From Chloroflexota bacterium (lineage in GTDB: Bacteria > Chloroflexota > Anaerolineae > UBA2200), in assembly GCA_014360905.1 (NCBI GenBank), contig JACIWW010000017.1, positions 1-63,254 of the forward strand: a stretch of 63,254 bases of DNA, in the 5' to 3' direction. Positions 1 to 63,254 of the stretch are shown piece after piece. The notes beneath the pieces are model-generated. The model worked only from the letters and a program-made list of their open reading frames with translations. It ran no database searches and had not been told where the DNA came from. The position numbers and the translations under genes were made by a program. Within the stretch, counting starts at the first letter, position 1, and each line of letters begins with the position of its first letter.

Positions 1-434
1 ATTCCGGCTCAAAACCCCTCTGCTTCGCCGTCTTCAGCATCGCTTGAAAGTGTTCGTTCTTGCTCTGCCCGCCTTGCGGCTGGTCGTAAACCCGAAAGTC
101 GCAAGGGATGAGCGCTTTCCCGTCCAAAGCAAAGTCAAAAGAGCGATGCCTTTGACGACCCTTTGGTGTTCGCCACTCCAGTGATAGGTCACCAGTTCCA
201 TCTTCTTGGCATAGGGCTTGTCCAAGGTGGTGTCGTCCAAGACCAAAAGCCCCTCTTTTTGTCTACGAGCGCCTTCGCTTCCTGCCACAACGTCTCTGTG
301 TCTAAAGGCTGTCTTGAAAGCAGTCGGGTAAAGGCATCGTGGGCGGGGGCTTTTTGCCCTGCGGGCTGGCATCTCGCCGCTTCCGTGCAGGTGAAGATCT
401 TCTGGGCAGCGATGAGGAAGTGGATGTAGTCCAA
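1..434 (-). pseudogene. IS701-like transposase, frameshifted and cut by window edge
   Basis: This is a transposase remnant read in three frames. The start codon is at 434 and the first frame gives about 60 residues of a typical N-terminus. The frame then changes near 255-262, in an A/G-rich run. The second frame carries LDDTTLDKPYAKKMELVTYHW, including the DD that opens the DDE-type catalytic region, followed by VVKGIALLTLLW. Near 120-135 the frame changes again, to ALIPCDFRVYDQ and KNEHFQAMLKTAKQRG, running off the window. The family is assigned from memory of IS701-type transposases. Two shifts in 430 bp point to decay rather than programmed frameshifting. Confidence 0.7.
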
Positions 435-492
435 GTCATCGCCTCCTCTTGACAGACTGCGTCTTTATATTAGTATTGTGTTGCAAGAAGGG

Positions 493-514
493 GTTGCGCA
501 GTCAACTGCGTAAC
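493..514. repeat. 22-bp inverted repeat next to the transposase remnant
   Basis: GTTGCGCAGT and ACTGCGTAAC form an almost perfect palindrome around a two-base centre, about 60 bp upstream of the transposase start. It could be the outer end of the insertion sequence or a transposase binding site. The other end lies outside the window, so this cannot be tested here. Confidence 0.4.
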
Positions 515-516
515 TC

Positions 517-963
517 CTAAAAAAGCAAAGTAGGTATGGACGGAAAAAGTTCTTGAAAATCCGTTTCTTTGCCTACTTTTATTGCGAAGAATGAATCAGC
601 AATTTCTTCTCGGTATGATTTAAGAGCCTCGGCTGAAGAATCTAATCTCAAATTTGATATAGTGCCATCTTCGTCAAGCGGTTGCAAAAAGTATTGCTCG
701 GATTTTTGGAGGCCTTGTTGCAAAAGGGTCAATCTCATGGTACAGTATAGGGAGACAACCCCTACTGTCCATGAAGTGATGGCCCATGAATATTTATCGA
801 ACAAGCCAAGGATTTTGTCAACCGCCTGCATGATCACCACGTAGGGGCCGTACTGCTCGATTATTCTCTTCATTGCCTGTACGTATTCTGGCTCTATCGC
901 ACCTGTTCGGAGCAAGAGACGTCCAGCTTCGTACACTACGTCAACCCAGCTTCTGGCATCCAC
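517..963 (-). CDS. Chimeric ORF: PTS EIIA fragment joined to a membrane-protein tail
   Basis: The 148-residue frame starts (GTG) with about 44 residues resembling the front half of a PTS_EIIA_2 (fructose/ascorbate type) domain: SWVDVVYEAGRLLLRTGAIE, then YVQAMKRIIEQYGPYVVIM. In that family a proline and the phosphorylated histidine (P-x-A-x-P-H-A) should follow at once. Instead the frame continues near 829 into unrelated sequence with one hydrophobic segment (SWAITSWTVGVVSLYCTM) and a charged tail. It therefore has no phosphoacceptor site and cannot act as EIIA. The junction looks like a deletion fusing two genes. Whether the hybrid is expressed is unknown; no good ribosome binding site was seen. 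Confidence 0.4.
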   Translation of the reverse strand: MDARSWVDVVYEAGRLLLRTGAIEPEYVQAMKRIIEQYGPYVVIMQAVDKILGLFDKYSWAITSWTVGVVSLYCTMRLTLLQQGLQKSEQYFLQPLDEDGTISNLRLDSSAEALKSYREEIADSFFAIKVGKETDFQELFPSIPTLLF

Positions 964-1071
964 CTGTAACCTGTAATGCTATAGTCTGAGCCTGAAGGAG
1001 CTCCGCCAGAGAGTATCCAACTACATCTCGTAAACGCGCCGGGGCCTTAGGAGTAGACACGCGAGGAGCAA
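962..1071 (-). pseudogene. N-terminal piece of the broken PTS EIIA gene
   Basis: One minus-strand frame reads LRDVVGYSLAELLQAQTIAL then QV, the usual beginning of an EIIA domain. The next expected residues, DARSW, lie in the neighbouring frame. The heptamer ACCTGTA occurs twice in tandem at 962-968 and 969-975. Removing one copy restores a continuous reading QVDARSWVDVV. So a 7-bp duplication inactivated the gene, and the tail was separately replaced beyond 829. Confidence 0.55.
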
Positions 1072-1074
1072 TCC

Positions 1075-1371
1075 TTATGGTTCAGGCCTAGAGCACAGCG
1101 CCAGCAATCGTTTTTGGTCAAGCGCCTCTAGGATAAGCTGCAGGAAAGAATTGCGCCAATCTGCTTCCGTGCCAACAACCATAAAGCCAAAGTGTGGTTT
1201 CTTGATTAAATGAAGCTTGCGCCGCTCAAACCATCTCTCTACAGTGCTCATGTCCTTCGTTTGTTTGACATTTATGAGAGCACGACTATACTTACTTTGT
1301 ATCATCAAACGGAGTTCGCTGCTCCTGGCACCTGCATGGGAGATCGGCATTCCCAGAAAACTAACACCCAC
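1075..1371 (-). CDS. Hypothetical protein, 98 aa
   Basis: An unrecognised short frame. It is basic and contains STVERWFERRKLHLIKKPHF followed by a hydrophobic stretch (GFMVVG) and an amphipathic C-terminus. It ends just before the EIIA remnant, in a decayed stretch. It could be a fragment of a larger lost gene or a chance frame. No domain or clear start signal was seen. Confidence 0.25.
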   Translation of the reverse strand: MGVSFLGMPISHAGARSSELRLMIQSKYSRALINVKQTKDMSTVERWFERRKLHLIKKPHFGFMVVGTEADWRNSFLQLILEALDQKRLLALCSRPEP

Positions 1372-1439
1372 AAAGGCAACACGGAAGGATGAAATCCGAT
1401 GCGCGAAGTGAGCATAGTACGATCACCTGGCTGATCCAC

Positions 1440-1480
1440 AGGACGGCAATTGCGCCTTGTGTAAAGTGCGTTGCCGTCCT
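1440..1480. repeat. 10-bp perfect inverted repeat in the 1372-1598 gap
   Basis: AGGACGGCAA and TTGCCGTCCT flank a 21-base loop about 120 bp upstream of the acyl-CoA dehydrogenase start. No T-run follows on either strand, so this is not a typical terminator. It may be an operator-like site or an RNA hairpin in the leader. The rest of the gap shows nothing recognisable. Confidence 0.4.
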
Positions 1481-1598
1481 GATCTTATCCGACGAGAAAT
1501 GTGGTGCTGGTCGGCACTACTACCTTTTGCAGAAAAGCCATAGCGGCCATAGAAAAGGCTATCAATACCAAGTGCAGCTTTGCTGAAAGGAGCCCAGA

Positions 1599-2840
1599 GT
1601 GCTAGAACCATTGTTGACAGAGCAACAACGCGCATTGCGCGATGAGGTGCGCGACTTTGTGAAGAGCGTGCCCCGGCAGTTGCTGCTGGATATGGACGCC
1701 GATCGCGTGCGCTACCCACGTGAGTACCTGCAAGAAGCCGCGCGGCGCAAATTGCTCGGACTACGCTTTGACTCGCAGTGGGGCGGGCGCGGTTTGCCTT
1801 GGACATCCGAAGTCGTAGCCATCGAAGAAGTGGGGATGTTGGGCACCAGCCTGGCTTGCCTGTACTGCCTCCCCAGCATCGTCGGCGAGGCAATCTCCGT
1901 CTTTGGCACTCCGGAACAGAAAGAGAAATACTTGCGTCCGACCTTGGAGGGCAAACTGACTTGCGCCGAGGCGCTTACCGAGCCGCGTGGAGGATCCGAT
2001 TTCTTCGGCACGACCACGCAGGCACGCCGCGATGGCAACTGCTATGTCCTCAAGGGACAGAAACGCTTCGTCGTTGGGGCAGAAGGAGCGGATTACTTCC
2101 TGGTATATGCGCGCACTGACCCGCAGGCTCCACCCCATCGCGGCATCAGCGCATTTCTGGTGGATCGTGGCCCTGGCGTAGATGTGGAACATGTCTACGG
2201 TCTGATGGGCACGCGCGGTGGGGGCACTGGACGCATCTATTTCCGCGATGCACGCGTGCCGGCAGAGAACTTGGTGGGCGGCGAGAATGGCGGCGCGAGC
2301 GTATTCTACCGCATGATGGTCCCGGAACGGCTGACCAGCGCGGCTGGTGCAGTGGGGCTTGCCCGAGCCGCGCTCGAGGTCGCTGCACGCTACAGCGATC
2401 GCCGCAAAGCCTTTGGTGCCGTTATCCGTGCTTTCGAGGGCGTGAGTTTCAAAGTGGCGGACAGCATCACTCTGCTGGATGCAGCTCGGGGATTGATCCA
2501 CGCCACCGCACACGCGGCAGATACAGACCCGAACGCCTCGCGCGTGAGACGGCTGGTCTCCGAGTCCAAGAAATTCGCTACTGACGCCGCTTGGCAAGTC
2601 GTAAACCACGCCATGCAAATCATGGGTGGCATTGGCTATACCAACATCTATCCCATCGAGCGCCTCTTGCGCGATGCCCGTCTGATCATGATCTGGACCG
2701 GCACCAACGAGATCATGGACCTGGTCATCCAGCACGAGTATTACAAAGAACTGCTCGACCGTGGTCCTGCTGGACGTGATGTGGAGCCTGACGCTGAGCA
2801 GGCAGAACGGGAAGAGGAAAAGGTCTACGAGGAGGGCTGA
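1599..2840 (+). CDS. Acyl-CoA dehydrogenase family protein
   Basis: A 413-residue flavoprotein of the acyl-CoA dehydrogenase fold, expected to catalyse alpha,beta-dehydrogenation of an acyl-CoA in the cytoplasm with electrons passed to ETF. Visible signatures are [15 protein letters not shown] (FAD/substrate-binding loop), [20 protein letters not shown], and the C-terminal block [23 protein letters not shown] followed by [19 protein letters not shown]. In this last region the E of TNEI sits where the family keeps a flavin-site or catalytic residue. The GTG start is supported by GAAAGGAG seven bases upstream. The last ~30 residues are acidic and unusual. The stop lies two bases before the subtilase start. 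The substrate is not predictable. Confidence 0.9.
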
Positions 2841-2842
2841 AC

Positions 2843-5104
2843 ATGGCGAAAAAGAGGGTAATCGCCCATTTCATGAACGAGCAGGAAGAGTCTGCTGCGC
2901 TGCGCAAAATGACCAATGTGCAGCGCACAGAGAGTTATGTACTTGGGGAAATTGACGAGGCGGATATACCCGCTCTGCGCCAAAAGGGACTCGTCATCCA
3001 GGTGCTGGAAGAGCAACCAAGAGCCGAGACACCGGGCAAAGGGGTGGAACCTATCCCTGGAACCGTTCTGCGACGGTCGCGAGAGGCACCTTCCGCCAAA
3101 GCACCAGAACCAACCATTGATCGGAGCAAGCCCAATTTCTATCTCATTCAATTGAAAGGTCCCCTGTTGGAAGAATGGCGGAGGCAGTTGCGCCAGTTGC
3201 GCGTACAGTTGCTCGAATACGTGCCGCGCGATAACTATACCGCCAGGCTGACTCCGCGCCAAGTTGACGCTGTATCTGCTTTGCCCTTTGTCAACGCCAT
3301 ACGCCTCTACGGCCCAGAGGATACTGGCCCCGTATCCGCCAAGGAAGTGGAGGAAGTCGAACCTCCCAGCACGACGCCCTCTCTGGGAGTCAAAATGGTC
3401 ACTTTTGACGTTCGCTTGCATCGAGAAAGAGATCTCCCCAAAGTCCTGAAATGGCTGGAGAAGAGGAAAGTGAACATCGCTGGGGCCACGGGGCGGAAAA
3501 TCCGACTCTACTTGCTGGAAGGCTCGCCTCTTGCCGATGAGATCGCGGCTCTGCCGGAAGTCGCTGTGATGGAGGAGTATGTACCGCCCAAGTTGCACAA
3601 CGATGTGGCGCGCGTGCTCCTGGGGATTGATCGCCCAGCCCATCCCAACCCAACTGCCGATATCCCGCAGACCGGCGAGGGACAGATCGTGGCTGTAGCA
3701 GATACGGGACTCGATGCGCGCCACCCCGATTTTCAGGGGCGCATCGCCGGCGTCGTTGCATGGGGACGCCCCAATGACCCAAGCGATCCCCACGGTCATG
3801 GCACGCATGTTGCTGGCTCTGTGTTAGGGGACGGGTCTGCTTCAGGAGGACACATCCGTGGCACAGCGCCAAAAGCTAAGCTGTTCTTCCAGTCGCTATT
3901 AGATGCCAACGGAGAATTAGGCGGATTGCCACTCAACCTAGGTGACCTCTTTGAAGAGGCATATTGGGCTGGAGCACGCATTCACAACAACAGTTGGGGT
4001 GCAGCGACCGAATCCATGTACACCGCTAATTCCATCGAGGTGGATGAGTTTGTTGCCAAACGCCGCGACATACTGATCGTCATCTCAGCGGGGAACCAGG
4101 GGCAGGCTGCTCAGCGCCGACACAGCCTGCCTGGGTTCGTGGATTGGCTTTCCATTGGCTCACCGGCATCTGCGAAGAATGCCCTGACCGTTGGTGCGAG
4201 CCGCAGCAGCCGCACCGAGGGTGGCTATGCCACTCTCACCTACAGGCTGGCCTGGCCGGGAGAATTCCCCGACCCGCCCATTGCCAACGAAAAAATCTCG
4301 GGCAATCCCGAGGGCTTGGCTGCCTTTAGCAGCCGCGGGCCATGCGATGACCGCCGCATCAAACCAGATGTGGTCGCACCGGGCACGGATATCATCTCGA
4401 CTAAATCATCCCTTGCTCCTCTGCGTAACTTCTGGGGGCCATACCCCGGAAGTGGGCACTATGCCTTCATGGGTGGCACAAGCATGGCCGCGCCACTGGT
4501 CTCTGGGTGCGCTGCATTGGTGCGCGAATATTATGTCAAAAAACACAAGCACGAACCCAGCGCCGCTTTGCTCAAAGCCACCCTCATCAATGGCACACGT
4601 TGGCTCACTGCTCCCGACGCTATCGCCGATCATCCTTACCTGCCGAACTACCATCAAGGGTTTGGCTGCATCCACATGCCCTGGACTATCCCAAATCCCG
4701 CCGAACCGACGCTCAAACTCGAATTTCAGGATACGTGGAAGCAGAAACGCTTGCAATTTACGCGCAGCGGCCAGCGCATTCGCTTCCAGTTCTCCATCTC
4801 CGGCGGCGCTCGGCTGCGCATCTGTCTGACCTGGACCGACCTGCCTGCCCGTGCCCTGCAGAACAACCTGAACCTGTTTGTACAACATCTGCCTTCCGGG
4901 CAGAAATGGATCGGCAATGAGAATCTGCCTATGGGGCTGAAAATCCCAGATCCAGACAACAACGTCGAGGTGGTGCGGCTGGACAATCCGCCAGCAGGGA
5001 ATTACCTGATTCAAATTTCGGCCACGAACCTGCTCAAGGGACCACAGGATTTTGCTCTCGTAGTAACCGGGGAGCTGACTTCATCGCTCACGATTATCTC
5101 GTAG
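2843..5104 (+). CDS. S8 family (subtilisin-like) serine peptidase
   Basis: A 753-residue subtilase with a complete triad: Asp at about 287 (VAVADTGLD), His at about 319 (HGHGTHVAG) and Ser at about 547 (GGTSMAAPLVSG), plus the oxyanion Asn region (SAGNQGQ). About 270 residues precede the catalytic domain and contain two segments that look like stacked inhibitor/prodomain modules (FYLIQLKGPLLEEWRRQLRQ; VTFDVRLHRERDLPKVLKWL). About 130 residues follow that resemble the P-proprotein/jelly-roll tail of large bacterial subtilases. No signal peptide is apparent, so it may be intracellular or exported by an unrecognised route. It is translationally coupled to the dehydrogenase two bases upstream, with a GAGGAGG site. 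Confidence 0.9.
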   Translation: MAKKRVIAHFMNEQEESAALRKMTNVQRTESYVLGEIDEADIPALRQKGLVIQVLEEQPRAETPGKGVEPIPGTVLRRSREAPSAKAPEPTIDRSKPNFYLIQLKGPLLEEWRRQLRQLRVQLLEYVPRDNYTARLTPRQVDAVSALPFVNAIRLYGPEDTGPVSAKEVEEVEPPSTTPSLGVKMVTFDVRLHRERDLPKVLKWLEKRKVNIAGATGRKIRLYLLEGSPLADEIAALPEVAVMEEYVPPKLHNDVARVLLGIDRPAHPNPTADIPQTGEGQIVAVADTGLDARHPDFQGRIAGVVAWGRPNDPSDPHGHGTHVAGSVLGDGSASGGHIRGTAPKAKLFFQSLLDANGELGGLPLNLGDLFEEAYWAGARIHNNSWGAATESMYTANSIEVDEFVAKRRDILIVISAGNQGQAAQRRHSLPGFVDWLSIGSPASAKNALTVGASRSSRTEGGYATLTYRLAWPGEFPDPPIANEKISGNPEGLAAFSSRGPCDDRRIKPDVVAPGTDIISTKSSLAPLRNFWGPYPGSGHYAFMGGTSMAAPLVSGCAALVREYYVKKHKHEPSAALLKATLINGTRWLTAPDAIADHPYLPNYHQGFGCIHMPWTIPNPAEPTLKLEFQDTWKQKRLQFTRSGQRIRFQFSISGGARLRICLTWTDLPARALQNNLNLFVQHLPSGQKWIGNENLPMGLKIPDPDNNVEVVRLDNPPAGNYLIQISATNLLKGPQDFALVVTGELTSSLTIIS

Positions 5105-5170
5105 ATTGCCGGGAGGCTTTCACCAAGGCAGTGGAATGTATTGCAACTCTTGCTAGGAAAGGAGACCACC

Positions 5171-6277
5171 TTGCTAAAATTGCGCATCGTACAGGCGGAA
5201 TATGGCGATTGCTTCATCCTCGAGTTTGGCACGCCATCACAACCCAGGTATATCCTGATTGATGGCGGCCCGGCTGCTATCTATGAGCGCTACCTGCGGG
5301 GGGAGCTACAGAGCATCAAAACTGGCGGAGGCAAGCTTGACCTAGCCATCCTCAGCCATGTTGACAACGACCATGCTATCGGACTCTTGGACCTGTTTGC
5401 CGAGCTACGAAGTCAACGGGCAAATGGTCAGCCGGAGACCATCGCTATTGACGCACTTTGGCACAACGCCTTTCGCCAAGCCCTTGGCGACAACGTTGCG
5501 ATTCGGTTAAAGATGTTTCTTGCCTCAGCCGGAGTCGCAGCCCAAGCAATGACCAGCACGAGCATGACTATCCAGGGCATCAGCGAGGGACATCAACTGC
5601 GGCAAACTGCCGTTATCCTGGGCATCCCAGTCAACCCTGGATTCGCTCATGACCTGATCTGTGCAGACGATGCACCGCAACCCATCACCATGGATAACCT
5701 GGTTCTGCATGTGGTGGGGCCAACTAACAAGAACCTGGAAGATCTCAGGAAGGAATGGCTTGCATGGCTCGACAAATATGGAGAGAGCATCGCATCTGGC
5801 GATCCTTTCCTGGCAGCGATGGCAGATCGCAGCATTCCGAACTTGAGCAGCATCATGGTCCTGGCTGAATCCGATGGGAAAAGGATTCTGCTCACCGGTG
5901 ATGGGCGTGGCGACCACCTATTGCAAGGCTTGCGGCAGGCAAACTTGCTCGATGCCAAAGGCCGGTTGCACGTTGATGTGCTCAAAGTGCCTCACCATGG
6001 CAGCGACCGCAATGTGAGCAAGACGTTTTTCAAGAACGTCACTGCGGATAAGTATGTCATCTCCGCCAATGGCATGTATGGCAATCCTGATCTCTCCACT
6101 CTCATCTGGATCGTAGAGACAGCCAAAAATCAGAAACGAGCCATTGAACTCGTGGCAACCAATGAGACTCCCGCTACGGAGAAACTGCTACAAGAGTACA
6201 ATCCAGCCAAATACGGCTATCGTCTAACGATCATGAAGAGGGGAAAGCGCTCCATGCGCCTGACGCTCGTACCTTGA
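5171..6277 (+). CDS. MBL-fold metallohydrolase (ComEC/Rec2-like)
   Basis: The 368-residue protein carries a metallo-beta-lactamase fold. LSHVDNDHAIG gives the HxDxDH metal-binding motif near residue 63, LLTGDGRGDHLL the metal-bridging Asp, and KVPHHGSDRN the late His motif typical of ComEC C-terminal hydrolase domains. It likely hydrolyses a phosphodiester or similar bond; the substrate is unknown. The TTG start at 5171 was preferred over an upstream TTG at 5141 because GGAAAGGAG lies just before it and the fold begins at once (LKLRIVQAEYGDCFILEFG). It follows the subtilase by 66 bp and may be cotranscribed. Confidence 0.85.
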   Translation: MLKLRIVQAEYGDCFILEFGTPSQPRYILIDGGPAAIYERYLRGELQSIKTGGGKLDLAILSHVDNDHAIGLLDLFAELRSQRANGQPETIAIDALWHNAFRQALGDNVAIRLKMFLASAGVAAQAMTSTSMTIQGISEGHQLRQTAVILGIPVNPGFAHDLICADDAPQPITMDNLVLHVVGPTNKNLEDLRKEWLAWLDKYGESIASGDPFLAAMADRSIPNLSSIMVLAESDGKRILLTGDGRGDHLLQGLRQANLLDAKGRLHVDVLKVPHHGSDRNVSKTFFKNVTADKYVISANGMYGNPDLSTLIWIVETAKNQKRAIELVATNETPATEKLLQEYNPAKYGYRLTIMKRGKRSMRLTLVP

Positions 6278-6354
6278 GCCAGAAGACATCGGCAACACCC
6301 TCTTGCTCGCATTTCGAGGAGGGATTCCAAATCCACCAGAGTAGAGAGGAAGCC

Positions 6355-7383
6355 ATGCAGTACAAGTTGCGAATGAGCCTGATTGCATCTCTATGCGCCA
6401 TCCTCAGCCTGTGCGTTCCGTGGACCGCCGCAGGCTCCTGGCATTGGTCACTCGCGCAGGAACAGACCATCCACATCGTGCAGGAGGGCGAGAACCTCTT
6501 CCGCCTTGCATTGCGCTATGGCACGACAGTGGAAGCCATCATGGCTGCCAATGGCCTCACCGATCAGCACATGCTTTACGTTGGGCAACGTTTGATCATC
6601 CCCAGCAGCGCACGTAGCGCAGCAACGAGCGCCGCTGCCGCTACCACTGGTGGTACGTATGTCGTACAGCCAGGCGATACAGCGCTCAGCATTGCTTTCC
6701 GCTATGGCATAGGAATGTGGGAACTAATGCTGGCCAATAGCCTATTCAGTCCACACTTGATTCATCCAGGCCTGAAGATGGTCATCCCTGGCGCAGGGGG
6801 AACAGTGCCGGAGTCTGACCCAGAGACAAGCGAGACCTACATTGCACGCCCTGGCGATACGTTGAGCAGCATCGCACAGCGCTTCCACACTACTGCCTTT
6901 GCCCTAGCACAGTCCAATGGTATATCAGATCCCTCCATGATTCGCGTCGGCCAGGTGCTACAAGTACCGCGCATACCATCTGGGACACCCAGCTCCGCTA
7001 GTGACAAGCAACGCATCATCATTGACCTCTCGGAGCAGCACCTCTATGCCTTCCAAGGCAACCAATTGGTCTATTCCTTCATCTGCTCCAGTGGCCGTGC
7101 ACCGTACTACACGCGCACTGGCGAATTCAAGGTGCAGAGCAAGATCCCCAATGCCTATGGCTCGGCCTGGGACATCTGGATGCCTCACTGGCTGGGCATC
7201 TACTGGGCCGGCTCAACGGAGAACGGCATTCATGCCCTGCCCATTATGTCCAATGGCCAGACCTTGTGGGCTGGCTACCTAGGCCAGCCCATCTCATATG
7301 GTTGCATCGTATTGGATACCGACGACGCAAAGGCGCTGTACGACTGGGCCGAAATTGGCACGCCGGTTACTATTCGTCCTTGA
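6355..7383 (+). CDS. LysM-repeat L,D-transpeptidase (YkuD)
   Basis: A 342-residue secreted cell-wall enzyme. It opens with a signal peptide (MQYKLRMSLIASLCAILSLC), then three LysM peptidoglycan-binding repeats (about residues 38-82, 100-146 and 160-205; each with GD/GENL...A..YG...I..AN). It ends with a YkuD domain from about 218. The catalytic signature is present: His at about 292 (NGIHALP) and Cys at about 318 (SYGCIVLD). YkuD enzymes form 3-3 crosslinks or attach proteins to stem peptides. The ATG at 6355 was chosen because it starts the signal peptide and follows GAGAGGAAG. The upstream in-frame extension to 6274 would overlap the previous gene. Confidence 0.92.
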   Translation: MQYKLRMSLIASLCAILSLCVPWTAAGSWHWSLAQEQTIHIVQEGENLFRLALRYGTTVEAIMAANGLTDQHMLYVGQRLIIPSSARSAATSAAAATTGGTYVVQPGDTALSIAFRYGIGMWELMLANSLFSPHLIHPGLKMVIPGAGGTVPESDPETSETYIARPGDTLSSIAQRFHTTAFALAQSNGISDPSMIRVGQVLQVPRIPSGTPSSASDKQRIIIDLSEQHLYAFQGNQLVYSFICSSGRAPYYTRTGEFKVQSKIPNAYGSAWDIWMPHWLGIYWAGSTENGIHALPIMSNGQTLWAGYLGQPISYGCIVLDTDDAKALYDWAEIGTPVTIRP

Positions 7384-7429
7384 GCAGCAAGCGCTCACCC
7401 CACTTTGACTGAATTCGAAGGGATTGGGA

Positions 7430-8395
7430 ATGTCCATAAGCCTCCTGGAACAAGTACGCACAAATTGCCAGTCTGTTGCCATGCGGGCCAGACACGTGCA
7501 TATCAACTATGATTTGCTGCCTTCCTACGCAGTTTCTTTGCCGCTGGAACAAGTTGCACAACCGCAACATGACGCCAATAGCCACTTCCTCGGACACGGT
7601 GATGATACAGTCGCCTTCTTCCTCACTCTCGATACGATTAACTTTGGTTCAGGCTACTTCCCCCACCTGCTCAAGCGTCCCGGCATGTCTGGCTATTTCA
7701 CCATAGCCAGTGCACTGAACAATTATTTCATGATGCATGGCCCATTCTCCGCAGCAGAGTTGACCCAACTTACTGCTGTGGACTGCATGCAGATATTCGG
7801 ACAGGAACCCGACAATGCTCCCATCCGTGAATTGATGCATCTTTTCGCCACGGCGCTCAATGACCTGGGACGCTACTTGCTCCATCGCTTCGACGGAAGC
7901 TTTATCCAATTGATAAACAGTGCAGGCGCATCTGCGGAACGCCTGGTGCAACTATTGACGGCAATGCCCTTTTTCAACGATGTTTCCTCCTATGACGATC
8001 TACGGGTGCCCTTTTACAAGCGGGCGCAGCTCACCGCAGCAGATCTGTGGATTGCATTTGAGGGACAGGGGCCAGGCCATTTCGAGGACATAGAGCAATT
8101 GACCATGTTCGCCGACAACCTGGTGCCGCATGTCCTGCGTATGGACGGCATTTTGCTGTACGAAGATGACCTGGCAGCGCGCATTGATCGTGAGGAATTG
8201 ATCCCTGCAGGTTCAGCTGAGGAAGTGGAGATTCGCGCTTGTGCCGTGCACGCTGTAGAACTGATGAGCATGGAGTTGCGTCGGCACGGACACCATGTGC
8301 CACCGATGAAATTGGACTACCTGCTCTGGAACCGCGGACAACAGCCCTTCTACAAGGCGCATCCCCGCCACAGAACACGAACGGTTTACTATTGA
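7430..8395 (+). CDS. Queuosine 5'-phosphate N-glycosylase/hydrolase (Q-salvage, DUF2419)
   Basis: The 321-residue protein matches the queuosine-salvage family, whose members release queuine base from queuosine 5'-phosphate for reinsertion into tRNA. Characteristic blocks are FFLTLDTINFGSGYFPHL, PFFNDVSSYDDLRVPFYKRA, MFADNLVPHVLRMDGILLY, and EIRACAVHAVELM followed by KLDYLLWNRGQQ. The Asp/Asn of DTINFGSG and the Asp of KLDYLLW are the expected active-site positions. Length is normal for the family. No tgt or transporter gene lies nearby. The ATG at 7430 was preferred over TTG at 7424 because it follows GAAGGGATTGGG closely. Confidence 0.85.
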   Translation: MSISLLEQVRTNCQSVAMRARHVHINYDLLPSYAVSLPLEQVAQPQHDANSHFLGHGDDTVAFFLTLDTINFGSGYFPHLLKRPGMSGYFTIASALNNYFMMHGPFSAAELTQLTAVDCMQIFGQEPDNAPIRELMHLFATALNDLGRYLLHRFDGSFIQLINSAGASAERLVQLLTAMPFFNDVSSYDDLRVPFYKRAQLTAADLWIAFEGQGPGHFEDIEQLTMFADNLVPHVLRMDGILLYEDDLAARIDREELIPAGSAEEVEIRACAVHAVELMSMELRRHGHHVPPMKLDYLLWNRGQQPFYKAHPRHRTRTVYY

Positions 8396-8480
8396 ATGGT
8401 CGGCTTCGCTGTGCCGTAGCAGTGCTCGCTGAACCTAGATCGTTCTGAGCGCTTCCTACCTCCTTACATTCCTCATGGGG

Positions 8481-8486
8481 TATAAT
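8481..8486 (+). promoter_or_regulatory. Possible -10 box upstream of the DUF763 gene
   Basis: A perfect TATAAT lies 30 bp before the start codon at 8516. No convincing -35 hexamer is found at 16-18 bp spacing, so the assignment is weak. It fits independent transcription of the gene after the 120-bp gap. Confidence 0.35.
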
Positions 8487-8515
8487 GTATCTAGCAACTC
8501 CTGCCTGGAGGGCAC

Positions 8516-9604
8516 ATGCCGAAAACAGGGACAGCAGACTTGCCTTTGCACTATGGAAAAGCGCCGCGCTGGTTGTTCCAGCGTATGGCCTTGTTAGCGC
8601 GCGAGGTGTCGTTGGCCATCGTAACCGAATTTGGCACACAGGAGATGCTACGCCGTTTGGCCGACCCGTTCTGGTTCCAAGCTTTTGGCTGTGTGCTGGG
8701 CTTTGACTGGCATTCAAGCGGTTTGACCACCACGGTCTGCGGTGCACTCAAGGTAGGGCTGAAGGATGTACAGAACGAATTGGGCTTGTACGTGGCCGGG
8801 GGCAAAGGAGGCACCTCACGCCAGACGCCACAAGAGATCGAAGCACAGGGAGCTAATCTACAGGTCGCTCCTGCTACGCTGATTTACGCTAGCCGTATGT
8901 CAGCAAAAGTGGACAACACCGCACTGCAGGATGGCTATCAAATCTACCATCACGCCTTCTTCTTCGATCGCACTGGCCGGTGGTGTGTTGTACAGCAGGG
9001 CATGAACGTGGACAAGCGCTATGCCAGGCGTTATCATTGGCTAAGCGAGGGCTTGCGCGACTTTGTCGTCGAACCGCACAGCGCCATCTGCTGCGATCAG
9101 CGCGGCGAGGTGCTGAACATGGTGGCTTTAGAAAGCGAAGGAGCACGCAAGGCAAGCGCTGTCCTGGCGCGAGAGATGCCCGGCAAACTGGTCAACGAAT
9201 TACAGCGGTTGCAAGAATTGACCTTACCCAGCCGTCATCAGGTATGGCTGGCCGATGTGGATCCGACTCGCTTGGGAAAGGTCTTTCTTTCCACCTACGA
9301 ACAGCAGCCAAAAGATTTCGAGACTCTACTAGGCATGCCTGGAGTAGGTCCTAAAACCATCCGCGCGCTAAGCCTGCTTGCGGAGCTCATTTACGGCGCT
9401 GAGGTCAGCACACGCGACCCGGTCCGTTTCAGCTTCGCCCATGGGGGCAAAGATGGCTACCCGTACCCTGTAGACCGTGCCACGTATGACCGCTCCATCG
9501 AAACCTTGCGCACTGCCATCTGCCGTGCTCGACTGGGACAGCGAGACAAGCTCGATGCATTCAGGCGCCTGTCTCTATGGGAGGAAAAGTCCAACGTTGG
9601 CTAA
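8516..9604 (+). CDS. DUF763 domain-containing protein
   Basis: A 362-residue member of DUF763, a family of unknown function found mainly in archaea and thermophilic bacteria. The N-terminus MPKTGTADLPLHYGKAPRWL and the block FGCVLGFDWHSSGLTTT are family-typical. Near residue 280 is a helix-hairpin-helix-like element (LLGMPGVGPKTIRALSLLAE), followed by RDPVRFSFAHGGKDGYPYPV. The HhH suggests nucleic-acid binding, which is only an inference. The ATG is well placed after GGAGGG. It lies alone between the Q-salvage gene and a terminator shared with the opposite strand. Confidence 0.85.
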   Translation: MPKTGTADLPLHYGKAPRWLFQRMALLAREVSLAIVTEFGTQEMLRRLADPFWFQAFGCVLGFDWHSSGLTTTVCGALKVGLKDVQNELGLYVAGGKGGTSRQTPQEIEAQGANLQVAPATLIYASRMSAKVDNTALQDGYQIYHHAFFFDRTGRWCVVQQGMNVDKRYARRYHWLSEGLRDFVVEPHSAICCDQRGEVLNMVALESEGARKASAVLAREMPGKLVNELQRLQELTLPSRHQVWLADVDPTRLGKVFLSTYEQQPKDFETLLGMPGVGPKTIRALSLLAELIYGAEVSTRDPVRFSFAHGGKDGYPYPVDRATYDRSIETLRTAICRARLGQRDKLDAFRRLSLWEEKSNVG

Positions 9605-9647
9605 GGCGAGGCTTGAGATGCAGCTAGGACAACCCCATAAATGAAAA

Positions 9648-9678
9648 AGCGGGCCTAGGCACATTGCCCAGGCCCGCT
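9648..9678 (-). terminator. Intrinsic terminator of the sugar transferase gene
   Basis: On the minus strand AGCGGGCCT pairs with AGGCCCGCT, extended by TGCC/GGCA after one mismatch, around a three-base loop. TTTTTCAT follows. It sits 13 bp after the stop at 9691 and may also stop converging transcripts from the DUF763 gene. Confidence 0.85.
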
Positions 9679-9690
9679 CGAGGGAGACTC

Positions 9691-10413
9691 CTACGCTGCA
9701 CACTTGGCGTTGAGAACCACCGGAATAGTCTTGAATAGGATTGCGATATCCAGTGCCAGACTGCGCCGCTGAATGTACTCGATATCCAGCCGCACAATCT
9801 TGTCGAAAGTGAGGCCACTGCGTCCGCTAATCTGAGCCAGGCCAGTGAGCCCGGGTGGAACAGTCAGACGCTGCATGTGCCACGGAGAATACTCTTCCAC
9901 CTCATAACGCACTGCGGGTCTCGGGCCAACCAGGCTCATCTCGCCTCGCAGGACATTGATCAACTGCGGTAACTCATCGAGACTCGTCCGCCTTAGCCAC
10001 TTCCCCACCCTGGTGACGCGTTTGTCTCCGTTCGGCTTGAACACAGTCCGCCCCTCAACGGAGGAACCCTCGGGTGTAAAACCGTTGATGTACTGCTTGG
10101 CGAACTGTCGATGAACCCGCTCATCAGCGTTCACGTGCATAGAGCGAAACTTGAGCATGATGAATGTGCGGCCAAACTGGCCGACTCTCTCCTGGCGAAA
10201 GACTGCAGGCCCTGGAGAATCAAGCCGGATCGCCAGTGCAATCAGCGCCATAATAGGTGACAGCAAGACTAGCAAAAGCGCTGCCATAATGACATCCATG
10301 CATCTCTTGGCCAGAGGATACAGCGAAGCCTCAGGCTCAGCAAGCCTGGTTCTGTGCACTGTCTCGACGGTGATTCTCGACCACGAGACAGGATTAGTTT
10401 TGACCTCAATCAC
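9691..10413 (-). CDS. Undecaprenyl-phosphate sugar phosphotransferase (bacterial sugar transferase)
   Basis: A 240-residue initiating sugar transferase of the WcaJ/PglC type. These enzymes transfer a sugar 1-phosphate from a nucleotide sugar to undecaprenyl phosphate at the cytoplasmic membrane, starting polysaccharide synthesis. Seen are one membrane helix (about 42-65), the [16 protein letters not shown] and KFRSM motifs, the [20 protein letters not shown] catalytic block with the DE dyad, and [15 protein letters not shown]. It lacks the extra N-terminal helices of long WbaP-like enzymes. No other polysaccharide genes are adjacent. Confidence 0.9.
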
Positions 10414-10600
10414 CTACTAACCTCCATGCACAGTGCAGAATGTGCTGTTTCTACAAAATTATCATAGCATGAATATGTGAAAAGACGATGAAAAGAGAGG
10501 CAAAACAAGCTAACAATTTTTTCATCTACAATGCGTCGGTTTCAGAATGCCAGGGATAGAGAACTCACAGTAAAGGAGAGAGAAAGCATTAAGCGTTGTA

Positions 10601-10616
10601 GCGGACTGCAGTCCGC
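10601..10616. repeat. Perfect 16-bp palindrome in the 10414-10649 gap
   Basis: GCGGACTGCAGTCCGC is self-complementary over its full length. It shares the GCGGAC...GTCCGC core with the hairpin at 52546-52576, hinting at a dispersed repeat. The rest of the gap is AT-rich near the sugar transferase start and shows no gene. Confidence 0.5.
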
Positions 10617-10649
10617 CAAAGACGAAGGGGACTTTTCAACAATCCGCGC

Positions 10650-13174
10650 CTATCTGGGCATATGTATCTTGGTTGGAGAGGGAACCGGGGTAAGCGTCCT
10701 GGTTGGGCTGGTCATGGATGACAGCAGTCCTTCCCCACTCACGATCAGGCGATGGATGTACTCATTCCCATCGTTGTTGCAATCAATGCGGAAATCCATC
10801 CCTCCAAGCAACCCATTGGCGAAATACGCATCGTTCACCTTCCACGTGTAATCCACCCACGTGTTCAACGGCCCAAGCCCTGCACCCTTGCTCACCCTCC
10901 GCTCCACCAGGTTGCCATAGTAATCCCGATACTCCAATGAAAACGTATCCGTGCCCTGATTCACCAACGTCACCGTGATCGTCCACGACACCGGCCCCCC
11001 GGCTGCCTTGGGAACATGCCCAGCATACGGATACCGATCATCCACATCAAAGGACATATAGGGATTGCCTGTAGCCTGATCCGTGCGTCGGGTGCTGTGC
11101 CAAGCATAGATATGGCTCCGCGCTTCGCTAGGCAGTTCTCTCAGCGCATCCCCAACCAGTGCCACCGTGCGGCTCCCAGGCGCCGTATCCCTTCGGTACA
11201 ACCAGTACATGAAATCCCCGTGATGAGGGCCATAGCATTTGTAGATGCCATCGCTAGCCCTCCAGCAACTGTCAAGGGCAGAGTGCTTGGTCTCGCGCAG
11301 CACGATCCACACATCAGGCGCATCCCGCACTGATTTCCCCAGATGCTGACGTGCGAAATCAAGAATGGGAAAACCAATGATCTGTCCAGCGGTATAGGCT
11401 CAGCAATATTGGGATATTGTACGTCGAGGATGTAAGGATGTACACTGAGACCTTCCATGAACATCCAATAGGCACCATTTACACGCGGCACAGCACCGCC
11501 AGGCTCAAAGGCAGTCGGGATCAACTCGTGGTAAAGCTGGGAGAAGCCAGTAACACCGCCTACCAACACGCCATCGTAACGAATCTCGGCATTCGGGCTG
11601 TCTACTTCCCAAGCGTTGACTTTCACCCCAGTCATCTTGGAAGGAAAAGACGCCGCAAGAGCGCAGTGATAGTGAATACCATGCAAGGTGGACTGGATAA
11701 ACTGCGGGGTGTTGGGGAAAGCAAGGTTATAAGTGCCCATCACACGGTCAACCCAATTGTTGAAAGCAGGGCTGTTTCCTATGTCGTAAGTGCAGCCATG
11801 CACGTTCTTGCGCTCCATGGTTTCTTCATCCACTCCGGTGGCTATGTTGATCCAGGCCAGGTTGTAAAAGTCTGGATTGTTGTCGTAATGCTGCCCCATG
11901 GCCAAAATGAACTGATCAAACCAATACTGCCACACCGTATTGCCAAAGTTCGGGGTACACATCGGCTTGCACGGTCCCGATGGCCCATCTGGGTCATAGC
12001 ATGAGGTGATGCTGCCCCCACCCATAGAAGCGACCCAACTAGGCGTCCAGTTCACACCAATCTGCTCATCCGTCTCGTGAAACGTCCAGGTTGTCACCGC
12101 GATGCCTACCGGCTTCGCGATGACGCTTCCATCCGGCAATGTAACACGCATCCTCTGTGCTTTCAAGATATACTCATCCGTTTTTGTCCAGTCATAGACA
12201 CCTTTGTATGGATTTAGATGAGCCCACACAAACTCCCACCATCCTCCCAATGCACCCCATTCTGGGTGACCGCGCACTTCTTCCCTGCCACCAAAGCGAT
12301 TGATCCACGACATATAGTAGTTTGGATTGCTCCAATCACCGTTCATCCAATCCAGCATGACAAAGATAACGGGAGGAAAATGAACGGGAACTGAAGACAC
12401 TGGGGTGAGACTAGGTAGAACCGGCGTGAATTCTGGTGTTGGAATGGACACATCAATAGGAGTTGGTGTCCATGTGGGCGTACGCGTAGGGGTCGAAGTA
12501 GGGATAGGCGTTGAGGTCGGAGTGGGCGTAGGCGTGCGTGTTGAGGTCGGAGTGGGCGTAGGCGTGCGTGTTGAGGTCGGAGTGGGCGTAGGCGTGCGTG
12601 TTGAGGTTGAGGTGGGTGTGTACAGCGGGTTGGATATCACAGCAGGCGTTGGTGTTGCTGCAACGATCGTCGTAGTCTCAGTATGGGTCACGGGCAGAGT
12701 GCCATCTGCAATGGCCACTACCGTATTGGTGATTACACCCTCCAGCCAGGAATACGTGCCTAATTCCAAATGCAAATCCACCGCAAAATCCCAAGCAAGG
12801 CTGGCTATGGTCCACGTGACTACGCCATCCCCATAAATCCCACCCGTATCAGCCGAGACGAAGTACGTCCCAATCGGCAGGATATCGGTCACCCACACAC
12901 TGCTCAAGATGCAGGCATTGGGGTTCTCCACGCGGATTGTATAGCGAAGCCGCCACTGGGCAGGAACTGGATCCCTCTGGTCACTTATAGCGAGGAAAAG
13001 GGCAGGAAGTGGCGCAGGTGTTGGTGTCACAAATGCGATATCCTGGGCCCAACAGTGCTCTGACCCCACGAACTGCACTGTACACAGACCCAGCCAAAGA
13101 AGGCCCAGCAAGAGAGCAAAAAGACCGAGCCGTGAGAGGATGTACTTAGGTTTGCTGTAGCGGTCTGGGTGCAT
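10650..13174 (-). pseudogene. Secreted DUF11-like/glycosidase-like protein, one frameshift
   Basis: One long secreted protein is read in two frames that switch near 11395-11400. The first frame would run into nonsense ending at 11141; the second gives sensible sequence from TAGQIIGFPILDFARQHLGK to the stop at 10650. Order: signal/membrane segment (about 12-35); a DUF11/SdrD-like beta domain (RLRYTIRVENPNACILSSVW...[11 protein letters not shown]); a Thr-Pro linker of about 60 residues made of repeats; then a catalytic-looking domain (WWEFVWAHLNPYKGVYDWTK; VGIAVTTWTFHE; HYDNNPDFYNLAWINIATG) that resembles GH42/GH5-like barrels; and a C-terminal beta-rich domain. One missing base explains the break, so it is either a recent pseudogene or a sequencing error. 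Confidence 0.65.
12511..12600. repeat. 30-bp tandem repeat, three exact copies
   Basis: Units at 12511-12540, 12541-12570 and 12571-12600 are identical and encode [10 protein letters not shown]-like linker on the minus strand. Flanking DNA holds degenerate copies. The unit is a multiple of three, so copy number can vary without breaking the frame. Confidence 0.95.
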
Positions 13175-13316
13175 TGTACTTTCTACATGCGCCCATCAAC
13201 GGGCTATAATACCTCGCCTTTTTCGATCCCGAATAAGAAAGCCTTTTCAAATTATGGCAAGCAAATATGAACAAATTATTAAAAATTACCCTGCCATCGC
13301 CCCTGGCTGATGAATG

Positions 13317-14165
13317 TTACACTTCCAGCACATCCACATGCCCAAGCTCGCTGTCCATAAACAGCAGCCGGCGGCGCAAAGGTTCGCCACGACCGGTCAG
13401 CAGCTTCACGACCTCCTGAATCTCCCAGGCAGCAATCATCATGGGAGTGGCAGCAGGATTCCCCCATTGCGCCTCAATACCGCGTTCGGGCACCCGATCG
13501 CCGCCATAAAGCTCTAATAATCCGGGATCGTCGGGGAAAATAGTCATTACCTGCCCCACGTAGCCAGCAATCGCTCCATGCACCAAGGGCACGGATAGCT
13601 TGCGTGCCGCACGCTGCAGTTCCAGACGCGTCGGCAAAGCATCTAATGCGTCCACCACTACCTGGGCTCCGCGTAGCAGTTGCACCATCTGTCCCTCGTC
13701 CACCCGCAATTGGTGCGCAACAACTTCTACCGCAGCATTGACCTCTGCTACGCGCTGCTGAGCCAGGAGCACCTTGGGTTGTCCTATGCTACGCTCTACA
13801 CAGAATGCTTGGCGGTTTAGGTTGTTCTCTTCGAAAACATCGCCATCTATAATGATCAAGCATCCCACTCCCATGCGTGCTAGACCCTCAATGATCCAGC
13901 CACCCAACCCGCCCACGCCAACAATGCCCACCGTAGACTGCAGCAAGGCGAGCTGTCCTTCCCAACCGACTGTGCCAAAGTTGCGCAGATAGCGCGTGGG
14001 CAGCACACGCTGATGCAAAGCAGCAATCTCCACCTCCCGCCGTGACACTCTCATCTCCTCCGCAATCTGCTGCACTCCCTCCAACGGTATCACCCAGAGT
14101 GGTTCGCCACCAGGCCCCACCGTCTCCTTTGCCAGCGTCCGCAAGCGTGCGACCAATTCTGCCAT
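13317..14165 (-). CDS. ThiF/MoeB/HesA-type E1-like adenylyltransferase
   Basis: The 282-residue protein adenylates the C-terminal glycine of a ubiquitin-like sulfur carrier. The Rossmann ATP site is GIVGVGGLGGWIIEGLARMG, followed by DGDVFEENNLNRQAF, the conserved D-x-D-x(4)-N-L-x-R-Q block. VVDALDALPTRLELQRAARK and PLVHGAIAGYVGQVMTIFP are also family-typical. The CxxC zinc pairs of MoeB and ThiF are absent. An N-terminal helical extension of about 75 residues contains a possible HTH (VQQIAEEMRVSRREVEIAAL). The ATG at 14165 follows GGAGGG. The MoaD/ThiS-like gene 38 bp upstream in the same direction is the likely substrate. Confidence 0.88.
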   Translation of the reverse strand: MAELVARLRTLAKETVGPGGEPLWVIPLEGVQQIAEEMRVSRREVEIAALHQRVLPTRYLRNFGTVGWEGQLALLQSTVGIVGVGGLGGWIIEGLARMGVGCLIIIDGDVFEENNLNRQAFCVERSIGQPKVLLAQQRVAEVNAAVEVVAHQLRVDEGQMVQLLRGAQVVVDALDALPTRLELQRAARKLSVPLVHGAIAGYVGQVMTIFPDDPGLLELYGGDRVPERGIEAQWGNPAATPMMIAAWEIQEVVKLLTGRGEPLRRRLLFMDSELGHVDVLEV

Positions 14166-14203
14166 CACACCCTCCTTTACGCTTTCCATTTTACGTTTCA
14201 GGA

Positions 14204-14443
14204 CTACCCTCCTGCCACTGGTGGGAAGAGGTTCAGCGTATCGCCCTCGGCCAGAATGTAATCCATGCTCTTCACTTCGTTGTTGACCATAGGCACCAAT
14301 GCGACTCCTTCAGGGATGCCCAATTGCTCCACGACCTGATTCACTGTCGCATCAGGAGGCACATCGAGTGGGAAACCAGCTCCAGGAGCCAAATTGGGTC
14401 TAAACCTGCGCAGTGTTGCATACAGTTTGACTGTGATGCGCAT
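14204..14443 (-). CDS. MoaD/ThiS family sulfur carrier protein
   Basis: A 79-residue beta-grasp protein ending in the diagnostic Gly-Gly (NLFPPVAGG), which is adenylated and thiocarboxylated. MRITVKLYATLRRF and NQVVEQLGIPEGVALVPMVN match the fold. Its start overlaps the stop of butyrate kinase (TGATG), so translation is coupled. The neighbouring ThiF-like enzyme should activate it. Whether it serves molybdopterin, tungstopterin or another sulfur pathway is open: no moaE or thiG is nearby. Confidence 0.88.
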   Translation of the reverse strand: MRITVKLYATLRRFRPNLAPGAGFPLDVPPDATVNQVVEQLGIPEGVALVPMVNNEVKSMDYILAEGDTLNLFPPVAGG

Positions 14444-15522
14444 CAGTAATCCTTCGCCTCCTCCTCTCCCCGAAGCACACGCAATGCCCCCTGCGCCATG
14501 GCCAGCATTTCATCCTGACCTGGGTAAACCAAAACCGGGGCAATCCATTCTACACGTTCGCGTATCCAGCCGACTAGCATAGATGAATGCGCCAGGCCAC
14601 CCGTTAGTACAATGGCATCCACCTGCCCCTTCAGCACCGTAGCCATCAGGCCGATTTCTTTAGCAATCTGGTAGGCCATTGCTTCGTAGACGAGTCGGGC
14701 GTGTTCATCGCCCTCTGCGATGCGCTTTTCCACTTCTATAGCATCGTTTGTGCCCAGATGGGCTACTAACCCGCCCTGTCGCGTGAAGCGCCGGAAAAGT
14801 TCCTCGTACGTGTATTTCCCGGAGAAAGCGAGACGCAGCACATCGCCAACTGGTAGCCCGCCTACTCTCTCGGGAGAAAATGGGCCAGTGCCATCGAGCG
14901 CCTGGTTGACGTCAATCATCTTGCCTCGCCGATGTGCACTCACCGAGATGCCCCCGCCCATGTGCGCCACGACAAGATTGATGTCCTCATAGCGACACCC
15001 CAATTCGCGCGCAGCACGCCTCGCTGCGCTCTTGAGGCTGAGCGCATGAGAGAGGCTTTTGCGTTCGATCTCCGGCAAGCCGGATACGCGCGCCAGCGGC
15101 TCAAACTCGTCCACACAAACTGGGTCCACGATGAACGCCGGAATACCTGCCTGTTGCGCAATCTCATTTGCAATGAGCGCACCTAGGTTCACCACATGAT
15201 CCCGTTCCTTGTGCGGGTTGCGCAGTTCCTGCAACATGCGTTCGTTAACGCGATAGGTACCGCTGGCCAATGGGCGCAGAATGCCCCCCCGTCCGACCAC
15301 CGCGTCCAGCGAATGCAGGGGGATATTGTGCTTTTTCAGGAAAGAAAGCACTGCCTCACGGCGGAATGCATATTGGTCAGGGATACGAGGGAAAGCAGCA
15401 AGTTCCTGCTGGGAATGAGCCATGGTCTCGCTGCAGACGGGCTTTTCATCCTCAAAGACGGCCAGTTTTGTGGATGTAGAGCCAGGATTGATCGTCAGAA
15501 TACGCCATGATTTCTTCTCCAT
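14443..15522 (-). CDS. buk: Butyrate kinase
   Basis: A 359-residue kinase of the acetokinase family that converts butyryl- (or isobutyryl-) phosphate and ADP to the acid and ATP. Diagnostic blocks are ILTINPGSTSTKLAVFEDE at the N-terminus, VVGRGGILRPLASGTYRVNE, AHMGGGISVSAHRRGKMIDV and VLTGGLAHSSMLV. The length matches buk rather than acetate kinase (about 400). The ATG at 15522 is preferred because GAGG precedes it by nine bases; starts at 15531 and 15537 are possible. It probably works with the phosphate butyryltransferase at 27566-28468. Confidence 0.92.
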   Translation of the reverse strand: MEKKSWRILTINPGSTSTKLAVFEDEKPVCSETMAHSQQELAAFPRIPDQYAFRREAVLSFLKKHNIPLHSLDAVVGRGGILRPLASGTYRVNERMLQELRNPHKERDHVVNLGALIANEIAQQAGIPAFIVDPVCVDEFEPLARVSGLPEIERKSLSHALSLKSAARRAARELGCRYEDINLVVAHMGGGISVSAHRRGKMIDVNQALDGTGPFSPERVGGLPVGDVLRLAFSGKYTYEELFRRFTRQGGLVAHLGTNDAIEVEKRIAEGDEHARLVYEAMAYQIAKEIGLMATVLKGQVDAIVLTGGLAHSSMLVGWIRERVEWIAPVLVYPGQDEMLAMAQGALRVLRGEEEAKDY

Positions 15523-15595
15523 GTCAGACATCCTCACTTGTACGCGAATGTTCTACATCGAACGCGCGGAAATTTCGCATCCTGCATTGCACTCG

Positions 15596-16414
15596 TTAAC
15601 ACTGGCAACGCGGACAGAAATGCGTGCCGCGATTGCCGACAGTTATGCGCTCAATCGGCGTACCGCAACGGGGGCAGGGCTCGCCAACGCGCCGGTAGAC
15701 GCACAGATGCTGCGCGTGGCTGCCTGGCCGCCCCTCTGCATCACGGAAACGTTCATCGGTCAGCGTAGTTCCACGGTTGTGGATTGCCTGCTGCAATACC
15801 TCTCGAATGGCCCAGTAGAGACGTTCGCCCTCCGCAGCAGAGAGCGTGCTCGCTTTGCGCAATGGGTGCAGGCTGGCGGCGAACAGTGCTTCATCCGTAT
15901 AGATATTGCCCAATCCCGCCAGCACCGTCTGGTTGAGCAGTAAGGGTTTGAGCACTCCTCGATGCGCAGACAATAACTTCACGAAATCCTGGGCTGTAAA
16001 ATCTGCGGACAAAGGCTCCGGCCCTAAATCACCCAGCACGAGATTGAGGTCTGTGGTCCAATAGACACGGCCAAACTTCCGTGGGTCGGAGAAAAGCAAC
16101 CGCCGACCATCGGAGAGGTGGAAAATGAGGCGGGCATGGCCATCCACGGGTTCTGTGGTTGGCTCAACACGTACATGGCCGCTCATGCGCAGATGGATCA
16201 GCAAAAAACTAGGCCCAGATAGTGATAGAACGAGAAACTTACCCCTGCGGCTGACATCCAAGACCTTGCGACCTGGCACTTGGCGCACAAACTCATCCAC
16301 CGCCGGCATGGCCACTGACTTTGGCCAGAGAACCTCGACATTGGCAAACTCGGCGCCTGTCAGCAAGCGCCGCAGATCCACAGCAAGTGTCTCCACTTCA
16401 GGCAGTTCTGGCAT
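15596..16414 (-). CDS. mutM: Formamidopyrimidine-DNA glycosylase (Fpg)
   Basis: A 272-residue bifunctional DNA glycosylase/AP lyase that removes 8-oxoguanine and ring-opened purines. The mature N-terminus is exactly MPELPEVET, with Pro2 as catalytic nucleophile and Glu3, which fixes the start at 16414 after GGAGGAGG. Also seen are LLIHLRMSGH, DPRKFGRVYW, GLGNIYTDEALF and the C-terminal zinc finger (CVYRRVGEPCPRCG...CPRCQC). The first 17 bases overlap the end of the peptidase gene. Confidence 0.96.
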   Translation of the reverse strand: MPELPEVETLAVDLRRLLTGAEFANVEVLWPKSVAMPAVDEFVRQVPGRKVLDVSRRGKFLVLSLSGPSFLLIHLRMSGHVRVEPTTEPVDGHARLIFHLSDGRRLLFSDPRKFGRVYWTTDLNLVLGDLGPEPLSADFTAQDFVKLLSAHRGVLKPLLLNQTVLAGLGNIYTDEALFAASLHPLRKASTLSAAEGERLYWAIREVLQQAIHNRGTTLTDERFRDAEGRPGSHAQHLCVYRRVGEPCPRCGTPIERITVGNRGTHFCPRCQC

Positions 16415-17654
16415 GCCTCCTCCAACCCGCAACGAGAGCAATCACCATGACAATGCCTAACCCTGCACCAGGACAGGGCACACATGGACGTGGAGCGGTG
16501 CGTGGCACTGGAGAGGGCGTTACGGTGGGCGTTCCCCGTGGCGAAAGCCCCAGGCTCTTGCGCCATTGAGCATCTAGTTCATCCAGCCCGAAGCCATACA
16601 CACGCTGCAACGCCTCTTCTTGATAAAGTCCCTCGCGAATCGCAGCGAGCAACCCAGTCATTTTCTCTTTGCCGTAGGTACGCAGCATGAAATCAAGTAG
16701 GCTGTACACCTCGCCATAGAAGAGATCCACCTGGGTCGGATCGCCCGTGTAGCCAGAAAGAGAACGCACGGAAATCAATTGGTCGCGTCGAACGGCTTCT
16801 TCCAATGCCCTTCGATTGCCTGCAGGAAGCGCACCCTCCGCATACATCGCCAGTCCTTCATCGAGCCAGCGTGGTACTTCGGCATAGGGATTATCCGTGA
16901 CCAATTCCACCACGACATGCGCCAGTTCGTGCGCGACCGTTTGCTCCACATCGGGGTGAGAACCCAGGAGCAACAACGTCCCCTCGTCCACCACTACTCC
17001 CAAGGTCACAACGCGCTCGTCATAGACCTCGCTTTTGCGGGGTAGCGCTAGGCTCATATCCGACTTGCTCTGATATACATAGATAGAAATCGGCCTGTCC
17101 AGACTGACGCCCATCTCATCCTGCAGACGAGCCAGTGACTTGGTGGCATAACCCAAGATGCGTCGCGCTTGCGCTTCATCGGCCCCATACCAGAAAAGGC
17201 TAATTTGGCCTTCTTCCAATGTCTTCCAGGTGAAGCGGTCATCTTCGTAGTGGAATGACACTACAGATGTCTTGATTTCGTTGCCCCCTTCGTCTACTAC
17301 GCGCCAATAGTACTCGAGACGCGCACCCACAGGTATATCGCCAGGCTCGAGCTCCCAGGTATGGCTGAACTCGCTTTCGCCAGGCGCAACCGCAATCGGG
17401 ATTTTGACGGTAACGCCCTCACCGACCAGTCGGTAATACAGGATCACTTCCCTGATGTTGGACTGTGCCTTCACCCGCAGGCGGAAGGTAATGCCCTGCG
17501 CGAATTGAACCTGGTATGTATTGGTCACAACCTGGATGGCCTCATCGGCATAGGTACCCAGGGCGCTCCCGAGGGGGAACAAGAAGAGAAGCGCCACAAG
17601 CAGTAGCACCTGCAACCGGTGTGCCGGGGGTGTGAACACGGTTGGCGCCATCAT
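16398..17654 (-). CDS. Peptidase MA-like membrane metalloprotease
   Basis: The 418-residue protein has an N-terminal signal/membrane segment (LQVLLLVALLFLFPLGSALG) and a beta-rich region. A gluzincin core follows: HELAHV (HExxH zinc motif, near residue 242) and DEGLAMYAEG with the downstream Glu ligand about 25 residues later. It ends in a Thr/Pro linker and a final membrane helix (GAGLGIVMVIALVAGW) with a basic tail, resembling a C-terminal anchor. It is expected on the outer face of the membrane. It is coupled to the Trm112-like gene upstream (TAATG) and overlaps mutM downstream. Confidence 0.85.
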   Translation of the reverse strand: MMAPTVFTPPAHRLQVLLLVALLFLFPLGSALGTYADEAIQVVTNTYQVQFAQGITFRLRVKAQSNIREVILYYRLVGEGVTVKIPIAVAPGESEFSHTWELEPGDIPVGARLEYYWRVVDEGGNEIKTSVVSFHYEDDRFTWKTLEEGQISLFWYGADEAQARRILGYATKSLARLQDEMGVSLDRPISIYVYQSKSDMSLALPRKSEVYDERVVTLGVVVDEGTLLLLGSHPDVEQTVAHELAHVVVELVTDNPYAEVPRWLDEGLAMYAEGALPAGNRRALEEAVRRDQLISVRSLSGYTGDPTQVDLFYGEVYSLLDFMLRTYGKEKMTGLLAAIREGLYQEEALQRVYGFGLDELDAQWRKSLGLSPRGTPTVTPSPVPRTAPRPCVPCPGAGLGIVMVIALVAGWRRHARTA

Positions 17655-17893
17655 TACTCCAGTTGTTCCAAACGGACGTAGCGGTACCTATCCCCAATTT
17701 CAATCAGCATCTGTGGGATGTCATCTTCAACTGGATACTTACGCCCGCAATCGCGACACACCAGCCATTTGTTCTTGACCACATCCAGCCGGCCTGGGTC
17801 TTTCTTCTCCGGATCCCGCTCTGGCCCGCTGACACAGGCAGGGCAACGCAGGATATCCTCATCCAACATCCACTGAGTCGAAGGACCGATCAT
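17654..17893 (-). CDS. Trm112-like zinc-ribbon protein
   Basis: A 79-residue protein with two cysteine pairs, ILRCPACVS and WLVCRDCGRKYPVEDDIPQM. The second pair with YPVEDDIP is the hallmark of Trm112/YcaR-type small proteins, which in other organisms act as stabilising partners of methyltransferases. No methyltransferase lies beside it. The ATG at 17893 was chosen for its GAGGAGG site. It heads an apparent operon with the peptidase and mutM. A -10-like TATACT (17943-17948, minus strand) is a possible promoter. Confidence 0.75.
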   Translation of the reverse strand: MIGPSTQWMLDEDILRCPACVSGPERDPEKKDPGRLDVVKNKWLVCRDCGRKYPVEDDIPQMLIEIGDRYRYVRLEQLE

Positions 17894-18015
17894 AGAACCT
17901 CCTCTTTCGTCGCACGAGTCAACCAGTGCGGATTTGCCTACTAGTATACTCGAAACCGAGCACAATCCAAAGTAGAGGGATGCTTAGCTACAAGGAGGCA
18001 GATTATTTAGTGGCA

Positions 18016-18074
18016 GCCATCAACGAATGGACTGCACTGGCATTCGTTCATTCGTATCCATGCTCGTTGATGGC
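18016..18074. repeat. Imperfect inverted repeat in the 17894-18218 gap
   Basis: GCCATCAACGAATGGA (18016-18031) pairs with TCCATGCTCGTTGATGGC (18057-18074), leaving two extra bases unpaired. The centre contains CATTCGTTCATTCGT, which also occurs inverted at 52205-52219. It could be a small non-autonomous element or a folded RNA. Confidence 0.55.
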
Positions 18075-18141
18075 CATCCTTCGCGTACTAGGCTACGCTT
18101 CTTCTGCGGGTTGGATCGCACATTGCCTTGCTGGCGTCATT

Positions 18142-18169
18142 TTGTCACAAGAAGCCCCAGGGATATAAT
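18142..18169 (+). promoter_or_regulatory. Sigma70-type promoter for the MFS gene
   Basis: TTGTCA (18142-18147) and a perfect TATAAT (18164-18169) are separated by 16 bp, 49 bp before the MFS start at 18219. Confidence 0.6.
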
Positions 18170-18218
18170 AACCCCAAAATTACCACAGAAGATAACTCGG
18201 TACAAACGACGAGACCTA

Positions 18219-19412
18219 ATGACTGACCAACAACGACCCGATCAACCAATCGGCACTACATTCCAAGCCGACCGCGTGCTCACCATCGCCGCCGGGCACA
18301 TGCTGCACGATACCTACACTGGCTTTTTGGCCCCACTCCTGCCCGTCTTCATCGCCAACTTGGGCCTGTCTAAGGCACAGGCTGGTGCATTGACCATATT
18401 CCAGCAAGGGCCATCCTTGCTCCAGCCTGCCATTGGGCATTTAGCTGACCGTTTCAACTTGCGTCACTTGGTCTTCCTAGGACCCGCCATTGCCGCAGTG
18501 ATGATGAGCTTACTGGTTATTGCACCCAGCTACATGGTGCTAGTCTTGCTGCTGACCGTGGTGGGCTTGAGTTCGGCCGGTTTCCACGCTGTAGGACCAG
18601 CCGTGGCGGGCCAATTATCTGGCCGGAGATTGGGTCAGGGGATGTCTTTCTGGATGGTCGGCGCAGAAGTGGCGCGTACCTTCTCCCCACTGATCGTTGT
18701 TACAGCGCTGCATCTCCTGACCATTCGCCGCCTGCCCTGGCTCATGCTCATTGGGCTGCTTGGTGCAGCGCTGCTCTATGCGCGCTTGAAGGATGTGCCA
18801 TTCCAGCTAACAACGACCGAACAGCCGGCACCTTGGAAAGAGGCATTGTTGAGCATGCGCAGGGTAATGCTGCCCCTAGCCGGTGTCCTCACTTTGCGCG
18901 CCTTTCTCGTGGCGGCATTGACTACCCACCTGCCCATCCTGATCAGCGAAGAGGGCAGCGACCTGTGGCTAGCAGGTGCATCCCTCTCGCTAGTGCAAGG
19001 AGGAGGAGCTATAGGAGTGCTCGTGGCTGGTTCGCTTAGCGACCGCCTGGGTCGCAAGCCCACAATCCTGGCTACTTTGCTCATCGCACCACCGTTGTTG
19101 CTTCTGTTCCTGGCAATCAAGGGCTGGCTGCGATTGCCTCTCCTCTTCCTGCTCGGTTTCACTACGTTGTCCAACAACCCGGTAATGATGGCCATGGTCC
19201 AAGAGAGCTTCCCCAGCAACCGCGCCATGGCTAATGGCATGTATCTGGCAATGACCTTTGTCAGTAGTTCCATCATGGCAGTATTGGTGGGAATGCTGGG
19301 CGACCTGTTCGGCCTGCGCCTAGCTTTCACGATCAGTGCCCTTGCCCCACTGCTGGGAGTGCCCCTGATATTGCTGCTGCCAGGAGGCAGAGAACAGGTC
19401 AGCCGGGCTTGA
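18219..19412 (+). CDS. MFS transporter, fosmidomycin-resistance (Fsr)-like
   Basis: A 397-residue inner-membrane transporter with about 12 hydrophobic segments. The first (AAGHMLHDTYTGFLAPLLPV) is typical of Fsr-like drug exporters. The loop-2/3 motif GHLADRFNLRH and the repeat copy GSLSDRLGRKP in the second half are the MFS A-motifs. Substrate is unknown; drug efflux is an analogy only. The start at ATG 18219 gives the usual short N-terminus; the upstream in-frame stretch contains promoter and repeat DNA. Confidence 0.88.
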   Translation: MTDQQRPDQPIGTTFQADRVLTIAAGHMLHDTYTGFLAPLLPVFIANLGLSKAQAGALTIFQQGPSLLQPAIGHLADRFNLRHLVFLGPAIAAVMMSLLVIAPSYMVLVLLLTVVGLSSAGFHAVGPAVAGQLSGRRLGQGMSFWMVGAEVARTFSPLIVVTALHLLTIRRLPWLMLIGLLGAALLYARLKDVPFQLTTTEQPAPWKEALLSMRRVMLPLAGVLTLRAFLVAALTTHLPILISEEGSDLWLAGASLSLVQGGGAIGVLVAGSLSDRLGRKPTILATLLIAPPLLLLFLAIKGWLRLPLLFLLGFTTLSNNPVMMAMVQESFPSNRAMANGMYLAMTFVSSSIMAVLVGMLGDLFGLRLAFTISALAPLLGVPLILLLPGGREQVSRA

Positions 19413-19453
19413 GAGTACAAAAAGGCCAGCAGGCTTATGCGCTTGGAATTGCC

Positions 19454-20008
19454 TCAATTAGGGTGCTCTACCTTTCTGGCCAAGCGGCTTTTCAAACGCT
19501 GCGCGAGGAAAAAGCAAACCACCAGCAACGAGAAAGCGATAATTCCCCACTTGATCGCCGCGGCAAGCGAAGCAATCAGAATAGGCAGCGGCGAAAGGCG
19601 GTTAAGGTCACGGAGGAGGATCAAGTGCAACGCATTCTCCAGCCAGTCCAGCAGCATGGCAACAAAGGGCAGCACCATCAAAAGGAGGTGAAACTTGCGG
19701 GCCGCTTTACCTGCTTTGTGGGTCAAAAAGGCGATCAGGCTCGCAAGGAGCAACGCATACACAATAGGGAACCAGGAATCCACATAGAGCGTGCTCACCC
19801 GATAGGCTTGCACACCTAATGCACCCCATTGGTTGATAATGGACTGGAAAGTTCCCGCTGAGAAAGCTAGTTGCAGTGCAACGACCCCTGGGGTGCCAGA
19901 TGGCCGTGCCTGGTCAAAGTAAGCAAATGCTACAAACGCCAGGACGGTCAGCACTAGCGCCAATCCCACCACGGACGCACGTGCCATTTTCTGATATAGA
20001 AGCGCCAT
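19454..20008 (-). CDS. Small membrane protein, four predicted helices
   Basis: The 184-residue protein has hydrophobic segments near 12-30, 76-95, 107-125 and 145-168, and a basic C-terminus (RLKSRLARKVEHPN). No family was recognised. It begins two bases after the stop of the radical SAM gene, so the two are almost certainly coexpressed. The middle contains YFDQARPSGTPGVVALQLAF and WLENALHLILLRDL. Confidence 0.7.
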   Translation of the reverse strand: MALLYQKMARASVVGLALVLTVLAFVAFAYFDQARPSGTPGVVALQLAFSAGTFQSIINQWGALGVQAYRVSTLYVDSWFPIVYALLLASLIAFLTHKAGKAARKFHLLLMVLPFVAMLLDWLENALHLILLRDLNRLSPLPILIASLAAAIKWGIIAFSLLVVCFFLAQRLKSRLARKVEHPN

Positions 20009-20010
20009 CC

Positions 20011-21021
20011 TCAGTCCTCCAAGTGCTCATAGAATTCCCGTGGCTTGAGTTCTTGGAAATCGCCGACTCTAGCCAGATACCTCCGAATGTCTGTACAGAG
20101 ATGGCATTTGGAGACATAGCCATCCCGCTCCTCATAGCCATAGGTTTTGCCCAAGCGATAGAGTTCCTCCAGACTCGTCAACAAGGCGTGTAGGACGGGA
20201 AGCTCATCCAAGTTGATACCCCGCAAGAGTGCATTCAAGTCACGTGCATCGCCCAGGGACAGACCACCGCAGTAGCCAGGCACGTAGTTGCCATAGTTGT
20301 CCACGTGAACGTGCCAGTCGCGCACCAACTCGTGACGACAAGAGGAAGAGAAGAAATGTTGTGCCGGGTATTTCTGGAAGAGGTGCGCCAGAGCATAGGA
20401 AACTCGCCCTCCTGGCAACAATTCGGCATAGTGCAGGCCATAGCCTCCTCTTTGCAGGTACTCCTCAAAAGGCAAGGTACCCTTCAATCCCATCTGGCGG
20501 AACTGTTCATAGAAGAATCGCTGGTACATCATCACGTTGCCCGGGAAGACTTCTGCACTGATGCGTACAGCATATTGGATGCGCTCGAAAGGCACTTGCT
20601 CGATGATAAACGGGTTCACACTGATGAGGATGCCGTCCAGCCCTGCTTCCTTCAGTCGAATCAGTTTCTCCCTGGTCTTGGCATCGTCAGTACACCAGAA
20701 GCAATTCGTCTCGACGAACGTACCGCGAATGCCCAGCCGGCGTGCCAAGGCAGTGACTTCGAGCAGCAAGTCGAAATGGAGAAAAGGCTCGCCGCCCGTG
20801 AAATGCAATCCTTCGTTGATCCCTACCCTGCCGGGATATCCATATGTACTTCGCATCGTGGCGGCAAGCTGCGTCAGAATGGTCTCCGCGTCATCTAGCG
20901 TGAGCCAATCTGCCTTCCACCGCGGAGAACAGGCGTAGAGGCAGTGCCGGCAAGCGCTGGTGCATTTGTAGGAAAGGAGAATGCCGGCAGATAACGGCGC
21001 AGGAATAGAAAGCCTGTTCAT
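20011..21021 (-). CDS. Radical SAM protein
   Basis: A 336-residue radical SAM enzyme. YKCTSACRHCLYAC supplies the CxxxCxxC cluster that binds the catalytic [4Fe-4S] and SAM, and HFTGGEPFLHFDLLLEV is the GGEP SAM-contact motif. C-terminal cysteines (YCGGLSLGD; SKCHLCTDIRRYL) may bind a further cluster, but the pattern is not a full SPASM domain. The reaction is unknown. The tight pairing with a small membrane protein downstream may be functional. No precursor-peptide gene was seen nearby. Confidence 0.85.
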   Translation of the reverse strand: MNRLSIPAPLSAGILLSYKCTSACRHCLYACSPRWKADWLTLDDAETILTQLAATMRSTYGYPGRVGINEGLHFTGGEPFLHFDLLLEVTALARRLGIRGTFVETNCFWCTDDAKTREKLIRLKEAGLDGILISVNPFIIEQVPFERIQYAVRISAEVFPGNVMMYQRFFYEQFRQMGLKGTLPFEEYLQRGGYGLHYAELLPGGRVSYALAHLFQKYPAQHFFSSSCRHELVRDWHVHVDNYGNYVPGYCGGLSLGDARDLNALLRGINLDELPVLHALLTSLEELYRLGKTYGYEERDGYVSKCHLCTDIRRYLARVGDFQELKPREFYEHLED

Positions 21022-21174
21022 GCAAAGACCTCGGTGTTACATTACTGCAAATCGGCTGCGATGTCAATCTGGACCTGAGCGCTCGCCTGTCCCTCTGCAC
21101 CTCAGGCTACGCAGGATGCTGCGCTTCGGGATGACATTTGACCAAAAAGCAAGCTGCCTCCCCTGTGCATGTAC

Positions 21175-21203
21175 TTGGTGAAATTTAGGATATGTGGTAT
21201 ACT
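21175..21203 (+). promoter_or_regulatory. Sigma70-type promoter for the lipoprotein gene
   Basis: TTGGTG (21175-21180) and TATACT (21198-21203) with an ideal 17-bp spacer, 35 bp before the start codon at 21239. Confidence 0.65.
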
Positions 21204-21238
21204 AATTCCTAGTCTGAAAAACGCGAAGGAGGAGATCC

Positions 21239-21637
21239 ATGAAGTACTATTCCCGAAAAGTGCTTTGGCAGGCCACAACGCTACTGGTGGTATCGCTGCT
21301 GATTTTGCTATCCCTGCCTCTATTGACCGCTTGTAAGAAAACCACCGCGCCTACCCCAACTCCCACTCGTACACCGGGGATTGTGCCAGTAACGCCTTTG
21401 CTCCCGCTGACTCCAACGACAGAGGTAGAGCCAGCGACGCCAACCCCGACGCCAACAGCGACTGCGATGCCACCAACAGAGCCACCCGCTACAACCCAGC
21501 CAACGCTTGTGCTTCCTACAGCAACGCTTGTGCCTCCTACGCCAGCGCCTGTGCTAACAGAGCCATATCCGGTGGTTTTCACGCCAGTTCCTATCACCCC
21601 GGCACCGTATGAGCCGTACCCATCTCCTTCTCCCTAG
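21239..21637 (+). CDS. Proline/threonine-rich lipoprotein
   Basis: A 132-residue exported protein. A hydrophobic signal (TTLLVVSLLILLSLPLLTAC) ends in the lipobox LTAC, so the Cys would be lipidated. Almost all that follows is Pro, Thr, Ala and Val in short repeats (PTPTPTRTP, ATPTPTPTATA, VPPTPAPV), a disordered cell-surface stalk with no folded domain. Function unknown. It has its own promoter and terminator, so it is a single-gene unit. GGAGGAG precedes the ATG. Confidence 0.8.
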   Translation: MKYYSRKVLWQATTLLVVSLLILLSLPLLTACKKTTAPTPTPTRTPGIVPVTPLLPLTPTTEVEPATPTPTPTATAMPPTEPPATTQPTLVLPTATLVPPTPAPVLTEPYPVVFTPVPITPAPYEPYPSPSP

Positions 21638-21659
21638 CGTGATGCGAATAAATTGAACA

Positions 21660-21696
21660 AGACAGGGGAAGGCTTATCACCTTCCCCTGTCTTTTT
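21660..21696 (+). terminator. Intrinsic terminator of the lipoprotein gene
   Basis: GACAGGGGAAGG (21661-21672) pairs perfectly with CCTTCCCCTGTC (21680-21691) around a 7-base loop and is followed by TTTTT. It lies 22 bp after the stop codon. Confidence 0.95.
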
Positions 21697-21771
21697 GGCA
21701 CAAAAGTGTTTCTGCTAATACCATGCAGTCGTACCAAGTCCATGCGCTAAATGTACCAACAAACGCGAGGA

Positions 21772-22614
21772 TTAACCCGGTGGAGCGACCACCCGGAAGC
21801 TATCCCCGTCCTTGACCAGGTAGCCCATGGGCATGCGCAAGTCGTGCTCAAAGATCAACAACGCTCGTTTTTCCCACGCCCAATTCCTGATGGATCGCTT
21901 TGTTTCGAGCGTCTCCATTGGCTCTGCGTCAAAAGCCGATATCCACCCCAACCGCTCCATTTTGATGGCCATAGACGCCAGATCGCCCAAGAAAATCGCT
22001 GCTTCCCCTGCCGATTCGATAATGACACACTGATGCGCCCGGGTATGCCCTCTGGTCACCTGGCAACGCACCTCGCTGGTAACACGGGTATCTCCGAAGA
22101 GCAGGCGAAGTTGACCCGCCCCCTGAATAGGGAGCAGATTTTCCGGGAGGTAAGTATTGCGCGTGCGTTCATTGGGATAAAGCGCATCGGCCCACTCCAG
22201 GCGCTGAATCCAGTATTGTGCATTGGGAAAGGTAGGCACTGCCACGCCATCGCGCAGGATGGTGTTGCCGCCACAGTGATCCGAATGCAAATGGGTATTG
22301 ATAACAATGTCAATGTCGGCCGCTGTATAGCCCAGACGCTGCAAATCATCCAGTAGATCGCTACGTGCCGGCTCAAGGCCATTGATTTCGAGGTCCTTCG
22401 GCGATAGCTTGCGGCCAAAGCCCGTATCAACCAGGATGCGTTTGCCTTCAGAGAGGATCAGCAGGCAATTCAAGGCTGTTGTCACACGGTTGAGTTCATC
22501 TGCTGGGAAGAATTTTTGCCACAGCACCTTGGGCACTAGGCCGAAATGCCCACCGCCATCTATGCGGCACTCGCCATCACTGACAAGGAAGCATTCCACA
22601 TTGCCTACTCGCAT
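21772..22614 (-). CDS. MBL-fold metallohydrolase
   Basis: A 280-residue metallo-beta-lactamase-fold protein with NTHLHSDHCGGNT (HxHxDH), VTRGHTRAHQCVII (third His), LGDLAS (bridging Asp) and a late His (IFEHD). It resembles the lactonase/quinone-type cytosolic hydrolases, but no substrate can be assigned. It starts 16 bp after the stop of the oxidoreductase beta subunit and is probably the last gene of that operon. Confidence 0.85.
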   Translation of the reverse strand: MRVGNVECFLVSDGECRIDGGGHFGLVPKVLWQKFFPADELNRVTTALNCLLILSEGKRILVDTGFGRKLSPKDLEINGLEPARSDLLDDLQRLGYTAADIDIVINTHLHSDHCGGNTILRDGVAVPTFPNAQYWIQRLEWADALYPNERTRNTYLPENLLPIQGAGQLRLLFGDTRVTSEVRCQVTRGHTRAHQCVIIESAGEAAIFLGDLASMAIKMERLGWISAFDAEPMETLETKRSIRNWAWEKRALLIFEHDLRMPMGYLVKDGDSFRVVAPPG

Positions 22615-22629
22615 TTTGCTCCCTCCCCA

Positions 22630-23541
22630 TCAGGCAGATGGAATAATTGGAATTTCCTGCCCACTTGCCTTGGCTTTTTCCACCAGCCTTTCCCACTCGC
22701 GGTCCACATTCTCTTGGATGTAACGCAAGTCTTCCGGCTTGAGATGGGCAAAACGCCCTTGCAGTCGCAAATAGCGCTCCACGGGAACCTTTTCTCGTGG
22801 CCACACGGTGATGGTGTACTTTCCCCCATGTTCCACTTCATAGAGTGGGAACACACAACTCTGCACCGCCAGCCGCGACAAGAGCACCGACTGCGCCGGT
22901 TCGGATTTCCAACCAGAGGGACAGGGAGAGAGCACATGCAGGAACTTGCTGCCGCGGATATCCTTGGCCTTCTTCACCTTGCGTATCAGATCCTCGGGAT
23001 AGGCAACGGTAGCTGTGGCTGTGTAAGGGATACGATGTGCTGCCATGATAGCCACCATATCTTTCTTGGGCTGCTCCTTCGGGTGTTTCACCGGCGTAGT
23101 CGTCGTCCAGGCGCCCCACGGGGTAGCCGAACTGCGCTGAATGCCGGTGTTCATGTATGCTTCATTGTCATAGCACATGTAGATGAAATCTTCGTTGCGC
23201 TCCACTGCCGCTGAGAGGGCTTGAATGCCGATGTCAAAGGTCCCGCCATCACCAGCCACCGTGAGGACCGTGGTATCCTTGTAGCCACAAGCCTCCAGTC
23301 CAGCCTTCACGCCCGAAGCGACTGAGCCACCAGTGGCAAAGAGAGTGTGTAGCAAAGGCACCTGTACCGCCGTATAAGGGAATGGTCCGGCAATAATGGA
23401 CCAGCACGAAGCAACAATAATCACCACTGTGTTTTCGCCCAAAGCCTTGAGCGCATAGCGCACTGCCATAGGAGCCCCACAACCCGGACAGGCTACATGG
23501 CCTGGCGTCATCAATTCTTGTTCTGGCACATCGTAACTCAT
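22630..23541 (-). CDS. porB: 2-oxoacid:ferredoxin oxidoreductase, beta (TPP) subunit
   Basis: The 303-residue subunit binds thiamine diphosphate and a [4Fe-4S] cluster. CPGCGAP opens the cluster motif. VAGDGGTFDIGIQALSAAVE with the downstream CYDNEAYMNTG is the TPP/Mg motif (GDG...N). The complex oxidises a 2-oxoacid to acyl-CoA and CO2 and reduces ferredoxin. Its start overlaps the stop of porA by four bases. Whether pyruvate or branched-chain oxoacids are preferred cannot be read from the sequence. Confidence 0.92.
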   Translation of the reverse strand: MSYDVPEQELMTPGHVACPGCGAPMAVRYALKALGENTVVIIVASCWSIIAGPFPYTAVQVPLLHTLFATGGSVASGVKAGLEACGYKDTTVLTVAGDGGTFDIGIQALSAAVERNEDFIYMCYDNEAYMNTGIQRSSATPWGAWTTTTPVKHPKEQPKKDMVAIMAAHRIPYTATATVAYPEDLIRKVKKAKDIRGSKFLHVLSPCPSGWKSEPAQSVLLSRLAVQSCVFPLYEVEHGGKYTITVWPREKVPVERYLRLQGRFAHLKPEDLRYIQENVDREWERLVEKAKASGQEIPIIPSA

Positions 23542-24692
23542 CGTTTGACCTCCATCCAGACAATCTCTTCAGCTGGCTTGTCATATTGCTGGGTATACTG
23601 GACAATCTTGTGGATAGACTGCGGTGTTACATCGCGTCCACCCAAGCCAATGACAAAGGGAAAGATGATCGGTGCATCAGGTATGCCATACAGCGCTGCC
23701 TTCACTTCGGAGGCAAAAATCCCCCCATAGCCATAGGAGATGTTGCGGTCAATGACCGCTACCTTCCTCACTCCAGCCAATGCCTGCCGCATGGCAGCGA
23801 AGGGGAAAGGACGGAACATGCGTATCTTCAGCAGTCCCACCCTCTGTCCCTGCGCACGCAGTTCATCCACAACCTCGCGCGAAGTGCCAACAATGCTGCC
23901 CGATGCCACTAAGACGATCTCCGCATCCTCCATGCGGTACTTTTCTATGACGTCGTACGGGCGTCCAAAGACCTGTCCAAACTCTGCACCCACTTGCTGG
24001 GTGACCTGCACTGCTTGCTCCATGGCGCGCTGCATTTTGTAGCGCAACTCCATCCAATGCTCCGGACCAACGAGGCCATAGAAAGAGCAAGGATTGCCTG
24101 GCTGCAATCGGAATTTCGGCTGATAGGGCGGGAGGAAACGATCCACGGTGGCCTGATCCGGGATGTCCACTGGCTCTTCCGTATGAGAGAGCACAAAGGC
24201 ATCCAGCACGAGCATCACCGGCAATAGGACCGTCTCAGCAATCTTGTAGGCTTGTATCACCATGTCCAGCACTTCCTGGTTGGTCTCACAATAAAACTGT
24301 ATCCAGCCCGTGTCACGCTGCGCTAGGCTGTCCGTCTGTTCTGTCCACACATTCCAGCCAGGCCCCAGAGCGCGGTTGACATTCGCCATGACAATAGGCA
24401 ACCGTCCACCCGAGGCCCAATGCAGCACCTCGTGCATCAACGCCAGGCCATGGGAAGAAGTAGCCGTAAATGCCCGCGCTCCAGCAATAGATGCGCCAAC
24501 AACTGCGGCCATGACCGAATGCTCGGACTCGACTTTGATGAATTTGGCATCCAACAGTCCATCCGCGCAGAATTCGGAGAGTATCTCCACCACCTGTGTC
24601 TGCGGCGTAATGGGATAAGCAGCAATAACCTGCACACGGGCAAGCTGTACTCCATAGGATACAGCGTGGTTGCCCATGATCACTTTTTCCAT
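23538..24692 (-). CDS. porA: 2-oxoacid:ferredoxin oxidoreductase, alpha subunit
   Basis: The 384-residue alpha subunit carries the pyrimidine-binding and domain III regions. MGNHAVSYGVQLARVQVIAA then YPITPQTQVVE is the family signature, followed by the ATSSHGLALMHEVLHWASGG block and a C-terminal transketolase-like domain (GSIVGTSREVVDELRAQGQR). The ATG at 24692 was chosen because it begins the conserved N-terminus after GAGGAATT; the first 13 bases overlap the end of the upstream gene. Confidence 0.92.
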   Translation of the reverse strand: MEKVIMGNHAVSYGVQLARVQVIAAYPITPQTQVVEILSEFCADGLLDAKFIKVESEHSVMAAVVGASIAGARAFTATSSHGLALMHEVLHWASGGRLPIVMANVNRALGPGWNVWTEQTDSLAQRDTGWIQFYCETNQEVLDMVIQAYKIAETVLLPVMLVLDAFVLSHTEEPVDIPDQATVDRFLPPYQPKFRLQPGNPCSFYGLVGPEHWMELRYKMQRAMEQAVQVTQQVGAEFGQVFGRPYDVIEKYRMEDAEIVLVASGSIVGTSREVVDELRAQGQRVGLLKIRMFRPFPFAAMRQALAGVRKVAVIDRNISYGYGGIFASEVKAALYGIPDAPIIFPFVIGLGGRDVTPQSIHKIVQYTQQYDKPAEEIVWMEVKR

Positions 24693-26440
24693 TTCAATTC
24701 CTCCTCGATGGAAATGGCTTCGCGGGGACACTCCTCTACACATACACCACAGCCCTTGCAGTAATCGTAATTCACTTCATACTCCGTATGGTTGTGCCGG
24801 CTGATGGCGACATCAGGGCAATACAGCCAGCAAGTGTCGCACGCATTGCATGTGCCACAACTGAAGCAGCGCGCCGCTTCACGACGTGCATCCCCTTCAG
24901 CGAGACAAAGATTTACCTCGACGAAATCTTTGGTTCTTTCTGCTGCTGTGCGCTGTGGCAATGGTATGCGTGGTTCCTCCGTGAAATACGCCAAGTTGAT
25001 ATCCTCAAAGTGCACTACTGTCGGATCCATTTCCCTGGGTGCCGCATGCACTTGCTCCGTCAGCGGTGGGAAGCTTGACAAAGGCTCACCACGTAGATAG
25101 CAGTCAATCGCTAAGGCTGCCCGCTTGCCGGAGCCAATGGCATGAGCCACTGTACCAAAGCCAGTGGCTGCATCCCCGCCAGCAAAGATTCCTTGCGCCG
25201 AAGTAGCCGCCGTTTCTTGGATGACAATCCGATCCCTCTCCACCTGCACGCCTTCAGGCAAGCAGGAGAGGTCCGCATCCTGCCCCAAGGCAGCAATCAC
25301 AGAGTCTACCTCCATGACGTACTCCGAGCCGGGAATAGGCTCTGGACGACGTCGCCCACTTTCATCCGGCGCTCCCAACCGCATGCGCACACAGCGCAGG
25401 CTGGCGACCCTTCCATCTGACCGCAGCACCTCGACCGGCGCCGTGAGGTACTCTATTCTAATACCCTCCTGTTCTGCCTCGTCAACTTCCTCGGCAATAG
25501 CTGGCATCTCCTGGCGTGAACGTCGGTACAAGATAGACACCTGTGGCGCACCGAGCCGCAGCGCGGAGCGGGCAGCATCCATAGCGGTATTACCCCCGCC
25601 AATGACGGCAACTCTCGGACCAACCTGTACTTTCTCACCCAAGTTGACCCGACGCAGGAAATCCAGTCCTGCCAGCACACCTGGCGCATCCTCGCCATGG
25701 ATGCCCAGTTTATGGCTGCGGTGCTGACCAATGGCTAAGAATATCGCCTGATAAGGCTTCAGGTCCTGCCAGCTCAAGTTGTCGCCCAGACGCATGCCAG
25801 TGCGAATTTCGATACCCAGTGCTTCGATAGCCGCAATTTCACGATCCAGTACCTCACGAGGCAGGCGATAAGGAGGAATGCCTACCCGCATCATGCCACC
25901 TGGAGCAGTTAGCGCCTCAAAGACAGTCACTCGATATCCCCGACGTGCCAATTGGTAGGCGCAGGATAAGCCGGCTGGCCCCGAACCGATCACAGCCACT
26001 TGCGCTGCCGAAGATGCCACCGGCTTCAGGATGGGCAAGGTGCGTGCCCGAGGCAGATCAGCCAGGAAGCGCTCCAGAGCATGGATAGCAATTGCCCCAC
26101 CCAACTGAGTACGGTTGCACTCGTGTTCGCACGGATGGGGGCATACACGGCCGCATACTCCGGGGAATGGATTTTCCTCCAGAATCCTCTGCAGCGCTTC
26201 TTCATAATTCCCTTTGTTCACCATACCCACGTATTGGACAATATCCTCTCCAGCGGGACAAGCACGGTTACAAGGGGGAGTCTTGTTGCGATACACCGGC
26301 CGAAGGTATCGCCACGAGCCTGTCTTATTGTATAAAGTGGTGCCCAAAGACATGGTCACTTCAGGCATTTCGGCCTCGCTTTGGAAAACGATGACCAGAT
26401 CCTGGTCTGATGGTTTTCTAGTTGGTTGGTCATTTTTCAT
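24680..26440 (-). CDS. GltD-like FAD/NAD(P) oxidoreductase fused to PorD-type ferredoxin
   Basis: The 586-residue protein joins two modules. Residues about 45-150 form the GltD-type cluster domain (CNRACPAGEDIVQYVGM; VCGRVCPHPCEHECNR). Two Rossmann sites follow: VAVIGSGPAGLSCAYQLA for FAD and VAVIGGGNTAMDAARSALRL for NAD(P)H. The last ~75 residues are a two-cluster ferredoxin (CFSCGTCNACDTCWLYCPD; CKGCGVCVEECPREA) that replaces the separate delta subunit. Lying between gamma and alpha, it probably links the oxidoreductase to NAD(P)H through FAD. The fusion is inferred from one uninterrupted frame. Confidence 0.9.
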   Translation of the reverse strand: MKNDQPTRKPSDQDLVIVFQSEAEMPEVTMSLGTTLYNKTGSWRYLRPVYRNKTPPCNRACPAGEDIVQYVGMVNKGNYEEALQRILEENPFPGVCGRVCPHPCEHECNRTQLGGAIAIHALERFLADLPRARTLPILKPVASSAAQVAVIGSGPAGLSCAYQLARRGYRVTVFEALTAPGGMMRVGIPPYRLPREVLDREIAAIEALGIEIRTGMRLGDNLSWQDLKPYQAIFLAIGQHRSHKLGIHGEDAPGVLAGLDFLRRVNLGEKVQVGPRVAVIGGGNTAMDAARSALRLGAPQVSILYRRSRQEMPAIAEEVDEAEQEGIRIEYLTAPVEVLRSDGRVASLRCVRMRLGAPDESGRRRPEPIPGSEYVMEVDSVIAALGQDADLSCLPEGVQVERDRIVIQETAATSAQGIFAGGDAATGFGTVAHAIGSGKRAALAIDCYLRGEPLSSFPPLTEQVHAAPREMDPTVVHFEDINLAYFTEEPRIPLPQRTAAERTKDFVEVNLCLAEGDARREAARCFSCGTCNACDTCWLYCPDVAISRHNHTEYEVNYDYCKGCGVCVEECPREAISIEEELKWKK

Positions 26441-26445
26441 GTAGC

Positions 26446-27000
26446 CTACTCCTTGCTCACCACCATCTCATATGCCTCTTGTGTGGCAGCTACATTATCT
26501 TCGGGTTTGACCGGCACGGCTTCGCGCACTGCCTCCATCACTGCTTTCAGACCGACGATGCCTGTGATACGCGCAAAAGCGCCCAAAATCGCGGTATTCA
26601 CAATGGGCGCGGTACGCGGCCCAAGGCGATGTTTGATGGCAATGCGGTTTGCATCCACCGTGGCCACGCGAAATTTGGATGACAGATTGAAGGATTCTGG
26701 AGGCTCCTCGGTGTTGATCAGAATCCAACCGCCTTCTTTCAGTCCTGCTGTGACATCAACCACCTGCATCAAGCTGGGGTCAAGCACCATCACGTGATCC
26801 GGGTTGTAAATCTGGCAGCGAATGCGCACTGGCTTGTCGTCAATGCGCGTGAATGCAGCTACCGGTGCACCGCGCCGCTCCACACCAAAAGAGGGAAAGG
26901 ATTGCACATAGCGACCTTCTCGGAAAGCAGCATCCGCCAGCACTTTCGAAGCGATGACTGCTCCTTGGCCACCACGACCGTGTATTCGCACTTCAATCAT
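26446..27000 (-). CDS. porC: 2-oxoacid:ferredoxin oxidoreductase, gamma subunit
   Basis: The 184-residue gamma subunit has the diagnostic start EVRIHGRGGQGAVIASKVLA and the block YVQSFPSFGVERRGAPVAAF. The ATG at 27000 follows GAAAGGGGA; an upstream in-frame extension to 27078 runs into repeat-like DNA and is not supported. It is the first gene of the gamma-delta/GltD-alpha-beta-MBL cluster, with only five bases to the next gene. Confidence 0.92.
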   Translation of the reverse strand: MIEVRIHGRGGQGAVIASKVLADAAFREGRYVQSFPSFGVERRGAPVAAFTRIDDKPVRIRCQIYNPDHVMVLDPSLMQVVDVTAGLKEGGWILINTEEPPESFNLSSKFRVATVDANRIAIKHRLGPRTAPIVNTAILGAFARITGIVGLKAVMEAVREAVPVKPEDNVAATQEAYEMVVSKE

Positions 27001-27030
27001 AAATATTCCCCTTTCAGATGTGATTTCTAA

Positions 27031-27060
27031 AACGCAGAGACCGCCGAGAAAGCAGAGAAT
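27031..27060. repeat. Purine-rich flank of the GxxExxY cassette, porC side
   Basis: AACGCAGAGACCGCCGAGAA and following bases resemble, in inverted orientation, the sequence at 27527-27555. Both share AACGC, GCAGAGA and GAGAAA words. Such repeats are a common neighbour of GxxExxY genes in my recollection; the alignment here is imperfect. Confidence 0.45.
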
Positions 27061-27132
27061 GTTATCAATCCGGCACAAAAATTGCTTAGCAAGTACCGGG
27101 AAAATGGTTCACAACCCGGGAAATGCCATCTC

Positions 27133-27512
27133 TTAGCACCTTAAGTTAAAACTGATCTGCAAGCCAACTCGGCAACCACAGAGCCTGGGATAAGAAAATA
27201 ACTGGACATGATGAATAGGCGTCAGGAAATCTACGGATTTAACTTCAATTATGCCCCTTCAACCAGCAAGTCAAGCCGATATCCACAGTCTAGCTTAACG
27301 TCTTTGTACACCACAGGCAATGGCTTCTGCTGCTCTACTTTTAAGCCTCGCTGCGCAATTTCGTATGCCAAACAGGTCTCATACGCGCTTTCCAAAAGCC
27401 CGGGACCTAAAGCCTTGTGCACTGCTATAGCCGCACCTATAATTTGCTCTGTAATCTGATTAAGCCTCTTTGCTTCTAACGAGCCCGGAGTTTCAGACCC
27501 GCTACCTTGCAA
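27133..27512 (-). pseudogene. GxxExxY family protein, frameshifted
   Basis: The frame from 27512 (TTG) gives a typical GxxExxY protein: [33 protein letters not shown] (the GxxExxY signature) and YRLDLLVEG. It then stops at 27249, far short of the family length of about 125 residues. The rest lies in another frame: [20 protein letters not shown], then CRVGLQISFN, to a stop at 27133. A single base change near 27254 explains the break. Function of the family is unknown. Purine-rich repeats flank it, suggesting an inserted cassette between porC and the phosphate butyryltransferase gene. Confidence 0.7.
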
Positions 27513-27526
27513 TAAATTTTTATCAT

Positions 27527-27555
27527 TTCTCCGCGCTCTCTGCGTACTTGGCGTT
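27527..27555. repeat. Flank of the GxxExxY cassette, ptb side
   Basis: The minus strand reads AACGCCAAGTACGCAGAGAG followed by CGCGGAGAAA, matching in composition and several words the repeat at 27031-27060 in opposite orientation. Confidence 0.45.
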
Positions 27556-27565
27556 GCATCATAAC

Positions 27566-28468
27566 CTAAGAAGCCAGCAATACGCCCAAGCCCATGGAGA
27601 CCAGCTTGGTCTCATGAGGATCGGAGCGCGAAGCCACGATCAATGGGGACTTACCTCCCACTACCACGCCGGCCATTTTGCCCTTGGCAAAGTAGGTCAT
27701 CGCTTTGGCCAGCATGTTCCCGGCTTCAACATCGGGAGCTACCAGGATATCCGCATATCCTGCCACGGGGCCCTTGATGCCTTTAATCGCTACCGATTCG
27801 GGTGAAATGGCGTTGTCCAATGCCAGAGGGCCATCTACCAACCCGCCTTGGATCTGCCCACGATCAGCCATCTTAGCCAAGTTCGCTGCATCCATGGTCG
27901 TTGGGATTTTGGGGTTGACCATCTCTGTTGCTGCGAGAATCGCCACTTTGGGCTCCGTCACCCCCAAGCGCTGTGCGACCATGATAGCATTCTGCACAAT
28001 TTCAACTTTCTGCTCCAGCGTGGGGGCAACCACAACGCCTGAATCCGTGACAAACAACAGCCGATCGAAGCCCGGGAGCTCAAAGACAGCGATGTGCGTG
28101 AAGAGGCGGCCAACACGCAAACCCATCTCCCGATCCAGAGCTGCACGCAAAAAATCCCCTGTTTCCAGTTTGCCCTTCATAGCGAGATCCGCATGTCCCA
28201 TGCGCAGCAATTCCATCACCTTGCGCGCTGCCGCCTTCGGCTCCGGCTCCTGGATGATCATCATTTTAGTTATGTCAATTTTATGCTCCGCAGCCAATCT
28301 GCGAATCAGATCGCGATCCCCAACCAGCGTACAGTTCGCAATGCCCTCACGCTCAGCGTCTTGAGCTGCCAGCAAGATCTCTGGCTCGTGTGGAGCAACG
28401 ACCGCCACCATTTTGGGGCCTACTTTTTTTGCTTCCTCCATCAACTCGGAAAATTTTCTGATAGCCAT
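27566..28468 (-). CDS. ptb: Phosphate butyryltransferase
   Basis: A 300-residue phosphotransacylase that converts butyryl- or isobutyryl-CoA and phosphate to the acyl phosphate. Typical blocks are [18 protein letters not shown]-like start, [40 protein letters not shown] and [20 protein letters not shown]. The C-terminal [15 protein letters not shown] is the acyl-CoA-binding region. The length matches Ptb rather than Pta. It sits upstream of the 2-oxoacid oxidoreductase operon in the same direction, separated by the decayed cassette, and pairs with butyrate kinase 12 kb away. Confidence 0.9.
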
Positions 28469-28489
28469 ATGTTTCCTCTTCTAGCGTGT

Positions 28490-31432
28490 TTATTTGCGCT
28501 TCTTCTTCCGTGAGCAGTGCTTAGCGCTGCTCTTGGCTACCTGTTGAGCACCCGCAGCCTGCTTCGTGATCGCTGCTTGTCCTCCAGCCACGTTCTTACG
28601 CATACAGCAGTTCTTATACTTCCGCCCGCTGCCACACGGACACGGATCATTACGGCCTATAGGACGACCCCGCTCAGAACCAGCCCGTACTGGGGCTGCA
28701 CCGCGGCTTGCACCTGGGTCCATAGAGCCAGGATGATAGGCCTGCACCGGACGCTGTACCGGCTGCCGAACAATGGTGGTGAAATAGATCCTGCGCGCAA
28801 TGTCATGAGCAATGCTTTCCTTCAGCTCCTCAAACATGTCAAATGCTTCGCGCTTGTACTCGATAAGAGGATCGCGCTGCCCAAAAGCGCGCAATCCGAT
28901 CCCCTCACGCAACTCATCCAGAGCGGTCAGATGCCTGACCCAGTGACTATCCACCACATGGAGCATGAGCAATCGTTCCAACTGGCGCATCATCTCCGCA
29001 CCCAATTGCCGCTCCTTGGCCTCGTACAGTTCGACCGATAGATTCAGCAGTTGCTCCTCAATCTGCTCTGCGTTCAGACTTTCCCAGTGGGGCCTGGTTT
29101 TCTCAGGCAGTGGTAAAATCGCACGAACCGCCTGCCATAGCCCCGGCAAATCCCACTCGATGGGATCGCCGGTCGTGTATTTCATGACCATCGCGCTCAA
29201 CTCATCCTGAACCATGCCCAGGATAGTATCTTTGAGCGTCTCCGAGGTAAGGATCAAACGTCGCTGATCGTAGATGAGCTTACGCTGCTGGTTGACGACA
29301 TCATCGTATTCCAGCAGGTGCTTGCGCAAATCAAAGTTATAGCCTTCCACCTTAATTTGCGCATTCTCGATAGAGCGTGTGATCAACTCGTGCTCAATGG
29401 GGATGTCCTCATCTACTCCAAGACGGTCCATCAGACCTGCGACCGCTGAGCCACCAAAGCGCTTCATGAGGTCATCCTCAAGGGACACATAGAATCGCGA
29501 AGAGCCTGGGTCTCCCTGCCGACCCGAACGACCACGCAATTGATTATCAATGCGGCGCGCCTCATGGCGTTCTGTGCCAATGACATGCAGCCCACCTAGC
29601 GCCAGGACCTTTTCCCTGTCTGCAGCGCAGATTTGCCTAGCATGCGCCAGCGCTTCAGCCCACGTTTGCGCATCTACCTGCGTTAAATCCACACCCTGCC
29701 GACGCAATTGGTCGCGAGCCAATCCTTCCGGCTTGCCACCCAGCAAGATGTCCACGCCACGACCTGCCATATTGGTTGCAATGGTCACGGCTCCCGAACG
29801 CCCAGCCTGGGCGATGATCATGGCCTCCTTCTCATGTTGCTTGGCGTTGAGGACTTGATGGGGTATGCCTTTGCGCCGCAGCATCTCGGAAAGCATCTCG
29901 GACTTTTCCACCGAGGTCGTGCCCACCAACACCGGACGACCTTGGTGGTACAATTCTTCGATTTCGCGCACCACGGCTCGGAACTTGGCGTTTTCGGTCT
30001 TGTACACCTGATCGGGATAATCTACTCGGATCATCGGTTTGTGCGTTGGAATGACGACGACATCCAGGCCGTAGATACGCTGAAACTCCTCTGCCTCGGT
30101 AGCTGCAGTTCCCGTCATTCCTGCCAGTTTGTTGTACATGCGGAAGTAATTCTGGAACGAGATGGTCGCCAAGGTCAGGCTCTCCCGTTGCACACGCACG
30201 CCTTCCTTAGCTTCAATAGCCTGATGCAATCCTTCGGAGTAGCGACGCCCAAACATGAGCCGCCCGGTGAACTCATCTACAATGATGACTTGGCCATCCT
30301 TCACGATATAGTCTCGGTCGGCTTTGAAAAGTACCTCCGCTTTGAGCGCGTTTTCCAGATAAGGTGTGAGGCCGTAATGCTCAGGGGAATAGAGGTTGTC
30401 AATGCCCAAGGCACGCTCCACTTTTGCCGTACCTTCCTCGGTGAGGGTCACAATGCGCAGTTTCTCATCCACAGTGTAATCAATCTCAGGACGGAGCTGC
30501 TTTACCAGCCTGGCAAAACGGATATAGTTGTCCGTTGACTCTTCCGCCGGTCCTGAAATGATCAAGGGGGTCCTGGCCTCGTCAATGAGGATATTATCCA
30601 CCTCATCCACAATCGCATAGTGCAATTCGCGCTGCACGCACTGTGACAGGTCCCAGACCATGTTGTCGCGCAAGTAGTCAAAGCCGAATTCATTGTTGGT
30701 GCCATACGTAATGTCGGCGAGATAGGCTTCGCGTCTAGGCACAGGACGGAGATTCTGATAACGGTCATCAGTGGCTGGGTACTCGGGGTCATAGACAAAG
30801 GAACTCAACTGTGGGTTCTCTGCTGCAGTCTGAATTACGCCCACGGTCAAACCCAGCAGATGGTAAATAGGCCCCATCCATTGCACGCCGAACTTGGAGA
30901 GATAATCATTGGGGGTTACAAGATGAGCACCTCGCCCAAGCAAGGCATTCAGATAGAGCGGGAGAGTAGCAACAAGGGTCTTGCCCTCGCCTGTTTTCAT
31001 CTCGGCGATCTTGCCCTGATGCAGGACAATACCGCCCATGAGCTGCACATCAAAGTGCCGTTCTCCCAGAGTGCGTTTGGCCGCCTCGCGCACCACAGCA
31101 AAAGCCCTCGGCAGCAGCGCATTCAACACTTCCTCTTCGGCTTCTCTCAAACGCTTTGTCAGCGCCTGCAACTGGATTTCCAGGTCGCGCCGTCGATCGG
31201 CGTCTGGTGTTGTCGCCACCTGCTGCTGGAGGTCAGCAACCTGGGCCCTTAACTCTCTAACTGCGGCCTCTACCTTCTGTTTGAAGGCCTCTGTGCATGC
31301 TCGTAGCTCCTCATTAGAAAGTCGCTCGTACTCTGGTTCAAGAGCATTGATTTGATCTACAATGGGCTGAAGCCGTTTCAGTTCTCTGGCATTGGCATCG
31401 CCCACGATTTTACCGAACAAGCCCTTCAGCAT
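28490..31432 (-). CDS. secA: Protein translocase subunit SecA
   Basis: The 980-residue preprotein-translocase ATPase drives Sec-dependent export at the membrane. Walker A is [20 protein letters not shown] (near residue 140). The DEAD-like Walker B is [20 protein letters not shown]. The second helicase half has [14 protein letters not shown] and [20 protein letters not shown]. The C-terminal zinc SEC-C motif [16 protein letters not shown] is followed by a basic tail of about 35 residues. An N-terminal coiled insertion (about residues 55-95, [18 protein letters not shown]) is longer than in E. coli SecA. Confidence 0.98.
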
Positions 31433-31467
31433 GAAGCAAGTCGCCCTCTAGATAACTTGATAGTTGC

Positions 31468-31496
31468 ATTATACCACAGAAGGAAAGGGATGAAAA
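31468..31496 (-). promoter_or_regulatory. Promoter of secA
   Basis: On the minus strand TTTTCA (-35) and a perfect TATAAT (-10, plus-strand 31468-31473) are 17 bp apart, about 36 bp upstream of the secA start codon. Confidence 0.55.
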
Positions 31497-31594
31497 AGAC
31501 GGAAACCTTGTCCATTATCCACATCCCATCGCTGGGCATGCAGAAATCACGGCGGGACAAGCACATGAAGCAACGGTGATCTTACGTCATGAAA

Positions 31595-32596
31595 TCATAG
31601 ATCTTTAGGCAGAACCCGGTAGATACCGCAAGCCTTCTCATACTTATCGATCGCAAGGCCAACTGACTGGCCACGATGGATGCTGTCAATCACGTCTGCC
31701 AGCAATGGAGCTACGGAAAGGATGGTAATCTTATCAAGGCGTTTCTCGGGCGGCAGAGCAATAGTGTTGGTCACAACCAGCTCACGAATACTGCTCTCTC
31801 GAATGCGCTCTACTGCAGGAGGAGAAAGCACGGCATGTGTCACACAGGCCCAAATGTCCTGAATGCCGCGCCGTTCCAACGCATGCACTGCCTCGATTAG
31901 TGTGCTGGCAGTATCCACTTCGTCATCAAAGATAATGGCATTTTTACCTCGTACATGACCAATGACATTCAGGGCCTTACTGGTAGGACGGTTATCTGGG
32001 CGGCGCTTCTCTATGATGGCCAGCGGGACATTCAACGCCTCTGCGAAATTGCGCGCACGCTTTGCCGCACCCACATCCGGCGCCACCACTACGCTGTTTT
32101 GCAGCCCTTTTCGCATCCAGTACTGTGTCAAAATAGGAAATGCAGTAATCTCATCCACAAAGATGCTGAAGAAGCCCTGAATCTGCTGTGCGTGCAAATC
32201 TACTAGCAGCACCCGATCGGCTCCGGCTACGCCGATCATATCCGCAATGAGCCGGGCAGTAATGGGCACACGTGGTTGGTCCTTCTTGTCCGTGCGACCA
32301 TAGGCATAGTAAGGGATAACCGCAGTAATACGACCAGCCGATGCACGCTTGACTGTATCAATCATAATCAACAATTCCATAATATTGCGGTTCACCGGTG
32401 AGGAAGTAGGCTGTATGATAAACACGTCCTGAGAGCGGACACTGCGATGCAGCCGAATGAAGATGTTTTCATTGGGATAATCAATGATGTCACGACCCAC
32501 TAGAGGCGTATTGAGATACTCACTGATCTCGCGCGCTAACGCTTCGTTTGCTGTACCGCTAATCAGAGCTAGTTCTCCATAGATCGTGTGCGTCAC
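31595..32596 (-). CDS. prs: Ribose-phosphate pyrophosphokinase
   Basis: A 333-residue enzyme forming PRPP from ribose 5-phosphate and ATP for nucleotide, His and Trp synthesis. Seen are SVRSQDVFIIQPTSSPVNRN (ATP-binding flexible region), IPYYAYGRTDKKDQPRVPIT, VDLHAQQIQGFF (metal-binding His) and the PRPP loop NAIIFDDEVDTASTLIEAVH. The usual loop has DDMIDTA; here it is DDEVDTA, a mild variant. The GTG start follows GGGGAGGA. Confidence 0.95.
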   Translation of the reverse strand: MTHTIYGELALISGTANEALAREISEYLNTPLVGRDIIDYPNENIFIRLHRSVRSQDVFIIQPTSSPVNRNIMELLIMIDTVKRASAGRITAVIPYYAYGRTDKKDQPRVPITARLIADMIGVAGADRVLLVDLHAQQIQGFFSIFVDEITAFPILTQYWMRKGLQNSVVVAPDVGAAKRARNFAEALNVPLAIIEKRRPDNRPTSKALNVIGHVRGKNAIIFDDEVDTASTLIEAVHALERRGIQDIWACVTHAVLSPPAVERIRESSIRELVVTNTIALPPEKRLDKITILSVAPLLADVIDSIHRGQSVGLAIDKYEKACGIYRVLPKDL

Positions 32597-32611
32597 ATCT
32601 TCCTCCCCATA

Positions 32612-33145
32612 TCACTGCTGACTAGCCAGAAATTCATCGCGTAGGATCCCCATAATAAGCTCATCATAATACTTGCCATCATAGAAATGTGCCTGGCGCA
32701 TACGACCTTCGTGCTTAAAGCCGCATTTCTCGTAGCAGCGTATCGCTCGTTGGTTGTACTCGTACACCATCAAATAGAGGCGGTGCAGGTTCTTCTGTGT
32801 GAAAGCAAAGCGCAGAAGGGTAGTTATTGCTTCGGTGCCATAACCCTGATCCCAGTACTCCTTCTCGCCAATCAATATGCCCAACATCGCACGACTGTCT
32901 TTCCACATGATGTCGTGAAGTCCTATATTCCCGATTAGTTTCCCATCGAGTGTCTCGATACCAAAAATGCAGTTACGCTGGTCTTGCAGATGGGCTTCAA
33001 ACCAACGTTCCTCCTGCGCATAGGACATAGGCATATATATCTGCAAGTACTTTCTGACCTCTGGGTCATTGAACCAACGAACAAAGGTAGGAATATCACT
33101 ACGTTCGATTGCCCGCAAGCGAAGCCTTTTCCCAGGAATGCTCAC
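32612..33145 (-). CDS. GNAT family N-acetyltransferase (RimJ/RimL-like)
   Basis: A 177-residue acetyltransferase of the RimJ/RimL group. Motif A is QGYGTEAITTLLRFAFTQKN, and the C-terminal pattern LMVYEYNQRAIRCYEKCGFK with EGRMRQAHFYDGKYYDELIM is diagnostic. Relatives acetylate ribosomal protein N-termini or small amines; the target here is unknown. The GTG start follows GAGGAGA. It lies 15 bp before prs and may be cotranscribed. Confidence 0.9.
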   Translation of the reverse strand: MSIPGKRLRLRAIERSDIPTFVRWFNDPEVRKYLQIYMPMSYAQEERWFEAHLQDQRNCIFGIETLDGKLIGNIGLHDIMWKDSRAMLGILIGEKEYWDQGYGTEAITTLLRFAFTQKNLHRLYLMVYEYNQRAIRCYEKCGFKHEGRMRQAHFYDGKYYDELIMGILRDEFLASQQ

Positions 33146-33155
33146 AATATTCTCC

Positions 33156-33770
33156 TCAACGATGATTCAGATGACAAGTGTCATTGAGCAGGACGATGCG
33201 TGGGCGAATGCCGCCCAAGAGAATAATGCTCAATGAAGCGTTGTCAAACACCCAGGGTTGCCGTCGGCGATAGTCCAAACCCAATAAATGAGCCAGGTAT
33301 ACACTCCATGTTCCGCCATGCGCAACAACTGCCACGGTATCCTCTTCCTGATGGCGAGCAATGATATCGTTCATCACAGACACCACACGTTGTTGGAAGA
33401 CCTCAATTCCTTCTTCGCCCGGAATGGGTACTCGCCAGGAGTCCTCGGCCCATCTCCTGGCTATGTCAGGATACTGAACTGCTATTTCTTCGAAGCGCAA
33501 TCCTGTAACGACACCGCAATCGTACTCCTTGAGGCGATCATCACAAATGACGGAGAGCCCCAGACTTTCCGCGATGATTTCCGCTGTCTGGAGAGCGCGC
33601 GACAAGCTGCTGGCATAAACCGCGCAAATATTATAGCCATCTTGCAGGCGTTTAGCTAGCGCCTCCGCCTGCTTCCGGCCCAAAACAGTCAAGGGTTCAT
33701 CGTTCCAACCCTGAGCGCGCTGAGCAGCATTACCCTCTGATTCAGCATGTCGTATCAACAATATCCTCAT
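33156..33770 (-). CDS. Histidine phosphatase family protein
   Basis: A 204-residue phosphoglycerate-mutase-like phosphatase. LIRHAESEGNA is the RHG-type motif with the phosphorylated His; the usual Gly is replaced by Ala, a common variant. LKEYDCGVVTGLRFEEI supplies the conserved Glu, and VVAHGGTW the second His. Possible substrates include phosphoglycerate, cobalamin intermediates (CobC-like) or nucleotides. The closeness of B12-dependent genes makes a CobC role conceivable but untested. Confidence 0.88.
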   Translation of the reverse strand: MRILLIRHAESEGNAAQRAQGWNDEPLTVLGRKQAEALAKRLQDGYNICAVYASSLSRALQTAEIIAESLGLSVICDDRLKEYDCGVVTGLRFEEIAVQYPDIARRWAEDSWRVPIPGEEGIEVFQQRVVSVMNDIIARHQEEDTVAVVAHGGTWSVYLAHLLGLDYRRRQPWVFDNASLSIILLGGIRPRIVLLNDTCHLNHR

Positions 33771-33784
33771 TCCCTCTCCTCATC

Positions 33785-34861
33785 TCAAACTCGCTGGCTT
33801 GATAGGCGGGCTTTGGCAATAAGCGCCTCCGCTGCGGAATAGGGATCCTGTTCCCGAGCGACGATGCGTTCCACCGTCTCCTGTAGAGCAGCCTCTGGAA
33901 TCTGCGCCAACAATTGCTCCAATAGGGCATAGCGCAATATGCGCTGAAGCTGTCCTGCAGCACGTTCGCGTTCGCGCTGCTTTTGCAACCCACTGTCATG
34001 CTGGTACTGGCGATGCGCGGCAATGGCCGCTAACAGCTCCTCGATGCCCTCGCCGCGCAGCGCGCAGGTTTTCAACACAGGTGGCCGCCATGGCTGCTGT
34101 TGGCCTGCTAGCACGCTCTCAACACGCACTAACTGCCCATGGTGCCACTCCGTCTGCCCAGAATTCAGGTCGAGCATGGCTTGCAGCGCTGCGACAGCCT
34201 GATCTGCTCCGGGCAAGTCCGCCTTGTTGACCACGATGATATCGGCAATCTCGAGAATGCCCGCCTTGATAGCCTGAATGTCATCACCGGAGGCAGGCAT
34301 CTGGACTACCAGAGTAGTATGCGCCATGCGGGCAATGTCCACTTCGCTCTGACCTGCTCCCACAGTCTCTACCAAGATAATGGGATAGCCAGCCGCATCC
34401 AAAACATGTGCTACATCGGCCGTAGAGCGCGCTAGACCGCCAAGGCTGCCCCTTGTGGCCATGCTGCGGATAAAGACTTGTGGGTCAGTAGCCAAATCTC
34501 TCATGCGGATACGATCCCCTAGGATCGCTCCGCCTGAGAATGGGCTTGTGGGGTCTATGGCAATAATGCCCACAGGGAGACCTTGCTTGCGATAGGCTTT
34601 GGCCATTTCGCTCACCAGCGTGCTCTTGCCCGTCCCTGGTGCACCGGTTACGCCCACAATGTGCGCCTTGCCAGTGTGAGGATAAAGGCAAGAAAGAGCT
34701 TGTCGCGCCTCGGTGCCTCCCTGCTCCACGACACTGATCAGTCTAGCGATGGCCCGACGGTCTCCAGTCAGTGCCTGTGTCACAAGCTCGTTCATAGGCG
34801 ATACTCTAAAGAACGATTTAGGCTGCCCAGAGGCAAGCATATCGAAAGTGGGATACGCCAT
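33785..34861 (-). CDS. meaB: Methylmalonyl-CoA mutase-associated GTPase MeaB
   Basis: A G3E-type GTPase that gates cofactor loading and protects methylmalonyl-CoA mutase. Walker A is GVTGAPGTGKSTLVSEMA, followed by IAIDPTSPFSGGAILGDRIR, ILVETVGAGQSEVDIA (switch II) and VVNKADLPGADQA (base recognition). The protein is 358 residues from 34861; family members usually begin near MNELVTQALTGD, so ATG 34795 (336 aa) is also likely, and neither has a strong ribosome site. It follows the mutase small subunit by 16 bp. Confidence 0.93.
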   Translation of the reverse strand: MAYPTFDMLASGQPKSFFRVSPMNELVTQALTGDRRAIARLISVVEQGGTEARQALSCLYPHTGKAHIVGVTGAPGTGKSTLVSEMAKAYRKQGLPVGIIAIDPTSPFSGGAILGDRIRMRDLATDPQVFIRSMATRGSLGGLARSTADVAHVLDAAGYPIILVETVGAGQSEVDIARMAHTTLVVQMPASGDDIQAIKAGILEIADIIVVNKADLPGADQAVAALQAMLDLNSGQTEWHHGQLVRVESVLAGQQQPWRPPVLKTCALRGEGIEELLAAIAAHRQYQHDSGLQKQRERERAAGQLQRILRYALLEQLLAQIPEAALQETVERIVAREQDPYSAAEALIAKARLSSQRV

Positions 34862-34876
34862 ACAAGACGCGCATGC

Positions 34877-35281
34877 TTAGCCACGGCTTTCTACCTCTTG
34901 CCGAATAGCCTGTATGATATCCCAAAGAGCCGCGCCCGGGCCATAGATGCCCTTGACCCCGAGCTGTCGCAGGGCTGGGACATCCTCATCGGGGATAATA
35001 CCACCGACAAAGACCACTACATCCTCCAGCCCATACTGCTTGAGCAACTGCATCACGCGCGGAACCAGCGTCATGTGGGCGCCGGACAGGATGCTCAACC
35101 CCACCACATCCACATCTTCTTGAAGCGCTGCCTGAGCGATCATCTCTGGAGTCTGGCGCAGTCCGGTATAAATGACCTCCATACCTGCATCGCGCAAAGC
35201 TCGGGCTACCACCTTTGCGCCTCGATCATGTCCATCCAACCCCGGCTTTGCGATCAATACGCGGATTTTTCTCTCACCCAC
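34877..35281 (-). CDS. Methylmalonyl-CoA mutase small (B12-binding) subunit
   Basis: A 134-residue stand-alone cobalamin-binding subunit. [20 protein letters not shown] contains the DxHxxG lower-ligand motif (His coordinates cobalt), then [11 protein letters not shown] (SxL) and [11 protein letters not shown] (GG motif). The GTG start at 35281 was preferred to a longer frame from 35374, since GGAGG lies just upstream and the fold begins immediately. It partners the 559-residue large subunit encoded 111 bp upstream. Confidence 0.93.
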
Positions 35282-35392
35282 TATGAAACCTCCGATAGCA
35301 AATGGCTGATGGTTGTCATGTTTCAACCTGTAGCCGATCGCTTCCCCATGCCAGTGGCTCTGGCCAAAAAGCATCCTTGCTACATCGGGGAG

Positions 35393-37072
35393 CTAGATGA
35401 TAACCGGCTCGCGGTACTCTCCGAACACCTCGCGTAATACGTCGCAGATTTCCCCCAACGTCCCATAGGCACGAACCGCATCCAGGATATAGGGCATCAA
35501 GTTCTCCGTGCCCTTTGCTGCACGGCGCAGAGCTTCCAACCGCTGCTGCAGCAATCTGTTGTCCCGTTCACGACGAACTCGTGCCAGACGTTCCCGTTGA
35601 CGCCTCTCACCCTCTGGGTCTAGCTTCAGCAGGGGAATAGATAGTGGTTCGTCCATCTGATACTCGTTGACGCCTACTACAATGCGCCTGTGCTCTTCGA
35701 TCTCGCGTTGGTAGCGGTAGGCGCTGGCAGCTATCTCGCGTTGGAAGAAGCCTTGCTCGATAGCCGGGATTACCCCACCAAGGGCTTCGATCTTGTCAAA
35801 GTATTCATAGGCCTCTCGTTCAAGCCGGTTTGTCCAGGATTCAACCAGATAGCTGCCGGCGAGTGGATCCACCGAGTTGGCCACACCGCTCTCGTGCGCA
35901 ATGATTTGCTGCGTGCGCAGGGCAATCCGTACGGCCACCTCAGATGGCAGGGCCAGCGCCTCGTCCATAGAATTGGTATGCAGGCTCTGTGTTCCGCCCA
36001 AAACAGCCGCAAGCGCCTGGATCGTGGTACGCACGATGTTGTTTTCCGGTTGCTGCGCCGTAAGGGAACAGCCTGCTGTCTGTGTGTGAAAGCGCAGCCA
36101 CCAGGAACGCGGGTCTTTGGCTTTGAAACGTTCTCTCATCACACGCGCCCAGATGCGTCGTGCGGCACGGAATTTGGCGATCTCTTCAAAAAAGTCATTA
36201 TGCGCGTTGAAGAAAAAGGAGAGACGCGGGGCAAAGGTATCCACGTCCAACCCTCGGTCAATGGCAGCTTGCACATAGGCTATACCGTCTGCCAGTGTAA
36301 AAGCCAGCTCCTGTGCTGCAGTAGCACCAGCTTCGCGGATATGATAGCCGCTAATGGAAATGGTGTTCCACTTGGGCAGGTATTTGCTGCCAAACTCAAA
36401 GGTATCCACGATTAAACGCATAGATGGCTCAGGCGGGAGCAACCATGATTTCTGGGCAATGTACTCTTTGAGGATATCATTCTGAATGGTGCCACCGAGT
36501 TTCGCCATGGGAATCCCACGCTTCTCTGCAGCGGCAATATACATGGCCCAGATGACCGCAGCCGGTCCGTTGATGGTCATCGAGGTGGTAATCTCATCCA
36601 CTGGTATGCCGTCGAACAGGATCTCCATGTCGGCCAGAGATGAGACCGCCACCCCGCATTTGCCAAATTCCCCCTCTGCCAGCGGATGATCGGTGTCATA
36701 GCCGTACAAGGTGGGGAAGTCAAAAGCAACCGAGAGACCAGTTTCCCCATGGGCCAACAGGTACTTATAGCGCGCATTGGTCTCCTCAGCGCTGCCAAAT
36801 CCTGCGAACATGCGCATCGTCCACAAGCGGCCCCGGTACATAGTGGGATGTACACCACGGGTGAACGGATATTGACCTGGGAAGCCCAAGTCACGCTCGT
36901 AATCCAGGTCAGCGATATCCAGCGGCGTGTAGAGCCGTTCCACTGGCGCACCGGATGTGGTGATGAACTGCTCATAGCGTTCCGGCCACTTAGCCAACGT
37001 GTCGCGCAATGTCGTGCGCTCCCATTCATCCTTTGCCTGGGCAAGTGACGCCATTGTCTCTTGATCTTGCAT
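35393..37072 (-). CDS. Methylmalonyl-CoA mutase large (catalytic) subunit
   Basis: The 559-residue TIM-barrel subunit interconverts (R)-methylmalonyl-CoA and succinyl-CoA. Blocks seen: [100 protein letters not shown], and the closing dimerisation region. It lacks a C-terminal B12 domain, which is supplied by the separate small subunit. The ATG at 37072 follows GGAGGGG. The [11 protein letters not shown] pattern is shared with isobutyryl- and ethylmalonyl-type mutases, but the split architecture and PYTxG-like region fit methylmalonyl-CoA best. Confidence 0.93.
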
Positions 37073-37138
37073 ATATCCCCTCCAGACTACGATGCATAAG
37101 GGCAACAAGTGCTCCAGAAGGGAATGTCACTCGTCACC

Positions 37139-38206
37139 CTACAATCGTATCACCTTACCGCAATATTCACAGCGGATGCTGTCCATGCCGCGCAGCACCT
37201 GCACTGTGATCGCAGCACCACAATGCGGACAGGCAGTAGGTGCAGACCTGACCTTTTCCACAGCAGCCTGATCCAAGGCAACCGCTCGATCCTGATCGAA
37301 CTCCCCTGCCTTTGCCCGTCCAATCAACCCCTGCCATTCATTGCAATCCTGTCCATAAATGTGGAAATGGATCATCCTCGCGGGCGCATCAGGGGCAAAA
37401 GCCAATTCGAGGTGATCCTCGTGCCCCAACAACCCCTTCTTGACCGCCTTGGCGCTCTCCACCAGTGCAAGGGGCACCTCGAACAACAACTTTTGAACTT
37501 TTTCTTTTGCGGTGGTAATGAAGAGCATCTTTTTAGTGGCAATTTCTTGCTTTTGCTCGAAGAGCATGCGTTGGTCCGTTAGATAGAGGACGCCACTAGG
37601 ATCCTCCTTGTCCTCTTTTTCCCCTTTAACCCAAGTAGCCTTTACGGCCATGATCCCTGCCTCGGTCGGTAGCAGTTGAAAAGTCGCCTCCGCCAGTTGC
37701 TTGAGCATCCAGTCCACTTTCTGCAAGTGTGTGCCAAGTTTTCTGACCTGTCGCTCCAATCCATCGTACATGCCCCGAATCGAACTTTGCACGGCAGAGA
37801 CTTTGCTCTCCAGAGAGCTGATAGCAGCCTTCAGTTTGGTTACCAGCGGTTGCGCCTCGGATGGGGTTGCTGATGCAGCCACCAGATGTCTGAACTGATC
37901 CTCAACGGGGCGCAAAGTCTGCTCTAGCACCATTGCTTGCCGCTCAATCTGAGCAAGCAGCGAAGGCTTCAGCGCAGCCCACTGTTGAGCTAGATCAGAA
38001 GCCTTGTTTTCCAAGCCCTTCTCAAAAGGATAGCCACGTGCGCGCAACTCACTAATCTGGTTTGTCAGGTTGGCAACATCCGTTTGCAAGTCCTCAACCG
38101 CATCCCGCAGATCGTTCAAGCGTACTTTTGATTGCAGTTGGTTAATTTCCTGCTGGACGGAATCAATGTCCTTCCTCAGTTGCTCAAGAGGTTCTTTGGT
38201 TGACAA
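37139..38206 (-). CDS. Coiled-coil protein with zinc-ribbon tail
   Basis: A 355-residue protein of no recognised family. Residues about 1-80 are strong heptad coiled coil (IDSVQQEINQLQSKVRLNDL), with more helical coil to about 180. A beta domain follows (GVLYLTDQRMLFEQKQEI), which looks like a PH/GRAM-type lipid or protein binding fold. The end is a four-cysteine ribbon (ACPHCGAAITVQ...SIRCEYCGKVIRL). TTG start after AAAGGGGA. It lies between the cobalamin adenosyltransferase and mutase genes in one direction, but nothing in it indicates a role in B12 chemistry. Confidence 0.75.
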   Translation of the reverse strand: MSTKEPLEQLRKDIDSVQQEINQLQSKVRLNDLRDAVEDLQTDVANLTNQISELRARGYPFEKGLENKASDLAQQWAALKPSLLAQIERQAMVLEQTLRPVEDQFRHLVAASATPSEAQPLVTKLKAAISSLESKVSAVQSSIRGMYDGLERQVRKLGTHLQKVDWMLKQLAEATFQLLPTEAGIMAVKATWVKGEKEDKEDPSGVLYLTDQRMLFEQKQEIATKKMLFITTAKEKVQKLLFEVPLALVESAKAVKKGLLGHEDHLELAFAPDAPARMIHFHIYGQDCNEWQGLIGRAKAGEFDQDRAVALDQAAVEKVRSAPTACPHCGAAITVQVLRGMDSIRCEYCGKVIRL

Positions 38207-38239
38207 TTTGGGTCCCCTTTCTTAGTTTTTGCCTCTCAC

Positions 38240-38767
38240 CTAGTACTCAATACCTTTCCTGCCCTCAATTCCCAACCGGTAGGGATGCTTCACTTCACGC
38301 ATTTCTGTCACCAAATCTGCTCGCTTGACGACCTGCGGATGCGCGTTTCGCCCCGTCAACACCAACTCCACGTGAGGCGGCTTGGCATCGAGTAGCGCTA
38401 ACATTTGTTCTAACGAGATCAAGCCGTAATCCAAAGCTACGTTGATCTCGTCTAGAATCACCACATCATACTGTCCATTGGCAAGAACGTCAAGGCTGTG
38501 CTGATATGCCTCCTGGGCCAGGTGGATATCCCGAGGGTCTGGATGCTCTCGATCCACAAAATCGGGCCGGCCAAATTGCACTAGGGTGATGTTAGGTAGA
38601 GCAGCCAGACTTACCAATTCACCGTAATGAGGCCAGCCCTTCATGAACTGCACGATATAGATTCGTAATCCATGACCGGCCGCACGCAATGCCAATCCCA
38701 ATGCAGCCGTCGTCTTGCCCTTGCCATCTCCTGTGTATACCTGTATCAGGCCTCGCTTGAGAGGCAT
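38240..38767 (-). CDS. cobO: Cob(I)yrinic acid a,c-diamide adenosyltransferase (CobO/BtuR type)
   Basis: The 175-residue ATP:corrinoid adenosyltransferase makes the adenosylcobalamin that the mutase needs. The P-loop VYTGDGKGKTTAALGLALRA is diagnostic, followed by YIVQFMKGWPHYGE and VVILDEINVALDYGLI (Walker B). ELVLTGRNAHPQVVKRADLV and MREVKHPYRLGIEGRKGIEY close the protein. The start overlaps the end of the biotin carrier gene by 22 bp, coupling it to the carboxylase genes. Confidence 0.93.
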   Translation of the reverse strand: MPLKRGLIQVYTGDGKGKTTAALGLALRAAGHGLRIYIVQFMKGWPHYGELVSLAALPNITLVQFGRPDFVDREHPDPRDIHLAQEAYQHSLDVLANGQYDVVILDEINVALDYGLISLEQMLALLDAKPPHVELVLTGRNAHPQVVKRADLVTEMREVKHPYRLGIEGRKGIEY

Positions 38768-39273
38768 GCTGCCTCCTCAAATAGGATCAAAAGCTCACCT
38801 GCCTTCACACTTTGCCCTGGTTTGACCAGCACTTGCTGCACGGTACCTGCTGCCTGCGCACGCAACTCGTTCTCCATTTTCATGGCCTCGAGCACACAAA
38901 GAACGTCACCAACCTGGACATCATCCCCCTCTTTCACCAAGACACGCAGGACTCTGCCCGGCATGACGGCAGTTAGTGCGTGGTTGCTTTGCATAGCAGG
39001 CTGAGATAACGCCATGGCTGCCGCATCATCCTGAGCCATTAGCTGCACGAGCTGCGCAAGCGCATCGCAGCCATCACCTAACGAGAAACTATACGGAAAG
39101 CCATTGACCCAGGCAATGCTCTCTCCCAGTTCAACTTGGTATTCTACGCCATTCACAACTACCTCGTGTTTATTGGTCTGCACACGAAAAGTCCGGCCAT
39201 TGATCATCAGAGCATCCTCGCTCACTTCAATTGGATATTCTACCCCGTCAACCGTGAGCACGAAATGCTTCAT
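38746..39273 (-). CDS. Biotin carboxyl carrier protein
   Basis: The 175-residue carrier has a C-terminal biotinyl domain with the canonical VLEAMKMENELRA, whose Lys is biotinylated, preceded by MPGRVLRVLVKEGDDVQVGD. The first ~80 residues are two similar beta segments (VEYPIEVSEDALMINGRTFR and VVVNGVEYQVELGESIAWVN), like the N-terminal region of transcarboxylase 1.3S or oxaloacetate decarboxylase carriers. The ATG at 39273 follows GGGGGTG. It passes carboxyl groups between the two subunits encoded upstream. Confidence 0.9.
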   Translation of the reverse strand: MKHFVLTVDGVEYPIEVSEDALMINGRTFRVQTNKHEVVVNGVEYQVELGESIAWVNGFPYSFSLGDGCDALAQLVQLMAQDDAAAMALSQPAMQSNHALTAVMPGRVLRVLVKEGDDVQVGDVLCVLEAMKMENELRAQAAGTVQQVLVKPGQSVKAGELLILFEEAACLSSEA

Positions 39274-39294
39274 CCACACCCCCAAATGCTATGC

Positions 39295-40773
39295 CTATCT
39301 CCACCTATGCCACATCCGCCCCGCCAGCTTCCACTGCGACACAGACGGTGAAGAAGCCGTCGTCACAGGTTCAGCCTTGCGCCGGGACAGAATGGCTGCC
39401 GCAATGGCTGCTACGGTTTCTTCATGGCTCTCGCCACGAGCACGACGTTCCAGAAAAGCACGTGCCACGCGAGGAAAGAGCGCGTAGGAAAGTATATCCT
39501 CTTCGCTTTGGGCCAAATCACCGATCTCCGCCACTGCTTTTTCATACCCAGGTTCTAGTAGGTCTGCTGGCCGGCATTCGATGGGCTGCTCGTCACCAAG
39601 GATGCGCTTCTTAACCTCCTCATCTATTGGCGCCGGCGGGCGGCCATACAAGCCCTTTACATACGCCTTCACTTCCTCTGGCACGATTTTATAACGTTCG
39701 CCAAGCAATACGTTCAGTGTAGCTTGCGTACCGACAATTTGGCTGGTCGGCGTCACCAGCGGTGGATAACCCAATTCGGCGCGCACACGTGGTACCTCGG
39801 CCAGGACTTCTTCGTAGCGGTTCAACGCATTTTGCTCTCGCAACTGCGCAACCAAGTTGGAAATCATGCCCCCTGGAATCTGGTACTGCAACACGCGCAC
39901 ATCTACCCCAGCCACTCCTCCTTCGAATTTGCTGTATTGCTTGCGCATTTCAGCAAAGTAGTTCGCAATCCTCGCCAGGAGCCCCAGATTGAGTCCAGTA
40001 TCCCGTGGCCCTCCTTGGAGAATGCTAACCAGCACCTCAGTCGGCGGCTGAGAGGTGCTCAAAGCAAGGGAAGAGATCGCCGTATCCACAACGTCCACGC
40101 CAGCCTCGGCCGCCTTCAGATAGGCACTTGTGCCCATACCACTGGTGTAATGCGTATGCAGTTGCACAGGGACACGGAGCGCAGCCTTCAACCGACTAAC
40201 CAGCTCAAAAGCAGCATATGGCGTGATCAAGCCAGCCATATCCTTGATGCAGATAGAATCGGCGCCCATGCTTTCCAACTCAATAGCCAACTCAACGAAC
40301 CTGTCCAACGTATGAACGGGGCTTATGGTATAGCAAATGCTGGCCTGTACGTGCCCACCTACGCGCTTGGCAACGGTCATGGCCCAGGCCATGTTTCGTA
40401 CATCGTTCAAGGCATCGAAAATGCGAAAAATGTCAATGCCATTCGCCTTGGCACGTACGATAAAGCGCTCCACGATGTCATCAGGATAGTGCCGATAACC
40501 AACGAGGTTCTGCCCCCGCAGCAGCATCTGGCACGGCGTGTGGGGCAAGTAAGCCTTGATCGTTCGCACCCTTTCCCACGGGTCTTCGCCCAAAAAGCGC
40601 ATGGCTGCATCGAAAGTAGCGCCACCCCACATCTCTACAGAGTGATAGCCTACCGCATCAATCTGCTCCAAAACGGGCAACATATCCTTGAGCCGCATGC
40701 GCGTAGCCAACAAAGACTGGTGCGCATCGCGTAGGGTAGTATCGGTTATGTATAACGGTGCAGAACTCATCAC
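39295..40773 (-). CDS. Carboxyltransferase subunit (transcarboxylase 5S / oxaloacetate decarboxylase alpha-like)
   Basis: A 492-residue HMGL-like TIM-barrel subunit that moves a carboxyl group between oxaloacetate/pyruvate and carrier biotin. ITDTTLRDAHQSLLATRMR is the conserved opening with the metal-binding Asp. SICIKDMAGLITPYAAFELV contains the carbamylated Lys, and VQLHTHYTSGMG the two metal-binding His. The C-terminal half has the PYC-OADA association domain (QIPGGMISNLVAQLREQNAL). It lies between a 12S-like subunit and the biotin carrier, together forming a transcarboxylase or decarboxylase. Confidence 0.92.
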   Translation of the reverse strand: MMSSAPLYITDTTLRDAHQSLLATRMRLKDMLPVLEQIDAVGYHSVEMWGGATFDAAMRFLGEDPWERVRTIKAYLPHTPCQMLLRGQNLVGYRHYPDDIVERFIVRAKANGIDIFRIFDALNDVRNMAWAMTVAKRVGGHVQASICYTISPVHTLDRFVELAIELESMGADSICIKDMAGLITPYAAFELVSRLKAALRVPVQLHTHYTSGMGTSAYLKAAEAGVDVVDTAISSLALSTSQPPTEVLVSILQGGPRDTGLNLGLLARIANYFAEMRKQYSKFEGGVAGVDVRVLQYQIPGGMISNLVAQLREQNALNRYEEVLAEVPRVRAELGYPPLVTPTSQIVGTQATLNVLLGERYKIVPEEVKAYVKGLYGRPPAPIDEEVKKRILGDEQPIECRPADLLEPGYEKAVAEIGDLAQSEEDILSYALFPRVARAFLERRARGESHEETVAAIAAAILSRRKAEPVTTASSPSVSQWKLAGRMWHRWR

Positions 40774-40785
40774 TCTCCAAACTAT

Positions 40786-42336
40786 TTACAGCGGGATATT
40801 GCCGTGTTTCTTGGGCGGATTGTGGTCGCGCTTGTTCTGCAGCATGTTGAGAGCATCAATGAGGCGAGGGCGCGTTTCGTGCGGTTCGATGATGTCGTCA
40901 ATATAGCCACGCGCTGCCGCTACATAGGGATTGGCAAATCTGTCGCGGTACTCCTGTATGAGCACCTCACGCTTGGCATCAGGGTCTTCCGCTGCTGCAA
41001 TTTCCTTGCGAAAGATGATGTTCACTGCCCCATCGGGCCCCATTACGGCGATCTCCGCACTGGGCCAAGCGTAGTTGATGTCCCCACGGATGTGTTTGGA
41101 ACTCATGACATCGTAAGCGCCACCATACCCCTTGCGCGTGATCACCGTAATCTTGGGCACTGTAGCCTCGCAATAGGCATAGAGCAACTTGGCCCCATGA
41201 CGGATGATACCCCCGTGTTCCTGGGCTATTCCCGGTAAAAACCCAGGCACATCTACGAAGGTGATCAGCGGGATATTGAAGCAATCGCAAAAGCGGACGA
41301 ATCGTCCCGCCTTGACCGAAGAATCAATGTCCAGCACCCCAGCCAAGAAGGCTGGATTCTGCGCCACGATACCGACAGAATGGCCATTCAGCCGAGCGAA
41401 GCCAATGGTAATATTACGCGCCCAATGCTCTTGCACTTCGAAATAGTCCCCGTTGTCCACGACACGACGGATAATCTCGCGCATATCATAGGACTTGTTC
41501 GGGTTGTCCGGCACAATGGTGTCCAGTTCATCGTCCATGCGCAAAGGGTCATCCATCGGTCGCACCATGGGTGGATCCTCCATGTTATTCTGCGGAATAA
41601 AACTCAGCAGGCGTCTGACCAACTGCAGGCAATGCTCTTCATTTTCAGCCGCAAAGTGCGCCACGCCGCTTTTGGTATTGTGTGTCATCGCTCCGCCGAG
41701 TTCTTCAAAGGGGACATCTTCATGCGTGACCGCTTTGATTACCCCTGGCCCAGTAATGAACATGTGGCTGGTACCCTTCACCATCAGGATGAAATCGGTC
41801 AATGCAGGAGAATAGACCGCACCGCCTGCGCACGTGCCCATAATGGCAGAAATCTGGGGGATGACGCCAGAGGCCAGGACATTGCGCAGGAAAATCTCCG
41901 CATAACCACCCAGCGCCACCACGCCTTCTTGGATACGAGCGCCCCCGGAATCGTTGAGTCCAATCACTGGCGCTCCCACCTTCAGGGCCAAATCCATCAC
42001 CTTACAGATTTTCTCGGCGTGAGCCTCGCCTAGCGAGCCACCAAACACGGTAAAATCTTGCGAGAAGACATATACCAACCGGCCATCAATCGTACCGTAT
42101 CCTGTGACGACACCGTCGCCATAGGGACGCGTCTGCTCAATGCCAAAGCCAACTGCGCGGTGCCTCACGAACATGTCCAGTTCGCGGAAGCTGCCATGGT
42201 CCAGGAGCAAATCCAACCGCTCCCGTGCGGTCAACTTGCCTGCTGCATGTTGCTTGGCGATGCGTTCCTCTCCACCACCCTGCTTGGCTTCTTCCCTAGA
42301 TTTGCGTAACTGTGCTATCTTAGGATCTACCGACAT
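40786..42336 (-). CDS. Acyl-CoA carboxylase carboxyltransferase subunit (MmdA / 12S-like)
   Basis: The 516-residue crotonase-fold subunit transfers CO2 between biotin and propionyl-CoA/methylmalonyl-CoA. Blocks seen: [60 protein letters not shown] (first oxyanion region), [20 protein letters not shown] and [20 protein letters not shown] with [20 protein letters not shown]. With a 5S-like subunit and carrier next to it, this could be a methylmalonyl-CoA:pyruvate transcarboxylase. No biotin carboxylase gene and no membrane beta subunit were found in the cluster. Confidence 0.93.
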
Positions 42337-42387
42337 CGTCCCATGTCTCCATTTGCTGTCTATGACCCTGCCAGCAGTCAGGACCTT

Positions 42388-43476
42388 CTACTTCTCTTCT
42401 TCTTTCTTCCCTTTGGCTGTCGCGCGTTCAATATCACGGAATGTCATCTGGCCAGCAGTGGCACGGCGCTGCATCATGATGCTTAATCCCATAAGCGCCC
42501 GACCTACCTGGTCAACACCTGACTTGTCCTGCGCCTGCCGGAACAACGCTATGCTTTGCTGCAGGTACTCTGCTGCCTTGTCCAATTGCTCGGCGCTCAT
42601 GTAGTGACAGGCAATATCATAGCAATGTTGCGCCTGGCCGCGCTTGTTCTGGAGACGTTGCTCAGCCCACAGACAGGTATGAAACCATTCCAGCGCTTTG
42701 TCCAACTCTGCGCAAGCCTGATACAAACGCCCAATGTCTTGTTCCACCATCAAAGCAGCATTGGTATGACCCAGTTTACGGTACAAATCTAGGCTCTGCT
42801 CATAATGATGCAATGCCTCTTCCGGTTGACCAAGCGACAGATATGCATCACCTGCTAGGTCCAAAAAGAGTGCCATCATCGCTTCGTTCATCGCGTTGCG
42901 TGCCAGACGCAAACCTTCCTGTGCGCAAGAGAGTGCCCGGGCATGATCGCCCTTTGCCCGATAAACGCCCAAGAGAATGCGCAGCGTGGTCAACTGAAGT
43001 TCTGGCATCGGGAAGCGCCTAGCCTCAGCAATCACTGACTGCAATTTCTCCGCAGCCTCATCCCACCGCTGCAGTTGGGTCAGGAGATAACCATGGCGAA
43101 AGGCAGCATGGCGGAAGTATTTCCTCTCTGCTTGTCCGACTTCTGCTATCTGGCATTTCTGGTACGCCTGCGCAGCTTGCTCAAGTTGCTTCATTTGCTC
43201 CAGTGCATAGCCTTTATAGTAGTACAGCTCTGCTTGCCGCGACGGATCATAGATGGCAGCCAGAGCTAGCACGGCATCCACAGTGGCTACTGCATCGGAC
43301 CAATTTTGCCTTTTCAGCAGGTCGAGGACAGTCGCTAGCCCTTGCTCAACAAGATCTCGTTGGCTTACACGGAGTTCTCTCTGCCTGCGCTGCACTCTCT
43401 GTCGCATGAGCAGGAATAAGCCACAACCCAGCGCCAGAAAAGCCAGAACCACGAGCACCAGCCCCAGTTCACTCAT
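42388..43476 (-). CDS. TPR-repeat protein with N-terminal membrane anchor
   Basis: The 362-residue protein starts with one membrane helix (LGLVLVVLAFLALGCGLFLL) and a basic stop-transfer segment. About seven tetratricopeptide repeats follow (AELYYYKGYALEQMKQLEQA, LFLDLAGDAYLSLGQPEEAL, DIGRLYQACAELDKALEWFH). The tail is Lys/Glu-rich. It is probably a cytoplasmic scaffold tethered to the membrane. It lies just upstream of the carboxyltransferase gene in the same direction, but the link may be only positional. Confidence 0.85.
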   Translation of the reverse strand: MSELGLVLVVLAFLALGCGLFLLMRQRVQRRQRELRVSQRDLVEQGLATVLDLLKRQNWSDAVATVDAVLALAAIYDPSRQAELYYYKGYALEQMKQLEQAAQAYQKCQIAEVGQAERKYFRHAAFRHGYLLTQLQRWDEAAEKLQSVIAEARRFPMPELQLTTLRILLGVYRAKGDHARALSCAQEGLRLARNAMNEAMMALFLDLAGDAYLSLGQPEEALHHYEQSLDLYRKLGHTNAALMVEQDIGRLYQACAELDKALEWFHTCLWAEQRLQNKRGQAQHCYDIACHYMSAEQLDKAAEYLQQSIALFRQAQDKSGVDQVGRALMGLSIMMQRRATAGQMTFRDIERATAKGKKEEEK

Positions 43477-43509
43477 AAACGTACCTCAGCAATAGCACGC
43501 GCGAGTATT

Positions 43510-43974
43510 TTACGCCCCCTTGTTTTTCTCTTGCCATAGCACAAGCTCGATTCCAGCCTGCTCCAGAAAGGAACGCGCTAGTTCGTCCGGATACGAATCA
43601 AAAGCAATCACCCTCTTGATGCCAGCATTGATGATCATTTTGGCACAAGTGATACAAGGCTGATGGGTGATATAGATATCTGCGCCAGCGACTGAAACGC
43701 CGTGCAGCGCCGCTTGAATGATGGCATTCTGTTCGGCATGCAGGCCTCGACAGATTTCCTGTCGTTCGCCCGAAGGGATGTGCAACTGCTCGCGCAGACA
43801 GCCTGTCTCGCTGCAGTGTGCAAATCCACTGGGAGCGCCATTGTAGCCCGTGGATAAGATACGCTTGTCTTTGACTATGACTGCTCCCACCTGGCGTCGC
43901 AGGCAAGTGGAACGCGTGGCCACCTGTCGAGTAATCTGCATAAAATACTCATCCCACGAGGGACGACCAGACAT
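43510..43974 (-). CDS. Deoxycytidylate deaminase (ComE-type)
   Basis: A 154-residue zinc deaminase converting dCMP to dUMP, the substrate of thymidylate synthase. The zinc site is GLHAEQNAI with [12 protein letters not shown], and a further Cys/His cluster ([10 protein letters not shown]) is typical of dCMP deaminases. The ATG at 43974 overlaps the stop of thyX (TAATG), so the two are coupled; the long upstream in-frame extension would cover thyX and is rejected. Confidence 0.92.
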
Positions 43975-44591
43975 TAGGTCACCTGCTTCAGCACAAATTC
44001 TTTGAATGCTTGCGCCGTGATGGGCATTACTTCTTCGTACAACTGTAAAACACTCAAAGCGTACTGGCGATGCTCCCATTGGGCTGATGGGTGAATGCGT
44101 TTGGTCAACCAGTTCATCAAAGACCAGGCATTTACCGTCCAGATGAACTCGGTATACACTCCTAGCCCCAGGACAGCGCGCGCCCGTTCCTTCTTCCAAC
44201 CTGCTGCGATAAGCCTCTCGTACAGGTCGAAACTGGCTTCCATGTGCCGTACATACTCTTCTACGTTCGACTCGTCAGAGGGCACATAGTACTCGCGACT
44301 GGCAGCGCAGTAGCGCAAGCTCCTCTCATTAAAGGAGCCAATACGGTGTCGCATCCATTGCCGGGCGACGAAAATAGGGCATTTGACTCCCCAACGGAAA
44401 ACGGCATGCTCAAAAACCGTGTTGTGTTTCGGTTCGCTTCGCATCAGCCGCCTGATGAGGCGTATGTCATCCTCTGGACTTTGCGCGTGAGACTGATAAC
44501 AAATTCGTGCCCCTCGGATAACGGCCTCATCGCCTCCCATGCAATCTTCCAGTTGTACCCAGCCTTTGTCTAGAACAGCAATACGCCTCAT
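43974..44591 (-). CDS. thyX: FAD-dependent thymidylate synthase
   Basis: A 205-residue flavin-dependent enzyme that methylates dUMP to dTMP using methylene-tetrahydrofolate and NADPH. The signature [14 protein letters not shown] (RHRxxSxNxxSxRY) is complete. [20 protein letters not shown] precedes it, and [20 protein letters not shown] closes the family region. With the dCMP deaminase it forms a two-gene dTMP supply unit. Confidence 0.95.
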
Positions 44592-44607
44592 GATACACCT
44601 CCCAGGA

Positions 44608-44637
44608 GCCCTAAGGGTATGGAACAGCCCCTAGGGC
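44608..44637. repeat. Weak hairpin between acyl-CoA dehydrogenase and thyX
   Basis: GCCCTAAGGG and CCCCTAGGGC pair with one mismatch around a 10-base loop. No T-run follows on the transcribed (minus) strand, so attenuation rather than strong termination is the most that can be suggested. Confidence 0.35.
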
Positions 44638-44643
44638 CACACT

Positions 44644-45783
44644 TTATCCCAGGATAGCGCGTGCAATCACCATGCGCTGCACTTCGCTCGTCCCCTCATA
44701 AATCTCGGTGATCTTGGCATCGCGGTAGTTCCTCTCCACCGAGTACTCCTTCATGTACCCATAACCGCCATGAATCTGCACGGCACGATCAACTACCCAG
44801 ACCGCCGTTTCCGAGGCGAACAGTTTGGCCATGGAAGCTTCCTTGCTGAACGGCTCACCGGATTGCTTCTTCAGGGCAGCGTTGTATGTTAGCAGGCGAG
44901 CTGCTTCAATGCGTGTGGCCATATCCGCCAACATCCACTGGATAGCTTGGAACTGGCAGATAGGTTGACCAAACTGCATGCGCTCCTTGCTGTACTTCAG
45001 CGCTGCTTCATAGGCTGCCTGGGCAATCCCTACCGCCTGCGCTGCTACGCCGACGCGACCGCCATCGAGCATGGTCATGGCGATCTTAAATCCCTGGCCC
45101 TCCTCACCCAGACGGTTGGCAGCAGGCACCGATACATCTTCGAAAATCAACTCACAGGTGTTGGTGCCGCGGATGCCCATTTTGTGCTCTTCTTTGCCTA
45201 CGGAAAAGCCCTTGCTTCCTTTCTCCACGATAAAAGCAGTGATGCCACGATGCCGCTGAGCCTTGTCGGTCATGGCAAAGAGGATCACAATATCAGCAAA
45301 GCCCCCGTTGGTGATAAAATGCTTCCGCCCGTTGATCACATAGGCATCACCACTCCTCACCGCTGTCGTTAGCATTGCCGCGACATCGGAGCCTGCTCCG
45401 GGTTCGGTGAGCGCAAAAGCGCCGAGTTTTTCACCGCGAGCCAAAGGCCTCAGGAATTTTTCTTTCTGCTCCTCTGTACCAAATTTCTCGATCCCTGCGC
45501 ACACAAGCGAGTTTTGCACTGCCATGACGATAGCCGTGGAAGCACAGGCTTTGGCCAATTCCTCGATCGCGATGACATAGCTGATGGCATCTGCGCCGCC
45601 ACCGTCGTATTTCTCCGAAACTGTAAGCCCTAACAGCCCCAACTGCCCCATTTTCTTGATATTCTCGAAAGGCACAATGCCCTTTTCGTCTATCTCGGCA
45701 GCAATGGGCGCTACCTCCTTCTGGGCAAAATCCCGTACCATCTTGCGTATCATCTCTTGTTCTTCAGTGAACTTGAGATCCAT
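44644..45783 (-). CDS. Acyl-CoA dehydrogenase (short-chain/butyryl-CoA type)
   Basis: The 379-residue flavoprotein fits short-chain acyl-CoA dehydrogenases. It has [58 protein letters not shown] and the C-terminal [20 protein letters not shown] with [20 protein letters not shown], which includes the catalytic Glu. It would interconvert butyryl-CoA (or similar) and crotonyl-CoA with ETF. A thiolase gene lies 112 bp upstream in the same direction, suggesting a shared beta-oxidation or butyrate role. Confidence 0.95.
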
Positions 45784-45841
45784 GTTCTCCTCCTTGTGGT
45801 AATGAATGATAAATAACGAGTGAGAAGTGAAACTTTGGGCT

Positions 45842-45880
45842 ACGCATTACGTTGTATGTATTGCGTTTTGCGTAATGCGT
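45842..45880. repeat. 10-bp perfect inverted repeat between thiolase and dehydrogenase
   Basis: ACGCATTACG (45842-45851) and CGTAATGCGT (45871-45880) flank a 19-base loop; TTTTT follows on the plus strand, where no gene needs termination. The flanking ATAACGAGTGAGAAGTG is low-complexity. It looks like a dispersed intergenic repeat. Confidence 0.5.
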
Positions 45881-45894
45881 TTTTACGCTTTATC

Positions 45895-47100
45895 TCACAC
45901 TAACTCGACCACCATGGCCACTGCCTCGCCGCCACCCAGGCAAAGCGTGGCCAGGCCAGTCTTCAGCCCCTGATCCTTCAAGGCGTAGAGCAGCGTTACC
46001 AGCACTCGCGCACCGCTGGCGCCAATGGGGTGGCCAAGGGCAATTGCGCCTCCATGAACGTTCACCTTATTCCAATCTAGCCCCAACGCCTTGCCATCGG
46101 CCAACGTCTGTGCAGCGAAGGCTTCATTGATCTCGATCAGGTCCATGTCTGCCAATTTGTAGCCCGTCTTGCTGAGCAGTTTCTGGACAGCGAAGATCGG
46201 AGCTGTGAAAATGCGCAGCGGTTCGACTGCCGCTTGATCGTATCCGGTGATGCGCGCCAGTGGCTGGATACCAAGCCTGGCTGCCGTATCCTCACCCATG
46301 ACGACAACGGCTGCCGCTCCATCGGTAATGCCTGGAGAATTGCCTGCAGTAACCATGCCTCCCTCCTGAAACGCAGGGCGCAGTTTGCTCAATGCTTCAA
46401 GCGATGTGTCTGCGCGGGGACATTCATCCGTATCGAAAATCACTGGTGGACCTTTCCGCTGCGGGATCTCCAAAGGCACAATCTCCGCCTTGAACTTGCC
46501 TGCTTGAATGGCTGCGATGGCTTTTTGGTGGCTTTTCAAAGCGTATTCGTCCAATTCCTGGCGTGTCAAGCCATATTCGCGTGCGATCCACTCGGCAGCA
46601 TTGCCCATGTGCTGGTTTTCGAATGAACACCATAGCCCGTCATGTACCGTCGCATCAACCAGGACACCATGCCCCAGTCGGTAACCTTGCCGTGCCTGTG
46701 GCAGCAAGTAGGGTCCCAAGGTCATATTCTCCATGCCGCCTGCGACGATGATGTCAGCATCACCAGCGACGATGGCCTGAGCAGCGAACATCACCGACTT
46801 TAGACCAGAACCGCAAATCTTGTTGATCGTTGTCGCACCAACCGTTGGCGGCAAACCTGCCTTGATGGCTGCCTGGCGTGCTGGTGCCTGCCCCTGGCCT
46901 GCTTGGACGACATTGCCCATCAGTACTTCATCAACCCACGCTGGCTCGATGCCGGAACGTTTAACGGCTTCCCGAATGACCACTGCTCCCAGTTCAGATG
47001 CCGGAATAGTACTCAGAGCACCCTGAAACCGCCCAATGGCTGTGCGTACTGCACTGGTGATCACAACCTGCCGCCGCGAAGCCTGCTGTTTTGTCGCCAT
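45895..47100 (-). CDS. Acetyl-CoA C-acetyltransferase (thiolase)
   Basis: A 401-residue thiolase. [20 protein letters not shown] is the family start. [20 protein letters not shown] holds the nucleophilic Cys. [20 protein letters not shown] contains the catalytic His, and [16 protein letters not shown] the second Cys. It condenses two acetyl-CoA or cleaves acetoacetyl-CoA. With the downstream dehydrogenase it covers the first and a late step of a beta-oxidation-type cycle; hydratase and hydroxyacyl dehydrogenase are not in the window. Confidence 0.95.
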
Positions 47101-47190
47101 GTTGACCTTCCTCCTTGAAGTGTGTAGTGCTTACTGGTGATCACGAGGCATACCTGCCTTCGAGATTGTACTCGAAAAACAACAATTTGC

Positions 47191-48513
47191 CTATTTCACG
47201 TCCGTCAGTGTCTGCTGAAAACGGCGCACGAGAAGACGTGGAGGCGCCAAGATCAAATAGGCAAAAGCCAGGAACACGGCTATACGTGCCGCCCCGCCAA
47301 TCCAGAGAGCAGTGCGAACTCCTACCCATCCTGCCACTGTGGTGCCCAGGATAGGAGCGGCAAAGGCTGGGATGTTCATCATCGTATTGAAGATAGCGAT
47401 GTAGGTAGCTCGCCGCTCGGACGGCACGACCTCCAACAAACCGTTGAAAAGACCCAAGTTGAATGCTGGCGAAGCGAGGCCAGCGATGAAAGATACCAGC
47501 AATAAGGGCATGACGCTTTTGCTAAGGGCCGTGCCTATGGGATAGAAACAAACGCCAAGCAGCCCTAGCAACAACAACAAACGCGAGCCACGCCTTTGCG
47601 CAAACCTACCCCAGGCATAATAGGCCACAATGGTCACACCTGACTCAACCATAGCCAGAATGCCAATCCAACCATCTGAGATCTGTAGCATTCGCACCCG
47701 GTAAATGGCATAAAGGGGAATGGGGAAGTAGAGCCCCCAATGATAGAGAAAAGCTCCCAAAGTAAACCGCACATAATCACGGTGCGCCAGAATAGCTTGC
47801 AGCAAATGCCTGGTGCCAAGACGCTGGCTAGACTGAACCTCTACCTGTTGCATCCGCTCAGTACCCGGGATAACCACACGTCCTAGGTAGTACAGGCTTA
47901 ACACAGAAGCCAAAAATGCTAATGTAAAGATCAATTGATAGCCAAAAGGAAAGGGCAGCACATCCAGTGCCTTGCCTGTTAATAGGACAGCCGCCGTGCT
48001 CATCGCAGAGAGAGCAACATTGCGGATGCTCACCACGCGAGCTCTATCCTGAGGAGCGACCACTTCGGCCAACATGGCAGTGAAGGAAACAGTGCTCACC
48101 GCAGTGGGAATTGTGCCCAACGCAGTGATATAGACGATAGCACTTGCCTGGATTCCCTTGCCCAATAGGGGCACCAACGCAATCAGAAAAGCGGGAAGAC
48201 GCATCAACAAGCCCGATACAAGCAAAGTCCTCTTCTTGTCGCTCTCGCGCTCAACCAGACGGGCGGCAGGAATCTGGAAAAGGACGTTCATCAGCGCCGG
48301 CAAGGAGGTGAGCAAAGCAATGAGGAAATTGGATGCTCCCAGCCGAAGGGCAAAAATGCTGGTGAAAGTCGCATTCACGCCAGATAGTATCCCGTACCAA
48401 GCCACCTCACGGTAGAGATTCAGATAATTCCAGCGTTCCGATATTTCACCAGGCGCGAACCAGCGTATCGCAACGACACGCGCTCTGCGCAAACGCAAAC
48501 CGATTTTTCTCAC
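47191..48513 (-). CDS. MFS transporter
   Basis: A 440-residue transporter with about 12 membrane segments and an N-terminal cytoplasmic extension rich in Arg (RLRRARVVAIRW). FQIPAARLVERESDKKRTLL occupies the loop-2/3 position, a degenerate MFS motif, and YYAWGRFAQRRGSRLLLLLG is the repeat in the second half. Substrate is unknown. The start GTG overlaps the HIT gene stop by four bases. Confidence 0.88.
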   Translation of the reverse strand: MRKIGLRLRRARVVAIRWFAPGEISERWNYLNLYREVAWYGILSGVNATFTSIFALRLGASNFLIALLTSLPALMNVLFQIPAARLVERESDKKRTLLVSGLLMRLPAFLIALVPLLGKGIQASAIVYITALGTIPTAVSTVSFTAMLAEVVAPQDRARVVSIRNVALSAMSTAAVLLTGKALDVLPFPFGYQLIFTLAFLASVLSLYYLGRVVIPGTERMQQVEVQSSQRLGTRHLLQAILAHRDYVRFTLGAFLYHWGLYFPIPLYAIYRVRMLQISDGWIGILAMVESGVTIVAYYAWGRFAQRRGSRLLLLLGLLGVCFYPIGTALSKSVMPLLLVSFIAGLASPAFNLGLFNGLLEVVPSERRATYIAIFNTMMNIPAFAAPILGTTVAGWVGVRTALWIGGAARIAVFLAFAYLILAPPRLLVRRFQQTLTDVK

Positions 48514-49022
48514 CGGGAGGTTGAATTGCCTCCTTCCACCTTGCGTAGTACTGCTAACAGCTTATTGTAGGTGTCATCCAGCGACTCGGGAATGATGCGT
48601 ACGTCGGCAAGGACGGGCATAAAGTTGGTATCGCCTTCCCAGCGCGGCACGATGTGAATGTGCACATGATCCTGAATCCCGGCCCCAGCCACTCGTCCCA
48701 AATTGATGCCCACGTTGAACCCATGCGGATTGTTCATTGCTCCGCGAAGTGCCTGCAAGCCTTTTTTGGTCAAGAGCATCATATCGGCCAAGGTTTCATC
48801 GTCCAATTCTACCAAGTCACCCACATGCTCATAAGGTACAACCATGAGGTGCCCGTTGATGTATGGGTATAGATTGAGCATCAGGACAGCCTTTGTGCCC
48901 CGGTATAGGATGTAGCGCGCTGCATCATTACCTGCTTGCAGTGCTTCACAAAGCACGCAGTTATGTGGTTTCTCTCCTGCGATATATTTCATGCGCCACG
49001 GAGCCCATATGCGTTTCACCAC
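48510..49022 (-). CDS. HIT family hydrolase (FHIT/Ap4A-type)
   Basis: A 170-residue nucleotide hydrolase with the histidine triad HVHIHIVPRW. Upstream, NCVLCEALQAGNDAARYILY has the CxxC-like zinc start of bacterial HIT proteins and MLNLYPYINGHLMVVPYEHV the nucleotide-binding block. Likely substrates are dinucleoside polyphosphates or AMP derivatives. The GTG start follows GAGGAGG. Confidence 0.93.
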   Translation of the reverse strand: MVKRIWAPWRMKYIAGEKPHNCVLCEALQAGNDAARYILYRGTKAVLMLNLYPYINGHLMVVPYEHVGDLVELDDETLADMMLLTKKGLQALRGAMNNPHGFNVGINLGRVAGAGIQDHVHIHIVPRWEGDTNFMPVLADVRIIPESLDDTYNKLLAVLRKVEGGNSTSR

Positions 49023-49097
49023 TTACCTCCTCATAATAGGGACAATTCCATCCATAACAATAGGTTGATTCTAATGGCAATGAGCAAGTTCAGCAAG

Positions 49098-49745
49098 TTA
49101 ATCCTGCGCGAGCAAAAGCCGCACTCGCTCAATGCTATGCACGGCATCTGCCAGACCCAGCGCCGCGATCACGTCGTTAGGGCGACCTGTGCCTCGCTCA
49201 TCTGCTTGCAGACGCATGCCAATGACATACGCTCTTTCGCGCCGACCGACGATCCACAACGCTCGGATAAGCGGCCGCAGGTCATATTCCCGCACCCCAT
49301 TGGGGCGCTCCCGGCGCCAGGGCAGACTTGGCACGACCAACAGGTCATCCAGTCGCGCTTGCATTTCTTGTGGGGCATCCTGGCTCTCCACAACCACCTC
49401 GTACTCTGCTGCCACAACCTGCGCAGGCAGGGGCGGGAGGGTCATGGGAACCTCCATCACGTTCTCAAGTTGCAGGCCAGGCGGCAGTTGCCCCTTCAGA
49501 CGGGATGCAAACTCATGCAGCTCCATGTGCTTTTGCAGAACCACATCCAGCATCTCCGCACGCCCGGTAAAGCCCACAGGCAATGCCGCGGCAAAGAACA
49601 GCCTGGGATGCGGGTTAAAACCCTGCGAATAGGCCAAAGGGATTTTAGCGCGGCGCAAAGCGCGCTCCCAGGCACGCATCAAATCCAGATGAGAGATGTA
49701 CTTGACTTCATCCCCTTTGGCAAAAGTAATTCTGAAACGTTGCAT
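49098..49745 (-). CDS. TIGR03936-family radical SAM-associated protein (DUF2344)
   Basis: A 215-residue protein of the family that is usually next to, or fused with, a B12-binding radical SAM protein. RFRITFAKGDEVKYISHLDL and ERALRRAKIPLAYSQGFNPH are the conserved opening. No cluster motif of its own. It starts nine bases after the stop of the 642-residue partner. Function is unknown; the fold suggests RNA binding in some annotations, which is not testable here. Confidence 0.88.
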   Translation of the reverse strand: MQRFRITFAKGDEVKYISHLDLMRAWERALRRAKIPLAYSQGFNPHPRLFFAAALPVGFTGRAEMLDVVLQKHMELHEFASRLKGQLPPGLQLENVMEVPMTLPPLPAQVVAAEYEVVVESQDAPQEMQARLDDLLVVPSLPWRRERPNGVREYDLRPLIRALWIVGRRERAYVIGMRLQADERGTGRPNDVIAALGLADAVHSIERVRLLLAQD

Positions 49746-49754
49746 CGTCTCGCC

Positions 49755-51683
49755 TTACTCGCTGTCCATCATGTGGGAACGTCCAGCAGGCGCTACTCTA
49801 TCCGCTTTGTCACGCGCATGCTCTGATGCGATCCTTACCGTGTCATCTGCCAGACTGGGGCAGCGATCCAGGTCAAAAGCAACCCGTACACCGCAATCCT
49901 GACAGCCGCCGCGACAGTCAATGCTGCTCTCGCCGCGCAGGCTGCGCTGATACTCTTCCCACAGGAACGCAGTGCTGACTCCAGTGTGGATGTGAGTCCA
50001 AGGCAAGACCTCAGCGAAGGAGCGCTGCCGTGTGGCGTAGAAACTTGCATCAAGACCTGCCTTGGCAAAAGCCTGCTGCCAGAGTTGCGGCTGAAAAGCC
50101 TCCGCCCAGGCATCGAAACGCGCCCCCAATTGCCATGCGCGCAAGATGACCTGTCCCAGGCGGCGATCGCCTCGTGAAAGCACTGCCTCCAACCAGGCTG
50201 TCATGGGGTCTGACCAACTCAATTCTATGCCGCGTCCAGGCAGGGCGCGACGCAGTGCCTGCTGTTTGGCGGCAATCTGCCCCGCGTCTTCTATAGGAAG
50301 CCACTGGAACGGGGTGTGGGCTTTGGGGATGAAGGTAGCCACGCTGACGCTGACCTGAGCCCGAGGGCCATGCCAACACCGCCCGATGCCGCGCACTGCC
50401 TTGACCAAATCCGCAATTGCCAGCACATCCTCCAATGTCTCCGTAGGCAGCCCGATCATGAAATACAGCTTGATGCGCAGCCAACCGCTGGCATAAGCCG
50501 CTTCAGCCGTGCGCAGCAGATCATCTGCGGTGACGCTTTTGTTGATGACCTGCCGCAGGCGCTCGCTCCCTGCTTCCGGCGCAAAGGTCAATCCAGTCTT
50601 GCGCGTGCGCTGAATCATCTGCGCCAGCGCAACGGAAAAGGTGTCCGTGCGCAATGAGGGCAGAGAAATCGCCAAGCGCTGCTCGGCATAGCGCTGGCTC
50701 AATTCCCGCACCAGGGGCTCGATGCCGGTGTAATCCGTACTGCTCAGCGATACCAGTGCAATCTCCTCATAGCCGGTGTGAGCAAGCAGTTGGTCTATGG
50801 CGTCCAGAACCTCCTGTAGCGGGCGCTCGCGCACCGGACGGTAAATCATCCCCGCCTGGCAAAAGCGGCAGCCCCGCGTGCAACCGCGCATGATCTCCAC
50901 CATGCCACGATCATGCACCACGTTCAGAAAAGGCACCACCGGCTTGACCGGCGGCGGTGGCAGGACAGGGACAATGCGCTTTTGGACACGCGCTGGCACC
51001 CCCGCTTTCGCGGGTTCGATGGACGATACCGTTCCATCCTCGTGGTAAGCCACGCGGTACAAGTGGGGGACATAGACGCCCTTGATGCTAGCTGCTTGCT
51101 GCAGGAATTCCTCTTTCCAAGGGGCATGGCTTTTTCTGCACTCCAGATACAAGCGGAGCAATTCCAGGAGCACCTCTTCCCCCTCCCCGATGACAAACAG
51201 GTCGAAGAAATCCGCCAGTGGCTCGGCGTTATAGGTGCAAGTGCCGCCAGCGATGACCAATGGACAATCCTCATTACGCTGCGATGCCAGCAAGGGGATC
51301 CCAGCCAAATCCAACATGTTTAACACGTTGGAATAGTTCAACTCGTACTGCAGGCTGAAACCAAGGATGTCGAAATCGCGCACAGGATGATGCGATTCCA
51401 GCGAAAAGAGGGGCATCCCTGCCTGGCGCATGGCACGCTCCATATCCAACCAAGGCGCATAGACCCGCTCGGCGAGCATCTCCGGCTGCTGATTCACCAG
51501 GTCGTAGAGGATAGCCAAGCCGAGGTTGGACATGCCCACTTCGTACACATCGGGATAAGCCAACGCCACTCTGACCTTTGCCTGCGCCCAGTCCTTGCGC
51601 ATGCTGTTCCACTCGTTGCCACTGTAGCGTGCTGGTTTCGCCACTGTGGGCAGGATGCGATCCAAAAGTGCGGTAGAGATCAT
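49755..51683 (-). CDS. TIGR03960-family B12-binding radical SAM protein
   Basis: A 642-residue enzyme. The N-terminal third is a B12-binding-like Rossmann domain (VRVALAYPDVYEVGMSNLGL). The radical SAM core has GCTRGCRFCQAGMIYRPVRE, giving CxxxCxxC, and SLSSTDYTGIEPLVRELSQR. The C-terminal region includes CRGGCQDCGVRV, a cysteine cluster. The reaction is unknown. It overlaps YjbQ upstream by four bases (ATGA) and is followed by its TIGR03936 partner. Confidence 0.92.
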   Translation of the reverse strand: MISTALLDRILPTVAKPARYSGNEWNSMRKDWAQAKVRVALAYPDVYEVGMSNLGLAILYDLVNQQPEMLAERVYAPWLDMERAMRQAGMPLFSLESHHPVRDFDILGFSLQYELNYSNVLNMLDLAGIPLLASQRNEDCPLVIAGGTCTYNAEPLADFFDLFVIGEGEEVLLELLRLYLECRKSHAPWKEEFLQQAASIKGVYVPHLYRVAYHEDGTVSSIEPAKAGVPARVQKRIVPVLPPPPVKPVVPFLNVVHDRGMVEIMRGCTRGCRFCQAGMIYRPVRERPLQEVLDAIDQLLAHTGYEEIALVSLSSTDYTGIEPLVRELSQRYAEQRLAISLPSLRTDTFSVALAQMIQRTRKTGLTFAPEAGSERLRQVINKSVTADDLLRTAEAAYASGWLRIKLYFMIGLPTETLEDVLAIADLVKAVRGIGRCWHGPRAQVSVSVATFIPKAHTPFQWLPIEDAGQIAAKQQALRRALPGRGIELSWSDPMTAWLEAVLSRGDRRLGQVILRAWQLGARFDAWAEAFQPQLWQQAFAKAGLDASFYATRQRSFAEVLPWTHIHTGVSTAFLWEEYQRSLRGESSIDCRGGCQDCGVRVAFDLDRCPSLADDTVRIASEHARDKADRVAPAGRSHMMDSE

Positions 51684-52096
51684 GCTCTCTCAGCGTCAGA
51701 GATGATGCGTACCAGGACCTCCCTGCGGCGAGGCCCATCGAATTCGGCTAGGAAGACACCTTGCCAGGTGCCTAGCACCAGCTGCCCTTTCTCGATAAAC
51801 AGCGTTTGTGAAGAACCCAGGAGGCTTGTCTTGATGTGCGCTGCGGCATTGCCCTCGGTATGGTGATAGTTCGCCTGCCAGGGCACCAGACGATCCAAAA
51901 CAGCGAGGATATCCATCTTGACCGATGGATCCCAGTTTTCATTCACCGTCACGCCAGCCGTGGTGTGAGGCACAAAAATGACGCATAGCCCCTCCTGCAC
52001 ACCACTTTTCTGGATGCATTTTTGCACTTCCATAGTGATATCCACCAACTCGGCTTTTGTCTTGCTGCTCACCTGGATTTCGAACTGCATGGTCAC
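51680..52096 (-). CDS. YjbQ family protein (UPF0047)
   Basis: A 138-residue member of the YjbQ/UPF0047 family, annotated in databases as secondary thiamine-phosphate synthase; its physiological role is not established. Conserved blocks are CVIFVPHTTAGVTVNENWDP (His-Thr-Thr), YHHTEGNAAAHIKTSLLGSS and GTWQGVFLAEFDGPRRREVL. It heads the tightly overlapped trio with the radical SAM pair. Confidence 0.92.
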   Translation of the reverse strand: MTMQFEIQVSSKTKAELVDITMEVQKCIQKSGVQEGLCVIFVPHTTAGVTVNENWDPSVKMDILAVLDRLVPWQANYHHTEGNAAAHIKTSLLGSSQTLFIEKGQLVLGTWQGVFLAEFDGPRRREVLVRIISDAERA

Positions 52097-52200
52097 ACTC
52101 CTTGCTCGTGATGCGGAGATGCTTTAAAAATGACGAGGTTCGACATAGTATAGCACAGCAGGCAGGCTTTGGCAACCGACTGCTGTGCCAGCAACGAATA

Positions 52201-52247
52201 GGGCACGAATGAACGAATGTGTCGCATCATGCATTCGTTGAATGCCC
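52201..52247. repeat. Inverted repeat inside the long 52097-52689 gap
   Basis: GGGCACGAATGAACGAATG and CATTCGTTGAATGCCC form an imperfect stem. The left arm contains ACGAATGAACGAATG, the reverse complement of a 15-mer at 18041-18055. The 593-bp gap contains no convincing gene: a 67-codon plus-strand frame (52336-52539) has no start signal or family. Confidence 0.45.
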
Positions 52248-52481
52248 CTGAGTTGGACTACACCCGTACCACGGCACTGTTTGACGGATAACTTGACTTG
52301 CCTATAAAATATGGACGACATCCAGTTGGAAGAATGTGGACAATCTTGACAAGCTGTTTGTCCCACCTCCTTGCGACGCTGTGCTGATAGCGCAAAAACG
52401 CCTCTCAGTACAACTGCAGGAGAGCACGGAACGGTCAGGTCACCGCATGTCAAGGGATCTTGCAACAGTCCGGGGGATACA

Positions 52482-52506
52482 GGGATATACGGATTCCGCA
52501 TATCCC
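52482..52506. repeat. 25-bp imperfect palindrome
   Basis: GGGATATACGG pairs with CCGCATATCCC apart from one A/C position, around ATT. It lies 40 bp before the stronger hairpin at 52546. Confidence 0.45.
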
Positions 52507-52545
52507 TCCAGAATGGGGCAGATTAAGGATTCCGTCTAATCAATA

Positions 52546-52576
52546 GTTAGCGCGGACGCTGCGCGTCCGCGCTAAC
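52546..52576. repeat. Perfect 14-bp hairpin at the edge of the accessory island
   Basis: GTTAGCGCGGACGC and GCGTCCGCGCTAAC pair perfectly around TGC. Ends (GTTAG/CTAAC) resemble attC core ends but do not meet GTTRRRY, and the stem is far shorter than an attC. It marks the left edge of the cassette-like region. The DNA to 52689 is GC-rich with further inverted words (CGAGGCCC/GGGCCTCG). Confidence 0.85.
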
Positions 52577-52689
52577 GGCGCCGCTGATTTGTGCTTCGGT
52601 GTTTCGTTGGCTCGTCGCGGCCTCGAGGCCCGCAGGTTCCAGGGCCTCGCGAGTGGTCGCGCTGGATAAGACCACACTGTGAGGCTGTT

Positions 52690-53192
52690 GTGATCACAAA
52701 GACCATCTACGAAGAACGATTGTCATCGCCCAGGACAGAGGCGCTGTTTGTCGTTCTGACGCTTCTGTTTCTCTCGCTCTCAACGTGGCGAGTCACAGGG
52801 CGCGGCCTCGACGGGTGGGGCATCGTCTTGCTTTGTCTATTCGCTGTGTTTCTGTTCTACTCCTGAACTACAGGACACTCGTCATTCGTCTCACAGGAGA
52901 GTCTCTGAGGCTCACGTTTGGCATCTTCACATGGGCAGTTCCATTGGACAACATTGAAGGGTGCCAGCTCGATGATTCATCCCCGCTGGCGAGATATGGC
53001 GGGGCCGGGATACACTTCATGTTCATAGGTCAGAGATATTGCGCTTCGTTCAACTTCCTGGAGTATCCCCGGTTGGTGCTGGGGCTGAAGGTCAAGAAGG
53101 GTTTGGTGCGGGACATTGCATTCTCAACGAGAAGGCCAAACGAGGTAATGAAGCTGCTCCAGGAGGTCATAGCACAGGAGCGCGTCGCCTAA
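52690..53192 (+). pseudogene. Membrane protein with PH-like domain, cassette-type, one frameshift
   Basis: The gene starts at GTG 52690 after GAGG and encodes two adjacent membrane helices (EALFVVLTLLFLSLSTW; GWGIVLLCLFAVFLFYS). The frame then closes at TGA near 52864. The next frame continues sensibly: NYRTLVIRLTGESLRLTFG, IFTWAVPLDNIEGCQLDD, GGAGIHFMFIGQRYCASFNF, to a stop at 53190-53192. The two-helix plus beta-domain layout fits bacterial PH-like membrane proteins. The 503-bp span is one base short of in-frame. The stop codon TAA lies within GCCTAAC, the left end of the attC-like site, as is common in integron cassettes. Confidence 0.65.
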
Positions 53193-53315
53193 CCTGCGGC
53201 TGCACCTGACGCGGCTATCATGCTCGGTTGTGAAGTCGGCTGGGCCTGCCGCCGAGGTCAGTAGCGGAGGCCCATCGCCCGAGCCGCGGCGCAGGTGAGC
53301 CGCCATCCGTTAGGC
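53187..53315 (+). other. Integron attC-like recombination site, 129 bp
   Basis: Ends are GCCTAAC (53187-53193, RYYYAAC) and GTTAGGC (53309-53315, GTTRRRY), perfectly complementary. Inside, GCGGCT-G-CACCTG (53196-53208) pairs with CAGGTGAGCCGC (53292-53303), leaving a single extrahelical G at 53202, an attC hallmark. CGCGGCT (53210-53216) pairs with AGCCGCG (53282-53288). Length and layout fit attC. The upstream gene ends in it and the next gene starts 20 bp after it. No integron integrase is present in the window. Confidence 0.7.
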
Positions 53316-53334
53316 GGAAATATCTGGACGAGTA

Positions 53335-56040
53335 ATGATACAAATGATGGCCCAAAAAGCCCTTTTGAAAACGTATCTGAAGCAACTGACGGATGTGATC
53401 CGTGCGGGTGATGCCCGCGAGGAGAGTTTCTACCCTGCGCTGGCCGACCTGATCCGGCAGGTGGCCCAGGCAACTGGACGCCCCGAAATCCAGGTGACAG
53501 TCCTGCCTCGCCCCACCGAAGCCGGCAACCCAGATTTCCGCGTCTGGGATGGCACCAGCCGCATCGTCGGCTACCTCGAAGCCAAGCCTCCCACCGAAGA
53601 GTTTTTGGATCGCTTCGAAGACTCCGAACAGTTGCAGCGCTATCGGAGCACCTTCCCCAATCTCATCCTGACCAATTTCCTGGAATTCCGCCTCTACCGC
53701 AACGGTGAACGCATCATGACGGCGCAACTTGGCCGGCCAAGGGTGCTGACAGCGCTTCAACAGACTCCGCCAATGGAGCACGCCGAGGAGGTCTGGTCGC
53801 TGCTGGAGCAATTCCTGGCTTTCTCCCTGCCACGGCCACTCACTGCCGAGAGCCTGGCTGTTGAACTGGCCAAGCGTACCCGCTTCCTGCGGGATGTCGT
53901 GCGCCAGGAACTGGCCATGGAACAGGAAGCAGGCAAGGGGCGTCTCCGTGGTTTTTACGAAGCCTTCCAAAAATTCCTCATCGGCAGCCTCACCCCCGAG
54001 GAATTCGCCGACCTCTACGCCCAGACGGTCACTTACGGCCTATTTGCTGCTCGCACACGTGCCACCGACGGGTTCTCACGTGTGGCGGCTTTCCACCATA
54101 TTCCCCACACCATCGGCATCCTGCGCGACCTGTTCCGCTTTATCTCGCTGGAGGACCTGCCGGAGGAGATGGCCTGGATCGTGGATGACATTGCCCACGT
54201 GCTGGCGGTGGCCGATGTCTCCGGGATGATGTCCCAATTCTATCGGGAAGGCAAGGGGGATGACCCCATCGTGCACTTTTACGAGACCTTTCTGGCCCAC
54301 TACGACCCCGAAGAGCGCGAACGCCGGGGTGTGTACTATACGCCCGACGCGGTGGTCTCGTACATCGTGCGCTCGCTGCACCTTTTGCTGAAAACCCGAT
54401 TTGGCAAGTCCGATGGCCTGGCTTCGGACGGCGTGACCCTGCTCGACCCGGCCGCCGGCACGATGACCTTCGTCGCCCGGGCTGCGGAACGGGCCGTCCA
54501 GGAGTTTGTCGCCGAGTACGGTTCGGGCGGACGCGAGGAGCTCATCCGCAAGCACATCCTGGGCAACTTTTACGCTTTCGAGTTGATGATGGCGCCCTAT
54601 GCGGTGGGGCACTTGAAAATGGCCTTCTTCCTGGATGAATTGGGGCATCGGTTGCGGGAGGACGAGCGCGTTCCGTTCTACCTGACGAACACCCTGGACA
54701 TGAGCGAACTGCAAGCCAGCCAACTGCCGGGTCTCTCCTCGCTGGCGGAGGAATCGCACCTGGCCGGACGGGTGAAGCGAGAGCAGCCCATCCTGGTCAT
54801 CCTGGGCAATCCGCCCTACTCCGGCCACTCGGCAAATAAGGGCGAGTGGATCCTGCGCCAGATCGAGACCTACAAGCAGGTGGACGGCAAGCCGCTGGGC
54901 GAAAAGAACCCCAAATGGCTGCAAGATGACTATGTCAAGTTCCTGCGCTTTGCCCAATGGAAGATCGAACAGGCCGGGCGCGGCGTGGTGGGGATGATCA
55001 CCAACCACGGCTATCTGGACAACCCCACCTTTCGTGGCATGCGCCGCAGCCTGATGCAGACCTTCGACGAGATCTACCTTCTGGACCTGCACGGCAACGC
55101 CCTGAAGCGAGAGCGCTGTCCCGACGGTAGCCCCGACGAGAACGTCTTCGACATCCGCCAGGGGGTGGCGATTGCCCTTTTTGTAAAGCTACCCCATACC
55201 CCCTCCGAGCTTGCGGGGAGAGGGCTGGGAGGAGGGGTCTACCACGCCGACCTGTGGGGCCTGCGGGCAGACAAGTATGGTTGGCTGAAGGAGCACGATG
55301 TAACCACCACGCCCTGGGCGAAAATCCACCCCCGCCCGCCGTTTTACCTGTTTGTGCCGCGGGAAGAGGCCGAACTGGAGCGCTACAACGCCTTTCCTAG
55401 CGTGACGGACATCTTCGAGAAGTACAGCGTGGGCATTGTTACCGCCCGCGATAAGCTGACCATCCGCTGGACACCACAGGAAGTATGGACGACGGTACTC
55501 AACTTCTCCCGCCTGGACCCGGAACTGGCCCGCCAGGCGTATGGGTTGGGCAAAGATGCGCGCGACTGGAAGGTAACTCTGGCTCAAAAAGACCTGCACG
55601 ATTCCGGCCCGGAGCGGGACAAGGTGGTGCCCATCCTCTATCGGCCTTTCGATGTGCGTTATACCTACTACACCGGCCGCTCGCGCGGCTTCCTGTGCAT
55701 GCCCCGCCCCGAAGTCATGCGCCACATGCTGGCGGGGGAGAATGTGGCGCTGTGCATCGGGCGGCAAGGGCAAGCAGTAGGTGGAGAGGTATGGAATCTA
55801 GCCTACTGCTCGGCTCATGTTGAGGACCTCAACCTGTTCTACCGCGGCGGGAATGTGAATTTCCCTCTGTATCTCTACCCGCGGCGGGAATGTGAATTTC
55901 CCTCTGTATCTCTACCCGCAGCCGGAACGTCAGAGCACCCAGCTAGGTCGCCAGGAGGAAATGTTCAGCGACTCAGCACCGCAGGAGCGCCGGCCGAATC
56001 TGAAGGCGGAGCTGCTGGCGATGTTGCAAAAGGCGTATAA
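53335..56040 (+). CDS. Type ISP/IIG-like restriction-modification enzyme, C-terminus frameshifted
   Basis: A large single-chain RM protein. N-terminal nuclease-like motif: NPDFRVWDG followed by IVGYLEAKPP, a PD-(D/E)xK pattern near residues 65-85. A helical coupler follows, then an N6-adenine methyltransferase with RRGVYYTPDAVVSYIV, LLDPAAGTMTFVARA (motif I) and VILGNPPYSGHS (motif IV NPPY, near residue 498). The target-recognition half follows. Residues about 618-635 (PHTPSELAGRGLGGG) are encoded by a GC-rich palindromic repeat absent from relatives. After residue about 845 a 37-bp duplication throws the frame into nonsense to 56040; the true continuation is the next entry. Residual methylation or cutting is uncertain because the specificity domain is lost. 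Confidence 0.88.
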   Translation: MIQMMAQKALLKTYLKQLTDVIRAGDAREESFYPALADLIRQVAQATGRPEIQVTVLPRPTEAGNPDFRVWDGTSRIVGYLEAKPPTEEFLDRFEDSEQLQRYRSTFPNLILTNFLEFRLYRNGERIMTAQLGRPRVLTALQQTPPMEHAEEVWSLLEQFLAFSLPRPLTAESLAVELAKRTRFLRDVVRQELAMEQEAGKGRLRGFYEAFQKFLIGSLTPEEFADLYAQTVTYGLFAARTRATDGFSRVAAFHHIPHTIGILRDLFRFISLEDLPEEMAWIVDDIAHVLAVADVSGMMSQFYREGKGDDPIVHFYETFLAHYDPEERERRGVYYTPDAVVSYIVRSLHLLLKTRFGKSDGLASDGVTLLDPAAGTMTFVARAAERAVQEFVAEYGSGGREELIRKHILGNFYAFELMMAPYAVGHLKMAFFLDELGHRLREDERVPFYLTNTLDMSELQASQLPGLSSLAEESHLAGRVKREQPILVILGNPPYSGHSANKGEWILRQIETYKQVDGKPLGEKNPKWLQDDYVKFLRFAQWKIEQAGRGVVGMITNHGYLDNPTFRGMRRSLMQTFDEIYLLDLHGNALKRERCPDGSPDENVFDIRQGVAIALFVKLPHTPSELAGRGLGGGVYHADLWGLRADKYGWLKEHDVTTTPWAKIHPRPPFYLFVPREEAELERYNAFPSVTDIFEKYSVGIVTARDKLTIRWTPQEVWTTVLNFSRLDPELARQAYGLGKDARDWKVTLAQKDLHDSGPERDKVVPILYRPFDVRYTYYTGRSRGFLCMPRPEVMRHMLAGENVALCIGRQGQAVGGEVWNLAYCSAHVEDLNLFYRGGNVNFPLYLYPRRECEFPSVSLPAAGTSEHPARSPGGNVQRLSTAGAPAESEGGAAGDVAKGV
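55189..55238 (+). repeat. GC-rich palindromic repeat, copy 1, inside the RM gene
   Basis: The stretch contains ACCCCCTCC, GCTTGCGGGGAGAGGG, and GGAGGGGTC. It matches the order of words in the 56041-56096 copy and is translated in frame as part of the RM protein. CTACC occurs at 55189-55193 and again at 55239-55243, possibly a target duplication. The encoded Pro/Gly-rich stretch replaces a short loop between IALFVK and VYHADLWG. Confidence 0.7.
55844..55917 (+). repeat. 37-bp exact tandem duplication that breaks the RM frame
   Basis: Two identical adjacent 37-bp units, 55844-55880 and 55881-55917. Because 37 is not a multiple of three, the second copy shifts the frame. Removing one copy joins NLFYRGGNVNFPLYLYP directly to QPERQSTQLG. 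Confidence 0.97.
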
Positions 56041-56989
56041 CCCCACCCCCACACCCCCTCCCCGCTCACGGGGAGGGGGCCAGGGGGAAGGGTCAAGATG
56101 GCGTACCCCGCCGCACCTCTGGGGAAAGCTCAAACCCCTCGCCCAGGAGATGCGGCAGCATCCCACAACCGCGGAGGAGATGTTGTGGCAACACCTGCGG
56201 CGTAAACAGCTCTTGGGATACAAATTCCGGCGTCAACACGCTATTGAGCGCTTTATCGTGGATTTCTACTGTCGGGATGCAGGGCTGGTTATCGAGGTGG
56301 ATGGGCCCGTCCATCAATACACCGCAGAGGAGGACGCCATTCGCCAGGAGTTCCTGGAAAGCATAGGACTGCGGGTGCTGCGTTTCACTAACGAACAGGT
56401 GATGACCGACATCGAGGGGGTGCTGGGGACGATTGCCCGCGCCCTCCAGGAAGCGCAACCGGCGACATTTACGGCCATAGCCCCGGAGCAGGTATTTCAC
56501 TACATTTACGCCGTGCTCTACGCGCCCACCTATCGGGAAAAGTACGCCGACTTCCTGCGCCTGGACTTCCCCCGCATCCCCTTCACCAGCGAGGCGGCGC
56601 TCTTCGCCGAACTGACCGCGCTCGGCGAGAGACTGGTCGCCCTGCATCTGCTCCGCTCGCCCGACCTTGACCAACCCACCTGCCGCTTCGAAGGGACAGG
56701 AGATGGCCGCGTGGTCAAACTCGCCTATGATGCCCTCACGGAACGGGTGTCCATCAACCCCACGCAGTACTTCGCGCCGGTTCCCCTGGAGGTGTGGGAA
56801 TACACCATCGGCGGCTACCAGGTGTGCGAGAAATGGCTGAAGGACCGGCAAGGGCGGAACTTGACGCTGGATGAGATCCGTACCTATTGCCGCGTCGTGA
56901 CCGCTCTGAAGAAAACGATCGAGGTTCAGGAGGAGATTGACGGGCTTTATCCGCGAGTGGAGCAGGCGCCGCTGTTGCTGAAAATCTAG
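55892..56989 (+). CDS. RM specificity C-terminus with inserted DUF559 nuclease domain
   Basis: This 365-residue frame is the displaced end of the RM gene, not an independent gene: its GTG lies within the duplicated 37 bp. Residues about 1-50 (NLKAELLAMLQKAYN) and 190-365 (APEQVFHYIYAVLYAPTYRE, VWEYTIGGYQVCEKWLKDRQ, RTYCRVVTALKKTIEVQEEI) are the usual type ISP specificity region. Between them are a Pro/Gly-rich linker from the palindromic repeat and a DUF559 domain (about 78-187): MRQHPTTAEEMLWQHLRRKQ, FRRQHAIERFIVDFYC, LVIEVDGPVHQY, GLRVLRFTNEQV. DUF559 belongs to the PD-(D/E)xK/Vsr-like superfamily. The insertion is in frame on both sides. Confidence 0.8.
   Translation: MNFPLYLYPQPERQSTQLGRQEEMFSDSAPQERRPNLKAELLAMLQKAYNPTPTPPPRSRGGGQGEGSRWRTPPHLWGKLKPLAQEMRQHPTTAEEMLWQHLRRKQLLGYKFRRQHAIERFIVDFYCRDAGLVIEVDGPVHQYTAEEDAIRQEFLESIGLRVLRFTNEQVMTDIEGVLGTIARALQEAQPATFTAIAPEQVFHYIYAVLYAPTYREKYADFLRLDFPRIPFTSEAALFAELTALGERLVALHLLRSPDLDQPTCRFEGTGDGRVVKLAYDALTERVSINPTQYFAPVPLEVWEYTIGGYQVCEKWLKDRQGRNLTLDEIRTYCRVVTALKKTIEVQEEIDGLYPRVEQAPLLLKI
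56041..56096 (+). repeat. GC-rich palindromic repeat, copy 2, at the DUF559 junction
   Basis: CCCCTCCCCGCTCACGGGGA with flanking C- and G-runs and an AGGGTC end. Same word order as the 55189-55238 copy. It is translated as TPTPPPRSRGGGQGEGS and immediately precedes the DUF559 domain. Confidence 0.75.
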
Positions 56990-57004
56990 GCAGGAGTACA
57001 AGCG

Positions 57005-57080
57005 CCAAACAAGCGCTTCCACCTGACGCTGCTCTGCTGCGCTTTGCGCAGGATTTGAGGCGTGATGGAGCGCTGGATGC
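57005..57080 (+). other. Degenerate attC-like sequence after the RM gene
   Basis: GCCAAACAAGCGCTTCCACC (57004 onward) resembles the left half of an attC with AAAC instead of TAAC. AGCGCTTCCA (57012-57021) pairs with TGGAGCGCT (57066-57074) leaving one extrahelical T. The right core GTTRRRY is missing (GGATGCG instead). It starts about 15 bp after the RM stop. A functional site is unlikely. Confidence 0.35.
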
Positions 57081-57101
57081 GAATCAACAGAGAAGGGCTA
57101 A

Positions 57102-57326
57102 GTGGACCAAAATGAGATTGCGCTTGCGTTCGATATCGTCCTTGAGGAAATAGAGAAGGCTATTGCGGCACTTGATCAAAAAGGAGCACTAGCGTTCCAA
57201 ACCGGTTTATTCACCATCGCGAGTGCCCTTGGAGAAAGCGAGGATACCAATAATGGCGACGGTAAAAGTAGAAGATTACCTGGCAACCCTCAGAACACTG
57301 AAACCCGAATTGGCTGTGCGTTATAA
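57102..57326 (+). CDS. Short hypothetical ORF, possibly truncated
   Basis: The 74-residue frame starts at GTG with AGAAGGG upstream. Residues 2-33 (EIALAFDIVLEEIEKAIAAL) are a convincing amphipathic helix, like the start of small helical proteins seen beside defence genes. The rest is polar, low-hydrophobicity sequence and overlaps the antitoxin gene by 74 bp in another frame, so it looks truncated. No family assigned. Confidence 0.4.
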   Translation: MDQNEIALAFDIVLEEIEKAIAALDQKGALAFQTGLFTIASALGESEDTNNGDGKSRRLPGNPQNTETRIGCAL

Positions 57327-57552
57327 AGTCAGGTCAATCGGGCTCTTTGGTTCCGTCGTTCGCGGAGAACAGGATCAAGCAAGCGATATAGACTTATTGG
57401 TAGATTTTGAAGAGGATGCGGACTTGCTTGACTTGACCGGGTTAGCCCTGTTTCTAGAGCAAGTGTTTCAGCGGGAAGTAGACATCGTTCCCCGAAGGGC
57501 ATTGCGGGTGGAACTACGTTCAGCAATTTTGCGTGAGGTTATACCCGCATGA
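57253..57552 (+). CDS. MNT-type nucleotidyltransferase antitoxin
   Basis: A 99-residue minimal nucleotidyltransferase. IGLFGSVVRGEQDQASDIDL has the GSxxR and DxD motifs, and the third acidic residue is in VDIVPRRAL. Such MntA proteins neutralise HEPN RNases by AMPylation. The ATG at 57253 follows GAGG. The HEPN partner that should follow is only an 18-codon stub overlapping by the ATGA at 57549, so the antitoxin appears orphaned. Confidence 0.85.
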   Translation: MATVKVEDYLATLRTLKPELAVRYKVRSIGLFGSVVRGEQDQASDIDLLVDFEEDADLLDLTGLALFLEQVFQREVDIVPRRALRVELRSAILREVIPA

Positions 57553-57605
57553 GAGATCATCGGCTCTACTTGAAAGACATCCTAGCAGCAAAGGAGGATA
57601 TGTGA
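57549..57605 (+). pseudogene. HEPN (DUF86) toxin stub, 18 codons
   Basis: The frame ATG...TGA encodes MRDHRLYLKDILAAKEDM, which matches the beginning of DUF86 HEPN proteins (MRDxRLYLxDIL). It starts in the usual overlap with the MNT gene. It stops after 18 codons, and the GmrSD-type gene starts within its stop (GTG at 57602). The rest of the toxin, including the RxxxxH RNase motif, is absent. A recombination event therefore joined the stub to the next gene. Confidence 0.65.
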
Positions 57606-59263
57606 TTTCCAAGGTTAATCCACCCAAGACAAATCCCGAAAAACTTCTCACAATTATCGAGGACGCATATCACGGCAAAGTCGTACTGCCGGAATTTCAA
57701 CGGTCTTTTGTGTGGACCCGCGAGAACATCGAGGAGTTGCTCGTCTCGATTTTGCAGGGATACTTCATTGGCACATTTCTTATACTGGATACCCCGCCCG
57801 AACAAGCGATATTCCCCTTTCGCGTTGTTGAGGGATTAGAAACCCTCGGGGCAAAGCCCAACAACCATCCAACAGTTCGGCTTGTATTGGACGGACAACA
57901 GCGCATTACCTCGCTCTTTTATGTGCTCTACGAGCCGAAAATACCTTTGGGCAAAAGCCAAAACCCATATCGTTTTTTTCTGCGCCTTGATGCCTTGATG
58001 GATGGCAACCCAGACGATGCCGTCTATGGTGTTTCTCTTGCCGACCGCCGGCGCCTAGCTGAGATGCAAGCAATGCTCGAGGTCGGAAATGTTATTGCTT
58101 TCCCCTTGTTTCGAGACTCTGGTAAGTTCTATCACTGGCTATACAACGAACAACAAAAGTTTGTTGCCCAGGAGGAAAAGGACATCCTTGAAGGTTTCTA
58201 TCGCCGTTTTGCCGACTTCATGGTGCCGGTAGTCTCAGTTTCTCCCGAAACGGGCAAGGAGAATATCGTCAACATTTTCGAGCGCATTAACCGCACAGGA
58301 GTGAGCCTCTCTTTATTCGATCTCGCGGTTGCTCGCCTGTATCTGAAAGGCATAGATTTGCGCAAGCTGTGGCAGGTTTTCTCCAAGAACAATAGGGAAC
58401 TTGCAAAAATTATTAAACCGGAGTTTGTGCTCAAAGTGATCGCGCTTTTTGAAGGCAAAGAGGTGCGGAAGAGTGCTTTGCTGGATGTCATTGATGAACT
58501 CGAAAAATCGCGCTTTGAGAAATTATGGGAGCAGGCATGTTCTTCGCTTGAAAAGGCTTATCAGCGCGTTACTTCGCCAGATGGCTATGGGGCTGTTGCC
58601 CAGCGATGGATCCCCTACAGTACCCTTCTGGTTCCTTTGGCAGTGCTGCTTCATCTTGTGGCTGAGAAACATGGTGGAGAAGTCATGTATCGCAAGGTGG
58701 ATCGCTGGTATTGGGGAAACGTCTTTGCTCAACGCTATGATCAGGCCGTAGATACTACCACTTACCGAGATGTACGGGAAATGAAAGAATGGTTGGATGG
58801 TGGAAACTGCCCAATATGGCTGGAGAATCTGAATATAGAGCAGGTAGACCTCATGAGTATCCAAGACCAACGCTCGGCAGTCTATCGTGGACTCATGTGT
58901 CTGATTGTGCTAGCGGGCGGAAGGGACTTTATCAACGGCCAACCTGCCGTTTTAAAAACTTGCCAGGATGACCACATTTTCCCAAGGTCAGAATACAAGA
59001 GCGAAGCCCAGGTGAACTGTATCCTCAATCGGACACTGATTTCATCCAATCAAATCAAAGGGAACAAGAAGCCATCCGTATACCTACCACTCTTCCTGAA
59101 AGAGCACGGTGGGGACAAAGAACGCTTACGCCAGACCCTCCAAAGCCATCTGATTTCCGAAGAAGCGCAACAAGCGATGGAAAGGGATGATTTCCAGACC
59201 TTTATTGAATGCCGCAGACGCACATTTCTAAATGAGATAGTCAATCGTGTAAGGGGGAAGTAG
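57602..59263 (+). CDS. GmrSD-type DUF262/HNH endonuclease-like protein
   Basis: A 553-residue protein. The N-terminal DUF262 (ParB/sulfiredoxin-like NTPase) has LPEFQRSFVWTRENIEELL and RLVLDGQQRITSLFYVLY. The family signature continues with NIVNIFERINRTGVSLSLFD. The C-terminal DUF1524-type HNH motif is DDHIFPRSEY (near residue 457), followed by LNRTLISSNQIKGNKKPSVY. GmrSD enzymes cleave modified phage DNA, which is the best guess here. The GTG start at 57602 follows GGAGG inside the HEPN stub. Both modules are in one chain. Confidence 0.85.
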   Translation: MISKVNPPKTNPEKLLTIIEDAYHGKVVLPEFQRSFVWTRENIEELLVSILQGYFIGTFLILDTPPEQAIFPFRVVEGLETLGAKPNNHPTVRLVLDGQQRITSLFYVLYEPKIPLGKSQNPYRFFLRLDALMDGNPDDAVYGVSLADRRRLAEMQAMLEVGNVIAFPLFRDSGKFYHWLYNEQQKFVAQEEKDILEGFYRRFADFMVPVVSVSPETGKENIVNIFERINRTGVSLSLFDLAVARLYLKGIDLRKLWQVFSKNNRELAKIIKPEFVLKVIALFEGKEVRKSALLDVIDELEKSRFEKLWEQACSSLEKAYQRVTSPDGYGAVAQRWIPYSTLLVPLAVLLHLVAEKHGGEVMYRKVDRWYWGNVFAQRYDQAVDTTTYRDVREMKEWLDGGNCPIWLENLNIEQVDLMSIQDQRSAVYRGLMCLIVLAGGRDFINGQPAVLKTCQDDHIFPRSEYKSEAQVNCILNRTLISSNQIKGNKKPSVYLPLFLKEHGGDKERLRQTLQSHLISEEAQQAMERDDFQTFIECRRRTFLNEIVNRVRGK

Positions 59264-59564
59264 CAGCCACGGGCCTTGCCTGCGAACGCTGCGTCGAGCT
59301 CCCTTCATCCGCTATGCATATGCAGAAGAAGCTGGCTGGATTTATTCGCTGCCGGAAGAGGCATGCGCGGCAGGGAGGATTCGCCTTGTACTGCGTGCTG
59401 TTGAAGCATCTGCAACGTCTCAACCCCGGCGTCGTTGACTCGGCAGCAAGTCGAGAAGGTCGGCGCGCTTCTTCATTATCCTGCGCATTCTCTATCAGCT
59501 GCCTGGCCGCTCAGCTTCCAGCCCTTACCTACTCATCTCCCCCACCGCAGGAGGTTCCATCACC
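59264..59564. other. 301-bp gap, nothing recognised
   Basis: Between the GmrSD-type gene and the NTF2-like gene. An 84-codon plus-strand frame (59314-59568) has unusual composition and no family, and is not called. No hairpin terminator or promoter stands out. Confidence 0.5.
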
Positions 59565-59960
59565 ATGAGTCCAGTGCGCATGGCGAGGATAGAATCGGCA
59601 GTGCGCGCCGTGCTCGAGTTCAGTGAGGCGTTCAATCGCCATGATGTCGCGGGCATGATGCGGCTCGTGAGCGACGATTGCGTTTTCGAGAGCGCAGAGC
59701 CAGCCCCCGACGGCGCGGTGTACTCGGGCAAGGAAGCCATCACACAGTTCTGGCAGGACTTTTTCCGCAGGTCGCCCCATGCCCGCATCGAAATCGAGAA
59801 AGTCTCTGGCTTTGGCATTTGGTGCATCGCGCGCTGGCGCTACGACTGGGTGGATGCGGCAGGGGAAAAGAGGCACATGCGAGGGCTCGATGTCTTCCGC
59901 GTGCAGAATGGCTTGATCTACGAGCAGTTGTCCTACGTCAAGGGCTCCCGCGGAGAGTGA
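59565..59960 (+). CDS. NTF2-like (SnoaL-like) family protein
   Basis: A 131-residue alpha+beta-barrel protein of the NTF2-like superfamily. AVRAVLEFSEAFNRHDVAGM and MRLVSDDCVFESAEPAP are the opening helix and first strand. EAITQFWQDFFRRSPHARIE and GLDVFRVQNGLIYEQLSYV finish the fold. Members are isomerases, lactam-type hydrolases or ligand carriers; no function can be assigned. ATG follows AGGAGG. Its last 23 bases overlap the end of the converging GH31 gene. Confidence 0.85.
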   Translation: MSPVRMARIESAVRAVLEFSEAFNRHDVAGMMRLVSDDCVFESAEPAPDGAVYSGKEAITQFWQDFFRRSPHARIEIEKVSGFGIWCIARWRYDWVDAAGEKRHMRGLDVFRVQNGLIYEQLSYVKGSRGE

Positions 59961-61929
59961 TAAAAAAGGCGCGTAGCGGGCTGCCCTCGCGCAAGTAGAC
60001 AGGGATGCGCTCCAACGGCGCGTCCGCCCGCACCCATTGCCCGCCGGTCCAAACCTGCCCCGTCCAAGCATCCATCCACGCGGTACCAGCAGGCAAGTAC
60101 ACCTCACGCTCCCGTGCGCCCTGATGCAGCACCGGAGCAACCAGAATCTCCGGACCAAACAGGAATGCATCGTCTACCGCGCGGCAGTTCTCGTCGGACA
60201 TGAAGTCGAAGAAGAGCGGACGCATCAGGGGTATCCCGCGCTCATGCACGACTCGCGCTTGCTCCAGGATGTAGGGGCGCAACCGTTCGCGCAGCAGGAG
60301 ATATTCCTTGAGGATGGCGTAAACATCCTCGCCGAAGGACCAGACCTCATTGGGGGCACCGCAAGTAGCGCTCTCCGCAGGCGAACGCCATCCATGCAGG
60401 CGAAAGAGAGGGCAAAAACAACCGTACTGGAACCAGCGCACGACCAGTTCGCGGAAATAGGACGAGGTGATATCCCCACCAATGAACCCGCCGATGTCTG
60501 TCGACCACCACGGTATGCCGCTCAGCCCCATGTTCAAACCCGCCCTGACCTGCACTTGCAGGGATTCAAAGGTGGAAGCGATGTCCCCAGACCACACAGC
60601 AGCGCCATAGCGCTGGCTACCAGCCCATGCCGAACGGCACAGCAAGACCACCTCCTCCTCCTCGCCTGCCGCTTTCATTCCTTCGTAAAAGCCTTGCTGA
60701 TGCAACAAGGGGTAAAGGTTGCCCACCTCCAATCCATTGCCCAGGAAGTAGCGCAAATTCCCGTGGTCTTGGGGGTAGATCTCGGGCTCGCAAGCATCCA
60801 GCCACCAGACCTTGACCCCAAAGCGATAATAGTTCTGCTTCATCTGTGCCCACAAATAGCATCGGGCTTCTGGGTTGGTGGCATCATAGAAATGGAGGTA
60901 GAGCGGGTCTTGGGGCGTAACCCACAGGATGGAATGCGCATCTACGCCCTTCTCGGTGCGGATCAGTAATCCCCGTTTGTGCATCTCCTGGAAGTTCTGG
61001 CTCTGCACGGTAACCGCCGGCCATACCGAGACCATGAGTTTCACTCCCAGCGCATCCAGTTCACGCACCATTCCAGCCGGGTCTGGAAAGTAGCGCTCAT
61101 CGAATCTCCAATCGCCCATAGCGGGGGTGTGAATCATGTCGAGCGCGATAACTGAGAGAGGCAAATTGCGCCGTTTGTACTCACGGGCGACTTCCAGCAG
61201 TTCCTCCTGCGTCCGATAGCGATACTTGCTCTGCCAAAAGCCCGTGGCCCAGGCAGGCAGCAGCGGAGGATGACCTGTCAGGTCAGCGTAGCGTTCCAGA
61301 ATCTCGGCATACGAATCGCCGGCGATGACCACATAATCCACCTGGCGAGATGCTTCAGCCACCCAGCGGGTGCCGTTCATGCCCAGTTCTACCCGCCCGA
61401 TGGCAGGGTTGTGCCACAAGAAGCCGTATCCTCGGCTGGAAAGCAAGAAGGGGATGCTGACCTCGCTATTGCGTTGAGTCAACTCGATGACACAGCCCTT
61501 GTGGTTGAGGCGCCCATGGATTTGCTGACCTAGCCCATAGAAGCATTCGTCTTCCTGGGACCTGAAGCGCACTTCAATATGGTAAAGGTCGCCGCTGCGG
61601 GCTTGGTAGGAGCGCACCGGGGGACGGAAGAAAAGCGGCGGTTCTTCCTCCAAGAGCCTGTCGCCTGTCTGCACACGGAAGAAGCCAATATGCCCCTCGG
61701 CCGACATCTCAGCGCAGAGCTTCCCATTGGCGAGCCGCGCCCGATCCTGGTGAATTTCGATATCCACCTCGGTGGACACAGGATCGAGCAGCGCCCAGGA
61801 TTGGTCGAGCACATCGTGCCCTGGCCTGGCACGTACACGCAGGCAGTCCCGCCCCCAGGCTTGGATGCAAACGGTCTCGCGGTCTGACCTCCAGATTAAC
61901 GCATGGCCTTTCTGTTCAAAAGGAATCAA
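59938..61929 (-). CDS. GH31 family glycoside hydrolase (alpha-glucosidase/xylosidase)
   Basis: A 663-residue retaining alpha-glycosidase. The N-terminal beta domain ends in ECFYGLGQQIHGRLNHKG. The barrel has PAWATGFWQSKYRYRTQEEL, VIALDMIHTPAMGDWRFDER, VWWLDACEPEIYP (catalytic nucleophile Asp) and AAVWSGDIASTFESLQVQV (acid/base Asp). The C-terminal region has LMRPLFFDFMSDENC and VAPVLHQGAREREVYLPAGT. Whether it acts on glucosides, xylosides or sulfoquinovosides cannot be told from motifs. TTG start after GGAGGGAG; it overlaps the end of rnhB by 14 bp. Confidence 0.95.
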   Translation of the reverse strand: MIPFEQKGHALIWRSDRETVCIQAWGRDCLRVRARPGHDVLDQSWALLDPVSTEVDIEIHQDRARLANGKLCAEMSAEGHIGFFRVQTGDRLLEEEPPLFFRPPVRSYQARSGDLYHIEVRFRSQEDECFYGLGQQIHGRLNHKGCVIELTQRNSEVSIPFLLSSRGYGFLWHNPAIGRVELGMNGTRWVAEASRQVDYVVIAGDSYAEILERYADLTGHPPLLPAWATGFWQSKYRYRTQEELLEVAREYKRRNLPLSVIALDMIHTPAMGDWRFDERYFPDPAGMVRELDALGVKLMVSVWPAVTVQSQNFQEMHKRGLLIRTEKGVDAHSILWVTPQDPLYLHFYDATNPEARCYLWAQMKQNYYRFGVKVWWLDACEPEIYPQDHGNLRYFLGNGLEVGNLYPLLHQQGFYEGMKAAGEEEEVVLLCRSAWAGSQRYGAAVWSGDIASTFESLQVQVRAGLNMGLSGIPWWSTDIGGFIGGDITSSYFRELVVRWFQYGCFCPLFRLHGWRSPAESATCGAPNEVWSFGEDVYAILKEYLLLRERLRPYILEQARVVHERGIPLMRPLFFDFMSDENCRAVDDAFLFGPEILVAPVLHQGAREREVYLPAGTAWMDAWTGQVWTGGQWVRADAPLERIPVYLREGSPLRAFFITLRGSP

Positions 61930-62569
61930 GACTCCCTCCTACTCTCTTTACAGGAGAAAAGGACCTGCGGTGCGCGGGGCAGGGGCCAAGGCGTTCCAGA
62001 GCAGTGCGATGCGCCACCGTGCCATAGCCTTTGTGCGCGGCAAAGCCATAACCGGGATGATAGGCGTCGAGAGCCACCATCAGCCGATCGCGAAACACCT
62101 TGGCAATGATGGAAGCTGCGGCAATGGATAAGACGTGCGAATCGCCCTTGATCAGGCTCTCGTGTGGTATTCCCGCGTCGGGCAGGCGCACGGCATCTAT
62201 CAGCAGATAATCAGGGGCAAAGGGCAAATTGCGCACCGCCATGAGCATAGCCAGTTTGACTGCTTGAGCAATGCCCCATCGGTCAATGAACCTCGCCGAA
62301 GCGATCCCTATACCAACTCCCAGGGAGATCGAGCAAACCACAGGAAACAGCGCTGCGCGCTGGCGCGGGGTCAGCATTTTGGAATCGCGCACCCCGCACA
62401 ATACCGCACAGAGATCAGCGCGGTCAGGTGGCAGGACAACCGCCGCGGCTACCAACGGCCCAGCCAAAGCACCCCGGCCAACTTCATCGAGGCCAGCCAC
62501 CCAGCGGTAACCTGCCCGCCATAGTTCCTGTTCTCGTGCCAGATCAGGCCAATTCAAACGACCACCCAT
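61916..62569 (-). CDS. rnhB: Ribonuclease HII
   Basis: A 217-residue nuclease that nicks 5' of ribonucleotides in DNA. VAGLDEVGRGALAGPLVAAA contains the first catalytic Asp-Glu (DEVGRG). VRDSKMLTPRQRAALFPVV follows. PDYLLIDAVRLP contains the third acidic residue, and KGDSHVLSIAAASIIAKVFR the fourth. The ATG at 62569 gives the usual short N-terminus; a GTG at 62602 is possible. Confidence 0.95.
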   Translation of the reverse strand: MGGRLNWPDLAREQELWRAGYRWVAGLDEVGRGALAGPLVAAAVVLPPDRADLCAVLCGVRDSKMLTPRQRAALFPVVCSISLGVGIGIASARFIDRWGIAQAVKLAMLMAVRNLPFAPDYLLIDAVRLPDAGIPHESLIKGDSHVLSIAAASIIAKVFRDRLMVALDAYHPGYGFAAHKGYGTVAHRTALERLGPCPAHRRSFSPVKRVGGSLDSF

Positions 62570-62645
62570 TTCCACAAAAGATAGGGCGCAGGTTGATGTC
62601 ACCTACGCCCTTATCCTACCTTCAAAAGCGTGACTTGACTTGCTC

Positions 62646-63050
62646 TTATGCCTCAGTTTCTGATACCTGGGCTTCCTCAGCAGCGGGTTCTTCAGGTCTG
62701 ACAAAGCGCTTATCGCGCAGGCGGGCAGCCTTGCCCCGACGTCCGCGGAGGTAATACAACTGCTTCCGGCGTACGTGCGCATGACGCAGGACTTCTACTT
62801 TCTCCAAGCGGGGCGAAGCCAAGAAGAAGGTTCGTTCCACACCGACACCGTGTGCCGCAATCCGGCGCACGGTAAAACGAGCGTTTGCCCCACTGCCACA
62901 CAAACGCATCACAACGCCTTGGAAAACTTGGATGCGCTCGCGATCTCCTTCCACAATGCGGTTGTGCACGCGGACGGTATCTCCCGAACGCAGAGGCGGG
63001 ATATTGGGATTGGGCTCCCTTGCTGTCAGAGTCTGTATCAAATTGGACAT
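62646..63050 (-). CDS. rplS: 50S ribosomal protein L19
   Basis: A 134-residue protein of the large subunit interface. Conserved parts are [40 protein letters not shown] and [20 protein letters not shown], ending in [20 protein letters not shown]. An acidic tail of about 20 residues ([15 protein letters not shown]) is longer than in E. coli. ATG 63050 fits AAAGGTGG spacing; GTG at 63056 is alternative. Confidence 0.97.
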
Positions 63051-63091
63051 TACCACACCACCTTTCCTATATCCGTTTGCAACGGGTGGCG

Positions 63092-63121
63092 ATTATACCC
63101 TAACTGGGTCAATTGTGTCAA
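63092..63121 (-). promoter_or_regulatory. Promoter of rplS
   Basis: Minus-strand TTGACA (plus 63116-63121) and TATAAT (plus 63092-63097), both perfect matches to the sigma70 consensus, with an 18-bp spacer, 42 bp upstream of the rplS start. Confidence 0.85.
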
Positions 63122-63184
63122 ATCAACGATGCGCTTGCGCCAACAGATCGTTACCAGGTGGTACAGGCGATTTTGACAAAAGGG

Positions 63185-63236
63185 GGTGCTCCTGTGGTAA
63201 AAGAATTGTGGAAACAACTGCACCAGGAGGAGCACC
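63185..63236 (+). promoter_or_regulatory. Hairpin masking a ribosome binding site
   Basis: GGTGCTCCT (63185-63193) pairs with AGGAGCACC (63228-63236). The right arm covers part of AGGAGGAG, the Shine-Dalgarno sequence of the ATG at 63241. A TTGACA at 63173-63178 lies just upstream with a poorer TAAAAG at 19 bp. The structure could limit translation until melted; alternatively the arms are ends of an insertion sequence. Confidence 0.4.
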
Positions 63237-63240
63237 GCCT

Positions 63241-63254
63241 ATGGCCGATCTGGC
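63241..63254 (+). CDS. Start of a gene cut by the window end
   Basis: ATGGCCGATCTGGC begins eight bases after AGGAGGAG and reads MADL before the edge. The strong ribosome site supports a real start, but only four codons are visible, so no function can be given. Confidence 0.35.

Follow-up and report, generated by a model that had tools for sequence, protein, structure and literature searches.

A DUF559 nuclease domain inserted in frame in a restriction-modification gene: a putative hairpin-bounded, homing-type element in unrelated bacterial proteins

Homing nucleases are thought to require self-splicing introns or inteins for life inside conserved genes. The window (i.e. the whole stretch of 63,254 nucleotides of Chloroflexota DNA analysed here) raises the question of how a DUF559 nuclease domain came to lie within the specificity domain of a restriction-modification (R-M) gene. 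The host is a single-chain ISP/IIG-type gene, with Pfam matches to Type_ISP_C and an N6 methyltransferase and none to a helicase, and was labelled type IIG by PADLOC. A real insertion in the TRD linker was confirmed, with the first part of the Type_ISP_C model matched before it in the upstream ORF and the remainder after it in the downstream ORF (Table 1); the nearest homologues lack DUF559 (QAYHREVTPEEVFHYIY). The borders were set, as the first-pass annotation had proposed, by alignment with ISP proteins lacking the domain. The nearest homologue of the window gene, L081 (83% identical), is empty at this site and reads SQAYHREVTPEEVFHYIYAVLY, as compared to QKAYN, the insert and then APEQVFHYIYAVLY in the window.

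An exact tandem duplication of 37 bp puts the upstream part out of frame, so that the window gene, as assembled, consists of two ORFs. Both flanks of the insert had been described as in frame; this holds back to approximately position 55892, but the methyltransferase/TRD frame of 53335-56040 is offset by the duplication, which may have arisen by mutation, may act as a phase-variation switch or may reflect misassembly.

Table 1. Features of the host gene and of the insert, with positions in the window.
Feature	Position	Strand	Evidence or remarks
N-terminal and methyltransferase part plus first TRD half, 901-aa ORF	53335..56040	+	Pfam N6_Mtase, Type_ISP_C 1-157; PADLOC type IIG REase-MTase
Nuclease-free palindromic repeat at ISP site b of the host gene, in frame (LPHTPSELAGRGLGGG)	55189..55236	.	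L045 and L048 have a DUF559 there
Exact 37-bp tandem duplication, frame-shifting	55842..55915	+	55842-55878 = 55879-55915; two overlapping ORFs
Second ORF, 365 aa: end of first TRD half, insert, second TRD half	55892..56989	+	Pfam Type_ISP_C 167-339
GC-rich palindrome, pyrimidine arm first, translated NPTPTPPPRSRGGGQGEG	56040..56093	.	Arms 56040-56064/56069-56093, near-perfect
Whole insert, ~146 codons	56042..56479	+	Versus empty homologues L081, L082, L083, L089, L091
DUF559 (EDxHD, Vsr-like) nuclease domain, all invariant residues kept	56129..56446	+	Pfam; alignment A1; AF2 and fold match

The inserted domain was matched to DUF559 (PF04480) with an E-value of 9e-37 and 125.7 bits against a cut-off of 20.6 (Pfam). 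Residues E24, D53, D66, H70 and D77 (numbering of alignment A1) are invariant in that alignment and are all present in the window copy; VsrA has residues that match these catalytic positions (PMC12907096), and DUF559 was previously assigned to the EDxHD family (PMC9403480). An AF2 model of the window domain matched the folds of 3hrl (Z 16.3), I-Bth0305I (Z 13.3) and Vsr (Z 10.4), and a profile match of DUF559 to the homing endonuclease I-Bth0305I was obtained (E 1e-5). From these sequence and fold matches DUF559 is predicted to be a homing-type nuclease, with a presumptive activity and cleavage target. Relatives were rare in phage, with matches in three of 50,697 phage records in a search considering a phage origin. 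Related loci were searched for with alignment A2, A1 being too diverse.

The possibility that the domain is an ancestral feature of type ISP enzymes was not borne out: three of 23 aligned ISP homologues were filled, and both the nearest relative and the genome's own second ISP gene were empty. The same domain occurs at the same ISP linker in a second genome (L051 in G019), so that the insertion in the window is not a matter of chance. In the host tree of this site, grouping the window with L051 in a single clade gave a p-value of 0.09, and grouping all three filled rows gave 0.02. No usable dN/dS was obtained for the window versus L051 because dS was saturated.

A palindrome lies just upstream of the window DUF559. 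Its core has a single other copy in the 2.83-Mb genome, inside an intein, together with the sole other DUF559 of this genome; the window copy has no right-hand repeat, which it has either lost or never had. The first-pass annotation had linked DUF559 genes in general to such repeats, and this link was confirmed by counts at other loci. Palindrome density within 150 bp of DUF559 was 3.0-4.7 per kb as compared to 0.0075 per kb in control DNA (400 kb from the same class, in 20 stretches of 20 kb), a difference of ~400-600-fold, and a palindrome was present within 300 bp of DUF559 at 73 of 80 loci from several phyla versus 7 of 660 control windows. The polarity was pyrimidine-first for 145 palindromes at DUF559 loci and purine-first for two. 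In a hand count, the left flank at 37 of 60 loci was matched best by the right flank of the same locus, in direct orientation (up to 96% over 109 bp). In many embedded copies, repeats are present on just one side. No constant orientation was seen when a C-rich tract on the outer side of each flanking hairpin was looked for. As the flanks of DUF559 are direct at some loci and inverted at others, inverted terminal repeats are claimed only for the duplicated MetH copy described below.

Alternatively, another enzyme (e.g. a RAYT transposase) might move the repeats, which would then be common REP- or MITE-like elements, with DUF559 as cargo or as a gene that happened to be caught between two of them. 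RAYTs are known to mobilise REPs (PMC8049555), and repeats without DUF559 do exist, for example in frame in a Mod gene of the window's genome and at site b of the window's ISP gene, so that another agent could move them. This explanation is nevertheless unlikely. The palindrome association is limited to the immediate flanks of DUF559, with the same polarity across phyla despite different repeat sequences; all four palindromes of one 4.67-Mb genome (G227) lie at its DUF559 locus; and DUF559 has kept its catalytic residues and is under purifying selection.

A genome search for repeat-linked DUF559 domains inside other proteins, suggested on the basis of the window alone, yielded in-frame, Hint-free copies in many unrelated genes. 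Palindrome-flanked copies of this kind were present in 14 or more protein families besides that of the window gene, both within the window's class and in other phyla; some of the host genes are essential. Hosts with repeat-coded Pro/Gly linkers include ISP (at least three sites), Mod, Eco57I, MmeI, a DUF1156 methylase, HsdR, MetH (three sites), LeuRS, IleRS, RecJ, MutA, PaaZ, PyrF, CoA-transferase and TIR-nSTAND1. At least 26 host changes were counted among 72 embedded copies, on a weakly resolved DUF559 tree (~105 columns, many open forks).

At one MetH site, filled and empty alleles both exist. The DUF559s at this site form one clade (99/98) while the filled MetH hosts are scattered, with at least eight changes (gains and precise losses counted together) and rejection of a single clade (p-AU 4e-58). 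The DUF559 thus appears to have spread site-specifically among alleles, independently of the host tree. One MetH gene contains two DUF559 copies that are 82.5% identical over 418 bp and whose homology stops exactly at hairpin inverted repeats (AGCCCCCC..CCCCCAAAGGGGGAGC / GCTCCCCCTTTGGGGG..GGGGCT); a dN/dS of 0.05 between these copies indicates purifying selection. With many hosts, changes of host and a MetH duplicate bounded by hairpins, the original suggestion of a mobile repeat-plus-nuclease unit entering coding DNA gains strong support and applies much more generally.

A further explanation is that each host protein has recruited DUF559 for a function (e.g. to equip a restriction enzyme with an additional nuclease) and that the Pro/Gly stretches are mere flexible linkers. 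R-M proteins do account for many of the Anaerolineae hosts, and two LeuRS (L369 and L379) carry divergent DUF559s without repeat linkers, which could have been domesticated. However, no gain from a nuclease is evident for LeuRS, IleRS, MetH, PyrF or MutA, close relatives have empty sites, the insert tree differs from the host tree at the MetH site, and the linkers are DNA palindromes that also adjoin free-standing DUF559 genes. Recruitment by each host is, on this evidence, very unlikely.

That the insert is a degenerate intein or in-frame intron, removed after all, is scarcely credible: eight related DUF559s of the class do lie inside Hint-type inteins (including the only other one of the window's genome), but these cluster in a separate clade, no Hint or intein-splicing match was found in the window, MetH, LeuRS, IleRS or RecJ copies, and no intron was found with Rfam. 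A Hint domain is present in L002/L079. The description of the insert as intein-like or homing-like, without splicing, is retained for the Hint-free in-frame copies but not for the whole clade, some members of which occupy true inteins.

In-frame insertion, repeat bounds, empty and filled alleles, host switching, tree incongruence at the MetH site, conserved catalytic residues and purifying selection, all of them read from sequence, point to a homing-endonuclease-like element that probably persists as an unspliced in-frame domain. This selfish element would consist of a DUF559/EDxHD homing-type nuclease ORF between GC-rich hairpin repeats, with the pyrimidine arm first, and would occupy in-frame positions in host genes, at loops and interdomain linkers. 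As neither the repeats nor the nuclease interrupt the host reading frame, translation would yield a single, unspliced host protein to which an additional domain is tethered, and the element could thereby persist in essential genes with no need of an intein or intron. Spread would mainly occur between alleles of one gene, with the nuclease cutting the empty allele and repair copying the element; an occasional jump to a new gene would probably proceed via repeat homology or repair at the hairpins. A broader proposal, advanced tentatively and with slightly more doubt than confidence, is that these loci represent a bacterium-wide mobile class of hairpin-EDxHD ORF-hairpin units, in which in-frame tolerance replaces splicing and the unit is permanently translated in linkers of essential proteins; the hairpins might be the nuclease's own substrate, such that the unit would need no transposase and would move through the action of its endonuclease.

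Catalytic fold and residue pattern are common to DUF559 and the I-Bth0305I-type EDxHD (Vsr-like) homing endonucleases, and the allele-wise, site-specific spread of homing endonucleases is matched by DUF559 at the MetH site. Known EDxHD homing endonucleases are, however, located in introns, inteins or between genes, whereas the DUF559 element is a bare, hairpin-bounded, in-frame host domain in which, unlike in these enzymes, no attached DNA-binding modules were seen. Rickettsia palindromic elements (RPEs), selfish palindromic DNA that occurs in frame within protein genes of unrelated kinds (see the review PMC10969869), share with the window a palindromic in-frame insertion in coding genes, but are ~150 bp in length and lack a nuclease domain, while the DUF559 element has a complete nuclease domain between repeats of other sequence. 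In the same organisms, inteins with a Vsr-like/DUF559 nuclease occur in methyltransferase genes; their DUF559 is related and is accompanied by a palindrome of the same type. These inteins have a splicing domain, which the window, LeuRS, IleRS and MetH copies lack. REP/RAYT systems (REPIN) likewise have hairpin repeats around a nuclease-type gene and more repeats elsewhere in the genome, but RAYT is an HUH tyrosine transposase whereas DUF559 is a PD-(D/E)XK-type nuclease whose unit enters coding DNA in frame.

No description of a repeat-bounded in-frame DUF559 unit was found in openly licensed papers dealing with in-frame insertion, palindromes, DUF559 or Vsr-like nucleases, and the unit appears to represent a way of life not previously described for selfish homing nucleases. 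The DUF559 element seems to manage without splicing and, across several phyla, to live unspliced within LeuRS, IleRS, MetH, RecJ and restriction enzymes. If true, this would explain the frequent GC-rich palindromes beside DUF559 genes and give many inserted domains a selfish origin; the long-standing question of the purpose and the mover of hairpin repeats in bacterial genomes would become testable.

Split matches at the LeuRS site, present in 87 of 243 genomes (hand count), were considered as candidate inserts; a sample of 20 consisted mostly of short linker variants, and the figure was therefore not used as a count of filled sites. In each of five flavobacterial genomes, a single leuS above the cut-off was found and was insert-bearing.

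The first-pass annotation placed a DUF559 nuclease domain within the specificity region of a restriction-modification (R-M) gene of the window. The gene encodes a single chain and was typed as type IIG by PADLOC. A palindrome and a complete DUF559 domain interrupt the specificity domain, giving an insert of 146 codons in total. Comparison with homologues lacking the insert ("empty", as opposed to "filled") in 249 genomes of the class confirmed the borders originally proposed: a short linker, QAYHREVTPEEVFHYIYAVLY, replaces the insert in the nearest homologue (L081, 83% identical), and a short linker is also present at this position in most other homologues and in the second ISP gene of the window genome. 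The claim that the upstream flank is in frame did not hold, as an exact 37-bp tandem duplication shifts this frame and, as assembled, the gene therefore consists of two overlapping ORFs. Slippage between the copies may toggle the gene on and off, or the duplication may be an assembly error.

Coordinates of features in the window and of the second DUF559 domain of its genome (G000)
Feature	Position	Basis
Single-chain R-M gene, N6 methyltransferase + Type_ISP_C specificity domain	53335-56989	domain matches
Nuclease-free in-frame palindromic repeat (site b)	55189-55236	
37-bp tandem duplication	55842-55915	
Palindrome interrupting Type_ISP_C	56040-56093	
Complete DUF559 domain interrupting Type_ISP_C	56129-56446	
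NTP_transf_2 ORF and GmrSD_N + HNH protein	57223-59263	
Second DUF559 (L002, L079), within Hint-type intein of type III Mod-like methyltransferase	G000 C13:29023-29334	

The nuclease domain retains all residues that are invariant across a diverse DUF559 alignment (i.e. E24, D53, D66, H70 and D77). In an AF2 model of the 365-aa ORF, the DUF559 domain (pLDDT ~70-97) is flanked by disordered linkers and has structural matches in 3hrl at Z 16.3, in I-Bth0305I, a homing endonuclease, at Z 13.3 and in Vsr at Z 10.4; the remainder weakly matches the type ISP enzymes LlaGI and LlaBIII. I-Bth0305I was also recovered by sequence with the alignment profile (E 1e-5), and DUF559 has been assigned to the EDxHD homing family (PMC9403480). 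The requirement for VsrA, a Caulobacter DUF559 protein, for DNA damage when a cytosine methyltransferase is missing (PMC12907096) suggests that family members act on DNA in vivo.

Palindromes were strongly associated with DUF559. At 60 loci of the class, the sequence up to 150 bp from DUF559 contained 3.0-4.7 pyrimidine-first palindromes per kb, for free-standing genes and embedded copies alike; in control DNA, covering 400 kb, their density was 0.0075 per kb. Such a palindrome lay within 300 bp at 73 of 80 loci from several phyla versus 7 of 660 control windows, all control DNA being from the window's class. Pooling both sets of loci, 145 palindromes were pyrimidine-first and 2 purine-first. 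The left and right flanks of DUF559 were frequently direct repeats of one another, reaching 96% across 109 bp and 93% across 214 bp.

The 2.83-Mb window genome contains two DUF559 matches, including the window copy. The other lies in an intein that also contains an in-frame palindrome; NCBIfam intein_Cterm scored above its cut-off and the Pfam intein splicing domain below. Related inteins were observed at L055, L059, L063, L064, L075, L076 and L077. The palindrome core CCCCTCCCCG-N-CGGGGAGGGG has two sites genome-wide, each adjoining one of the two DUF559 domains. A looser pattern gave 20 matches, of which one was an in-frame insert made up of the repeat alone, located in a different Mod gene (L394), and most belonged to a different, longer, mostly intergenic repeat. 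This dispersed repeat (hairpin core CCCCTCTCCTACAGCGTAGGAGAGGGG) has ~13 copies on contigs C12, C16, C21 and C23.

Within the class, large open frames bearing DUF559 encode ISP (three sites), Mod, Eco57I, MmeI, a DUF1156 methylase, a TIR-nSTAND1-FGE protein and MetH, besides eight copies within inteins. Further hosts (i.e. LeuRS, IleRS, MetH at two other sites, RecJ, MutA, PaaZ, PyrF, CoA-transferase and HsdR) were found among 80 named loci, which are the best 80 matches of one scan and not an even sample of bacteria. The LeuRS site holds a short linker in most relatives; filled genes were confirmed by direct reading of the sequence, and in five flavobacterial genomes the sole leuS above the cut-off is filled. 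No Hint domain was present in any scanned LeuRS, IleRS, MetH or RecJ copy, and no intron match was found in Rfam. The LeuRS loop of L365 carries a different in-frame insert (TERHTERSRSASDEES...) without a nuclease. Two divergent LeuRS DUF559 domains lacking Pro/Gly repeat linkers (L369 and L379) may be decaying or domesticated copies.

Thirteen of 37 analysed MetH genes from one family are filled between INR and xHEIAVHT, all with repeats on both sides, and their DUF559 domains form one clade (99/98) whose closest kin is an Eco57I insert from another family. Filled host genes are interspersed with empty ones (single clade rejected, p 4e-58), requiring at least 8 changes, a count that does not separate gain from loss. 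Multiple losses would not produce the disagreement between insert and host trees. One MetH gene (L393) contains two inserts with 82.5% identity over 418 bp, their similarity being bounded at both ends by inverted copies of a hairpin repeat, and a dN/dS of 0.05 between the two nuclease ORFs. A tree of the 72 embedded copies, built from few columns and with many weakly resolved forks, shows at least 26 host changes. Among 23 ISP genes, three are filled at the window's site and do not form one clade (p 0.02); a clade of the window gene and L051, a filled gene of a second genome, was not rejected (p 0.09).

In-frame palindromes are already known as Rickettsia palindromic elements (PMC10969869), which the window palindrome resembles. 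Searches of openly licensed papers found none linking the DUF559 homing family with in-frame palindromes and no account of unspliced nuclease inserts in such host genes; there is a fair chance that these inserts merit their own class. We infer that cleavage of empty sites would drive allelic homing, and that the element would on rare occasions jump to a different gene, by way of homology between repeats or of repair directed by hairpins. Insertions would remain in frame because no others would survive in genes needed by the host. Repeat-only inserts (i.e. site b and the Mod gene L394) may be targets or scars.

Also in the window, a small nucleotidyltransferase-like ORF overlaps the start of the GmrSD_N and HNH protein, which resembles candidate defence families in PADLOC.
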